This document shows, piece by piece, positions 1 through 47,422 of a stretch of DNA of 47,422 nucleotides. The stretch is from assembly GCA_020831585.1 (NCBI GenBank), contig JAFIGE010000024.1, positions 1-47,422 of the forward strand, in the 5' to 3' direction. Source of the DNA: Opitutales bacterium (GTDB taxonomy: Bacteria; Verrucomicrobiota; Verrucomicrobiia; Opitutales; Oceanipulchritudinaceae). Below the pieces are notes generated by a model. The model had not been told where the DNA came from. It made no database searches and worked only from the letters and a program-made list of their open reading frames with translations. The position numbers and the translations under genes are program-made. Within the stretch, counting starts at the first letter, position 1, and each line of letters starts with the position of its first letter.

Positions 1-439
1 CGGCTGCGGGACCGGTCACCGCCGCCATTGCGCGGGGGGGACTGGGAGGACCTCTGTGCCTTGCGCGATTTGCAAAATTTGTAAGCCGGGATTTTGGGTG
101 CTGTCTCCGAAAATGACCCAAATCGAAGCCGGGTCGAGTTGTGTTCGCTGGGGGTGGAAGGCAAATTTTTGGCAAGGAGCCAGCAGAGCGGTCCTTACTT
201 CAAGAACCAGCAATGGGAGAACGGGAGAAACGTCTCCAGGCGGGTCAAAGGGGAGTAGGTATGGACCGCTTCAAACGGCTATGCGAGGATTACGCCGAGA
301 CCACGGTGGCCATGACCGAAGCCCTGGAAGCCATGGAAAACCGGGAAGACACTGAACTCTCCGTTGAGGTCGCCACCGAGCGCTTTGCAGACAGGGAGCG
401 CTCCTCGGACTGGCCCGAGAACGCCTTGGCTGCAAGGGC

Positions 440-916
440 ATCGGCAATATCGAAGGGATCGAAACAGGGTTGAAGGAGGCTCGGCTCTGTTTGCCAACGC
501 TTGCAGGCTCATTGGTGGGGTACTTGCAGATCCGGACCTCGCCATCGAGGGAAATGAAAAGACTTGGCGAAAAGCTGGACGAAAGGCATGGCCAAGAGGT
601 CCTTAGCCTCTTCGGTGGAATCATCATCCAGCGCCCGCCAATATGACTATGATCCCTGCACCGACAAAAGCCTCTATCCCCTGGACGTGGGCCTGGGATT
701 GGAGAACGGCTACACGCCGTGGGTGGTCCGGTAAATGTGCCGTGCATGTATGTCAACGGCGATGGCACCGGCATCCCGATGCGCAGAGCAGAGCTGGAGC
801 AAACCCGGGCCAAGAACCCGCCAAAAGGAAACCGGCAGCTCGATCGCTGGAAAAAGATGCTCTTCGCAGACAAGGTCGCGAACAAGATTCTCTTTTCCGG
901 CGAAGCGATCGCCTGA
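440..916 (+). pseudogene. ISKra4-like transposase remnant (frameshifted)
   Basis: No intact gene is present. Pieces in different frames line up with the order expected of an ISKra4-family transposase. A segment around 560-640 reads LSLFGGIIIQR. It is followed in another frame (646-714) by YDPCTDKSLYPLDVGLGLE, which resembles the tyrosine-rich stretch and the PLD...LGL motif. A third segment near 746-800 reads MYVNGDGTGIPMRRAEL, which resembles the DGTGVP catalytic-core motif. Stops and frame changes separate the pieces, so the element is dead. The family name comes from remembered motifs and has not been confirmed by alignment. The rest of 1-440 has short open frames but nothing I recognise. 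Confidence 0.4.
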
Positions 917-983
917 GCGCGAAAAACTTAGGGAATATGCTTATGCTAAACATGGGCACGGTCCTGCGCAATGTCACGATGGG

Positions 984-1262
984 ATGAACTCACACGAAAT
1001 TGTGCAGGATTTGCCCGCCAGTGTCCTCAGAGAGCTGGAGATACGGGAATGGAGAGAGGATGAAGCCGCCGCCTACCGGGCGTTGCTCGATAAGCGCCAA
1101 TACCTCGGAGCGCCGGAACCGCGTTGCGGCCGCTTGGGCCAAGTGGTGGAGCACGCAGGCGCGCGGTGGCGGCCGTGCTCGCGTGGAAAGCCTGTCGACG
1201 ACATTGAACCAGGATTGATCGAGGACAAATGGGTCAGCGCGCGATCCGCACAGCCGCTGTAG
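984..1262 (+). pseudogene. DUF4338-like (DruA/IS-associated) gene fragment
   Basis: The open frame starting at the ATG at 984 encodes an acidic helix-rich segment followed by RALLDKRQYLGAP and a downstream GRLGQVVEHAGAR. This resembles the start of DUF4338 proteins, which have a 'hxYLG...G.xLxYhv' layout and occur with mobile elements and in Druantia defence loci. The following conserved stretch (AVAAVLAWKA) is only readable in another frame at about 1160-1205, so the gene is frameshifted and lacks its C-terminal half. It lies between two other mobile-gene fragments and is best read as debris. The assignment is tentative. Confidence 0.3.
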
Positions 1263-1301
1263 ACCCCTTGCAAATGGGCTTTCCCTGTATCCGGCGCATC
1301 A

Positions 1302-1640
1302 TTGAGGTCGCCCGCGAAAGCCTCCTGTCTCCCGGGGACGTTCGACTTCCTCGGCTTCACGCTCTACTGGGGCAGAGCCCGCAGTGGAACCCACATCCCC
1401 AAAACGAAGACCCCGATCAACCAATACAGCCGGGCGCTCAAGTCCTTGACCTTGAGGGACTGGGGATGGGAGCATCGCCACCACCCGCTACGGGAGCCAC
1501 GGCAAAAGCTCAACGAAAAGTTGCGCGGGCCCGATGCCTACTTCCTGGAATCGACGTCCCGCTGTGGGCTTCGCGTGCCCGTGTCTTCCCGGCTAATTTG
1601 CCGGGGTCACGGAGGATTGAAGGCGCCTGGCCGCGGTTGA
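1302..1640 (+). pseudogene. Group II intron reverse transcriptase/maturase, C-terminal fragment
   Basis: The open frame contains PGTFDFLGFT followed by a W-G-(R/K)-(A/S)-R-x-G segment, a KTK motif and, about 40 residues on, LNEKLRG. This is the order seen at the end of the reverse-transcriptase domain and in the maturase (domain X) region of group II intron-encoded proteins. The N-terminal catalytic part with the YADD box is absent and there is no credible start codon, so only the C-terminal third survives. I could not identify intron domains V/VI downstream. The fragment ends close to the truncated sugar isomerase gene, which suggests that insertions and deletions rearranged this end of the window. 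Confidence 0.75.
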
Positions 1641-1695
1641 AGCCTGCGCGAGAAAAGTATCATGGGATCCGTGGTGGGTTTCTTGCCATGAGACC

Positions 1696-2430
1696 TCAAG
1701 CTGCAGGGGTTTGCGATACGGGCTCCTCCGGATGAAAGGCCGCAATGGCTGCCCAGTCAGCCCTACCGGCGGGATCAAACGGATTCCAGTGTTGGTCGCT
1801 TTGGGTGTCGTTGTCGTTCAGGTGGAGAATGCGCAGGCGCGGAGCGCAATTCGCCAGAATCCAGCCGGTGTTGCCGGAGATGAGCGCATGGCCCGGATCA
1901 AAGGTGAAGCCGATGTAATCGGCATCGAAGGTCTCGAAGGCGAGGGAAAGCGCGCGGCGATCATTTTCCGCATAATAATGGTTTTCCAGCGCGACGTGGA
2001 TCCCGAGCTCGCGCGCGGTCGGTTCAACAGTGCGCAGCCCTTCGATGAAAAGCTTGAGCACCTGCGGGGAGGGCTCCACATGATAGGGCACGTGGTAGAC
2101 CATGGCATCCCCGCCCAGTGCCTGGGTTACCTGAAGCCGGTGGCGGAAAAACTCCAGTGCCCGCTCCCGCATGGCCACATCTTCCGACCAGAGTTGAACG
2201 CCTTTGGGATGGCATCCGTGCGTATCGAGAACCTGGATACCGCTCTCCGCGAGATCGCCCCGCCATTGCTCCAGTTCCCCCTCGCTGAGAATTTCGGGAG
2301 CTGTCCACTTATGCGCAAAGTGCAGGTGGGTGAACCCGTGCGCACGCATACGCTTGAGGTTTTCCAGCGGTGTTCCGGGGCCAAAGCCTTTGTCGGAAAG
2401 GGAAAGGGCCTGAGGGTGTGGAAGGGTCAT
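1696..2430 (-). CDS. Sugar phosphate isomerase/epimerase-like TIM-barrel protein, apparently C-terminally truncated
   Basis: The 244-residue product belongs to the xylose-isomerase-like TIM-barrel superfamily (AP endonuclease 2 fold), whose members isomerise or epimerise sugars using a divalent metal. Visible motifs are VALENHYY (metal-ligand Glu), FTFDPGHAL (Asp and His) and ILHLNDND. In the family the chain normally continues after the 'GxxDW..i...L' segment with 'GYxGxLxxE', which supplies the last metal ligand. Here the protein stops shortly after ADWAAIAAF with an unrelated tail, at the junction with the mobile-gene debris. It may therefore be inactive. It lies 24 bp downstream of the sugar dehydrogenase gene in the same direction, so the two probably form an operon. 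The substrate cannot be deduced. Confidence 0.7.
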   Translation of the reverse strand: MTLPHPQALSLSDKGFGPGTPLENLKRMRAHGFTHLHFAHKWTAPEILSEGELEQWRGDLAESGIQVLDTHGCHPKGVQLWSEDVAMRERALEFFRHRLQVTQALGGDAMVYHVPYHVEPSPQVLKLFIEGLRTVEPTARELGIHVALENHYYAENDRRALSLAFETFDADYIGFTFDPGHALISGNTGWILANCAPRLRILHLNDNDTQSDQHWNPFDPAGRADWAAIAAFHPEEPVSQTPAA

Positions 2431-2454
2431 ATTCGGGAAAAAGGTATTTGATTT

Positions 2455-4587
2455 TCAATCGAAGCGTGGATGCACCGAGAGGCGGAGGAAAACGCGCCCG
2501 GTGTCGGCACCCGTGAAGCGGGCTTCGCGGAGGCCACCGGGCTGTTCTTCGACGAGCACATCGGCGGTCGACCAATGCACGAGGTCGTGGCTGGATTCGA
2601 CGGTGTAGCGCAACTCGGGGCGGTGGGCGGTGAAGCGGAAAATCTGCTCGCCGGGCTGTCCTGCCCAGAGGGGAAGGGCGTGCGTCTGGGACCTGCGGGG
2701 GTCGAGGTCGAGGGCGTATTTCAGGCGGTTGGGGAGGCCGTCGCCGGCGGCATCGGCGAGCGGACCGGAGATGGCGTCGTCGGCACGTTCGTCCTCGCTG
2801 AAATGCGTCGCCAGCCAGGCGGCTTTTTTCGGACGGGTGGTGAGGCCGCGGATCATGCCATCGCTTTTGCTGATGATGTAGAGTTCCCCCTCGTCGTCGA
2901 TGGCAAAGCGGATATCGGCGCGCCCCGAGCCGGAGATGCGGGAACTGCCGGGTAGGTCCACATCGGCACCGCCGCGGGCATGATAGGCGGCCTTCACGAT
3001 GCCGAACATGTCCGGATACACCGCGGCGCCGGAACCATCGTAGGGGTTTTCCCATTCCACGTGGAGGGGCTGGAGGTTGACGGGGGACGCCGGGCTGTTG
3101 TTGGCCTGGGCGGCGAGCATTTCCGCGAAGTCGGCGTAGTAGAGACGGCCCGTGGTGATGTCGCCGAGGACGAATTTACCGACCAACTCGGGGATGGCGG
3201 TGCCCCGGTAGACGTAGCCATTGGCGATGGCATCCCCCCCGAATTCCACCGTGTGCGGATAGGCGATCACAGGGTAGGTGGGCGTCACCATACCGAGAGT
3301 CTGGGTGGCGTTGAGGCGCAGCGGGATTTCATCCGGATCGGGCACCGGGACGGTGGTCTGGTTGTCCGGCCCGGATACGATGAGGAGGCGCTCCGGCCCC
3401 TCGCGCTTCGCGTAGCCGTAATTCAGGCCGCGCTCAATGATATTGACCTCCTCCCATCCCCGTTGGCCGATTTCGGCGTTGAGGAGGGTGCCGGTGGGCA
3501 CGTCCCAGGCGAAGCGGTGGGGATTGCGGTGGCCGAGGGTCCAGATCTCCGGGCGCGCCCCGGGAATGTCCGCAAAGGGGTTGTCATCGGGCACGCGGTA
3601 GCGGCCGTTGGCACTCACGGTGCTGGTCGCGGTTTGGTGTGAGAGGTCCGGGATGATGCGGAAAATTTTCCCCACGTGCGAGTCGAGGCGTTGGGGCAGA
3701 AGCGTGCGGTTGTCGGTGGCGTTGGATTCGCCCGATCCACCGTCGCCGATGGCCACATACATCACTCCCCAGTCCGGGTGGGAGGGATCGGTGGCAAGGG
3801 GGTTGAAGGTGAGGTCGCCGAGCGGGTGGATGTGAAGATTGAAACCCAGGCGGAGGATCTCCCGACCCGTGCCCTCGAAGACAGGGGTGGTGGGGTCGGG
3901 GGTGGTCCACTCAATGAGTACGCTATGCCACTGGTTGCCGCCTGCGGCGGAAGTGAGCGTAGGGGTGCTCTCCCAACCGGTGGTTTCGAGGCCGGGGTGC
4001 TTCGTTCCCTCGCCGCCGAGCGGGATGCGGCGCTCGTCGGTGTTGCCGGTGGAGTTCTCCATGTGCACGGTGTAAAAGCGTCCGTTGGTTGCGAACTCGG
4101 GATCAAACTCGAAGGTGATCAGTCCGGCCGCGTAACCGCGGAATTTCGTGAAACGACGAAAAATGCCGTCGGGCGTCACGGGCACGGTAGTACCATTCTC
4201 CGGTCGGAAGGTGAGGTCACCCTCGCGCCCGGAGGTGGAGCCGTTGAAGTCCATATAGGGAGTGCCGGCGGCGGCCATGGCTTCCAGCGCTGCCTTGCGC
4301 CCGGCGAAGTCGCCCCCGGCGGGAAGAATGTAGAGGTTGCCGTTGGAATCGGCGATCCAGATGCGTCCGCTGCCCCCGGGTTCAGGGCGCATGAAATTTG
4401 TCCGCGCGATGTAGCTGGGACCGCCCGACTGCTGTTCCTCCTCAAGTTGGAGGTTCCCGCTTGCCGGCATCTCCAGCCAATCGTGGGCGCGCACCACGAG
4501 AAGTTCGGCAAAACCAAGCTGGGCAACCTGGCAAACGAGGAGAAATCCGAGCGCGCACACGCGGCAGCGAAGGGCGGGAATGACCAT
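2455..4587 (-). CDS. Exported PQQ-type glucose/sorbosone dehydrogenase-like protein
   Basis: The predicted protein has about 710 residues with a signal peptide (MVIPALRCRVCALGFLL...). I chose the ATG at 4587 because it puts the signal peptide at the N-terminus. An upstream ATG at 4674 would add 29 residues of poor coding character. The central region is a six-bladed beta-propeller of the glucose/sorbosone dehydrogenase (GSDH/Hedgehog-interacting-like) family. It contains LGDLTFNP, YVAIGDGGSGES, the GKIFRI strand and the highly typical GHRNPHRFAWD. The last ~110 residues form a separate module beginning DGLPNRLKYALDLDP and ending in FLRLSV, which is common at the C-terminus of secreted verrucomicrobial proteins. 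It probably oxidises sugars or related compounds in the periplasm or on the cell surface; cofactor and substrate are inferred from the family only. Confidence 0.8.
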   Translation of the reverse strand: MVIPALRCRVCALGFLLVCQVAQLGFAELLVVRAHDWLEMPASGNLQLEEEQQSGGPSYIARTNFMRPEPGGSGRIWIADSNGNLYILPAGGDFAGRKAALEAMAAAGTPYMDFNGSTSGREGDLTFRPENGTTVPVTPDGIFRRFTKFRGYAAGLITFEFDPEFATNGRFYTVHMENSTGNTDERRIPLGGEGTKHPGLETTGWESTPTLTSAAGGNQWHSVLIEWTTPDPTTPVFEGTGREILRLGFNLHIHPLGDLTFNPLATDPSHPDWGVMYVAIGDGGSGESNATDNRTLLPQRLDSHVGKIFRIIPDLSHQTATSTVSANGRYRVPDDNPFADIPGARPEIWTLGHRNPHRFAWDVPTGTLLNAEIGQRGWEEVNIIERGLNYGYAKREGPERLLIVSGPDNQTTVPVPDPDEIPLRLNATQTLGMVTPTYPVIAYPHTVEFGGDAIANGYVYRGTAIPELVGKFVLGDITTGRLYYADFAEMLAAQANNSPASPVNLQPLHVEWENPYDGSGAAVYPDMFGIVKAAYHARGGADVDLPGSSRISGSGRADIRFAIDDEGELYIISKSDGMIRGLTTRPKKAAWLATHFSEDERADDAISGPLADAAGDGLPNRLKYALDLDPRRSQTHALPLWAGQPGEQIFRFTAHRPELRYTVESSHDLVHWSTADVLVEEQPGGLREARFTGADTGRVFLRLSVHPRFD

Positions 4588-4676
4588 GGGGATTGTGTGT
4601 GGGATAATGGTGAAAGGGAGATCCTCATCAAACCCGGGCACCCCGCACAGTGTCAATGTTCGGTTCCCATGCAATG

Positions 4677-4800
4677 TTCAGAAATAAAAAATTGACTTTT
4701 TGCGCGTTTTAAATCGCTGAGTGAATAGTGGATTTTGTGGTACCTGGGTATCCTCGTTTGCCTCCCCACCACCTTATATCGGGGGGCTGGTGGACCGGGA
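4677..4800 (+). pseudogene. Decayed 5' end of a RAYT transposase element
   Basis: This stretch begins with TTCAGAA-N8-TTGAC, the same block that precedes the other RAYT genes. From about 4750 it aligns with the start of the intact RAYT at 12935: the segment CCACCACCTTAT and the surrounding GTATCC...CG and GGTGG match the DNA encoding YPRLACHHLISRVV. No reading frame remains. It sits directly upstream of another broken RAYT copy, so two insertions or a duplication occurred here. The region between 4588 and 4869 holds nothing else that I can identify. Confidence 0.45.
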
Positions 4801-4820
4801 ATTGATGATTTAAATAAATG

Positions 4821-4841
4821 TTCAGAAAATTAACATTGACA
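4821..4841 (+). promoter_or_regulatory. RAYT upstream block TTCWGAA-N8-TTGAC, copy b
   Basis: TTCAGAA at 4821-4827 is followed after 8 bases by TTGACA at 4836-4841. It lies 28 bp before the start codon of the RAYT pseudogene. TTGACA could act as a -35 box, but I see no clear -10 hexamer. The palindromic TTCWGAA could be a regulator site. Confidence 0.45.
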
Positions 4842-4868
4842 CAATTTTTGTGCCATTGGGATGGCGGG

Positions 4869-5370
4869 ATGAGCAGGAATTTTTGCCGTAGATTGCGCTA
4901 TCCACGATTGCCTTGCCACCACCTTGTTTCGAGGGTGGTGCAGAAAAGGCGGTTGATGGTGGGAGGCGCTGCGTTTCGCTGGATTTGGATGCGGATGATT
5001 TGGAGGTCATTCTGAAGAAGAATGGAGGATCCGCTGAGGGCATCCGTCGACGGCTGAAGGCGCGGATGGGGGAGGTGTCGGTCTTCATGCGGGAGGTGAA
5101 AACGCGCTTTACTCTTTGGTATAATCAGAAGCGTGGAACGGTGGGCACGTTCTGGGCAGAGCGCTTCCGCAGTGTAATCGTGGAAGCAGATACGCAGGCG
5201 CAAAGGATGGTGGCGGCCTACATCGATTTGAACCCGGTGCGGGCAGGGCTGGTGGCGGACGCGGGCGACTATGGGTTCAGCGGTTTCATGGAGGAAGGAA
5301 ACCCAAACCGGTTGCGGCAGATGGCGGAGCGGACCTCGCGAAGGTCGCAGCCGCTGCGAAACGACACTGA
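4869..5370 (+). pseudogene. RAYT (Y1-type transposase) pseudogene with internal deletions
   Basis: This is a close relative of the intact RAYT at 12935-13933, broken by deletions. The first 30 residues (MSRNFCRRLRYPRLP...) are intact up to KRRLM. The DNA then jumps to the region encoding SLDLDADDLEVILKKNG in another frame. Relative to the intact copy 181 bp are missing, with ATGG at both breakpoints (4956-4959 here; 13022-13025 and 13203-13206 in the intact copy). The lost part contains the catalytic NHFH motif. The remainder (RFTLWYNQKRGTVGTFWAERF, AYIDLNPVRAGL, written here as separate motifs) is well preserved. A second deletion joins DYGFSGF at about 5285 to the 3' end homologous to 13850-13933. 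The product cannot be an active nuclease. Confidence 0.85.
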
Positions 5371-5434
5371 AGATGCGCCCAGGGGAAACCGTCGGACATC
5401 CCGGCGCCGACCCAGGCCCGACGGGGCACCTCGC

Positions 5435-6181
5435 TCAACTTTCGCCGAGCAACGCGTCGTCGATTTCGCTGTTGTCGTAAACGTTTTGCACGTCCTCCAG
5501 ATCATCCAGCGCGTCGATCAGCTTGAGGACCTTTTGCGCCGTCTCTTTATCGGTTATGGGATTGAGCACCTGGGGCACATAGGCGATCTCGGAGGACTCG
5601 CAGGCGATGCCCGCGTCTTCGAGGGCCTTGGAGAGCGAATCAAACTCCGTCATGGGCGCGCGCACATCGAAGTGGTCCCCATTGTTGATGATATCCTCCG
5701 CCCCGGCTTCCAGAGCCAACTCCATGAGGGCCTCCTCCGAGGTCTTGTCCGCCGAAATGAGAAATTGCGCGAGCCGGGAGAAGTTGTGCACCACTGAGCC
5801 AGGACCCCCCAAGTTCCCCCCGTGTTTCGTAAAGGTCGACCGCACCTCGCTCGCCGCCCGGTTTTTATTGTCCGTCGTCACCTCCACGATGATGCCCACA
5901 CCGGCGAGGCCGTAGCCCTCGTAGACGATTTGAAAATACTCCACGCCGGGGAGTTCGCCCGTGCCTTTCTTGATCGCCCGGTCGATGTTGTCGGCCGGCA
6001 TATTGGCCACCTTCGCCTTGGTGATGAGGGTGCGCAGACGGGGGTTGAAATTCGGATCCCCCCCGCCGTCGCGCGCGGTGATAGTGAGGTCTTTCGCGAG
6101 AGCGCTGAAGATTTTTCCCCGCTTCGCGTCGATCACGGCTTTGTGCCGCTTGGTGGTTGCCCATTTGCTGTGGCCGGCCAT
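5435..6181 (-). CDS. yebC: YebC/PmpR-family protein
   Basis: The protein has 248 residues, the usual length for the family. It starts with the diagnostic MAGHSKWATTKRHKA; I took the ATG at 6181 because the longer frame adds only non-conserved residues. Other family signatures are RGKIFSALAKDLT, NMPADNIDRAIKKG, YEGYGL and the GGNLG...G segment. YebC-type proteins were described as DNA-binding transcriptional regulators, and some members help ribosomes through difficult motifs such as polyproline. Which role applies here cannot be read from the sequence. The gene is transcribed towards the RAYT pseudogene and stands alone, followed upstream on the same strand by ppk1 about 150 bp away. Confidence 0.93.
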   Translation of the reverse strand: MAGHSKWATTKRHKAVIDAKRGKIFSALAKDLTITARDGGGDPNFNPRLRTLITKAKVANMPADNIDRAIKKGTGELPGVEYFQIVYEGYGLAGVGIIVEVTTDNKNRAASEVRSTFTKHGGNLGGPGSVVHNFSRLAQFLISADKTSEEALMELALEAGAEDIINNGDHFDVRAPMTEFDSLSKALEDAGIACESSEIAYVPQVLNPITDKETAQKVLKLIDALDDLEDVQNVYDNSEIDDALLGES

Positions 6182-6331
6182 AAATAAAAAAGGGTGCGTT
6201 GGTTTGGGTGAACAGGATCGCAACCGGTTTCCGCGCCATGCGGGCAGCCGATCGCCATGCAAACCCCCGACCTTGGGGATTCAGCGAAACCGGATCAACT
6301 GAAAATCCCAGCCCCCCGCACCGCCCCCATC

Positions 6332-8485
6332 TCAAAACGCCGGTCGCGCCACCGCCACCCCCGCCGCCTCTTCGAGGATCGCCGCCTCCGCCGTTTGCGA
6401 GCGCACCTTGGCCAATTCCGTGAAGTGATCCTGCACGCTGAACGGAGCCTCCCCCTTGGGCGGCGTCAGCGCCCGGTAGCTCCCATTCGGCCGCAGCACC
6501 TTCGCCGCGCGCGTGTCCTTCAGATACGGGGGCAAAATCTCCAGGACAATCTGGTCGCGCAAGGCCGCATCCTCCACCGGAAACACCACCTCCACCCGCC
6601 GGTAGAAATTCCGCGCCATCCAGTCCGCACTCCCGATCCACACCATCGGCTCACCCGCCACCGAGTTCTCGAAATAATAGATGCGGCTGTGCTCCAGGTA
6701 GCGCCCGAGGATACTCCGCACGCGGATATTCTCACTCATCCCCTTCACTCCCGGCACCAGCCCGCAAATCCCCCGGATGATCAAATCGATCTGCACCCCC
6801 GCCCGCGAAGCCGCATACAGGCTCTCGATCGTCTCCCGGTCGATCAGGCTGTTGCACTTCACCATGATCCGCGCCGACTTCCCCTGCTTCGCATTGCGCG
6901 CCTCCCGTGCGATAAACTCGTTCATCTTCTTGTGCAGCGTATACGGAGCCACCAGCACCTTCCGGAAGCTCGGACTCTTCGCGTAGCCCGTGAGCGTATT
7001 AAAGACCTCCGCCACATCCTCCGTCATCTCCGGTTTGCACGTGAAGAGGCTCATGTCCGTGTAGAGCCGCGCCGTCTTCGGGTGGTAATTACCCGTCCCC
7101 AGATGCGCGTAGCGCACGAGCTGCCCCCCCTCGCGCCGCACCACCAGGGCACACTTGCAATGCGTCTTCAGCCCCACAAAGCCATACACCACGTGCACCC
7201 CCGACTCATCCAGCTGCTTCGCCCAGTTGATATTGTTCGCCTCGTCAAAGCGCGCCTTCAGCTCGATCAGCACCGTCACCTGCTTATCGTTCTTCGCCGC
7301 ATCCATCAGCGCCTGCACAATCGCCGAATCGCTGCTCGTGCGGTAGAGCGTGATCTTGATCGCCAGCACCTGCGGGTCGATCGCCGCCTGCCGCACAAAA
7401 TCCACCACCGGCTCAAACGAGTCATACGGGTGGTGCAGCAACAAATCCCCCCCCTTGATCGTATCGTAAATGCTCCCCGGACCCCGCAGCGCCGTCGGCA
7501 GGTGCGCGTAAAACGAAGGAAACTTCAGATCCGGCCGGTCGATCAGATCATACACGCTCATCATCCGCATCAGGTTCAGCGGTCCCTGGATGCGGAAAAC
7601 AAACTGCTTCGAGAGCCGGATCGCCCCCAACAACTCATCCAGCAGCGCCTCCTCCACCGAGTCCTCGATCTCCAGCCGCACCGCCGCCCCCTTGCGCAGA
7701 TTATACAGCTCCTCCTCGATCGATTGCAGCAGATTCTCCACCTCCTCCTCATCGATATACAAATCACTGTTCCGCGTCACCCGGAACGCGTGCAGCGAAA
7801 TGATCTCGTAGCCCGGGAAAAGGGTAGGGGCGAACATCTTCAACACGTCGCTCAAAAACACATAGCATTCCGGAGCCCGCCGCGTCCCCGGCACCCGCAC
7901 CACCCGCGGCAGAATCCGCGGCACCGGAATAAACGCCAGCATCCGCTCGATCTCCGGCGTGTCCGGATCATTCAGCCACAGCAAGATATAGAGCGACTTG
8001 TTCGCAAACTGAGGAAACGGGTGCGCCGGGTCGATCGCCAACGGCGTCAACACCGGCTGGATCTGCTCATCAAAATACGTCCGCAGCCACTGGTGCTCCC
8101 GCCGCGTCAGCTCCTTCCGCGTCTTGAAGAAAATCCCCTTCTCCCTCAGCCCCGGCACAATCTGCTCCCCCCAGCAAGCATACTGCTCCTTCACCAGCGA
8201 ACCCGCCACCGACTGCACCCGCCGCAACTGCTCCTTCGGCCCCAGACCATCAATCCCCGCCGTTGTGATCCCCGACTCCACCTGCTGGATCAAACCCGAT
8301 ACACGAATCTCAAAAAACTCATCCAGGTTTGAACTCACAAACGACAAAAACCGCAGCCGCTCCAGCAACGGATAGCGATCATCCTCCGCCTGCTCCAGCA
8401 CCCGCCGGTTAAACGCCAGCCAACTCAGCTCACGGTTGAAAAACGCACTCTTGTTCTCCTTGCGGTTTTTTTTCGGGGATGCCAT
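6332..8485 (-). CDS. ppk1: Polyphosphate kinase 1
   Basis: The protein of about 717 residues makes polyphosphate from ATP and can run in reverse. The start at 8485 gives [12 protein letters not shown] followed by [19 protein letters not shown], the typical PPK1 N-terminus; the longer frame upstream is GC-rich leader without conserved residues. Family signatures include [59 protein letters not shown] with the phospho-accepting histidine region, and IWIGSADWM-type residues ([11 protein letters not shown]) near the C-terminus. All domains (N, head and two C-terminal PLD-like domains) seem present. A PPK2-type enzyme is encoded at the far end of the window, so this organism has both classes. Confidence 0.96.
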
Positions 8486-8775
8486 TTTTTCCCCAACATC
8501 TTGCCCAAACCCCCAACCGCCGCAAGGGCGATCACCCGCTTCTCTGTGACAATTTTTACACAGCCCCGCCCCTTTCATCCCCCGGACACCCAAACCACCC
8601 CGCGAACCCCCCCCGCCAGCGACGCAAAAACGGACCCCGCTGCCGCTATCTGTCCGCTTTCCCGCCCCCCAATTTTTCCTGAACTTTTCCAAAAAAAACC
8701 TTGACCCCAGCGTTCCGGGGAGGGAAGATACGGCCCTGAATCTAGAATTCATTCACACCTAGCCTCCTAAAATAA

Positions 8776-9678
8776 ATGACAAATAAATCCTTAAAATTCC
8801 TTTTCGCTTTGCCCCTCGTCGCCCTCCCGGCGTCGATGATGGCACAGCCCGTTTACACTGACCCCGTCGGGGCGGTTTCGGTCCAAGCCAGTGGTCTCTC
8901 TGCCCTTCATTTCCCCCTCCAGAAGGCAAAGATTTATCAAGGTACGGTGAGTAGCGTAGGTGGCGCGACTGTCGGGTTGGCCTCAGTTCCTCCCTTGTCT
9001 GGCGCGCTTTACCTCCAAGTCCTTTCGGGGAGCGCTGTGGGGACCGTTTCCTCAGTTGTTGCTTCCGACGGGTCCTCGGTTACTACCGAATCGGCGATTT
9101 CCGGTCTCGCCGTTGGTGACAGCGTCGCCGTACGGGAACATACCTCGCTTGGCGATCTTTCGGCTTCGATCGAAGGTGGTGCGCCGGACAGTGCAACGAT
9201 TACTCTCTATAACCTCGATGGAACTATTTCCAACTTTGAGGCATTTGGTGGCGAGTGGTTTGATGGCGATTTTACTCCTTCCGATGATGTTATTGTTGCT
9301 CCTGGTGAGGGGTTTGTTCTCGCTCTGCCTTCAGACATAACAATCACCTTTGTTGGTTCTGTGTCCGTTGATCCTGTTTTAGTTCCCTTGTCAACTAGCT
9401 TGGGTTTCGTCGGGAATTTGAATCCCGTTCCTTCGCTTGCTAATCCTTCGAGCGTTGGACAACTCTTCGGTAACCTCGCTGATTCTTCGACTATCACCAT
9501 TTACATGGGCGACGGTTCGTTCGAGGTCAGCAACTTCCTCGAAGCCTTCGGTGGAGAGTGGTTCGATCCTGACTTTACTCCAAGTGATGATCTTTCAATT
9601 TCCGCCCCTGCTGCTGTTGCTGTGTTCTCAGCTGAGCCCGGGGTGGCAGTGATTCCGCCTGCCTTTGTTGCTCCCTGA
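8776..9678 (+). CDS. Secreted beta-rich protein with internal repeat, resembling the TIGR02597 family
   Basis: This 300-residue exported protein has a signal peptide (KFLFALPLVALPASMMA, cut near MAQ). The mature start VYTDPVGAVSV, the following PLQKAKIYQGTV and the pattern of short beta strands resemble a family (TIGR02597) that I associate with Verrucomicrobia and that has no known function. The second half holds two related units of about 45 residues: ATITLYNLDGTISNF-EAFGGEWFDGDFTPSDD at roughly 140-180 and STITIYMGDGSF...EAFGGEWFDPDFTPSDD at roughly 236-280. No enzyme motif or membrane anchor is visible. It is the first gene of a two-gene unit with the PEP-CTERM gene 47 bp downstream. It may be a surface or matrix component, but that is inference. 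Confidence 0.7.
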   Translation: MTNKSLKFLFALPLVALPASMMAQPVYTDPVGAVSVQASGLSALHFPLQKAKIYQGTVSSVGGATVGLASVPPLSGALYLQVLSGSAVGTVSSVVASDGSSVTTESAISGLAVGDSVAVREHTSLGDLSASIEGGAPDSATITLYNLDGTISNFEAFGGEWFDGDFTPSDDVIVAPGEGFVLALPSDITITFVGSVSVDPVLVPLSTSLGFVGNLNPVPSLANPSSVGQLFGNLADSSTITIYMGDGSFEVSNFLEAFGGEWFDPDFTPSDDLSISAPAAVAVFSAEPGVAVIPPAFVAP

Positions 9679-9725
9679 GCTCTCCTTCAATCCATCAAAT
9701 TCTAAACCTCTACATATCCATATAC

Positions 9726-10385
9726 ATGAAAAAAATCCTCGTTCTCTCCACCGTGCTAGCTTTGAGCAGTGTTTCCGCTCTCAGTGCCCAGCAAATTACG
9801 TTTCGCGCTGAGTTTGATTCCGTTCTGGTCAATGGCCTCACGGTCGGTAGCGATAATCGGACTGATCAGTCCATCTTCGGCCTCGGCTTTTTCGTCCCGG
9901 TTGCGGACTTTGCTTCGTTCGTAGCTTCTCCTTCTTGGTCTTTGGAGACTCAGGGTGAAGTTACACTCGAAGAACTTTCCCGCATCTTGACCTACATAAC
10001 TGAGCGACCGGGATTTGCCTCTGTGGCAGACATTGGAACTCCCCCTGCAGCTGCTCCCGTAGGCGCTGGGATGCTGAATAGGACTCTGAATCCTGGTGCT
10101 GCCGATTTTCATGCCGTTTTCATCATTCACGATTCCCCGACGGGGCCCGCTGGTTTGGGTGCAGGTAGCAATTTTGGAGTTGTTGCAACATCGTTCCCGT
10201 CTCCCGCCGGTGGTACGGTTCCGATCGGATTCAATTCTACGTTGCACCAGTGGGATCGTTTTCTGGTGGGAGATTCCGGTTCGATCCAGCTCGCCACCGT
10301 CATCCCCGAGCCCTCGACCTACGCGGCGCTCTTCGGAATTTTTGCTTTGGCCGGTGTGATGATTCGCCGCCGTCTGCGTAAGTAA
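9726..10385 (+). CDS. PEP-CTERM-sorted exported protein
   Basis: The 219-residue protein has an N-terminal signal peptide (MKKILVLSTVLALSSVSALSAQ). At its C-terminus it has a full PEP-CTERM tail: the PEP motif in VIPEPSTYAAL, a hydrophobic helix (FGIFALAGVMI) and a basic end (RRRLRK). Such tails are recognised by an exosortase (EpsH/XrtA type), which cleaves near the PEP and releases or attaches the protein at the cell surface. No exosortase gene is in this window. The middle part is not recognisable; it is aromatic- and Ser/Gly-rich, without cysteines that suggest a fold. It is cotranscribed with the preceding secreted protein and followed by a strong terminator. Confidence 0.85.
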   Translation: MKKILVLSTVLALSSVSALSAQQITFRAEFDSVLVNGLTVGSDNRTDQSIFGLGFFVPVADFASFVASPSWSLETQGEVTLEELSRILTYITERPGFASVADIGTPPAAAPVGAGMLNRTLNPGAADFHAVFIIHDSPTGPAGLGAGSNFGVVATSFPSPAGGTVPIGFNSTLHQWDRFLVGDSGSIQLATVIPEPSTYAALFGIFALAGVMIRRRLRK

Positions 10386-10415
10386 TTACCCAGAAGGTTT
10401 CGATTCATTCATTTC

Positions 10416-10455
10416 GCCGCCGACGGTCTAAGGAGCCGTCGGCGGCTTTTCTTTG
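10416..10455 (+). terminator. Rho-independent terminator after the PEP-CTERM operon
   Basis: An 11-bp perfect stem GCCGCCGACGG (10416-10426) pairs with CCGTCGGCGGC (10436-10446), with a 9-nt loop, followed by TTTTCTTT. It lies 30 bp after the PEP-CTERM gene stop and ends that transcript. Confidence 0.92.
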
Positions 10456-11069
10456 TACAGGTTCATTTGTGGAGGCACCGGTTTGCTTCGTTGCGTTGCT
10501 TTGCCCCGCCCCGCCGCCGATCCCGGTCGCAACCGGACCTCTCTGATCCCGTCTACCGGCTTTGCCGGCCCTGCGGATCTGCAATGGATCCCAAGTTCCG
10601 CGGTTGAACCACGGATATGCACGGACAGCCCCTGCTAATGAATCGCTTGCGGAAATAAGCAGCTTCCATCAACCTAATTTCCGCAGTTAAACCACTGATA
10701 TACCATCACTGATGGCCACTGATAATGAAGAGCTTCCGGGAATATTGGGCTTCACTCGAAAGGTGAAACCGCCCGATTGCGGAAGCCCTTGAAAATCGGT
10801 GTCCATCGGTGTGCATCAGTGGTCGAAAAGATTAATTTAGGCGGAATCGACAAACTCGGTTTATCCCGTGGCTTCAACGGCGGAAAGAAGCATCCCGCGC
10901 CCCCGGCACAGCGGCCGACGGAGAGGCGATACCAAGGGATATCCTGCCGCATCAACAGCGGAGATTCAAGAGGCCCCTGTTCGGGCCATGGCGTGATCCA
11001 CCTTTTTTTGGGGGCAGCTCCTTCGCCGCCGGGCATCCCCCGGCCGCGGTTGCGGGATCCCCTGGACTC
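10456..11069. other. Intergenic region without a recognisable gene
   Basis: Between the terminator and the end of ilvD, only the repeat units described at 10596-10836 stand out. The rest (10456-10595 and 10837-11069) has no open frame with coding character, no tRNA-like fold and no terminator that I can see for ilvD. Confidence 0.6.
10596..10836. repeat. Diverged intergenic repeat, two direct units and one inverted unit
   Basis: Three related units are visible. Unit A (about 10596-10669) has TTCCGCGGTTGAACCACGGA. Unit B (about 10678-10738) has TTCCGCAGTTAAACCACTGA, then ATCACTGATGG and GAGCTTCCGG. Unit C (about 10779-10836) is inverted; its reverse complement reads CCACTGATGCACACCGATGG and ends in GGGCTTCCGC. 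B and C could pair as a long imperfect hairpin. The CCACTGAT/CCACGGAT wording is typical of dispersed intergenic repeats in this group of bacteria. I see no coding sequence. Confidence 0.6.
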
Positions 11070-12794
11070 CTAGACGCGGCGGTCGAGGTTTTTGTCGGTC
11101 ACGGCACCTTCGCTGGCGCTCGCCACGGTGGCGGCGTATTTCGCCAGCACCCCACGGGTTTCGCGGCATCCGGTAGGCTGGAAGGCCGCCATGCGCGCCG
11201 AATAAATTTCCTCGGGGATATTCAGGGAGATGGTGTTCTTCACCGCGTCGATCTCGATTTCGTCGCCGGTTTGGACGATGCCGATGGGACCCCCGCAGGC
11301 CGCTTCCGGGGTGATGTGCCCCACATCGAAACCGTGGCTGCCGCCGGAAAAGCGCCCGTCGGTGATAAGGGCCACGTCTTTGATCAGCCCGGCTCCGGCC
11401 ACAGCCGCCGTGGGGGAAAGCATTTCCCGCATACCGGGACCGCCCACGGGCCCCTCGTTGCGGATCACCACCACATCGCCCTTCACGACATCGCCCCGGA
11501 GAATGCCCTGGAGGGCATCTTCCTCGGACTCATAGACCTTGGCCGTGCCCTTGAAATACAGGCCCTCTTTCCCCGTGATTTTGCCCACCGCGCCGGTCGG
11601 GGCGAGATTACCCCGAAGGATGCGCAGGTGGGTGTCGGGCTTGATGGGCTGATCGAGCGGATGAACAATGTCCTGCTTGTCCGGGTAAGCCGGATAGGGT
11701 GCCACATCGGCGAGCGACTCGGCCATGGTTTCCCCGGAAACCGTGAGGCAGTCGCCGTGGAGAAGACCCGCATCGAGAAGGCACTTCATGAGCGGGCGGA
11801 TGCCGCCGATGCGGATCATGTGGCTCATGTTGTATTTGCCAAAAGGCTTCACGTCGCAGAGGACGGGCACCCGATTTCCGATTTCGGCAAAATCGTCGAT
11901 GGAGAGAGGCACCCCGGCGGAGTGGGCGATGGCGAGGAGGTGGAGAACGAGATTCGTCGATCCCCCCAGGGCCATGCCCACGGTGACGGCGTTTTCAAAA
12001 GCCTTGCGCGTGAGGATATCGCTCGGGCGGATACCCTTTTTGAGCATGGCGCAGACAGCCGCCCCCGCGCGCTCGCAATCCTCCCGCTTGGCCTTGCCGA
12101 CCGCCAGTTGCGCGGAGCTGTTCGGCAGGCTCATGCCCAGGGCCTCAATCGCGCTCGCGAGGGTATTGGCGGTATACATGCCCCCGCAGGAACCCGGACC
12201 GGGGATGGCGCACTTTTCCACCTCCTTGAGCCCCGCGTCATCCAGCTCGCCCTTGGCGTGTTGGCCCACCGCCTCAAACACGGAAACGATGTCGAGCGGC
12301 TTCTCCTCCTTCTTATCGTGGGGCAAAAAACCGGGAAGGATCGTGCCACCGTAGATGAAGACCGCCGGGCGGTTGAGGCGTGCGATGGCGATCATCGAGC
12401 CCGGCATATTTTTATCACACCCCCCAATGGCCACGAGACCGTCAAACCCCTCGGCCGCCACCGCCGTCTCGATGGAATCGGCAATCACCTCGCGCGAGAC
12501 CAGGCTATACCGCATCCCCGGCGTGCCCATGCTGATACCATCGGTCACCGTGATGGTATTGAAGTAAACAGGCTTACCACCGGCCGCCGCGATGCCCCGG
12601 CGGGCGCACTCGCTCAGCTCACCCAAGTGGACATTGCACGGCGTCATATCGCTCGGGGAAGCGGCCACCGCGATTTGGGGCTTCGAAAAATCGGCATCCT
12701 CAAACCCCACGGCCCGCAGCATACTGCGGGCAGGGGCGCGGTCACGACCGTCGACAACGATGGATGAGTGGGGACGGGGAAAAGAATCGTTCAT
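11070..12794 (-). CDS. ilvD: Dihydroxy-acid dehydratase
   Basis: The 574-residue enzyme catalyses the dehydration of 2,3-dihydroxy acids to 2-keto acids, the third common step of valine and isoleucine (and leucine) biosynthesis. The start at 12794 ([11 protein letters not shown]) is preferred over a longer frame that adds 13 unlikely residues. Three Fe-S cluster cysteines are visible: C53 in [10 protein letters not shown]126 in GGCDKNMPG and C203 in [13 protein letters not shown]. Other family signatures are [37 protein letters not shown] and [10 protein letters not shown]. Length and motif order are normal. No other ilv gene is adjacent, so it is probably transcribed alone; I see no leader peptide or T-box ahead of it. 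Confidence 0.97.
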
Positions 12795-12883
12795 GATGCA
12801 AGTGGGTCTTAGACGCTCTCCCGCCCCGCGCAATGCAAAAGCTTCCGCGCCCCCCGCACAGATCTAATCAATTTTTTTAAACG

Positions 12884-12906
12884 TTCTGAACATTGCAACA
12901 TTGACA
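12884..12906 (+). promoter_or_regulatory. RAYT upstream block TTCWGAA-N10-TTGACA, copy c
   Basis: TTCTGAA at 12884-12890 and TTGACA at 12901-12906 precede the intact RAYT start at 12935. The spacing is 10 rather than the 8 found at the other RAYT loci. TTCTGAA is the reverse complement of TTCAGAA, so the box is palindromic (TTC-W-GAA). Confidence 0.45.
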
Positions 12907-12934
12907 GAAGCAAGGCCTATGTTTGAGTCGTTTT

Positions 12935-13933
12935 ATGAGCAGGAAATTTTGCCGAAGATTGAAGTATCCGCGATTGGCGTGCCACCACCTTATTTCGCGG
13001 GTGGTGCAGAAAAGACGGCTGATGGATGAGGAGGCTATGGAGGCGATGCGGCATATCATGCGCTCGCAGGCGGCGTTTGCGGGGATGGAGGTGCTGACGT
13101 ATTGCTTTATGGCGAATCACTTTCACATCTTCGTAAGGCTGGATCCGAAGGAGACCGAAAACCTCGACGATGCGGGCCTGGTGGCGCGGTTTCGGGCGCT
13201 GTATGGCGGGACGCGTTGCGCTTCGCTGGGGCTGGATGCGGATGATTTGGAGGTCATTCTGAAGAAGAACGGGGACTCCGCTGAGGGCATCCGGCGACGC
13301 CTGAAGGCGCGGATGGGGGAGGTGTCCGTTTTCATGCGGGAGGTGAAGACGCGGTTTACTTTGTGGTATAATCAGAAGCGGGGAACGGTGGGCACGTTTT
13401 GGGCGGAGCGGTTCCGCAGCGTAATCGTGGAGGCGGATACGGCGGCGCAAAGGATGGTGGCGGCGTATATCGACTTGAACCCGGTGCGGGCAGGGCTGGT
13501 GGAGGACGCGGGCGACTATGGTTTCAGTGGTTTCGGGGAGGCGTGCGCGGGTGGCTCGGCGGCGCGGCGGGGGATCGCCCGCATCGAGGGCAAGATGACT
13601 TGGGCGACCAAATGGCACGAGCGCTACCGTGCGCGGTTGTGCAGCCGGATGGGTCCGGGAATGCGGCCTCTCCGGGAAGACCAGAAAACTGAGGCCGCCG
13701 GTGCATCGAAGGAGAAAGCGATACCTGGAGCAGGTCTGGCCGAAGAATCCGGGCTTCTCTCGAAGATCCGCGCCTTCAGTGAAGGCTGGGTGGTGGGGTC
13801 GGTTGGCTGGGTGGCAAGCTTCTGTGGGGCCAATGGCTGGCTGGGCTTTCGAAAGGGAAGAAAGCCCCAGCCGCTGGTGGAGGACGGCAGTTCCGACTTC
13901 GCGACGGTCGCGACCGTGGTGAAACGCCGCTGA
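12935..13933 (+). CDS. REP-associated tyrosine transposase (RAYT), intact
   Basis: The 332-residue protein is a Y1-type HUH nuclease related to IS200/IS605 transposases. Members of the RAYT group are usually single-copy domesticated enzymes linked to short palindromic repeats. It contains the His-x-His pair H62/H64 in MANHFHIFVRL, the WYNQKRGTVGTFWAERF core and AYIDLNPVRAGL, the helix that probably carries the nucleophilic tyrosine. A C-terminal extension of about 130 residues includes EGWVVGSVGWV, a motif shared with the other RAYTs here. I use the ATG at 12935; an in-frame TTG at 12923 is possible. The 3' end of the gene carries a perfect DNA palindrome. A broken close relative lies at 4869-5370. 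Confidence 0.9.
   Translation: MSRKFCRRLKYPRLACHHLISRVVQKRRLMDEEAMEAMRHIMRSQAAFAGMEVLTYCFMANHFHIFVRLDPKETENLDDAGLVARFRALYGGTRCASLGLDADDLEVILKKNGDSAEGIRRRLKARMGEVSVFMREVKTRFTLWYNQKRGTVGTFWAERFRSVIVEADTAAQRMVAAYIDLNPVRAGLVEDAGDYGFSGFGEACAGGSAARRGIARIEGKMTWATKWHERYRARLCSRMGPGMRPLREDQKTEAAGASKEKAIPGAGLAEESGLLSKIRAFSEGWVVGSVGWVASFCGANGWLGFRKGRKPQPLVEDGSSDFATVATVVKRR
13904..13917. repeat. Perfect palindrome at the 3' end of the RAYT gene (REP-like)
   Basis: ACGGTCGCGACCGT is a perfect 14-bp palindrome. It is extended on the left by an overlapping CGCGAC-G-GTCGCG hairpin (13900-13912). It lies within the last 10 codons of the RAYT. The related sequence CGCGAAGGTCGCAGCCG is kept at the equivalent place in the pseudogene (about 5337-5353), although that copy lost most of its 3' half. 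Confidence 0.55.
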
Positions 13934-14079
13934 AGAATGTGACAACCTTGGTGATTCCCCCCCTCTCACCCCAGCTGTGCCCCCAAAGTCGTCCGGCTGA
14001 TTCATCGCCGGACCGCTGACGGTGATGCGCCCCCGAACCTCCCCCTGCCCGCCCTCCCGCGCGCTTCCGCCCCCGGGGG

Positions 14080-15666
14080 CTATTCCCTTTGCCCCCGACT
14101 GGCTGGATCGGTGTAGACGTATCCTTTGGCGAGGGCGGTGAAGGTTTTTGCTTGGTCAGCGGCCCAGGTTTCATCGCGACCGAGTTCGCGGGCGAGAAGG
14201 GTGGCGACTTTGGGGGCTGCTTCGATGGCGGCCCGGGCATTGAGCAGAAGGGCGCGGGTGCGCCGGGCGAGGACGTCTTCAACGGTGCGGGCCATTTCCT
14301 CACGGGCCTGCCAAATGACCTCCCCGACCTGATAGGGCAGGGCAGGGTGAAGTTTTTCCGCGCAGGCCGGTGCTTCCTTGAGGACGGCTTCCACTTTCGG
14401 CGCGTCGGCTCCATAGGGGCGGAGGTTGCGCGCTTCGATGGGCGTGCGCGTCCACCCGTGGATTTGCAAACCCTCCGTGTGGCAGCGCCGGGGATCGACC
14501 CCGGCAACGGTTTCGGCGTGGTCAACGACATCTTCCGCCATCTTGCGGTAGGTCGTCCATTTGCCCCCTGTGATCGTGATGAGGCCGGATTCGCTGACGA
14601 GGATGGTGTGGTCGCGGGAGAGCGCGGCGGTGTGGGCCGCATCCCCGGAATTGACGAGGGGGCGCAGGCCCGCGAAGACGCTGAGCACGTCGCTGTCTGC
14701 GGGGTCTTTGGTGAGGTAGAGGCGCGCGTGCTCCATCACGAAGTCCCGCTCCTCCGGGAGGGCACGGGGTTCAAGACTGGCCCCGGCAAGCGGTGTATCG
14801 GTTGTGCCGACCACCACCACATCGTGCCAGGGGACGGCAAAAAGCACACGCCCGTCAGCGGTCTTCGGAACCATGATGGCGGCGGTGCCGGGAAGGAATT
14901 CCTTTGGCAGGACAAAATGGATGCCCTGGCTCACGGCCACGAGCCTGGGCGCTTCCGGGTCTTCGAGGCGACGTATTGAATCCACGAATACGCCGGTGGC
15001 GTTGATGACGGCCCGCGCACGAACCTCAAACTCCGCCCCGCTCTCCATATCTTTCACGAGGACGCCGCTCACGACGTCTTTCTCTTTGATAAGGCCAACG
15101 CATTTGCAATAGTTGGCGAGAGCGCCCCCAAGTGCGGCGGCGGTTTGGGCGAGGTTGAGGGCGAGGCGGGCATCATCGAACTGACCGTCGTGGTAGATGA
15201 CGCCCCCGGTGAGGTGCCGCGTTTCCACAGTGGGGATCGCTTCAATGGTTTCCCGGCGGCTGAGCATGCGTGAGGGGCGGAGGCCGAGCTTGCCCGCAAG
15301 TTGGTCGTAGACCTTCATGCCGATGCCGTAAAAGGGGCCCTCCCACCACTTGTAACTGGGAATGACAAATGCCTGGTCCCGCACGAGGTGGGGGGCGTTT
15401 TGGGCGAGGCGACCGCGCTCGCGCAGGGCTTCGAGCACGAGGGAAATGTTGCCTTGTTTGAGGTAGCGCACCCCTCCGTGGACGAGTTTGGTGGAGCGGC
15501 TGGAAGTCCCCTTGGCGAAGTCGGCCTGCTCAATGAGGGCGACGGTGTGCCCGCGCGAAGCGGCGTCGACGGCGGCCCCGAGGCCGGTCGCTCCCCCGCC
15601 CACGATGAGGATGTCAAAGGGTGCGGAAGCGTGGCGGAGGCGGTCGATGGATTCGTGGCGCTGCAT
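14080..15666 (-). CDS. glpD: Aerobic glycerol-3-phosphate dehydrogenase
   Basis: The 528-residue FAD enzyme oxidises glycerol-3-phosphate to dihydroxyacetone phosphate at the inner membrane and feeds electrons to the quinone pool. The FAD-binding Rossmann motif is at residues ~20-40 (DILIVGGGATGLGAA), followed by TSSRSTKLVHGGVRYL, a classic GlpD signature. FLPGTAAIMVPKT, the TDTPL region and SGLITITGGKWTTYRKMAED are further family marks, and the C-terminal helical domain is present. It lies 4 bp downstream of glpK in the same direction, so the two form a glycerol catabolic operon. No glpF or regulator is seen nearby. Confidence 0.96.
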   Translation of the reverse strand: MQRHESIDRLRHASAPFDILIVGGGATGLGAAVDAASRGHTVALIEQADFAKGTSSRSTKLVHGGVRYLKQGNISLVLEALRERGRLAQNAPHLVRDQAFVIPSYKWWEGPFYGIGMKVYDQLAGKLGLRPSRMLSRRETIEAIPTVETRHLTGGVIYHDGQFDDARLALNLAQTAAALGGALANYCKCVGLIKEKDVVSGVLVKDMESGAEFEVRARAVINATGVFVDSIRRLEDPEAPRLVAVSQGIHFVLPKEFLPGTAAIMVPKTADGRVLFAVPWHDVVVVGTTDTPLAGASLEPRALPEERDFVMEHARLYLTKDPADSDVLSVFAGLRPLVNSGDAAHTAALSRDHTILVSESGLITITGGKWTTYRKMAEDVVDHAETVAGVDPRRCHTEGLQIHGWTRTPIEARNLRPYGADAPKVEAVLKEAPACAEKLHPALPYQVGEVIWQAREEMARTVEDVLARRTRALLLNARAAIEAAPKVATLLARELGRDETWAADQAKTFTALAKGYVYTDPASRGQRE

Positions 15667-15670
15667 GGGA

Positions 15671-17179
15671 TCAATCCGTGTTTGCTTTTTCCCAGTTCAT
15701 GGCGCGTTCGAGGGCGCGTTTCCAATCGCCCTGGAGGGCCTGCATCTCCTCGGCGGGGCGCTCCGCGGCAAAGGTTTTGTCGATCGCCCAGCGGTCGGTG
15801 ATTTCCGCGCGGTTTTCCCAAAAGCCGACTGCGAGGCCCGCCAGGTAGGCGGCGCCCAGGGCGGTGGTTTCGGTGTTTTTCGGGCGCACAACGGGCGTTC
15901 GCAGGAGGTCGGCTTGGAATTGCAGAAGGGGAGTGCTGCGGGAGGCCCCGCCGTCCACGCGCAGTTCTTTGAGGCGGAGGCCGCTGTCTTTCTCCATGCA
16001 GGCGATGAGATCGGCGCTCTGGAAGGCAATCGATTCCAGGGCCGCCCGGCAAAAGTGCGCGCGGTTGGTGCCCCGCGTGATGCCCACAGCCGTGCCCCGC
16101 GCATACGGGTCCCAATGCGGTGCCCCCAGCCCCGCGAAGGCGGGCACCAGGAAGAGCCCCCCGGCATCCTTCACCCCGGCGGCCATGCGGTCGAGTTCTC
16201 CGGCGGATTGCACGATCTGCAACTCGTCGCGCAACCACTGCACCACCGCCCCGCCAATGAAAACCGAACCTTCGAGGGCATACTCGGTTTTGCCCCGCAC
16301 GCGCCAGGCGACGGTGGTGAGGAGGTTGTTTTTCGAGGCCACCGGCGCTTCGCCTGTGTTCATGAGAAGGAAACATCCGGTGCCGTAGGTGTTCTTGGCC
16401 ATTCCCGGCTTGAAACACGCTTGACCGAAGAGAGCGGCGTGTTGGTCGCCCGCGATTCCCGCAACCGGGGCGTTTGCCGGGTAGAGCCGGGACGCCACAT
16501 GCCCGTAGACCTCCGACGATGACCGCACCTCCGGCAGCAGCGCGCGCGGAATGCGAAAGAGCTCCAGCATTTCGTTGTCCCACTCGCCTGTTTTGATATT
16601 GAGAAGCAATGTGCGGGAAGCGTTGGTGATGTCGGTGACGTGAACGGTTTTGCCCGTGAGCTGCCAGGCCAGCCAGGTGTCGACCGTGCCGAAGAGGAGG
16701 TCGCCGTTTTCCGCGCGTTTTTGGGCGCCGTCGACGTGGTCGAGAATCCAGCGGATTTTGGTTGCGGAGAAATAGGGGTCGAGGCGCAGGCCGGTTCGTT
16801 GCGTGACCATGTCTTCGAGGCCCTCCCGCTTGAGTTGGCCGCAATAGTCGGCGGTGCGCCGGTCCTGCCAGACGATCGCATTGTAGATCGGTTTTCCGGT
16901 TTGGCGGTCCCAGATGATGGTGGTTTCGCGCTGGTTTGTGAGGCCGACGGCGGCGATGTCGTCGGAGGAGAGATCAGCCTTCGAGAGGGCACCGGCGACG
17001 GTGGCGTTTTGGCTCGACCAGATATCGAGCGGATCATGCTCGACCCATCCGGGCTGCGGGTAAATTTGGCGGAACTCCTCTTGGGCGACCGAGACGATGC
17101 GGCTGCTGTGGTCAAAGACGATGGCGCGGGAGCTGGTTGTTCCCTGATCGAGGGCGAGGATGTATGGCTTCTTGCTCAT
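15671..17179 (-). CDS. glpK: Glycerol kinase
   Basis: The 502-residue FGGY-family kinase phosphorylates glycerol with ATP to give sn-glycerol-3-phosphate, the substrate of the adjacent GlpD. The start at 17179 gives [19 protein letters not shown], the typical N-terminal phosphate-binding strand; the longer frame adds 18 unlikely residues. Other signatures are [55 protein letters not shown] and [10 protein letters not shown]. Length is normal for the family. It is the first gene of the glpK-glpD operon, preceded by 128 bp separating it from hisD. Confidence 0.97.
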
Positions 17180-17307
17180 GATGGGGTCGTTGCTTTGAGA
17201 AAAGATGATCCCGTATCCTCGAAGGCAGCGCAAAGCCTTTCGTTGACGCGCGGGCTTTGCTTGCGCTTCCGCCGCTTCCGCGCATTCCCCAGGTGAGCCG
17301 CCGGCGG

Positions 17308-18609
17308 CTACGGATCGAAGCGGATCGTGAGGGAGCGGTTGTGGGCGTCGAGGCTTTCCAGGGCGGCGAAGGCCTCCACGACGGGGCGGGCCCGGGCGAG
17401 CGCCCGGCGGTCATACTCCACGATGCTGCTGCGACGGAGAAAATCGGTGATTTTGAGCCCGCTGAAGTAGCGCCCGGTGCGGTTGGTCGGGAGGGTGTGG
17501 CTGGGGCCGGCGGTGAAATCGCCGACGACGGTGGGGGTGTCGTGACCGCAGAGGATCGCTCCGGCTGTGCGGATGGTCTCCACGAGTTTCTTGATCGCGG
17601 TTTTCTCCACGTGGAGCTCGAGGTGTTCGGGGGCGATGAAGTTGGCCACGGCGGCAGCTGCTTCGAGATCGGGAACGCGGATGAAGAGGGTGTTTCCCGC
17701 GAGGACCCGTTCGATCGCCGCGCGGTGGGAGAGGGCGGGCAACTGGGCGGCCATTTCCGTCTGCACGGCAGCGGCTTGGGCGGGATCGGTGAACACGTAG
17801 TAGATTTTCTCCTTCCCCGTGCCGTGCTCGGCTTGGGCGAGGAGGTCGGCGGCGAGGTAGCGCGGGTTGGCCGAGGCATCGGCAATGGCGAGGGCTTCGC
17901 TGGGCCCGGGGAGGAGGTCCACGCCGACATCGCCAAAGACCTGCCGCTGCGCTTCGGCCACATAAGCGTTGCCGGGGCCCATGACTTTGCACACGGCGGG
18001 GATTGTGCGGGTGCCGTAGGCCATGGCCCCAATGGCTTGCGCTCCGCCGATGCTGTAAACTTCTGTGATGCCGCAAAGGTGGAGAACGGCCCGCATCTGT
18101 GCCGAGATTTTGCCGTCTTCGCGGTTCGGGGGGGTGAAGACGGCGATCTCCGGCACGCCGGCGAGGCGCGCGAGGGTGGTCGTCATGACCACGGTGGAGA
18201 CGAGGGGCACGGACCCCGCCGGGATATAGATGCCGACCCGCCCGATGGGATACCAGCGCTCGCCGTAGCGCGCCCCGTGGGGGTTGCGTCCCATCCAGGA
18301 GCGCGGCAGGCCCTCTTTGTGGAAGGCGCGCACGCAATTGATGGCCTCGCGGATGGAACGGCGCTGGGCCGGGGAAAATGCGCGGGCGGCTGCCGCCATT
18401 TCCGCCGCATCCACCCGCAGTTGCTTTGCCTTTAGCTCAAGCCCATCGAAGCGATGGGTGTATTCCAGGACAGCTGCGTCGCCCCGCGTCCGCACGTCAG
18501 CGAGGATCGCGCGCACGGCTTCCTCAACCGCGATGTCGCGCGTCCGCTCGGAAATGAACCGTTCCAGCTTCTTGAAAAACCCGTTGCTCGTGAAATCCAG
18601 CTCCTTCAT
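17308..18609 (-). CDS. hisD: Histidinol dehydrogenase
   Basis: The 433-residue enzyme performs the last two steps of histidine synthesis, oxidising L-histidinol to L-histidine with NAD. The zinc ligands expected from the E. coli enzyme can be placed: Q259 and H262 in LLAQAEHG, D364 in [11 protein letters not shown], and H423 in SLDAHNRSL. The catalytic Glu-His pair is E328/H329 in [27 protein letters not shown] and LLPGPSEAL are also typical. The gene stands apart from other his genes, between glpK and a small exported protein that ends 6 bp upstream of its start, so it may be the last gene of a guaA-led transcript. Confidence 0.96.
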
Positions 18610-18615
18610 GGGAGA

Positions 18616-19365
18616 TCATCGTATGCGCGGATATTGGAAAATGCCAAGATCCACCGGCTGATTCACCTGAACCGTGTCGAGCGTCATGCGCCCGACGAGT
18701 TCGCCGTCCACATGGGATTCGATTTCCTCGGGGAAACGGATGCCCGCAATGAATTGCTCGCCGCGCTCGATCAGGGTGATGCCGTCGCCAATCTTTGTGG
18801 CGACGAGGCGGCCGGTTTCTTTGTCGAAGAAGCGCTGGAGGGGGTTGCGCGGATCTTCGCGAAATTCGAGCACATGGACCGGGCGGCCCGCGAATTCGCG
18901 TTCTTCCAGCAGCACCACTTCACCGCCGAACTCCTCGTATCCGCGATAGAAATAGAGATTGGAGATCGTGTTGCTGCGCATGCGCCGGAAAAGCACCGTG
19001 CTCATCGGCATGACCTGGGCGCTCGCAAGCGGTGCGGCGAGGTCACGGCGAAGAATCCAACCCTCCGTGCCGTCGATCGCCGTCGCCGTGAGGCTTGTTC
19101 CGTCGTTTTGCTCGACCCGCTGAAAGAGGGGGCGCTTGAGGACGGCGTGGTAGGTCATCTCGCGCTCGCCGTCGGCGCTGATTTCCCGGCCGTGAATCAT
19201 GAGCGCCCGGACATTCCGCAGGACTTCCTCTTCCCCAACAAGGGCGCGCGCCCGGGTGATGATCGCATCAGCCTCCCCGGTAATGCGCGCATCCGTGCGG
19301 GCCGGCAGGAATGAAATCAATCCGGCCAGACAGAAAAGGAGGGAGGCTGTGCGGCGCAGACTCAT
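18616..19365 (-). CDS. Exported protein of unknown function, possibly LolA/LolB-like fold
   Basis: The protein of about 249 residues has a signal peptide ([22 protein letters not shown]). The remainder is a run of amphipathic strands with motifs such as [10 protein letters not shown] and [16 protein letters not shown] and a C-terminal half rich in Glu and Arg. This resembles LolA/LolB-like outer-membrane lipoprotein carriers in layout, but I see no decisive signature and do not assign a function. The ATG at 19365 overlaps the guaA stop codon (ATGA), which suggests translational coupling to guaA; an ATG two codons upstream (19371) is also possible. The stop is 6 bp before hisD. Confidence 0.65.
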
Positions 19366-20900
19366 TCCCATTCGATGGTGCTTGGGGGCTTCGAGGAAAT
19401 ATCCAGAACGACCCGATTCACCCCCACGACTTCGTTGATGATGCGGTTGGAGATCTTTTGCAGAAGTTCATGCGGAAGCTGCGCCCAGTCCGCCGTCATC
19501 GCATCGATGCTTTCTACGATGCGGAGGGCGATGACATAGTCGTAGGTGCGCTCATCGCCCATCACCCCGACCGTGCGCACCGGAAGAAAGACGGCGAAGC
19601 TCTGCCAGACCCGGTAATATAAATCCGCCTTGCGCATTTCCTCAATGAGAATGGCGTCGGCCTCGCGCAGAATGGCGAGGTTTTCCTCCGTGATCTCCCC
19701 GATCACGCGCACCGCAAGGCCTGGTCCGGGAAAGGGTTGGCGCCAGAGCACCTCGTGCGGCAGGCCCAGCTCCGCGCCGAGCTTGCGGACTTCATCCTTA
19801 AAGAGCTGGTTCAGCGGTTCGAGCACCTTCAGGCGCATGCGTTCGGGCAACCCGCCCACGTTGTGGTGGCTCTTGATGAGCGCGGCCGGATTACCCCCGA
19901 TCGGCACGGACTCGATGACATCCGGGTAAATCGTCCCCTGCGCCAGAAACCCGACTTCGCCGATACCCTCGATTTCCTCCTCGAAGACCTCCACGAAGAC
20001 ATTGCCGATGATCTTGCGTTTCTTCTCCGGGTCCGTCACGCCGCCCAACCGGTCGAGGAAGCGTTCGCGCGCGTCGGACACAATGAGGTTCATCTTGAAA
20101 TTGTCCCCAAATAGCTTCTCCACGGCGGCACGCTCGTTTTTGCGGAGGAGGCCGTTGTCCACAAACACACAAGTCAGTTGCTCGCCGATGGCCTGGTGGA
20201 TGAGGGCTGCCGCCACGGAGCTGTCGACCCCCCCGCTCAGCCCCAGGATCACATTTTCCTTGCCCACGGTTTCACGGATTTGGCGGATTGCGGATTCGGC
20301 GTAGTTCGCCATCGTCCAATCCCCCCGGCAGCCGCAGACACGGATAACAAAATTGCGCAGAATTTCCGTGCCGTGCTCCGTATGGAAGACCTCCGGGTGA
20401 AATTGCAGGCCGAAGAAGCGCCGGTCCGGATCGTGAATGGCCGCGAAGTCGCTGTTTTCCGTGCTCGCCACGGGATGAAAGCCGGTGGGCAGCTGCCTGA
20501 GCCGGTCCCCGTGGGAGTTCCACACCCGGAAGGATGTGGGGAGCCCCTCAAAAAGCGGGCAAGGACCCTGGAGCGTGAGGGTTCCGCGCCCATACTCGCG
20601 GTGGGTGCTCTTCTCCACCTCGCCCCCCAGCGTGTGCCCGAGAAGCTGCAGGCCATAGCAGATCCCAAGGGTCGGCAAACCCAGATCGAAGACACCCTTG
20701 TCCGGCCGCGGCGCATTCGGGGCCAGCACGCTGCTCGGTCCACCCGAAAGAATCACCCCCACGACGCCATCCGACCGCAGCCGCTCCACCGGCGTATCGA
20801 AACGATAGACCTTCGAGTAGACCGAGAATTCGCGCAGCCGCCGCGCGATCACCTGCGTGTATTGGGAACCAAAATCGAGAACTGCAATAACTTGAGCCAT
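19362..20900 (-). CDS. guaA: GMP synthase (glutamine-hydrolysing)
   Basis: The 512-residue enzyme converts XMP to GMP using glutamine and ATP. The start at 20900 gives [16 protein letters not shown], the standard N-terminus. The class I glutamine amidotransferase domain has C81 in LGICYGLQ and H168/E170 in QFHPEV. The ATP pyrophosphatase domain has the P-loop SGGVDSS at 222-228. The C-terminal dimerisation domain contains [12 protein letters not shown] and the final [12 protein letters not shown]. All parts are of normal length. It heads a probable operon with the exported protein (overlapping stop/start) and hisD. Confidence 0.97.
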
Positions 20901-21280
20901 GAAGCGAAGAAAACCGCCAGTCAGGCGCGCTCCCCCAACCATGGCAAGCCGTTAACCATCTACCTACAATTACCGCGCAATTTATTATTGACGCGGCCCA
21001 GGTTAACCCGGGATGTGACATGGGAGGGTCACCCCTCAAACCGAGCGCAGCCGCCATGTATTTGAATTTTCGTTTCGTTAATCATAGGACAGATACCAGG
21101 AAGATAATTGTTGTCGGTACTTGTGTGTGCGGGGGGCGGGGGTGTGAAGGGTGCATTTGCGTCGTGAGAGAGTTGGGGCGGTGCCGGCTGGATTGAAAGG
21201 TTCCGGCGCAAAGGCGTTTGACAGGGCGGAAGGTGGCATCTTCTATCTGGAGAACTTTTTAAGAAACCCTTTTTTCTCGC
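20901..21280. other. Divergent intergenic region between guaA and the outer-membrane protein
   Basis: This 380-bp region must hold promoters for both neighbours. I see no gene, tRNA or purine-riboswitch core in it. A candidate promoter for the rightward gene is listed separately. Confidence 0.6.
21218..21246 (+). promoter_or_regulatory. Candidate promoter of the outer-membrane protein gene
   Basis: TTGACA at 21218-21223 is followed by a 17-bp spacer and TTCTAT at 21241-21246. The -35 box is perfect; the -10 box is weak. Transcription would start about 28 nt before the GTG start at 21281. Confidence 0.35.
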
Positions 21281-22501
21281 GTGCGCACATCCTCCAACTT
21301 TGGCCGGGTCCTTCTCGGAATCCTTTCGATTTCTTTTCTTCTGCCCGCTCTCCCAGCGGAGGAGGAGCGGCGCCCTGTGCGCTTCGAGCGTCCGCCTCCC
21401 CCGCCGAAGATGAATGAAATCATTATCAGCACCCGCATGATGCTTTCCCCGCGGGTCGATTTCTCGGGCTTGGGAAATGTGGGCTTCCCCCAGTTTACGG
21501 AGTTTGGGAACAATTTGATCGTAGTGGACCAGTCGGGCACCGCTTCCGAGCGGGTCCTGATTTACGATGATGGTTTGATCCGGCAGGACTTTTCGCGGGA
21601 GGAGATTATCGGTGGCGATGCCGTTTTGGAGTTGGTTCCCAATCTGGACGGGCGCTCCGCCAATTTCGTTTTTCAGTCGCAAGATCAGGTTCGGGATGAC
21701 GATACCGTCTCCTTCAGGCGGTTCGCCACCGCGCCCATTGATCCCAATGCGGAGTATCGCGCGAGTGCGGGAAATGTGATGGGCTGGGAGATCCAGTATC
21801 GCCGCTTTATCGACCGCAGCCCCCGGTTGGCCTTTGCCGTGGGGCTCGGCTTTTCCGGCTTTGATACCAGCGTGAACGAAACCGTGGAAGCTGACTTGCT
21901 TGTAAGGACGTTTTTCCATCGGTTGAGCGGTGAGGGAGGGCGCCCGGCACTGCCTCCGGCTGAGTTCAATGATGAGGGCGAAATTGTGCGCCAACCCCCG
22001 TATCAGGGGCCGCGTGTTCGTCCGGACCAACCCATTTTGGTGGATTTTGATCCGATCACGCAGGAGCCTTTGGAGGAAGTTATTCCAGGGGGGGCGGAAG
22101 TGAGCTCTTCGCTCGAGTTTCGTTCGTCGGTGCTTTCGCTACGTGCCGGGCCGACCTACGACCTTGATTTGGGGCGTCGCTTTAATCTATCCTTCGGGGC
22201 AGGTTTGAGCGCCTCCGTTTACAGTTCGAAATTTTCGGTGTTTGAGACGATTCGTTTGTCGGAGGGGCGTCAGCTTGATCGCCCCGGAGCACGCCGCATT
22301 ACCAGCGACTATGATTTTCTTTTCGGCGGGTATGTGGATGCCAATGCCTCTTATCGTATGAACGACCGGATGCGCCTCTTCAGCGGAGTGCAAGTCCATG
22401 GCACAACGAGTGATTATTCGGCGACCAACGAGGCCCGCAGGGCAGAGGTGAGTATAGACAACCAAGTCTATATCAATGCTGGTATTGGTATCCGTTTTTG
22501 A
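21281..22501 (+). CDS. Outer-membrane beta-barrel protein of unknown specificity
   Basis: The 406-residue protein has a signal peptide (residues ~1-26, ending LPALPAEE), then a proline-rich linker (RPPPPPK). Alternating hydrophobic strands follow and the chain ends in GIGIRF, a terminal phenylalanine as expected for a BAM-inserted outer-membrane barrel. Repeated strand-like segments ([48 protein letters not shown]) fit a small barrel of perhaps 8-12 strands. GTG at 21281 is the only plausible start because a stop codon lies just upstream in frame. I cannot name a substrate. The fabA gene begins 22 bp after its stop. Confidence 0.7.
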
Positions 22502-22523
22502 CCAACCTTTCCCATTTCATCGA

Positions 22524-23066
22524 ATGGACATTCCCCAAAATCCTGAGCTTCGGCCCCGTAGAACAGCTTACACGCGCGATGAACTCATCGCCTGCGGGCA
22601 AGGTAATCTTTTTGAGCCCGGCCACGCCCGTTTGCCTTTGCCGAACATGCTGATGTTTGACCGGATCACGGAGATCAGCCTCACCGGTGGTCAGTTCAAG
22701 AAAGGTGCGGTTGTCGCAGAGCTTGATGTGCGCCCGGACCTCTGGTTTTTCGCCTGCCACTTTGACGGCGATCCGGTTATGCCAGGATGTCTGGGACTGG
22801 ATGCGCTCTGGCAGCTGGTGGGCTTCTTCATTACCTGGTCGGGCCATTTGGGCAAAGGGCGCGCGCTCGGCGTCAGTGACGTGAAGTTTACCGGGCAGAT
22901 CCTTCCGGAGAATAAGCTCGTGCGCTACCAGTTGGATATCAAGCGCATCCTTGCTGGGCGCCTCAAGATGGCCATTGCCGATGGCAAAGTGAGTGTGGAC
23001 GGGAAGGAGATTTACAGTGCGGAAGGTCTGCGCGTGGGTCTCTTTTCAGATAATCAGTTCTCCTGA
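22524..23066 (+). CDS. fabA: 3-hydroxydecanoyl-ACP dehydratase/isomerase
   Basis: The 180-residue protein closely matches FabA, which dehydrates 3-hydroxydecanoyl-ACP and isomerises the product to the cis-3 form, starting unsaturated fatty acid synthesis. The catalytic residues are H79 in [11 protein letters not shown] and D93 in [23 protein letters not shown] and [10 protein letters not shown] are also family-specific. The start at 22524 was chosen over a 16-codon longer frame that overlaps the preceding gene. FabA usually works with FabB; no ketoacyl synthase is in this window. The pairing with an outer-membrane protein may be fortuitous. Confidence 0.95.
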
Positions 23067-23068
23067 TT

Positions 23069-23150
23069 GGAACCCCTTTAGCGCCGCAGTTGCGGGGCTC
23101 CGAGGCGTCTGTTCGGCTGAAAGAAAGGGGCTGGGTTCCTTCCTTCTCGT
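23069..23150 (+). terminator. Possible branched terminator after fabA
   Basis: GGAACCC (23069-23075) can pair with GGGTTCC (23133-23139), enclosing a small CCGCA/TGCGG hairpin (23084-23095). The right arm is followed by a pyrimidine-rich TTCCTTCTCG. It has no uninterrupted T-run, so termination is uncertain. Confidence 0.3.
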
Positions 23151-23245
23151 TTCCTGAGGCTGCCTTCGCCTTCGCAGGCGCTGGGCACGGCATAGGACGC
23201 CAAGTTGTTTTGACCTCTCCGGAGTTTTCCTGCAGGTAGTTTTCT

Positions 23246-24178
23246 ATGAGTCAAAAGACCTACCTTGCCCTCCTCTTCTCGCTATTTTCGATTTTTCTTT
23301 TTGGTTGCCAGGCGGCGGCGCAGTCCCCCTCCCCGACACCTGCTCCAGCCTCTCGGGCTGAACCCGGCATCAGCATCGTTTCCTGGAATATCGAATGGTA
23401 TCCCGGCATGCGGCGTTTCGCGCGGGGAGAAGAAATGCGCGCGCACGCCGAGCGGGTGAAACCCGTGCTCGCGGAGATCAACCCCGATATCTTTCTGGCC
23501 CAGGAGATGCGCGATTGGCAGTCCTTCGCGGAGTTGACCGATGTCGTCCCCGGCCTGCGCCCGGCCGTCGTCTCCATGTTTGTCAGTCCGCAGGACGGGA
23601 GCTACTGGCGGCAGCAGGTCGCCATCGGTTCGAAGCTTTACACGAAAGCGGCTTGGGCGGAGGAATGGCGCGCTGGTGAGGACATTCATCCGCGGCGCGG
23701 GTTTACCGCCGCGCTCATTCGCATTCCGAACACGTTTCGCTTTCTCCTCGTCTACTCGGTGCACTTGAAAAGCAACCTCTCGCGTTCCGAGGAGGAGCGG
23801 CAGAGGAATTACGACACGCGCGACGAGAGCATTCGCCAGCTCCTCGCCCACATCCGCCACATGCAGGATACGGTTTTTCCGGACCGTATCGCTGGAGTCG
23901 TCGTGGGGGGAGATTTCAACACCAATCAGGACGGCCAGTTTGGCGACAATGTTGTCAGCATGATGGTGGAAGCGGGCTTTTTCCATACATGGTCGGACGT
24001 GCCGCGCGAAGAACGGCTGACTTGGCGCGGAAGCGACCGTTTTCAACCGACCACCTTCGACCATTTCTTCACCAAAGGCGTGGGCGAGCCGCGTGCAGAA
24101 ATGCTCGAAGTGCCCGACGACACGAGCGATCACTGGCCCGTCCGGATTTTTATCCCCTTCAGCGCCCTTCGCGAATGA
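23246..24178 (+). CDS. Exported lipoprotein of the endonuclease/exonuclease/phosphatase family
   Basis: The 310-residue protein starts with a lipoprotein signal peptide (LLFSLFSIFLFGC, lipobox LFGC, Cys at ~21) and a Pro/Ala/Ser linker. The catalytic domain has all the EEP landmarks in order: SWNIEW, FLAQEMRD (metal Glu), YSVHLKSN, GGDFNTN and TFDHFF, and SDHWPV with the catalytic Asp-His at the end. Members are DNases, sphingomyelinases, inositol phosphatases and similar phosphodiesterases; the substrate cannot be told from these motifs. Being anchored on the periplasmic side, it could scavenge phosphate or nucleic acids. No partner gene is evident. Confidence 0.87.
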   Translation: MSQKTYLALLFSLFSIFLFGCQAAAQSPSPTPAPASRAEPGISIVSWNIEWYPGMRRFARGEEMRAHAERVKPVLAEINPDIFLAQEMRDWQSFAELTDVVPGLRPAVVSMFVSPQDGSYWRQQVAIGSKLYTKAAWAEEWRAGEDIHPRRGFTAALIRIPNTFRFLLVYSVHLKSNLSRSEEERQRNYDTRDESIRQLLAHIRHMQDTVFPDRIAGVVVGGDFNTNQDGQFGDNVVSMMVEAGFFHTWSDVPREERLTWRGSDRFQPTTFDHFFTKGVGEPRAEMLEVPDDTSDHWPVRIFIPFSALRE

Positions 24179-24215
24179 GTGATCGTCCCCTGAAAACGGG
24201 CTCCGTGCTTTAATA

Positions 24216-24235
24216 TTCTGAAATTTTTACTTGCC
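24216..24235 (+). promoter_or_regulatory. RAYT upstream block TTCWGAA-N8-TTGCC
   Basis: TTCTGAA at 24216-24222 is followed after exactly 8 bases by TTGCC at 24231-24235, 28 bp before the RAYT start at 24263. It matches the arrangement upstream of the other RAYT loci, although this RAYT protein is clearly diverged from them. Confidence 0.4.
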
Positions 24236-24262
24236 TTCTTCGCTGCTTCTGCTGAGGTTGGG

Positions 24263-25270
24263 ATGATGAGAGTGTGTAATCGACGCCCGGTTTTGGAAGA
24301 TGAGGTTTGTGTGCATGTGATGTCGAGGGTTGTGCAAAAGCGCTTTTTGATGGACGACCGGGGGATGGAGGAGATGCGGCGGATTCTGCGTACGCAGGCG
24401 GGGTTTGCGGGGTTGGATGTGATTACTTTCTGCTTCTTGAAGAATCACTTCCATATTTTGCTGCACATTGATCCGCTCCGGGCGCGTGAGGAGGTGACAG
24501 ATGCAGAGCTGGTGCGGCGTTTCCGCGTCCTTTATGGGAGCAAACGCTCGCCCTCGCTGGGGGTGAATGCGGAGGCGTTGGCGGTGTTGCTGAAACAAAG
24601 CACAGAGCGCGCCGGGGAGGTTCGGCAAAAACTCCGCGCACGCATGGGAGACGTGTCGGTGTTTATGCGGGAGCTGAAGACTCGCTTCACATTTTGGTAC
24701 AACGAGCATTACCAGACCGTGGGGACGTTCTGGGCGGAGCGGTTTCGCAGTGTGCTCGTGGAGCCCGGTTCCGGGGCCCTGAGAACGGTGGCCGCTTACA
24801 TTGATCTCAATGCCGTGCGGGCCGGACTGGCGGAGTCGCCCGGGGAATACCGCTACTGTGGATTGGGCGAGGCGTTGAGCGGAAGGGCGGAGGCGAAGTC
24901 CGCTTACCTCTGGCTGACGCGTCGAAGGCACGGGCGAGGTGAATGGGAACAGGCCGGTCGTGAGGTCTTTCGCGAATATGCGGCGCATGTGGAACGTTTG
25001 ACGAAAGGGCTGCAAGCTGAGAAGGCCGCCCGCAGGCGCGCGAAGAGTGCGGGAGAACGGGGGCCACCGGGCGTGGAAGAAGACGCCCCCGTGAAGGGAT
25101 ACCGAGCCCAGGGCGGAGCGGTGGGAAGCGCTTCCTGGGTGGAGCGCCTGTGCGAAGTTGGCGGGGTTCTCGGTTTTTTGCAGACGCGTCGCCCGATAGC
25201 CCTTGAAGCCTCTGCCGACACCCCCATCTACGCCGCGCGACGCGGAAGACGGGAGTCTCCCCAAGCTTAA
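24263..25270 (+). CDS. REP-associated tyrosine transposase (RAYT), second type
   Basis: The 335-residue RAYT has the HxH pair in LKNHFHILLHID, KTRFTFWYNEHYQTVG, GTFWAERFRSVLVEP and AYIDLNAVRAGL. It shares the overall layout of the RAYT at 12935 but differs throughout, so it is a separate lineage rather than a recent copy. The C-terminal extension again contains a GGAVGSASWVERL motif. Two ATGs in tandem open the frame; the first is used. The gene ends 22 bp from the convergent response regulator gene. No obvious palindromic repeat pair flanks it. It may be domesticated, as RAYTs generally are. Confidence 0.88.
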   Translation: MMRVCNRRPVLEDEVCVHVMSRVVQKRFLMDDRGMEEMRRILRTQAGFAGLDVITFCFLKNHFHILLHIDPLRAREEVTDAELVRRFRVLYGSKRSPSLGVNAEALAVLLKQSTERAGEVRQKLRARMGDVSVFMRELKTRFTFWYNEHYQTVGTFWAERFRSVLVEPGSGALRTVAAYIDLNAVRAGLAESPGEYRYCGLGEALSGRAEAKSAYLWLTRRRHGRGEWEQAGREVFREYAAHVERLTKGLQAEKAARRRAKSAGERGPPGVEEDAPVKGYRAQGGAVGSASWVERLCEVGGVLGFLQTRRPIALEASADTPIYAARRGRRESPQA

Positions 25271-25292
25271 CCGCGCCTTTTGGGGATCGAGC

Positions 25293-26732
25293 TCAGCCGT
25301 CGGCCCCGTCGCGGTCATAAAGGCCGTGTTGTTTGAGCTTTTCGCGCAAGGTCAGTCGGGCGACGCCGAGCCACCGCGCCATTTGCGCAATGTTTCCCCG
25401 CGCCCGCGTGTGGGCTGCGCGGAGGAGGGCCTGTTCCGCTTCCGTCACAAGCTCGCTGAGGATGTTTTGGCGCTTGCCCTGCTCGGCTTCGTCGAGGAGG
25501 GCTTTGACGCGCTCGGTCAGGCCAGCGCTTTGCTCAGTGGTCGGGGGCGTTTTTCCTCCCAGGAGGTTTTTCACTTCCTCGGCGGTGGTGGCAAATCCGC
25601 GGGATTGGATGAGGATTTTTCGGACGACATTTTCCAACTGGCGCACGTTTCCGGGCCATTCGGCATCAACAAGGGGCTGCATGGCGGTGGGGCTGAGCTC
25701 TGTCGGGGCGACGCCGCTTTCAGGGGCGTGCCGCCGCATGAAGTATTCCACCAGTTTGGGAATATCTTCCCGGCGTTCGCGCAAAGGGGGCACGAGCAGC
25801 TCCACGGTGTTGATGCGGTAATACAAGTCCTCGCGGAAGTGTTTGGAGGCGATCAGCTCCTCGAGGGGCTGGTGGGTAGCAAAGACCAGCCGCACATCCA
25901 CCGGGATCATTTCCTTGCCGCCGAGGCGGCGAATGGCCCGCTCCTGCAGGACCCGCAGGAGCTTCACTTGCAAGGGCAGAGGCACATCCCCGATTTCATC
26001 AAGAAATAGCGTGCCCCCTTCCGCCTGCTCAAAGCGACCGATGCGGCGGTGCTCGGCACCTGTGAAGGCTCCGCGCTCGTGGCCAAAGAGCTCGCTTTCG
26101 AGGAGGCTTTCCGGGAGGGCGGCGCAATTTACCGCAATGAAGGGTTTCTTTTTGCGGGGGCTGAACTGGTGAATTGCCCGCGCCACCAACTCCTTGCCCG
26201 TGCCGGTTTCTCCCCTGATGAGCACGTTGACGGCAGTGGGCGCGACGCGCCCGATCTCTTTGTAGAGGTGTTGCATGGAGCGGCTCGTGCCCACCATGGC
26301 ATCCCCTGAGTCGGCCGCTTCGGGCGCGTCCAAACGCACCTCCCGCCGGGCGAGGGTGGACTGCTGCACCGCCCGCGAAGCAAGATCGAGGATTTCGGGG
26401 ATATCAAAGGGCTTGATGATGTAGTCGAAGGCACCCCGGCGGGTGGCTTCGATGGCCGTTTCCGCGGTTCCGAAGGCTGTCACGAGGATCACGGGGAGGT
26501 GTGGGTGGGCGGCGTGGGTGCGCTCCACCACATCCAATCCGGAACAGCCCGGCAGCCGCAAATCGGTGATGACGAGGTCGATCTGGTCGCCTTCCCTGGC
26601 CACGCGCTCCAGGCCTTTGTCACCGGTGGCCTCGAGGATGACCCGGTAGTTCTCCGATTCGAGCACTTTGGCCATGGACGGTCCGAGGTTGGGATCGTCT
26701 TCAACGAGCAGGATCAGGGGCTTTTTCGGCAT
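25293..26732 (-). CDS. NtrC-family sigma-54-dependent response regulator
   Basis: The 479-residue regulator has three domains. The receiver is at ~1-125 with phospho-acceptor D57 in VITDLRLPG. The AAA+ sigma-54 interaction domain is at ~145-380 with Walker A GETGTGK (174-180), the sigma-54-contacting GAFTGA loop (221-226) and Walker B GTLFLDEIGD. A Fis-type helix-turn-helix ends the protein (RGNIAQMARWLGVARLTLREKL). The start at 26732 (MPKKPLILLVEDD) overlaps the end of the upstream histidine kinase gene by 32 bp, so both are translated from one message. It should activate RpoN-dependent promoters, and one good candidate lies just beyond the kinase gene, ahead of the protease gene. Confidence 0.94.
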   Translation of the reverse strand: MPKKPLILLVEDDPNLGPSMAKVLESENYRVILEATGDKGLERVAREGDQIDLVITDLRLPGCSGLDVVERTHAAHPHLPVILVTAFGTAETAIEATRRGAFDYIIKPFDIPEILDLASRAVQQSTLARREVRLDAPEAADSGDAMVGTSRSMQHLYKEIGRVAPTAVNVLIRGETGTGKELVARAIHQFSPRKKKPFIAVNCAALPESLLESELFGHERGAFTGAEHRRIGRFEQAEGGTLFLDEIGDVPLPLQVKLLRVLQERAIRRLGGKEMIPVDVRLVFATHQPLEELIASKHFREDLYYRINTVELLVPPLRERREDIPKLVEYFMRRHAPESGVAPTELSPTAMQPLVDAEWPGNVRQLENVVRKILIQSRGFATTAEEVKNLLGGKTPPTTEQSAGLTERVKALLDEAEQGKRQNILSELVTEAEQALLRAAHTRARGNIAQMARWLGVARLTLREKLKQHGLYDRDGADG

Positions 26733-28074
26733 AGCGGGGAAGGTAAAGTTTAAAGGTGGAACCTTGGCCGGGATTGGTTTGAAAGGCAATTTGGCCGCCC
26801 ATTCCAAGCATGAGGCGTTGTGTCAGGGCAAGGCCGAGGCCGGTTCCGTTGGCTTTGGTGGTGAAGAAGGGATCGAAAAGACGTTTCTGCACGTCCGGGG
26901 CGATGCCACCGCCGCTGTCGCTCACACTCATGGCAACGACAGGTATGAGCCGACCGTGGTTTTCGATGCGATCGACCGATGTGCGGATGTCGACTACGCC
27001 TCCCTGCGGCATGCTGTCAGCGGCGTTTTGAATGAGGTTGATGAGGCACTGTTTGAGCTGCTCCTCGTCGAGTTCAGCCTCCGCGTTGCACTGGGCGGAG
27101 ACTTCCAGGCAAATGCCGGCGGCAAGGCCGGGTTGGAGGAGGGTGGCTGTCTCCTCCACGATGCGGTCGACCTTCTTGCGCTCCAGGTGGGGTTCGGGGG
27201 GGCGCGCAAGCTTGAGGAAGCTGCGGACGATTTCCTCCAGGCGGTTGAGTTCGGAGTGGATGGTCTCGGCGTCCTCCTGAGCGGAGGCGTTTTCCGGAGG
27301 CACGCCTTTGCGCAGCATGTAAAGGCGCGCTTTGATGGCGAGGAGGGGGTTGCGGATCTCATGAGCCACGCCAGCCGCCAGCATGCCAAGAGAGGCCATT
27401 TTTTCCTGCTGTTCAAGCCGTTCGGACTGCTCGATCATTTGCAGGCGGAGCGGTGCCACGTAGCGCTTGTAGAGTTCATGGCCTTGCCAAAAGAGCATCG
27501 AGACCAGCAGTGCGGCACTCCCGAGAGTCATCACCGCGATAAACTGCAGCGCCCGCCGCGTCTGCTCAAAGAGCCCTTGCAGGCGCGCCTGGTGGGCGTT
27601 GGACAGATCGTTCCCGAGGCTGAGGAGCCGGCTGATCGTGTTCTCCAGCTGCGCGCGTGCCAGACGCCTTGGAACGAAGAGATCGGCCACAAACCGGTTT
27701 CCCTCATATAAGCGGGCGCGCTGAATGAATTCGATATAGGCCACCTGGATGCGTTGCAAGGTCTCGATTTCCTCTTCCGTCGAAAGCAAACCCGCCCGCT
27801 CGTTGAGCCATTCGCCGAGGGCGCGGCTTTGGTTAACGAATTGAACCCACGACCGCGCGTCCTTGTTGATCTCATACTCGAGCAGGGCCACGTCGATCGC
27901 CCGCACGCGGACGAGGTATTGGTCGGCCAGGCGCATCCCCTCGCTGCGCACTTCCTCCACATACCGGTCAATCTGCCGGAACTCCCGATAAAAGAGCCAA
28001 CCCGCCGCACCCAGAAAAGCAACCGCTAAGAGGGCCGTAATGATCAGCGTGATGATGCGTTCGCGGAGGGACAT
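26701..28074 (-). CDS. Membrane sensor histidine kinase (NtrB-like) partner of the sigma-54 regulator
   Basis: The 457-residue kinase has two transmembrane segments (residues ~8-28 and ~178-196) enclosing a helical periplasmic sensor of about 150 residues. A HisKA domain with H238 in GVAHEIRNPL follows, then an HATPase domain with the N-box LIQNAADSMPQGG, SDSGGGI, LFDPFFTTK and GTGLGLAL. The sensor is nearly all helix and has no named ligand motif, similar to four-helix-bundle sensors. The gene overlaps the response regulator. It is divergent from a Do-like protease gene, with 170 bp between, which suggests envelope stress or misfolded-protein sensing. That link is inference from position. 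Confidence 0.93.
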   Translation of the reverse strand: MSLRERIITLIITALLAVAFLGAAGWLFYREFRQIDRYVEEVRSEGMRLADQYLVRVRAIDVALLEYEINKDARSWVQFVNQSRALGEWLNERAGLLSTEEEIETLQRIQVAYIEFIQRARLYEGNRFVADLFVPRRLARAQLENTISRLLSLGNDLSNAHQARLQGLFEQTRRALQFIAVMTLGSAALLVSMLFWQGHELYKRYVAPLRLQMIEQSERLEQQEKMASLGMLAAGVAHEIRNPLLAIKARLYMLRKGVPPENASAQEDAETIHSELNRLEEIVRSFLKLARPPEPHLERKKVDRIVEETATLLQPGLAAGICLEVSAQCNAEAELDEEQLKQCLINLIQNAADSMPQGGVVDIRTSVDRIENHGRLIPVVAMSVSDSGGGIAPDVQKRLFDPFFTTKANGTGLGLALTQRLMLGMGGQIAFQTNPGQGSTFKLYLPRYAEKAPDPAR

Positions 28075-28118
28075 ATCTGGAAAGTGGGTGACCGCAGGGT
28101 GGTAAGCGACTTATCGGT

Positions 28119-28133
28119 TTTTCCGGCGGAAAA
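28119..28133. promoter_or_regulatory. Candidate activator site, inverted repeat TTTTCC-N3-GGAAAA
   Basis: The arms 28119-28124 and 28128-28133 are perfect inverses separated by 3 bp. The site lies about 70-80 bp upstream of the sigma-54-like promoter, a normal distance for an NtrC-type enhancer. Binding by the adjacent regulator is inferred, not shown. Confidence 0.35.
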
Positions 28134-28200
28134 GGCGTGGTTTTTTGGGTATGAATTTTAAATCAATCATTATCAGGGTGTTAGGAATGATCTGAAAAAG

Positions 28201-28217
28201 TTGGCACAGACCTTTCT
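28201..28217 (+). promoter_or_regulatory. Sigma-54-type promoter upstream of the protease gene
   Basis: TTGGCACA at 28201-28208 is an excellent -24 element. After GACC comes TTTCT (28213-28217) at the right spacing for the -12 element, differing from consensus TTGCT at one base. Transcription would start near 28228, 17 nt ahead of the ATG at 28245. The divergent operon encodes a sigma-54 activator, which fits. Confidence 0.6.
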
Positions 28218-28244
28218 TAGAATAATGCAAAACTCGTGCTCAAT

Positions 28245-29738
28245 ATGAAAGCTCAATCAAAGATTTTCACTTTCGCCCTCGCCGGGCTGACCTTGTGCCT
28301 CTCTGGCATGAGCGTGGCAGCGGCGGCCAGCGAAGGTTTGGATCCGACGATTGTCGACCGTGTGCCGCTGATCACCGAAGTGATTGAGCGCGGCCCGCAG
28401 CAAGTCGTGAGTTATGCACACGTTCTCAGTGGAGCCACCCCGGCTGTTGTGTCGGTCCACACGGCGCGTGTCGTCCAAGTCGTTCGGGGCGGAGTTGATC
28501 CCCGTCAGGAGTTTTTCAACCGTTTCTTCGGAGTTCCCTCCCCGCAGCCGAGGGAAGGCGAGGGGCCGGTCGTGGAGGAGCGTGTTCGCCCGGAAGGTAT
28601 TGGCTCGGGCGTCGTCATTTCCCCGGATGGTTACATCCTTACGAATAACCACGTCATCACCAACCGTTCGGATGGAGTGGCCGATGAAATCCTTGTGCGT
28701 CTCAATGACGACCGGGAATTCACCGCCCGTGTCGTCGGTCGGGACCGCCGCACTGACATTGCCGTCCTCAAGATTGAGGCCGAAGGACTTCCCTATCTCC
28801 CCATCGCTGACAGCAACAATATCGAAGTGGGCGATGTCGTCTTCGCCATCGGCAATCCGATGGGTGTCGGTATGACCGTGACCAAGGGCATCGTTTCTGC
28901 GACCGGCCGCGGCGGCCTCGGTATCCTCGGCGACGACAGCTTCGAGAATTTTATCCAGACAGACGCCTCCATCAACATGGGGAATTCCGGGGGTGCGTTG
29001 ATTGATGCGACAGGACGTCTGATTGGTATCAATACGGCAATTTTGTCCCGCACTGGCGGCAATATTGGAATTGGTTTTGCCATTCCCAGCACGCTTGCGC
29101 ACTCCATTTTCGTGAACCTCGTAAGCACTGGCACGGTCCGCCGGGGTTTCATGGGTGTGACGATTGCTGATCTTACGGATGTTGTGGCGGAGGCCATGGG
29201 AATAGCGAATACACGTGGTGTGATTCTCCAGGAAGTGGAGGAAGGATTGCCTGCGGCCAAAGGAGGCCTGCAGCGTGGCGATGTGGTGGTTGAGTTTAAC
29301 GCCCGCCGGGTGCGCAACGCCAATGAATTCCGGATGGCCGTGGCGCAAATGATGCCTGGGTCGGAGGTCCCTGTTCGGATTTACAGAAACGGCGAGTCGA
29401 TGACCCTAACGGTCATCCTTGGAGATCGCGATGAAGTTCGCATGGTTCAGTCTGACGTGCCTTTCGTCGAAGGCGTTCTTCTCTCCACGCTCACGGATGA
29501 GTTGCGCGAACGCTTTCGCATCAGCGAGAGCGCGAATGTCCAGGGCGCGATCGTGACTCAGATCGATCCCCGTTCTCCATTCGCTCGCACTTTGCGGGTT
29601 GGAATGGTCATCGTTGAGATCAACGATCAGCCGGTGAATTCCCCCTCCGAAGCCGCTCGCCTGCTGCGCCGGGGAGCAAATAAACTTTATGTGTTTGATC
29701 GCGGAAGATTCGGCTTTTTAGGTCTCCGTTCCGCTTGA
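28245..29738 (+). CDS. Do/HtrA-type periplasmic serine protease
   Basis: The 497-residue protease/chaperone has a signal peptide (TFALAGLTLCLSGMSVAAAA). The trypsin-like domain has H136 in ILTNNHVITN, D171 in RRTDIAVLKI and S248 in NMGNSGGALID, a complete triad. Two PDZ domains follow (~280-375 and ~400-490). It is of DegP/DegQ type and degrades or refolds damaged envelope proteins. I use the ATG at 28245; a GTG at 28236 would add three residues. Its TGA stop lies inside TTGACA, a possible -35 box of the RNA element downstream, and the terminator of that element probably also ends the protease transcript. A decayed duplicate of its 3' end lies at about 30075-30210. Confidence 0.95.
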   Translation: MKAQSKIFTFALAGLTLCLSGMSVAAAASEGLDPTIVDRVPLITEVIERGPQQVVSYAHVLSGATPAVVSVHTARVVQVVRGGVDPRQEFFNRFFGVPSPQPREGEGPVVEERVRPEGIGSGVVISPDGYILTNNHVITNRSDGVADEILVRLNDDREFTARVVGRDRRTDIAVLKIEAEGLPYLPIADSNNIEVGDVVFAIGNPMGVGMTVTKGIVSATGRGGLGILGDDSFENFIQTDASINMGNSGGALIDATGRLIGINTAILSRTGGNIGIGFAIPSTLAHSIFVNLVSTGTVRRGFMGVTIADLTDVVAEAMGIANTRGVILQEVEEGLPAAKGGLQRGDVVVEFNARRVRNANEFRMAVAQMMPGSEVPVRIYRNGESMTLTVILGDRDEVRMVQSDVPFVEGVLLSTLTDELRERFRISESANVQGAIVTQIDPRSPFARTLRVGMVIVEINDQPVNSPSEAARLLRRGANKLYVFDRGRFGFLGLRSA

Positions 29739-29768
29739 CATTTTCTCAAAATTTTTCATGGTTAGTAT
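29735..29768 (+). promoter_or_regulatory. Possible promoter of RNA element copy 1
   Basis: TTGACA (29735-29740) overlaps the stop codon of the protease gene and is kept in copy 2, where the surrounding coding DNA has decayed. The -10 box is unclear: CATGGT at 29757-29762 (16-bp spacer) or TAGTAT at 29763-29768 (22-bp spacer). The RNA could instead be processed from the protease mRNA. Confidence 0.35.
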
Positions 29769-29793
29769 AGGTTTGGTTTTTTCATAGGATAGT

Positions 29794-29820
29794 ATGAAGT
29801 CCAGCGAAAGCTGGTGGTAG
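29794..29820 (+). CDS. Possible 8-residue leader peptide with tandem Trp codons, copy 1
   Basis: ATG AAG TCC AGC GAA AGC TGG TGG TAG encodes MKSSESWW, followed at once by in-frame TGA and TAG. An AGGA lies 4 nt before the ATG. Two Trp codons placed about 67 nt ahead of a terminator stem recall trp-operon leader peptides, but no trp gene follows. The Trp codons also form the 3' arm of hairpin 1, so the ORF may be a by-product of the stem. Confidence 0.35.
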   Translation: MKSSESWW

Positions 29821-29882
29821 TGATAGCAACAGTAGATAGAGTAAGCAGCAGCACAGACAGAGGGGCCTAGACAACCCCTTGG

Positions 29883-29919
29883 GGAGCCCGCCACACATAT
29901 TTTGGCGGGCTCCTTTTTT
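29883..29919 (+). terminator. Intrinsic terminator of RNA element copy 1
   Basis: The stem GGAGCCCGCCA (29883-29893) pairs with TGGCGGGCTCC (29903-29913) over a 9-nt loop, followed by six T. It very probably ends both the protease transcript and the RNA element. Confidence 0.93.
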
Positions 29920-30074
29920 GTACGAAGTAAAAACGGGGAAAGTCCGTTTACATATATTCTCGCTGCTTTTTAATAAGGTAAATATCTGTTATCGTATTAG
30001 CAAGATTTATGGGAGTCCTGGACACCTTCACTGATCAAGCCTGGAACCGATTCACCTTTGTTTTGGTTTATGGG

Positions 30075-30210
30075 CACTTTAGGAATCTCCTTATGGGGTC
30101 AAAGATCAGTCGGGTGCCTCTGCATTCCAGTCCCTCTTTCTGCTCCCCTGGTGGCGAAAAACTTTAAGCGTTTGATCACGAAAATTCGATAATTTTGGAT
30201 GCTGAACCGC
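30075..30210 (+). pseudogene. Decayed duplicate of the protease gene 3' end
   Basis: The stretch aligns, with small gaps and many substitutions, with 29588-29734 at the end of the protease gene. Landmarks in order are CACTTT...GGAAT, GATCAGTCGG against GATCAGCCGG, AAACTTTAAGCGTTTGATCACG against AAACTTTATGTGTTTGATCGCG (shown as a pair of short blocks), and CCGCTTGACATTTT in both. The frame is destroyed. Similarity may continue weakly up to about 30015. The segment shows that RNA copy 2 arose by duplication of a unit including the gene end, or that a second protease gene once stood here. 29930-30015 holds nothing I recognise. Confidence 0.6.
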
Positions 30211-30238
30211 TTGACATTTTGTCTGATCCATCTACGGT
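30211..30238 (+). promoter_or_regulatory. Possible promoter of RNA element copy 2
   Basis: TTGACA at 30211-30216 is followed by a 16-bp spacer and TACGGT at 30233-30238, a fair -10 box. The TTGACATTTT block is the only part of the upstream flank kept unchanged between the two copies, which supports a promoter role. Confidence 0.4.
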
Positions 30239-30267
30239 AGGAGTAGTTTTGTTTTTCATAGGATAGT

Positions 30268-30294
30268 ATGAAGTCCAGCGAAAGCTGGTGGTAG
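30268..30294 (+). CDS. Possible 8-residue leader peptide with tandem Trp codons, copy 2
   Basis: The ORF, its AGGA and the three consecutive stop codons (TAG TGA TAG) are identical to copy 1. Because the whole block is identical, this does not by itself prove that the ORF is translated. Confidence 0.33.
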   Translation: MKSSESWW

Positions 30295-30355
30295 TGATAG
30301 CAACAGTAGATAGAGTAAGCAGCACACAGACAGAGGGGCCTAGACAACCCCTTGT

Positions 30356-30390
30356 AGAGCCCGCCACCCATAATTGGCGGGCTCTTCTCT
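30356..30390 (+). terminator. Terminator stem of RNA element copy 2
   Basis: AGAGCCCGCCA (30356-30366) pairs with TGGCGGGCTCT (30375-30385) over an 8-nt loop. The following TCTCTCTC is a poor U-tract, so read-through towards the RAYT gene is possible. Confidence 0.7.
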
Positions 30391-30465
30391 CTCACCAGTA
30401 AATAATAAACTGGTTTTTGGTCTTGTGTATCTGACGAGATGTGTCAGGTTGGGGGTATGTCCAAT

Positions 30466-31476
30466 ATGCATCTGATTCCACCGAGGGGGCGGAGGGCGCC
30501 CCGCATTGTGCGGGAAAAAGTTGAGAGCTGCTACCACGTGGTGAGCCGCATCAATTGGCGGGCGTTTGTGCTCGGTGAGACGGAGAAGGAGGCTTTCCGG
30601 GATCTGCTCAGGCGGGTGGCGGGCTTTTGCGGGGTGGATGTGCTCACTTTTGCCATCCTCGACAATCACTTCCACCTGCTTGTGCGGGTGCCGGGAACGG
30701 TGGGTGAGCTGAGCGATGGCGAGCTGCTGGAGCGCGCCGCCCTGATCTACGGCAGTGAGCGCAAACACCAGCCGTTATCGCTTTTCCGTATCGGGCTGGC
30801 TCTGCAGGCGGGCGGGGAGGTGCGCACGCGGATGCGGTCTCTGCTGATGGAGCGAATGGCTTCGCTGCCGATGTTTGTGAAGCTGCTCAAACAGCGCTTT
30901 TCAATCCTCTTTAACCGCGCCCATGACCGCGTGGGCACTCTCTGGGAGGACCGCTTTCATAGCGTGCTCGTGGAGGATTCGGCGGCCGCATTGCGGGCGG
31001 TGGGGGCCTATATTGATCTGAATGCGGTGCGGGCGGGGATCGTGGGGGATCCGAAGGACTACCGCTGGAGCGGTTACGGAGAGGCCGCCGGGAGTCGGCT
31101 GGGGCTGAAGGGATATCGTCTCTTTGCGCACTTGGCGGGGAAGCATGCGGAATCGTTGGAACAGGTGGCAGCGGCGTATCGGCGCTATCTCTATGTGGCG
31201 GGCAGTGCCCCAGGGAAAGGGGCGGTGTTTGGCAAAGAGGAGATTGAGGCGGTCCTGCAAGCGGGCGGCGAGCTTTCCAGAGCCCAGTTGCTGCGTTGCC
31301 GCCTGCGCTACATGACGCGCGGAGCCGTGATCGGCACGAAGGCCTTTGTAAGTCGCTGGATGGGCCGAGGGGCGGGTAAGCAAACGGCGGCCAACGGTGC
31401 GTTGCAGGCTGCTTCCGCAGAGGGTGAGGATCTGTTGGGCGACGGTCTTTGCGCAGGCCGTCCCAGGATTGATTGA
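30466..31476 (+). CDS. REP-associated tyrosine transposase (RAYT), third type
   Basis: This RAYT of about 336 residues has CYHVVSRINWRAFVLGE at the N-terminus, the HxH pair in LDNHFHLLVRVPG, RFSILFNRAHDRVGTLWEDRF, AYIDLNAVRAG and a long C-terminal extension with TRGAVIGTKAFVSRW. It is more distant from the other two, lacking their WYN and WAERF wording, so it is an independent lineage. The ATG at 30466 has a GGGGG run about 10 nt upstream; ATGs at 30457 and 30439 are alternatives. The shared TTCWGAA block is not seen ahead of this gene. Instead RNA element copy 2 lies upstream. lpd starts 143 bp downstream. Confidence 0.87.
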   Translation: MHLIPPRGRRAPRIVREKVESCYHVVSRINWRAFVLGETEKEAFRDLLRRVAGFCGVDVLTFAILDNHFHLLVRVPGTVGELSDGELLERAALIYGSERKHQPLSLFRIGLALQAGGEVRTRMRSLLMERMASLPMFVKLLKQRFSILFNRAHDRVGTLWEDRFHSVLVEDSAAALRAVGAYIDLNAVRAGIVGDPKDYRWSGYGEAAGSRLGLKGYRLFAHLAGKHAESLEQVAAAYRRYLYVAGSAPGKGAVFGKEEIEAVLQAGGELSRAQLLRCRLRYMTRGAVIGTKAFVSRWMGRGAGKQTAANGALQAASAEGEDLLGDGLCAGRPRID

Positions 31477-31619
31477 GGACCGTCCGGAGCCGTCTGCTGA
31501 GGCGAAGGGTTGATGGGATGTCGGGAAAAAAGGGCGGAATTGAATTGTCATCAAAGCGGGGTGCGATTCGCTAGGAGGTTTTTCCGGCGGGGGATTACCC
31601 GTCTAACCAAGGTAGCAAA

Positions 31620-33014
31620 ATGTCGAACGAAACCTATGATTTGGTGGTGATTGGCGGAGGCCCCGCAGGCTACGCCGCAGCCATTCGTGCCGGGCAACTG
31701 GGCAAGAAGGTGGCCTGTGTCGAGTTGGAACGGGCGGGCGGGACCTGCCTGAACTGGGGTTGCATTCCCTCCAAGGCTCTGCTGAAGGCGGCGGAGATTG
31801 TCGCTAGCATGAAGGAAGCCAGCGAGTTCGGCATCAATGTGGGGACGCCGGATGTTGATTTTGCGAAGGTTATGCAGCGATCGCGCACCGTTGCGGGGAC
31901 CATGGCCAAGGGCATTGAATACCTTTTCCGGAAAAACAAGGTGGACTTCGTGCAAGGCCGCGCGCGGATCTCGGTGCCCGGCATCATCGAGATCGTGGAA
32001 GGTCCCGACAAAGGCGTCTTTTTGAAGACCGAGCGGACCCTCATTGCCACGGGCTGCCGGGCGCGCCGTCTGCCGGGCCTGGAGGTCGACGGCAAACACG
32101 TGATGACGAGTCGTGAGGCGCTCGTGATGAAGCAACAACCCAAGTCCATCGCCATTATCGGTGCCGGGGCTATCGGGGTTGAGTTTGCTTACTTTCTCAA
32201 CACCCTCGGCACGGAAACGATTCTCATTGAAATGATGGACCGTGTCGTGCCGGTGGAGGATGCCGATATTTCCGAGGCGCTCGCGCGCTCCTTCCGCAAA
32301 CAAGGCGTGAAGATCCACACGGGCACGAAGGTCGAAAACGTCGCCGTTCAGAAAGACGGGGTGAAGATGACTCTCGTGAAGGACGGCAAGAAAGAGACGC
32401 TCGAAGTCGAAGCGGTTCTGCTCTCCATCGGCGTGGAAGCGAACACCGAAGGCCTGCTTTCGAGCCGGGTGCGCCTGGAAATGGACCGCGGCTACATCAC
32501 GGTGAACGAGCGCTATGAGAGCAGCATCCCGGGCATCTACGCGGCGGGCGACATCATCGGGCCGCCCTGGCTTGCACACGTGGCCACTTATGAGGCCGTG
32601 CAAGCCGTCAACGGCATGTTTGGTCACAGTCAACCCAAGCGTGTGCATCACTTCCCCGGTTGCACCTACTGTCACCCGCAGATCGCCAGCGTGGGCTACA
32701 CCGAAGCCAAGGCCAAGGAACTCGGCCTTGACTACAAAGTGGGCCGCTTCCCCTTCTCCGCCTCCGGCAAAGCCGTGGCGATCAATCAGCCGGAGGGTTT
32801 CGTGAAGCTGATTCTCGATTCCAAATACGGCGAGATCCTCGGTGCCCACATCATTGGAGAAAATGCCACCGAGCTGATCACGGAATACGTTCTCGCGCAG
32901 AAGGCCGAGATCACGGCCGAGGAAATCCACGCCACGATCCACGCGCACCCGACGATGAGCGAGGCGCTTGCCGAGGCCGCCGGTGCGGCTTTCAACGAAG
33001 CCATTCATATTTAA
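31620..33014 (+). CDS. lpd: Dihydrolipoyl dehydrogenase
   Basis: The 464-residue flavoenzyme reoxidises dihydrolipoyl groups of 2-oxoacid dehydrogenase complexes or the glycine cleavage system with NAD. It has the FAD motif VVIGGGPAGYAAA, the redox disulfide C43/C48 in GGTCLNWGCIPSK, the NAD-binding IIGAGAIGVEFA, GIYAAGDI, and the catalytic H443/E448 in HAHPTMSEAL. Length and order are standard E3. AAGG lies 9 nt before the ATG. No E1 or E2 gene is adjacent; it is followed 21 bp later by an unknown protein and an SGNH hydrolase, apparently in one operon. Confidence 0.96.
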   Translation: MSNETYDLVVIGGGPAGYAAAIRAGQLGKKVACVELERAGGTCLNWGCIPSKALLKAAEIVASMKEASEFGINVGTPDVDFAKVMQRSRTVAGTMAKGIEYLFRKNKVDFVQGRARISVPGIIEIVEGPDKGVFLKTERTLIATGCRARRLPGLEVDGKHVMTSREALVMKQQPKSIAIIGAGAIGVEFAYFLNTLGTETILIEMMDRVVPVEDADISEALARSFRKQGVKIHTGTKVENVAVQKDGVKMTLVKDGKKETLEVEAVLLSIGVEANTEGLLSSRVRLEMDRGYITVNERYESSIPGIYAAGDIIGPPWLAHVATYEAVQAVNGMFGHSQPKRVHHFPGCTYCHPQIASVGYTEAKAKELGLDYKVGRFPFSASGKAVAINQPEGFVKLILDSKYGEILGAHIIGENATELITEYVLAQKAEITAEEIHATIHAHPTMSEALAEAAGAAFNEAIHI

Positions 33015-33035
33015 TCAACAATTCCCGATTTTCCT

Positions 33036-33806
33036 ATGTCCCAACCCCCGCCCCCCCCCGGCCAGCCACGCGAGTTAAACCTGCAAAAGACAGCCGAGCA
33101 GTTCATGCTCGGGCTCCAGCGTCATTTCGATATGCTCGCTTTTAATCTCGCTTCACGCGCCTGCGTGACCGAGGACCTCTACAAGGCAACGATCCGTGCT
33201 CCGCGTATCATGCCGGTCGCGCAAGCGCACCAGAACTTCGAGCAGCTCCAGGCCTACTCGCGCGATCTGCTCTTTTGCCAGGTGGTGAACGACAACCTCA
33301 ACCTCTGTATGGCAGCCCTTAACCAGATGCACATTTTCCTGGGCGCGGTGAAGCTGCAAAAGGCGCACGGAAACTTCGGGCAGGAGGCGCAACAGCAACT
33401 CCAGCAGCTCCAGCAAAGCTTCGTGCAGGCTCCGCTGGACCAGAAGTTCAACCACCTCGAGGAGGATTACGGTATCATGTGCGAGCTGGAAGACACCGTG
33501 ACGTCTTTTGGTTTTTGCCTGCAGGCGCTCACGCAACAGGGCGGCATCGTGCGCGCGGCCCAGCTCGATGACTCCGGCGAACTGGCCCTCGAACTCAAAG
33601 CGGCGGGCGAAAGCACCACCTTCAATGTTGTCGGCGGCAGCTCTCCGGCGGAGCTGGAAACGCAGCGCATGGTCTTCCGCGATGGCGACAAAATCACCTT
33701 CACCGACCTGCAACTGCAAGGCCTCATCGTCACCGTATCCATTTTCGCCCATCAGCTTTTCAGCGCCGTGTCCCGTTACGCGCGCGAAAACCACCCTCAT
33801 CCATGA
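33036..33806 (+). CDS. Protein of unknown function in the lpd operon
   Basis: I do not recognise this 256-residue protein. It opens with a proline run (SQPPPPPG). A mostly helical part follows (~15-150) with a Gln-rich stretch QEAQQQLQQLQQ near residue 112 that could be a short coiled coil, then a more mixed C-terminal part. There is no signal peptide, transmembrane helix or metal motif, so it is probably cytoplasmic. It lies 21 bp after lpd, and its TGA stop overlaps the ATG of the SGNH hydrolase gene (ATGA), so the three are likely cotranslated. Coding quality is good over the whole length. Confidence 0.75.
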   Translation: MSQPPPPPGQPRELNLQKTAEQFMLGLQRHFDMLAFNLASRACVTEDLYKATIRAPRIMPVAQAHQNFEQLQAYSRDLLFCQVVNDNLNLCMAALNQMHIFLGAVKLQKAHGNFGQEAQQQLQQLQQSFVQAPLDQKFNHLEEDYGIMCELEDTVTSFGFCLQALTQQGGIVRAAQLDDSGELALELKAAGESTTFNVVGGSSPAELETQRMVFRDGDKITFTDLQLQGLIVTVSIFAHQLFSAVSRYARENHPHP

Positions 33807-34465
33807 GCCCTGGCCTGGATCTCCGCACAGGCGCGCGCCTGCTCTTCCAAGGGGATTCGATTACCGACTGCGGACGCTCCCCCCGCGATGAGGAAGTGCC
33901 GCCCAACACCGGCCTCGGCGCGGGTTATCCGTTGATTCTTTCTTCGCAGCTCCTCGAACGCCTTCCGGCAAAACGCCTCGAATGTTTCAATCGCGGGATC
34001 AGCGGCAACCGCATTGTCGATCTCTATGCGCGCTGGCGCATCGATGCGATCAAGCTCCGCCCGGACATCATCAGTATCCTCATCGGGGTCAACGATACTT
34101 GGCACGCGTTCAAGCGCGACAACGGGGTGGAAGTCGACCGCTACGAGCAGATCTTCCGCCTCCTTCTCGATTACACCCGTGCGCAATTGCCGGAGACGCG
34201 CCTGGTTCTCCTCGAACCCTTTGCGCTCCTCACGGGGGAAGTGCAGGCGGAGTGGATCGCGGAAATGAAGTTGCGCCAGGAAATTGTCGCCCGCCTGGCG
34301 GGCGATTTCTCCGCCATTTTTGTGCCTCTGCAAAAACCCTTCGAGATCGCTGCCGCCGACACCGGCCCGACCTATTGGTTGCATGACGGCGTTCACCCCA
34401 CGCCCGCCGGCCACGCCCTTATCGCGCGCGCCTGGCTCCGCGCAACCGGTCTGGGCGAAGCATAA
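33803..34465 (+). CDS. SGNH/GDSL-family hydrolase (esterase-like)
   Basis: The 220-residue protein has all four SGNH blocks: GDSI with the nucleophile S19, the block II glycine in NRGISGNRI, GVND at 95-98, and the catalytic D195/H198 in HDGVHPTPAGH. Such enzymes hydrolyse esters, including acyl groups on sugars or lipids. There is no signal peptide, so it acts in the cytoplasm unless exported by other means. The start codon overlaps the stop of the preceding unknown gene. The substrate cannot be deduced. Confidence 0.88.
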   Translation: MSPGLDLRTGARLLFQGDSITDCGRSPRDEEVPPNTGLGAGYPLILSSQLLERLPAKRLECFNRGISGNRIVDLYARWRIDAIKLRPDIISILIGVNDTWHAFKRDNGVEVDRYEQIFRLLLDYTRAQLPETRLVLLEPFALLTGEVQAEWIAEMKLRQEIVARLAGDFSAIFVPLQKPFEIAAADTGPTYWLHDGVHPTPAGHALIARAWLRATGLGEA

Positions 34466-34517
34466 CTTTTCCTCTATCCGTGCCTCGTGGCCGGAGAGCC
34501 TGTTCCTCGGGACCCGC

Positions 34518-36263
34518 TCACGGGGCGCCTTCGGGGATAAAGTCCATTTGCGCCTGCCATAGTCGGGCGTAGTGGCCGTTGCCGTGGAGGAGGGTGTCGT
34601 GATCGCCTTGTTCGATGATGCGGCCGTGCTCCATGACGACGATTTGATCGGCTTTGCGCACGGTCGAGAGGCGGTGCGCGATGACGAGCACGGTGCGGCG
34701 GGCCATGAGGTTTTGGAGGGCTTCCTGGATGAGTTTTTCAGTGATCGTATCGACGCTGGCGGTGGCTTCGTCGAGGATGACAAAGGGCGGGTTTTTTAGG
34801 AGGACGCGGGCGATGGTGAGGCGTTGTTTTTCCCCTTGCGAGAGGCGGATACCTTTCTCGCCGATGTTGGTGTCGAGGCCCTCGGGAAGGGCTTGGACAA
34901 AGTCCCATGCGCAGGCTCCGCAGAGGGCGTCGATGACGTCGGTCTCGGAGGCGTCTTCGCGGGCGAGGAGCATGTTGTCGCGGACGGTGCCCTCGAAGAG
35001 AAAGGGGTCCTGGGCGACGTGGCCGACATGGGCATGGAGCTGATCGAGGTCGATATCGCGGATGTCGGTGCGGGAGATGCGGACGCTTCCGCCGGTGACG
35101 TCGTAGGCGCGCATGGCGAGGTTGGCGATGGTGCTCTTGCCGGCACCGGTGTGGCCGACGAGGGCGGTGACTTTCCCTGGGGGGAGGACCAGTTGCAAGG
35201 CGTTGAGGACCTCGGGTCGGCCCGGATAGGCGAAATCGACTTGGTCGTAGACCACCTCCACAGGTCCGGCGGGGAAGTCCACCGGCTGCGGGGCGTTTTG
35301 GATTTCCACGGGGGCGTCGAGGATTTCAAAGACGCGTTCACCGGAGGCGCGCCCGGCGGCGAGCATGTGGTTGATCCCGTGAAGTTGCCCGATGGGGCCG
35401 TAGAGCATGTTGGCGTAGAGGAGGAAGGAGACGAGCTGGGGGAACCCGAAATCGGCCTCGCCGCGCATGATGAAATAGCCCCCGAGCCCAATGACGGCAA
35501 CCGTGCCCATGTTGGTGAGGAAGGTGGTGCCGGGGTTGTAGACGGCCCAGCGATACATCGCCCGGAGGGTGCGCTGGCGAAGGAGGCCGGCGCGTTCCTC
35601 GAAGCGGCGGCATTCGCGCTCCCCGAGCCCAAAGGTCTGGATGAGGCGGTTGCCCTGGATATCTTCGACAAGGAGGCTGTTGAGGTCACCCGCTGATTCC
35701 CGGACCCGTTTCCAATAAAGGCGCGAGCCTTTGGCGTAGAAGTAGCCGAGGACGAGAAGGATGGGTACGGGGAGGAAGACGAAGGCCGCGAGGAGGGGGT
35801 TTTTGATGAGAAGGATGGTGGTGGCTCCGATAATCATAACGAGGGCGCGCCCGCCCATTTCGGAGCCGTCAAGGAGGGCGCGTTCGACATTGGAGACGTC
35901 TTCGATGACGCGGGAGGAGATTTCCCCGCTCTTGCGCTGGTCGTAAAACGAGACGGGGAGGGCGAGGAGTTTGCGGTGGATTTCCCGCCGCATATCGAGG
36001 AGGACGCGTTGCTCAAGGGTGTTGTTGATGAGAATGCGGAAGCCGTTGAGGAGCTCGGATCCAAAGAAGAGCCCGGCGATGAGGGCGGTGCCGAGGAGGA
36101 GATTGCGGGTGGAGGAGCCGGACTGGATATCTTCGAGAATCCACTCTACGGCAGAGGGGATGGCGAGGGCCACGAGGGTCATGCCGATGGCGATACCCTG
36201 CATGCCCCAGAAAAGGGCTTTGTAGCGGGTGAAATATTTGGCAACGCGGAAAATAACGTTCAT
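34518..36263 (-). CDS. ABC transporter, fused membrane and ATPase domains (MsbA-like exporter)
   Basis: The 581-residue half-transporter starts at 36263 (MNVIFRVAKYFTRYKALFW); the longer frame to 36668 is non-coding leader. Six transmembrane helices occupy ~15-300. The nucleotide-binding domain follows, with Walker A GHTGAGKST at 370-378, the signature LSQGEKQR, Walker B FVILDEATASVD and the switch IAHRLSTV. The layout is that of type IV exporters such as MsbA or multidrug and peptide exporters. It works as a homodimer in the inner membrane. The substrate cannot be read from the sequence. It stands alone, convergent with the SGNH hydrolase gene. Confidence 0.92.
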   Translation of the reverse strand: MNVIFRVAKYFTRYKALFWGMQGIAIGMTLVALAIPSAVEWILEDIQSGSSTRNLLLGTALIAGLFFGSELLNGFRILINNTLEQRVLLDMRREIHRKLLALPVSFYDQRKSGEISSRVIEDVSNVERALLDGSEMGGRALVMIIGATTILLIKNPLLAAFVFLPVPILLVLGYFYAKGSRLYWKRVRESAGDLNSLLVEDIQGNRLIQTFGLGERECRRFEERAGLLRQRTLRAMYRWAVYNPGTTFLTNMGTVAVIGLGGYFIMRGEADFGFPQLVSFLLYANMLYGPIGQLHGINHMLAAGRASGERVFEILDAPVEIQNAPQPVDFPAGPVEVVYDQVDFAYPGRPEVLNALQLVLPPGKVTALVGHTGAGKSTIANLAMRAYDVTGGSVRISRTDIRDIDLDQLHAHVGHVAQDPFLFEGTVRDNMLLAREDASETDVIDALCGACAWDFVQALPEGLDTNIGEKGIRLSQGEKQRLTIARVLLKNPPFVILDEATASVDTITEKLIQEALQNLMARRTVLVIAHRLSTVRKADQIVVMEHGRIIEQGDHDTLLHGNGHYARLWQAQMDFIPEGAP

Positions 36264-36800
36264 AGGAAAAGGAAACACGGAAGCAGCCGGGAAGGAGCCG
36301 ACGGGAGTGTGCTGAATAGAAGGCGCGGATGGGCGGAGGGTCAATGCCCGGCAGAAGTTTGGCACAACGAAGCTGATGCAATGTTCAGAAATAAAAAGTT
36401 GACATGTCGCATTTTTTCCCGTGTGAGGACATGAGCGAGGGCGGGTGTTGAAGGTCTCGATATTCAGGGCTGCCGTGTTACCAAGAGACGATTGGAACCG
36501 GTGGGTCTGAATCGATATGGGGTTTCTTTCGAAAATCCGCTGCCGCTGAGAGGGAAATGGCGATAATCGCGGATGTGAAGAAAGGGTCCTGAGGGTCCTG
36601 AAAAGGTCTCCATCGGGTGGGACAAAATCTCTGAGCAGATGGAGCTGATCAGGGAGGTGGGGGGTCATGCTTCGACACGGCTGAGATCTTCGCAGGCCAG
36701 CGTGAAAGCGATTCAGAGGGAGGTGGGACGGAATGCTGGAACGCTGGAAGCGTAAGTCCCCAGGGGGTAGCGGGCAGGAGCCACTTCCCTGAGAATCAGC
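36264..36800. other. Intergenic region with one RAYT-type upstream block
   Basis: No gene is visible in these 537 bp. The only structured feature is the block at 36384-36404. From there to about 36480 the sequence has a few words in common with the RAYT 5' region (ATGAGC at 36431, then a weak match), so it may be a very old remnant. A short direct repeat GGGTCCTGA occurs near 36585-36602. Short open frames between 36530 and 36760 match nothing I know. Confidence 0.5.
36384..36404 (+). promoter_or_regulatory. RAYT-type upstream block TTCAGAA-N8-TTGACA, copy d
   Basis: TTCAGAA at 36384-36390, an 8-base spacer and TTGACA at 36399-36404. The preceding TGCAATG is shared exactly with the copy at 4671-4676, and the spacer ATAAAAAG is nearly the same as there. 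No gene follows. Confidence 0.45.
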
Positions 36801-37553
36801 TCACCCGGCCCGCGAGAGGGCGAACATGGCGATCCCGGCGGCGACGGAGGCGTTGAGGCTGTTGATGCGACCGAACTGATCGAGGCGCAGGAGGGTTTGG
36901 GCGGAGTTGAGAATGTATTGGCCGACGCCGCGATCCTCTCCGCCGATGACAAGGAGCAGTTTCTCCGGCGGTTGGGCGGCGAAGGTGCGCAGGTCTGCGG
37001 TGCCCTTGGCGTCGAGTGCGGCGATGTGGTAGCCTTTTTCGAGGGCGATCTGGGCGTAGCGGTTGGCCGCGCAATCGCGGGCGATGCGCATGTGCTCCAC
37101 GGCACCGGCGGATACTTTCACCACGCTGGGGTAGATCTCCGGCACCCCCTTGATGGGCAGGAGGCACTCGTGAAATCCAAAAACCTCAGCGCTGCGGAGG
37201 ATGGCCCCGACATTTTGCGGGTCTTCCACGTTGTCGAGGAGGAGCACGCGGTTGGCCGTGAAGAGCTCGCCGTGGGGGGTGTAGGGGTAGAGAGATGTGC
37301 GCAGCACGATGCCCTGGTGCTCGCGCGAACCACAGAGCTGTTGCAGGCGGCCCTTGTCGGTGAACTCGATAGGGATGTTGTTTTCGGTGAGCTTGGAGGC
37401 GAGCTTGGAGAGCCGCCCGCTGCCCGCCGTGGCCTCGTTGAGGTAGGCCCCGAGGATGTTCCGCCGCCCGGCGAAGAGGGCCTCGAAGGCGGGGTTGAGT
37501 CCGTAGAGAAATTCTTTGCTGGCGCGCGCCATAGAGCTGTCCGGGCGCGTCAT
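36801..37553 (-). CDS. rlmB: 23S rRNA 2'-O-ribose methyltransferase, TrmH/RlmB (SpoU) family
   Basis: The 250-residue SPOUT methyltransferase has an N-terminal substrate-binding domain starting FLYGLNPAFEAL, followed by the three SpoU motifs: LLLDNVEDPQNVGAILRSAE (~100-120), VIGGEDRGV (~205) and INSLNASVAAGIAMF near the end. The family transfers a methyl group from SAM to a ribose 2'-O. RlmB modifies G2251 of 23S rRNA, and the symbol is given by overall likeness; another TrmH-type target is possible. The ATG at 37553 overlaps the glmS stop (ATGA), so it is coupled to glmS. Confidence 0.9.
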   Translation of the reverse strand: MTRPDSSMARASKEFLYGLNPAFEALFAGRRNILGAYLNEATAGSGRLSKLASKLTENNIPIEFTDKGRLQQLCGSREHQGIVLRTSLYPYTPHGELFTANRVLLLDNVEDPQNVGAILRSAEVFGFHECLLPIKGVPEIYPSVVKVSAGAVEHMRIARDCAANRYAQIALEKGYHIAALDAKGTADLRTFAAQPPEKLLLVIGGEDRGVGQYILNSAQTLLRLDQFGRINSLNASVAAGIAMFALSRAG

Positions 37554-39409
37554 TCCACGGTGACCGACTTGGCCAGGTTACGCGGCTTATCGACGTCGCA
37601 ACCGCGGGCAACGGCGATGTGGTAGGCGAGCATCTGCAAGGGCACGGAGAAGAGGGTGGGTTGCACGATTTCGTTGGCGTCGGGAATGTGAATGACATCG
37701 TCCGCGAGGCCGGCGGGAAAGTCCTTGCCGGCATTGGTCACGACGATGACGGGTCCGTTACGCGCCTTGATTTCCTGGATGTTGGAGACGACTTTCTTGA
37801 AGACCTCTCCTTTGGGCGCGATGGCCACGGTGGGGCACTCGGGGTTGATGAGCGCGATGGGGCCGTGTTTCATTTCCGCCGCCGGGTAGCCTTCGGCGTG
37901 AATATAGGAAATCTCCTTGAGTTTGAGCGCCCCTTCGAGGGCCACGGGGAACATCAATTGCCGCCCGAGAAAGAGAAAGTCCGTTTTGTCGGCATACTTT
38001 TCCGCCACGGTGCGGATGGCGTCGGCTTGATCAAGGATCTGGCTGACGAGGCCGGGGACGGTTTGGAGGGCGTTGACGATGGCCAGGCCTTCGCTGAAGC
38101 TCATGTCCCGCATGCGCCCGAGGTAAAGGGCGAGCATGGCCGCAATGTGGATCTGCGAGGTGAAGGCCTTGGTGGAGGCGACGCCGATTTCCTGGCCGCA
38201 GTGTTGATAGACCCCGCCGTCATTTTCGCGGGCAATCGTCGAGCCCACCGCATTGGTGATGCCGAGCACGCGGTATCCCTTGCGCTGCGCCTCGCGCATG
38301 GCTTCGAGGGTATCGATGGTCTCGCCGCTTTGGCTGATGGTGAAAACGAGGGTGTTTTTGTCGAGGGGGGCGTTGCGGTAGCGGAATTCGCTGGCGTATT
38401 CCACTTCCACGGGGATGCGGGCATATTTTTCAATGAGATACTCGGCCACGAGGCAGGAATGCCAGGCGGTGCCGCAACCAAGGAAGAGAATCCGGTCGAT
38501 CTGGCGGAGTTCGCGGGGCTCGATGTTGAGGCCGCCGAACTGCGCTGTGCTGCCATCCTGGGAAAAGCGCCCGCGCATGGCGTTTTCCAGAGCGATGGGC
38601 TGCTCATAGATCTCCTTGAGCATGTAGTGCGGATAGAGGCCGAGCTCCGCGTCCTCGATGCGCCAATCGACGGTGCTGATGACGGGGTTGACCGAGATCG
38701 AGTCGACCGTCGTGATATTGAAATCCTGCGGGGTGAGGTGGACGATCTGTCCGTCGCTGAGGTAGACGACGTTCTGGGTGCGTCCGGCGAAGGCGCTGAC
38801 ATCGCTGCCGATGAGGTTTTCGCCGTTGCCCACGCCAAGGATGAGGGGGCTGCCTTTGCGCGCGCCGAACAGTTCATGGGGGAGGTCGGCGCACATGAGG
38901 GCGATGCCGTAGGTGCCCTCAACCTGCATGAGGGCCTGGCGCATCGCGTTGAGAACCCGCGCGGAGGCCGACTGCCCGGTTGGATCCGGCTCGACGGCGT
39001 AGCAAAAAGCGATGAGGTTGGCGAGGACTTCGGTATCCGTCTCCGAGTGGAATTGAATGCCCTTCGATTCCAACTCCTTTTTGAGTAAGGCGTAGTTTTC
39101 GATGACCCCGTTGTGCACGATGGATATGCGCCCGTCGTCGCTCACATGGGGATGGGCATTGGCGTCGGTCACGCCCCCGTGGGTGGCCCAGCGGGTGTGG
39201 CTGATGCCGAGGTCCCCGTCCAGCTCATGAAGCTGGGCGAGCTTGGTCAGCACCTCCACGCGTCCGGTCTTTTTCAGGACCTGAAAGCCATCTTCCTTCC
39301 ACAGAGCCAAGCCGGCGGAGTCGTACCCACGGTATTCGAGGCGCTTGAGCCCTTCGAGCAAAATGCCACTGGCCCGGTTCTTTCCAACGTATCCGACGAT
39401 TCCGCACAT
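37550..39409 (-). CDS. glmS: Glutamine-fructose-6-phosphate aminotransferase
   Basis: The 619-residue enzyme makes glucosamine-6-phosphate, the first committed step to UDP-GlcNAc for peptidoglycan and LPS. The start at 39409 gives MCGIVGYVGK, placing the catalytic Cys as residue 2, as required after Met removal; the longer frame is spurious. The glutaminase half has RLEYRGYDSAG and GISHTRWATHGG. Two SIS isomerase domains follow with LGCGTAWHSC, ISQSGETIDTL, GVASTKAFTSQ, EGYPAAEMKHGPIALI and the C-terminal LAKSVTVE. No glmS ribozyme is seen in the 118 bp upstream. It forms an overlapping pair with rlmB and is divergent from glgC. Confidence 0.97.
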   Translation of the reverse strand: MCGIVGYVGKNRASGILLEGLKRLEYRGYDSAGLALWKEDGFQVLKKTGRVEVLTKLAQLHELDGDLGISHTRWATHGGVTDANAHPHVSDDGRISIVHNGVIENYALLKKELESKGIQFHSETDTEVLANLIAFCYAVEPDPTGQSASARVLNAMRQALMQVEGTYGIALMCADLPHELFGARKGSPLILGVGNGENLIGSDVSAFAGRTQNVVYLSDGQIVHLTPQDFNITTVDSISVNPVISTVDWRIEDAELGLYPHYMLKEIYEQPIALENAMRGRFSQDGSTAQFGGLNIEPRELRQIDRILFLGCGTAWHSCLVAEYLIEKYARIPVEVEYASEFRYRNAPLDKNTLVFTISQSGETIDTLEAMREAQRKGYRVLGITNAVGSTIARENDGGVYQHCGQEIGVASTKAFTSQIHIAAMLALYLGRMRDMSFSEGLAIVNALQTVPGLVSQILDQADAIRTVAEKYADKTDFLFLGRQLMFPVALEGALKLKEISYIHAEGYPAAEMKHGPIALINPECPTVAIAPKGEVFKKVVSNIQEIKARNGPVIVVTNAGKDFPAGLADDVIHIPDANEIVQPTLFSVPLQMLAYHIAVARGCDVDKPRNLAKSVTVE

Positions 39410-39527
39410 AATGGGATTGCAAAACAGCAGGGGCCTAGGGATAAAGCAAGTCAAGATGCGGCCCGCCTGCACACCCCGGTACGGGCAGCCGTTTTCTCCG
39501 TGTCTCTCCAACCCCCCGGTTTTTCTA

Positions 39528-40808
39528 ATGAAATCCAGAGTCATTTCCGTAATCATGGGAGGCGGCCGCGGCTCCCGGCTCCACCCCCTCACGGCTGAGC
39601 GGTGCAAGCCCGCCGTTCCCCTCGCGGGCAAGTATCGACTTGTCGATATTCCGATCAGCAACTGTCTGAACTCGAATCTCAACCAGATTTTCGTTCTCAC
39701 GCAGTTCAACACCGCTTCCCTGCACCGCCATATTCAGGAGAGCTACAAGTTTGATCCGTTCGGCGGCGGCTTTGTCGACATCCTCTCGGCAGAGCAAACG
39801 ATCCGCGGGGACAGTTGGTATCAGGGCACGGCCGATGCCGTGCGCCAGAATCTCCACCACTTCGGTGTGGAGGATCACGACCTCGTGCTCATCCTCTCGG
39901 GTGACCAGCTTTACCAGCTGGATCTGGAAGGCCTCATCAAGGAACACCGCGATTCCGGCGCGGAGGTGACGATTGCTGCCAAGGCCATGCGCACCACCGA
40001 GGTCCATGGCCTCGGGCTGATGCGGGTGGACGAGGGCCAGGCGATCAAGGAATTTGTCGAGAAGCCAACCGATCCGGCCATTATCGAAGGTCTGGCCGTG
40101 AGCGATGCGATCTCGGAATCGCTCGGCGGGGGTGCGGACGACCGCTTCGTGCTCGCAAACATGGGCATCTACTGCTTCAACGCGGGAACGCTCAAGAAGA
40201 GCCTAGACAACGAATACACCGACTTTGGCAAGGAAGTCATCCCGGATCTCTTGGGCAAGGTGAAGCTGCGCGCCTTCATTTTCCAAGGTTATTGGGAGGA
40301 TATCGGAACCGTGGCCTCGTTTTTCAGCGCCAACCTCCAGCTGACCGACCCTGTCCCGCCCTACAACTTCTTTGACGAGCAAAAACTCGTCTATACCCGC
40401 GCCCGCTACCTGCCGCCGACCAAAGTAAACAGCTGCCGCCTGGACCGCGCGCTCATCGGGGGCGGCAGTATCATTACGGATACGGACATTGCGCACAGCG
40501 TCATCGGCGTGCGCTCGGTCATCCGCGACGGCACACAGTTTCGCAGCGTCGTCATGATGGGCTCGGACTCTTACCAATCGGTCGAGGATCTGGAGGAGGA
40601 CAAACGCCTCGGTCGTCCGCATGTCGGCGTAGGGTGCAATTGCTACATCGAGCACGCCATTATCGACAAAAACGCCCGCATCGGCGATAACGTCCGCCTC
40701 AGCCCCGCAGGTAAGCCGGACATGTATCAGAAGGACGGGATTTTCGTGCGCGACGGGGTCCTCATTGTAATGAAAAACGCCGTTGTCCCGGCCAACACCA
40801 CGATTTGA
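39528..40808 (+). CDS. glgC: Glucose-1-phosphate adenylyltransferase
   Basis: The 426-residue enzyme makes ADP-glucose for glycogen synthesis. The start at 39528 (MKSRVISVIMGGGRGSRL) gives the nucleotide-binding GGGxGxRL loop near the N-terminus, with KPAVPLAGKYRLVDIPISNC directly after. DWYQGTADA-type residues appear as SWYQGTADAVRQN, and IFQGYWEDIGTV and the left-handed beta-helix C-terminal domain are present (IGVRSVIRDG, IIDKNARIGDNVRLS). The length and the N-terminal wording resemble the plant/cyanobacterial type more than the E. coli type. No other glg gene is adjacent. Confidence 0.96.
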   Translation: MKSRVISVIMGGGRGSRLHPLTAERCKPAVPLAGKYRLVDIPISNCLNSNLNQIFVLTQFNTASLHRHIQESYKFDPFGGGFVDILSAEQTIRGDSWYQGTADAVRQNLHHFGVEDHDLVLILSGDQLYQLDLEGLIKEHRDSGAEVTIAAKAMRTTEVHGLGLMRVDEGQAIKEFVEKPTDPAIIEGLAVSDAISESLGGGADDRFVLANMGIYCFNAGTLKKSLDNEYTDFGKEVIPDLLGKVKLRAFIFQGYWEDIGTVASFFSANLQLTDPVPPYNFFDEQKLVYTRARYLPPTKVNSCRLDRALIGGGSIITDTDIAHSVIGVRSVIRDGTQFRSVVMMGSDSYQSVEDLEEDKRLGRPHVGVGCNCYIEHAIIDKNARIGDNVRLSPAGKPDMYQKDGIFVRDGVLIVMKNAVVPANTTI

Positions 40809-40814
40809 CGGGGC

Positions 40815-41018
40815 TCAGCGCTTGCCGCGCAGGAGCAGCCCCGCGCCGACGGCGGCCGTGATCACACCGGCGACCATGAGGGCAATCGAGCGGTCGGTGG
40901 GCGATCCGGTGATTGATTCCTTGACTGTGGAGACGAGCGACTCGCCCTCCTGATAGCCGTAGTAGGCGAGGATGATACCGACGAGGAGAAGGGCGAGACC
41001 GATGATTTTGGAGGGCAT
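40815..41018 (-). CDS. Small membrane protein, DUF3185 family
   Basis: This 67-residue protein has two transmembrane helices: residues ~5-22 (IIGLALLLVGIILAYYGY) and ~45-63 (IALMVAGVITAAVGAGLLL), joined by a polar loop with a conserved-looking TDRS segment and ending RGKR. This layout matches DUF3185 proteins, whose function is not known. It is convergent with glgC, whose stop lies 6 bp away, so the two genes share little or no terminator space. Confidence 0.8.
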   Translation of the reverse strand: MPSKIIGLALLLVGIILAYYGYQEGESLVSTVKESITGSPTDRSIALMVAGVITAAVGAGLLLRGKR

Positions 41019-41119
41019 GTAAGCAGGGTGGCGATCCTGCCGCGCGGAGGCAAGGGTCGAAGTGCGCTTCCACCGAATTGCGTTTACAGGATGCGGCGCG
41101 GGGGGCTAACGTCCCCCGC

Positions 41120-41632
41120 ATGATTTCGGGCTCATCCACCTCCGAACCGACGGGCTCGTCTCCAGCCGAAGGTTCGTTCCTCGCGCGGGTGGCGCAGGCT
41201 TTGGAGGAAATCGGAGCGCGACCGACGTGGGACGAGTATTTCATGGGCACGGCCATGCTCATGGCCTCCCGTTCGCCCTGTGAGCGTCTTCATGTGGGCT
41301 GCGTCCTCGTTTCCGGGGGAGCGCATCCCAACCGGGTGATTGCGGCGGGCTACAACGGTTTTCTGCCCGGTGCGCCCCATGTCAGCCGGTTGCGTGACGG
41401 CCATGAGCAGGGCACCGTGCACGCCGAGCAGAATGCCATCGCCGATGCGGCACGGCGCGGTATCTCCGTGGACGGGGCGACGGTTTATGTCACGCACTTC
41501 CCCTGCATCAACTGCGCGAAAATCCTCGCCGCCTCCGGCATAGCCGCCGTCAAGTATTGGCGCGACTACCGTAACGATCCCATTGTTCTTGAAATCCTGC
41601 ACGAGGCGGGGATCACCGTGACGCATCTCTGA
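41120..41632 (+). CDS. Deoxycytidylate deaminase-like zinc enzyme
   Basis: The 170-residue protein of the cytidine/deoxycytidylate deaminase superfamily has H101-A-E103 (zinc ligand and proton-shuttling Glu) and C129/C132 in FPCINCAK. It also has RSPCERLHVGCVLV and AAGYNGFLPGAPH, typical of dCMP deaminases of the ComEB type. It would convert dCMP to dUMP for dTMP synthesis. The ATG at 41120 is preferred over an in-frame upstream start at 41078 that lacks conserved residues. The first 25 residues are a variable Ser/Gly-rich extension. It is followed 7 bp later by a YqgE-type gene. Confidence 0.9.
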   Translation: MISGSSTSEPTGSSPAEGSFLARVAQALEEIGARPTWDEYFMGTAMLMASRSPCERLHVGCVLVSGGAHPNRVIAAGYNGFLPGAPHVSRLRDGHEQGTVHAEQNAIADAARRGISVDGATVYVTHFPCINCAKILAASGIAAVKYWRDYRNDPIVLEILHEAGITVTHL

Positions 41633-41639
41633 AATTTCC

Positions 41640-42203
41640 ATGCACGCCTACGACCCAGTCTCACCGCCTGATTTGCGCGGAAGCCTCCTTGTGGCCCACC
41701 CGGTTTTGCGGGACCCCAACTTTTCGCGCACGATTGTTTTGATTTCGGCCCATTCGCCAGAGGACGGGGCGCTCGGCGTCATCACCAACCGCCCTCTCGG
41801 CAAAACGCTCGGCGACCTGAAGGACGAATTTCGCGGAACGACCATCGGCCATGTGCCGGTGTATCTGGGCGGACCGGTGGCGACGAATGAAGTTCTGCTT
41901 ACGGCGTGGGACTGGGATATCCTCGGCGGCACCTTCCGGCTGCATTTTGGAATCTCGGCGGAAGCGTTGAGCGATCTCGTGCGCGATGAGCCCACGATGC
42001 AGGCGCGCGCTTTTCTGGGCTATTCCGGTTGGGGCGAAGGCCAAGTGGAAGGCGAGCTCGCCGAGGATGCCTGGGTCATCGCGCCGCTTGTGCGGGGCTA
42101 TCTGGAGGGCGAGCCGGGCTCCCTTTGGCGCAAGGTGCTGCGAGCGGAGAAACCCGAACTCACTTTCCTCGCGGATGCCCCGGAGGATCCCACGCTCAAT
42201 TGA
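41640..42203 (+). CDS. yqgE: YqgE/AlgH (UPF0301) family protein
   Basis: The 187-residue protein has the signature N-terminus LRGSLLVAHPVLRDPNFSRTIVLI, then GALGVITNRPL, VYLGGPV and the AFLGYSGWGEGQVEGEL motif with the typical 'W.GQLE.E' wording. UPF0301 proteins are widespread and lack a firm function; an AlgH role in alginate regulation was proposed for one member. It begins 7 bp after the deaminase gene, so the two are cotranscribed. It is soluble, with no signal peptide. Confidence 0.92.
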   Translation: MHAYDPVSPPDLRGSLLVAHPVLRDPNFSRTIVLISAHSPEDGALGVITNRPLGKTLGDLKDEFRGTTIGHVPVYLGGPVATNEVLLTAWDWDILGGTFRLHFGISAEALSDLVRDEPTMQARAFLGYSGWGEGQVEGELAEDAWVIAPLVRGYLEGEPGSLWRKVLRAEKPELTFLADAPEDPTLN

Positions 42204-42241
42204 ACGGAGGGGGCCGTGGCGCACAGGCGGCGGCGGTGAAC

Positions 42242-43633
42242 CTACTTCAGCTCGTCGGCGAGATCTTCGAGCGGATAGCTCCAGATTTCGCTCAGGGTGG
42301 GGTGATACCAGTGGACTTTCAGGAGATCGGCGGGTTTAGCCCCGAGCGCCACGGCCACCGCCATGGAATGGATGAGTTCGCCACCATCTTTCCCCACGCA
42401 CTCGGCTCCGACCAACTTACCTGTCTTGCGGTCGGCCCAGGCGCGCACGTAGCCCGCTTTGGCCTCCATCACGATGGATTTGCCGTGGTCGTCGAAGGGA
42501 AACTCTGCAATGGCGAGATCCATGCCCGCCTCCTTGGCCTCGGCCAGCGGCAGGCCCGCCTCCGCCACCTGAGGGTCCGTGAAAATTACGCTCGTGCGGA
42601 TGCCGTAATTGACAGGTTGCGTAGGCAGCCCGAGGGCATGGCAGGCCGCCACTTCACCCTGCATGATGGCGATGTGCACGATTTCGTAGGGCCCGGCGAC
42701 GTCTCCGGCGGCGTAGATGCGCGGGTTGGTGGACTGCTGGTAGTCGTTTGTCTCGATTTGCCCGCCGGGTGTCTGTCGCACCCCCGCCGCATCCAGATCG
42801 AGACCACCGACGTTGGGCTCGCGCCCGAGGGCATTGAAGATGTGCGCGCCTCTCGCCGTGTGCTTTTCTCCCGCGTGCTCAAAGCTCACGACAAACTCAC
42901 CCGTTGCCGCATCGTGTTCGATGCCGCTGATGCGGGTGCCCGTGTAGAGGTCCATGCCCTCTTTGCGGAAAACGTCTTCAATGGTCTGAGATGCCTTGGG
43001 TGAAGCTTCTTTGAGGATATGGGGGCTGCGTTGGATCTGGGTCACCCGCACACCCAGGCGCAGGAGGTATTGCGCGAGTTCACAGGCCACCACCCCGCCC
43101 CCGAGCACGATGAGCGATTCCGGCAGGTGATCCAGTTCCAGAATGTCGTCGCTTGTCCAGGGCTTTGCTTCGCGCAGGCCGGGAATGGCGGGAAACTGCG
43201 GTTGCGAGCCCGTGGCGATGACAAAGTGATCGGCCGTGAGGGTGCGCCCGCTGTCCGCGAGGCGAAGGGTCTGCGCATCGAGGAAGCTCGCCCGTTCGCG
43301 GAAGAGGGAAAAGCGGTCGGATTCCAACTGGCCCGCCCGATACTCCTGAAACTCCGCCACCATGCGCCGCTTCCGCTCGCGCAAAGCGGGCATATCCACG
43401 CGCGCTTCCGGAATCTTGAGACCGAAGAGAGGGGCGTTTTGCGCCAGGTGAAGCACTTCCGCCGAGTAGATGACTGTTTTCGAGGGCATGCATCCCCGCA
43501 GAATGCACAGGCCGCCCAGTTCCTCCGCCGAGTCGACGATAGCCACCCGCTGGCGGGCCGTGCGGGCGGTGCGGGCGGCGGCAAATCCGGCGCTTCCGCC
43601 TCCGAGGACGATGAAATCAAAGTGCTCTGTCAT
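42242..43633 (-). CDS. Pyridine nucleotide-disulfide oxidoreductase (dihydrolipoyl dehydrogenase/mercuric reductase-like)
   Basis: The 463-residue flavoprotein has FIVLGGGSAGFAAA (FAD), the redox disulfide C43/C48 in GGLCILRGCMPSK, the NAD(P) motif VLGGGVVACELAQYL, IYAAGDVAGP, and a C-terminal H444/E449 in YHPTLSEI. It is clearly related to Lpd at 31620 but diverged, with 'CILRGC' in place of 'CLNWGC' and 'YHPTLSE' in place of 'HPTMSE', so it probably serves another substrate. It lacks the paired cysteines at the C-terminus and the heavy-metal domain of true MerA. The start at 43633 (MTEHFDFIVLG) drops ten unlikely residues. It is not next to any dehydrogenase complex. Confidence 0.87.
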   Translation of the reverse strand: MTEHFDFIVLGGGSAGFAAARTARTARQRVAIVDSAEELGGLCILRGCMPSKTVIYSAEVLHLAQNAPLFGLKIPEARVDMPALRERKRRMVAEFQEYRAGQLESDRFSLFRERASFLDAQTLRLADSGRTLTADHFVIATGSQPQFPAIPGLREAKPWTSDDILELDHLPESLIVLGGGVVACELAQYLLRLGVRVTQIQRSPHILKEASPKASQTIEDVFRKEGMDLYTGTRISGIEHDAATGEFVVSFEHAGEKHTARGAHIFNALGREPNVGGLDLDAAGVRQTPGGQIETNDYQQSTNPRIYAAGDVAGPYEIVHIAIMQGEVAACHALGLPTQPVNYGIRTSVIFTDPQVAEAGLPLAEAKEAGMDLAIAEFPFDDHGKSIVMEAKAGYVRAWADRKTGKLVGAECVGKDGGELIHSMAVAVALGAKPADLLKVHWYHPTLSEIWSYPLEDLADELK

Positions 43634-43666
43634 GGGGGGGAGCGTAGGTCGGCTGGCCCCCAACGG

Positions 43667-44557
43667 TCAATCTTTCGCCTTCGCCTTTTCCAACTGGTGG
43701 CGGATGGCCTGAAGCTCCGCCTGGTGCGCCTTGGTTGCTTCCGGGTAGGCCAGCGGCAGTTTCCGCAGGTTTTCCACAATCACATGCGAAATGAGCAGGC
43801 GGGCGTTGCGCTTGTCATCGGCCGGAATCACAAACCAGGGCGCGGCGGTCGTCGAGGTGTGGGTAAGGCATTCTTCGTAGACCCGCTGGAAGGTTTTCCA
43901 ACTGGAACGGCTCTCGATGTCCGCCTTGGTCAGTTTCCAGTTTTTATCGGTGTCGTCGATCCGGCTGAGGAAGCGCGCGCGCTGCTCCTCATAGGAAAGG
44001 TGAAGGAAGAATTTGAGGGTCACGGTGCCATTGCGGCGCAGATAGTCCTCAAAGTGGTTGATGTCCGCGTAGCGTTCCTCCCAAAAATTGGGCCGGTCGC
44101 GGCATTCGTCCGGCAGCCGCTGCGCATCGAGAATTTTTGGCTCGGCCTTCACAATGAGCACTTCCTCGTAGTAGGAGCGGTTGAAGATCCCGATGCGGCC
44201 ACGCTCCGGCGTGCGCTTGTGCACCCGCCAGAGAAAATCGTGGTCCAGCTCCTCGCTGCTCGGTTGTTTGAAGCTGAAGACCTGACAGCCCTGGGGATTC
44301 ACGCCCGAGAACACGTGCCGGATGGCCCCGTCCTTTCCCGCCGCATCCATCCCCTGGAAAATCAGGAGAAGGGCGTATTTGCCGTGGGCATACATCACCC
44401 GCTGCAGATCGGACAACTCGCTCACATGCTCTTCCAACAGGCCCTTGTAATGCTTTTTCGAGCTGTAGACGGATCTGATTTTGGTTTTTCGTTTGCTTAA
44501 GGAGAGAGGGGCACCGGGGGTGACGGCGAGGGTTTGCGGATCAAGGGGGATGTTCAT
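43667..44557 (-). CDS. Polyphosphate kinase 2 family enzyme
   Basis: The 296-residue PPK2-type kinase transfers phosphate between polyphosphate and nucleotides. It has Walker A GMDAAGKDG (69-77), the lid region with FNRSYYEEVL, and RPNFWEERYADINHFEDYL, all typical of the single-domain class that includes polyphosphate:AMP/ADP phosphotransferases. The preferred nucleotide cannot be told safely. Its ATG overlaps the stop of the P-type ATPase gene by 4 bp, so the two are translationally coupled. ppk1 lies elsewhere in the window, giving the cell a synthesising and a polyphosphate-using enzyme. Confidence 0.92.
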   Translation of the reverse strand: MNIPLDPQTLAVTPGAPLSLSKRKTKIRSVYSSKKHYKGLLEEHVSELSDLQRVMYAHGKYALLLIFQGMDAAGKDGAIRHVFSGVNPQGCQVFSFKQPSSEELDHDFLWRVHKRTPERGRIGIFNRSYYEEVLIVKAEPKILDAQRLPDECRDRPNFWEERYADINHFEDYLRRNGTVTLKFFLHLSYEEQRARFLSRIDDTDKNWKLTKADIESRSSWKTFQRVYEECLTHTSTTAAPWFVIPADDKRNARLLISHVIVENLRKLPLAYPEATKAHQAELQAIRHQLEKAKAKD

Positions 44558-47283
44558 GTTTTTGCCTGGTTGCGGGTGGGGTTGAGCGGATGGAAGTGCC
44601 GGTAAAAGGCCTTTTCAATTTCCGCGATGATGAAGACACCGAGACCGATGCCGAGAGGAATCAGCCAGTGGCGGCCCTCCAGGGGCCGGGAGCCGAAAGC
44701 GGTGTTCATGAAGGGGGCGTATACGAAGATCAGCTGCAGGATCGCCAGCACTCCCACCGCTCCCAGAGCCACGCGGTTGCGCCAAAGTCGCCCGCGCGGA
44801 AAACTCGCCTCCCGCAGATAGCGGCTGTTGAAGAGGTAAAAGACCTGGCCGGCGACGAGCACATTCACCGCGACGGTGCGGGCCAGTTCGAGGGGCATGC
44901 CGAGGCGCTTCTCAATAAGAAAGACGGTCACCGTGGCGGCCCCGATGAGGACCGAGATAAAGCCCATTCGCCAGATGAAGTAACCGCCGATGATGGGACT
45001 CCGGGGATCCCGTGGCGGACGTTTCATGAGACCGGGTTCCGAGGGCTCGAAAGCCAGAGCAAGGGCCAGGGTCACCGCTGTGACCATGTTCACCCAGAGG
45101 ATTTGCACAGGCGTGAGGGGCAGGGCAAAACCGGCGATAATCGCGACCAGGATGACGATGGCCTCCGCACCGTTTGTCGGGAGGATGAAGAGAATCGATT
45201 TGCGGAGGTTGTCGTAGATCTTGCGCCCCTCTTCCACCGCCAGCTCGATGGAAGCGAAATTGTCGTCCGCGAGGACGATTTCCGCAGCCTCTTTGGTGGC
45301 CTCGGTTCCTTTGATTCCCATCGCCACGCCCACATCCGCGCGCTTCAGGGCAGGGGCGTCGTTGACCCCGTCTCCCGTCATGGCCACCACTTCCCGCCGG
45401 GCCTGGAGGGCGCGCACGAGGCGAAGTTTGTGCTCCGGACTGGTCCGGGCGAAAATGTCGTTTGCCTGCGCCAGCTCTTCCAGCCGGGCATCGTCCGCCG
45501 CTTCCAGTTCGTCTCCCGTGACGGCGTGCTCCCCGTCGCCAATGCCCATTTCGAGGCCGATGGCTTTGGCTGTTTCCGCATGGTCTCCGGTGATCATTTT
45601 CACACGGATACCCGCCTCCTTGCAGATCTTGATCGCCTGGATCGCCTCCGGCCGCGGAGGATCAATGATGCCCGCGAGGCCCACAAAAATGAGGTCCCCG
45701 TCGAGGTCATCCGGAGAGAGGTCCGTGAGGCCCTCCGGCGCGGGTTTGTAGGCACCGGCGAGGACGCGCTGCCCCGACTGGGCGAGTTCGCGGATAGCCT
45801 CCTCCCAAAAGGCCCTATCGAGGTCTTCCGTCTCGCCATCGGGGCGCAGCTGCTTACCGCAACGATCGAGGAGCCGGTCGGGTGCCCCTTTCATGAAGAC
45901 ACCGCGTCCGCCACCGGGAAGGTCGTTGAGGGTGGCCATGAACTTCGATTCGGATTCAAAGGGCACCACGGCGATGCGCTCATAGGCGTCCGCCTCCGTT
46001 CCCGCCTTCAGCGCGAGGGTGCGCAACGCGCCTTCGGTGGGTTCGCCGTTGAGGATCCATTGGCCGCCGTCCTCGCGCACATCGGCATCATTGCACACCG
46101 CAAAAATTTCCAAGAGCCGCTGCACATCTCCCTGTTCGGTTAGATCCAGGGGGCTGCCCGATGGGTCCTGGATCTCCCCTTCGGGTGCGTAGCCGGTCCC
46201 CGCCACGGAAAAGCGGTCGCTACGGGTGCGCACGACGCGCACGGTCATTTCGTTGCGGGTGAGGGTACCGGTTTTATCTGAGCAGATGACCGTGACCGAG
46301 CCCAGCGTCTCCACCGCCGGGAGTTTCCGGGTGATGGCGTTGCGCCGGGCCATGCTCTGCACGCCAATCGCCAGCGTGATCGTGAGGATGGCCGGCAAAC
46401 CCTCGGGGATCGCTGCCACGGCAAACCCGATGGAGGCAAAAAACAGCTCGTCGAGGGTGTATTCATGAAAGACATACCCGAAGCCAAACATCCCCACCGC
46501 CATGAGGATAATGATGCCGGAAAGCACCTTTCCAAACCGGCGCATTTGGATCGTGAGGGGCGTATCCAGTTTCTCCACCTCCGCGATCATGGTGTTGATC
46601 TTGCCGATCTCGGTTTTCGATCCGGTGGCCACGACAACCCCCGCCCCCCGGCCTGCGGCCACAAGCGAACCCGAGAAGGCCATCCCCACGCGGTCGCCCA
46701 CGGGGGTCCCTTGCCCCACGGCTTCGGCCGATTTTTCCGCGGCCACCGACTCTCCGGTGAGGGCGGATTCCTCGATCCGCAGATTGGTTGCTTCGAGGAG
46801 GCGGATGTCGGCGGGCACACGGTCACCCGAGCGCAGGCGCACGTAGTCGCCCGGCACCAGGGTCGCCGCCTCCACTTCCTGCCACTCCCCGCTCCGGCGC
46901 GCCTGCGCGTGCAGGGAGAGCATCTTACGGATGCCTTCGAGGGCTTCCTCCGCTTTGCCCTCTTGGACGAACCCGATAATGGCATTGATCACCACGACCG
47001 CCAGGATCACGCCCGTATCAATCCAGTGCCCCAGCAGCGCCGTGATGATCGCAGCCCCAATCAGTATGTAGATCAGGACGTCGTGGAAGTGCTTGAAGAA
47101 ACGCTTGAGCAGGCCCTCCATCTCTGCTGCGGGGAGCTCATTCGGCCCCACCGTCTCCAGGCGCTTGACCGCCTCTTCTTCGGAAAGTCCCGTTCGCGCA
47201 GTACGCAATCCCTCCAGGACAGTTTCTTCCGGGAGCGTTTCCGGATCACGAATATCATACGACATAGGAGAGAGTTTCTCCAT
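44554..47283 (-). CDS. P-type cation-transporting ATPase (P2A, Ca2+-ATPase/PacL-like)
   Basis: The pump has about 909 residues. The phosphorylated Asp is in SDKTGTLT (~336), the TGES actuator motif is near 176, and PEGLPAILTITLA in helix 4 is the wording of P2-type Ca2+ or Na+/K+-like pumps rather than heavy-metal or Mg types. KGAPDRLL, TGDHAETA and TGDGVNDAPALKRADVGVAMG complete the nucleotide and hinge regions. Ten transmembrane helices fit the hydrophobic segments. The start at 47283 was chosen because AGAGG lies 6 nt upstream; TTG at 47301 and ATGs at 47289 and 47265 are alternatives. It is the first gene of an operon with the PPK2 kinase. The ion is inferred, not shown. Confidence 0.92.
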   Translation of the reverse strand: MEKLSPMSYDIRDPETLPEETVLEGLRTARTGLSEEEAVKRLETVGPNELPAAEMEGLLKRFFKHFHDVLIYILIGAAIITALLGHWIDTGVILAVVVINAIIGFVQEGKAEEALEGIRKMLSLHAQARRSGEWQEVEAATLVPGDYVRLRSGDRVPADIRLLEATNLRIEESALTGESVAAEKSAEAVGQGTPVGDRVGMAFSGSLVAAGRGAGVVVATGSKTEIGKINTMIAEVEKLDTPLTIQMRRFGKVLSGIIILMAVGMFGFGYVFHEYTLDELFFASIGFAVAAIPEGLPAILTITLAIGVQSMARRNAITRKLPAVETLGSVTVICSDKTGTLTRNEMTVRVVRTRSDRFSVAGTGYAPEGEIQDPSGSPLDLTEQGDVQRLLEIFAVCNDADVREDGGQWILNGEPTEGALRTLALKAGTEADAYERIAVVPFESESKFMATLNDLPGGGRGVFMKGAPDRLLDRCGKQLRPDGETEDLDRAFWEEAIRELAQSGQRVLAGAYKPAPEGLTDLSPDDLDGDLIFVGLAGIIDPPRPEAIQAIKICKEAGIRVKMITGDHAETAKAIGLEMGIGDGEHAVTGDELEAADDARLEELAQANDIFARTSPEHKLRLVRALQARREVVAMTGDGVNDAPALKRADVGVAMGIKGTEATKEAAEIVLADDNFASIELAVEEGRKIYDNLRKSILFILPTNGAEAIVILVAIIAGFALPLTPVQILWVNMVTAVTLALALAFEPSEPGLMKRPPRDPRSPIIGGYFIWRMGFISVLIGAATVTVFLIEKRLGMPLELARTVAVNVLVAGQVFYLFNSRYLREASFPRGRLWRNRVALGAVGVLAILQLIFVYAPFMNTAFGSRPLEGRHWLIPLGIGLGVFIIAEIEKAFYRHFHPLNPTRNQAKT

Positions 47284-47381
47284 TTCCATCCTCTTCGTCA
47301 ATGGAAGCTATTCCCCATATAATAATTTAAAAATCAAATTAAGCTTGACGCGAAGCGCATGGAGGGAAGAGGTTGGGATTC

Positions 47382-47422
47382 ATGAACTATGCGGTGAGGT
47401 TGAAGCGTTTGGTAGCGGGTCA
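47382..47422 (+). CDS. Possible start of a gene cut by the window edge
   Basis: An ATG at 47382 opens MNYAVRLKRLVAG and stays open to the window end. GGAAGAGG lies about 9 nt upstream of it. Thirteen codons are too few to identify the product. It would be divergent from the P-type ATPase gene. Confidence 0.25.
   Translation, partial: MNYAVRLKRLVAG

Follow-up and report, generated by a model that had tools for sequence, protein, structure and literature searches.

A tandemly duplicated candidate sRNA with an A(U/C)AG array in the 3′ flank of an htrA gene of Opitutales

The 3′ flank of an htrA/degP-type serine protease gene in an Opitutales bacterium almost certainly carries a real, selected RNA element, and comparison of its sequence with those of relatives suggests an undescribed RNA family, a kind of sRNA, with a natural tandem duplicate. 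The element lies in the window, that is, the whole 47,422-nt stretch of DNA that was analysed. It would be an sRNA gene of about 140–150 nt, doubled by local tandem duplication. In its product a small GNRA-capped hairpin would accompany a body that is mostly a single-stranded A(U/C)AG (AYAG) array, and an intrinsic terminator would form the 3′ end. Probably it is made as a discrete RNA, either from its own promoter or by processing of a 3′UTR. The features are listed below; R1 is the covariance model of the RNA and g3 the genus that holds its orthologues.

28236–29738, plus strand: htrA/degP-type serine protease gene (Pfam Trypsin_2, 1.9e-36; two PDZ matches)
29735–29740, plus strand: putative −35 box TTGACA of copy 1, overlapping the htrA stop codon
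29778–29919, plus strand: candidate sRNA copy 1, conserved block (R1, 151 bits, E 1.2e-39; own genome, in the seed)
29783–29861, plus strand: A(U/C)AG array of copy 1, predicted single-stranded (7 AYAG, 12 YAG)
29801–29814, plus strand: GNRA-capped hairpin of copy 1, CCAGC-GAAA-GCUGG (fold and g3 comparison)
29862–29878, plus strand: GGGG/CCCC hairpin of copy 1 (fold; absent from the g3 orthologue)
29883–29919, plus strand: intrinsic terminator of copy 1 (stem 29883–29893 with 29903–29913, then TTTTTT)
30040–30212, plus strand: decayed remnant of a second htrA 3′ end, a pseudogene fragment between the RNA copies (alignment)
30211–30216, plus strand: putative −35 box TTGACA of copy 2
30252–30390, plus strand: candidate sRNA copy 2 (R1, 158 bits, E 1.4e-41; own genome, in the seed)
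30275–30288, plus strand: GNRA-capped hairpin of copy 2 (fold)
30356–30390, plus strand: terminator stem of copy 2 (30356–30366 with 30375–30385; weak, T-poor tail)

Twin RNA copies behind htrA and the origin of the duplicate

Copy 1 lies directly 3′ of htrA, no more than ~45 nt past the stop codon. The two copies share exact blocks of 73 nt (29778–29850 and 30252–30324) and 30 nt (29852–29881 and 30325–30354), ~103 nt together, parted by one extra G in copy 1; the start spacing from copy 1 to copy 2 is 474 in the first block and 473 after the extra G. A previous sequence-only reading had described twin blocks identical bar one G, and the matching blocks were recovered with slightly earlier starts, at 29778 and 30252. 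The computed fold agrees with the GAAA-capped 5-bp hairpin, the GGGG/CCCC hairpin and the terminator stem of that reading, and the change that it had claimed in the terminator was found, pair G29883–C29913 of copy 1 being replaced by A30356–T30385 in copy 2 with pairing kept. The terminator tail of copy 2 (TTCTCTCT) is far poorer in T than that of copy 1 (TTTTTT). Dinucleotide shuffling showed that the full-length RNA folds better than shuffled sequences (z about −1.9 to −3.0), and that once the terminator is taken away the remaining 5′ part has no such advantage (z +0.96), indicating that the structural signal resides in the small hairpins and the terminator. As modelled, the rest of the RNA is a largely single-stranded motif array.

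The DNA around the copies, previously taken as strongly diverged, is indeed decayed, but it is not merely diverged, because the segment 30040–30212 duplicates the htrA 3′ end. Alignment of this segment with 29560–29738 scored 126, compared to a mean of 70.5 (sd 7.4, maximum 95) for 200 mononucleotide shuffles; further upstream, at 29926–30080, the similarity was not significant. This likeness to the htrA end ahead of copy 2 indicates that the tandem duplication took in the RNA together with the end of the gene. The duplication amounts to a natural experiment: the copied coding part (~180 nt of the htrA end) decayed afterwards, and the RNA remained almost unchanged. Selection or gene conversion could each suffice alone to explain the near-identity of the copy 2 RNA. 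The conservation of single-copy orthologues, described below, shows that selection acts on the RNA even where it has no twin.

The neighbourhood also contains an IS200-like Y1 transposase gene (30439–31476) directly downstream of copy 2, and a histidine kinase with a sigma-54-type response regulator (25293–28074, minus strand) divergent from htrA; the g3 genome G009 has a kinase-like gene at the equivalent place, likewise divergent from htrA. That the transposase adjoins copy 2 would fit a repeat of mobile or REP-like type that this element carries along. We rejected this explanation as extremely improbable: the 5.28-Mb genome has no close copy of the RNA besides the twins, which local duplication accounts for; the comparison of the RNA with plasmids and phages gave no match; and in g3, where the orthologue behind htrA is single-copy, aroQ-like coding sequence takes the downstream place that a transposase has here. 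A REP/BIME element was discarded on the same ground of two tandem copies only. The sequence-only reading, which had named a mobile repeat among the outcomes that would count against it, spoke of an sRNA pair and possibly a multicopy regulator; the pair stands, whereas its multicopy nature comes down to a local tandem duplication in a genome whose relatives have one copy each, not to dispersal.

The TTGACA of copy 1 is located inside a 12-nt block, GCTTGACATTTT, which is identical in copy 2 amid the decayed flank, and TTTACA is found in front of the RNA in the g3 orthologues. No convincing −10 box followed TTGACA, and a consensus promoter scan of the plus strand found none, so that a promoter of the RNA's own is only suggested by the kept TTGACA. 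Transcription beginning close to such a promoter would yield an RNA of about 150 nt.

Orthologues and selection on the RNA

When 55 relatives were searched with the nucleotide sequence (E 0.001), only the own genome matched. Orthologues were located via htrA synteny, and later by the covariance model R1, which was built from four sequences, G013 not among them. Synteny placed the RNA behind the closest htrA relatives in G002 and G009 (genus g3), and R1 also detected it in G013 as a single copy (E about 1e-34) with the same sequence as in G002 and G009. One orthologue is thus present behind htrA in each of three g3 genomes. The closest htrA relatives, those of G002 and G009, are 68% identical to the gene in the window and likewise precede the RNA; the sequence downstream is aroQ-like coding sequence with no transposase. 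Between G002 and G009 the 130-nt RNA is 100% identical over its whole length, at 81–87% identity per 100 bp in htrA and the downstream gene.

Since the single pair change between the two copies is weak evidence for a selected structure, the orthologues supply the real test. Between genera, 6 of the 16 stem pairs were altered on both sides; in the terminator stem this applied to 5 of 11 pairs among the four sequences, and in the GNRA hairpin of g3 the outer pair C-G became U-A and the loop GAAA became GAGA. Pair cells across the four sequences were standard in 63 of 63 cases, compared to 29–52% paired in slid controls, a result obtained with two near-identical pairs of sequences and a structure chosen on the same alignment. 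The GGGG/CCCC hairpin was missing from the g3 orthologue. Related genomes hold homologues with compensatory changes, whose absence would have counted against the earlier reading. The accompanying claim of selection on RNA structure is borne out with respect to purifying selection and compensatory pairs, and needs amendment in that the single-stranded A(U/C)AG motif counts equally.

The same orthologues bear on a leader peptide gene (ATGAAGTCCAGCGAAAGCTGGTGGTAG, MKSSESWW) with an attenuator-like terminator. This frame is open in both copies, has AGGA four bases upstream and contains two Trp codons; it is absent from the g3 orthologues, where the hairpin is kept instead, and no biosynthetic gene lies downstream. 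We therefore rejected a leader peptide as having next to no likelihood.

Over 273 genomes of the order, R1 produced only 15–23-bit matches outside g1/g3, which upon inspection were terminators, coding-like sequence or simple repeats. One R1 match (L048, G172:C29) is an ACAGAAC repeat in several copies, with no terminator, before a gene with a pilin/pseudopilin-like start, and is probably unrelated to the RNA. An exact 34-nt pattern of the RNA was absent from the named genome collection, in which an htrA scan gave an Opitutales MAG as the best match (46% identity). The RNA had been called unrecognised, in agreement with Rfam searches that matched no family at gathering or permissive thresholds. 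GibS membership was rejected, the GibS model (RF04182) giving 20.2 and 19.5 bits (E about 3–4), far below its gathering cutoff of 115. FopS gave no match in the scan of all 4227 Rfam models of release 15, from which FopS may be missing.

AYAG arrays before terminators and sister loci of the same design

Arrays of similar appearance were found at other loci. In the same genome, one array (C130) is located behind a radical-SAM gene (Pfam Radical_SAM), which on our reading of its sequence appears nrdG-like; the array has 15 AYAG here and 5–6 in g3, where the site carries AUAG/ACAG arrays with a GAGA-capped hairpin. At the nrdG-like 3′ site of genera g4–g7 a terminator is preceded by purine-rich arrays that are often AGAGAGAC; this use of AGAGAGAC instead of AYAG means that the motif may not be limited to YAG. 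About ten family genomes (L232–L239, L243, L244) show a purine-rich array, small hairpins and a terminator in the nrdG-like 3′ flank. A sigma-70-family gene of g3 (L202–L204) has a YAG array between stop codon and terminator, with numbers of CATAG and CAG units that differ among three species, and L208 (G003), listed with these g3 sigma-gene arrays, likewise has YAG between stop codon and terminator. A similar array follows the stop codon of a gene in G010. The C42 element (L085 about 6850–6970, G000:C42) of the own genome is intergenic, with ~550 nt between it and the closest gene upstream, and combines an AYAG array, a GNRA hairpin (GACC-GAAA-GGUC), a second hairpin and a terminator; it is absent at the syntenic site in g3. 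The nrdG-like and sigma arrays had no Rfam match. R1 matches between the htrA, nrdG-like and sigma arrays were weak and mostly in the terminator; they appear to share a common design, and homology between them is only putative.

AYAG counts exceeded those of dinucleotide shuffles in copy 1 (7 versus 2.5, with 0 of 500 shuffles reaching 7), C130 (16 versus 6.7) and C42 (7 versus 1.7). Within g3, an excess over shuffles was observed for the nrdG-like element (6 versus 2.9, p 0.026) and the sigma 3′UTR (3 versus 1.0, p 0.016), and that of the htrA RNA over dinucleotide shuffles was not significant (5 versus 3.0, p 0.10). Among 526 terminator-like sites in 1.48 of the 5.28 Mb, 522 had 0–3 AYAG in the preceding 110 nt and the four outliers were both copies (7 each), C42 (7) and C130 (14), a distribution that shows separation and not frequency because the sample includes contigs picked for candidate arrays. 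AYAG triples were not enriched genome-wide (45 versus 58 for the reversed pattern), and a whole-genome triple-AYAG search, upon inspection, found no further locus of such architecture. It is arrays ahead of a terminator that are exceptional, not AYAG triples as such. Between genera, YAG columns were identical in 32 of 47 cases compared to 12 of 33 for other columns (Fisher p 0.006), a difference that could in part reflect the aligner locking on repeats. In 6 of 6 RNAs tested, pairing was lower at AYAG sites than elsewhere in the body (accessibility 0.58–0.86 versus 0.46–0.66).

Because the RNA follows htrA closely, it might instead be a cis-acting element of the htrA 3′UTR, in which no independent sRNA exists and array and terminator serve the htrA mRNA itself, by stabilising or ending it. 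The ~45-nt distance from the stop codon, the lack of any other terminator seen before the RNA, and the similar arrays after the stop codons of the g3 nrdG-like and sigma genes and of the gene in G010 all agree with such a role. On the other hand, copy 2 has a nearly identical RNA block without an intact preceding coding sequence, which gene conversion could equally have kept alike; TTGACA is kept before both copies, and ~550 nt separate C42 from the next gene upstream. Taken together, we consider a purely cis-acting role unlikely.

Possible modes of action and relation to known RNAs

An Hfq-dependent sRNA was rejected, since the PF17209 profile had no match in the own genome (98.5% complete), in which control profiles matched. 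The genome has two RRM_1 proteins (L052 1489–1749 and L053 1489–1959), and RRM was found in 16 of 17 family genomes. The exception, G009 (97% complete, 370 contigs), gave no RRM match though it carries both the RNA behind htrA and the array at the nrdG-like site, representing either an assembly gap or evidence against an RRM partner. In sequence searches neither RRM protein stood out from ordinary RRMs; eukaryotic relatives of solved structure were numerous, and for the glycine-rich protein they included hnRNP A1. The RRMs of hnRNP A1 bind YAGG/YAGN (PMC5503513), so that an RRM can prefer YAG; a YAG preference of the bacterial RRMs here would be an extrapolation from human proteins. In Bacteroides, the bacterial RRM protein RbpB binds a multicopy sRNA family (PMC11697453).

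The arrays might alternatively belong to a base-pairing sRNA, with GAYAG/ACAG repeats serving as short seeds for CURUC near start codons, as for FopS/GibS and susC-type mRNAs of Bacteroides. The largely single-stranded RNA would suit such pairing, and a duplex of −35.2 kcal/mol was predicted at G000:C4 near 14711 (UUGUCUGUUGUUGGCUGUC-AUG). A gene in C57 has four CUGUC around its start codon; this gene (L086 about 6333, minus strand) is endonuclease/exonuclease-like, and its CUGUC, which complements the array motif, may mark a target or be chance. In the first 1.0 Mb (664 genes) CTRTC near starts numbered 32 versus 20 (rank 1 of 30 permutations, p 0.03), but when the CTRTC excess was set in advance as the test for a further 297 genes, on new contigs, it was not reproduced (12 versus 8, rank 8 of 30, p 0.35). 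Across 202 starts, moreover, the array paired no better than its dinucleotide shuffles, 27–35% of which were as good, and array length and spacing differ between genera, unlike a fixed seed. Base pairing is thus a possibility to which we give limited weight.

Motif number and spacing vary freely, the motif is kept and AYAG stays open, a behaviour that fits multi-site docking of a protein better than a fixed seed. Together with the absence of Hfq, the presence of RRMs and the precedents of hnRNP A1 and RbpB, it makes docking or a decoy function our leading guess; protein docking as decoy or scaffold may be the main job of the RNA, a tentative assignment. In the mechanism we propose, of which transcription, protein binding, partner identity and decoy role are all steps that we infer, the array would offer many docking sites to a protein that binds single-stranded RNA and prefers YAG, the two RRM proteins being the best candidates in this Hfq-negative genome. 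Working in trans, the RNA would serve that protein as a decoy or scaffold, somewhat like CsrB for CsrA, and the pool would be joined by RNAs from two further loci built alike. It is a more doubtful proposition that the htrA, nrdG-like, g3 sigma and C42 arrays form an undescribed YAG-array class, acting as decoys with freely evolving site number in an RRM-based, Hfq-free network.

sRNA biology is little explored beyond a few phyla, and post-transcriptional control in Hfq-less, RRM-bearing bacteria is largely open, RbpB in Bacteroides being the main worked case that we found. The loci described here offer a compact testable set: one RNA, its natural duplicate, three orthologues from other species, two sister loci and two candidate proteins.

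Decoys of the CsrB/RsmZ type carry many short protein-binding motif repeats and a terminator. The htrA RNA resembles them in its motif repeats and terminator, a working likeness only: GGA lies in hairpin loops there, whereas A(U/C)AG lies in predicted single strands here, and the structure without GGA loops led us to reject assignment to that class. Type-I 3′UTR-derived sRNAs with an internal promoter are similar in their location in an mRNA 3′ flank and in the common terminator; the RNA here differs in having been duplicated with the end of the upstream gene, and its promoter is only putative. FopS and GibS of Bacteroides thetaiotaomicron are alike in being paralogous sRNAs with a single-stranded body and an intrinsic terminator in an RRM-using bacterium (PMC11697453). 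FopS is unlike the RNA described here in that it has a conserved pairing seed in place of a motif array, and the FopS/GibS copies of Bacteroides are dispersed, whereas those behind htrA stand in tandem.
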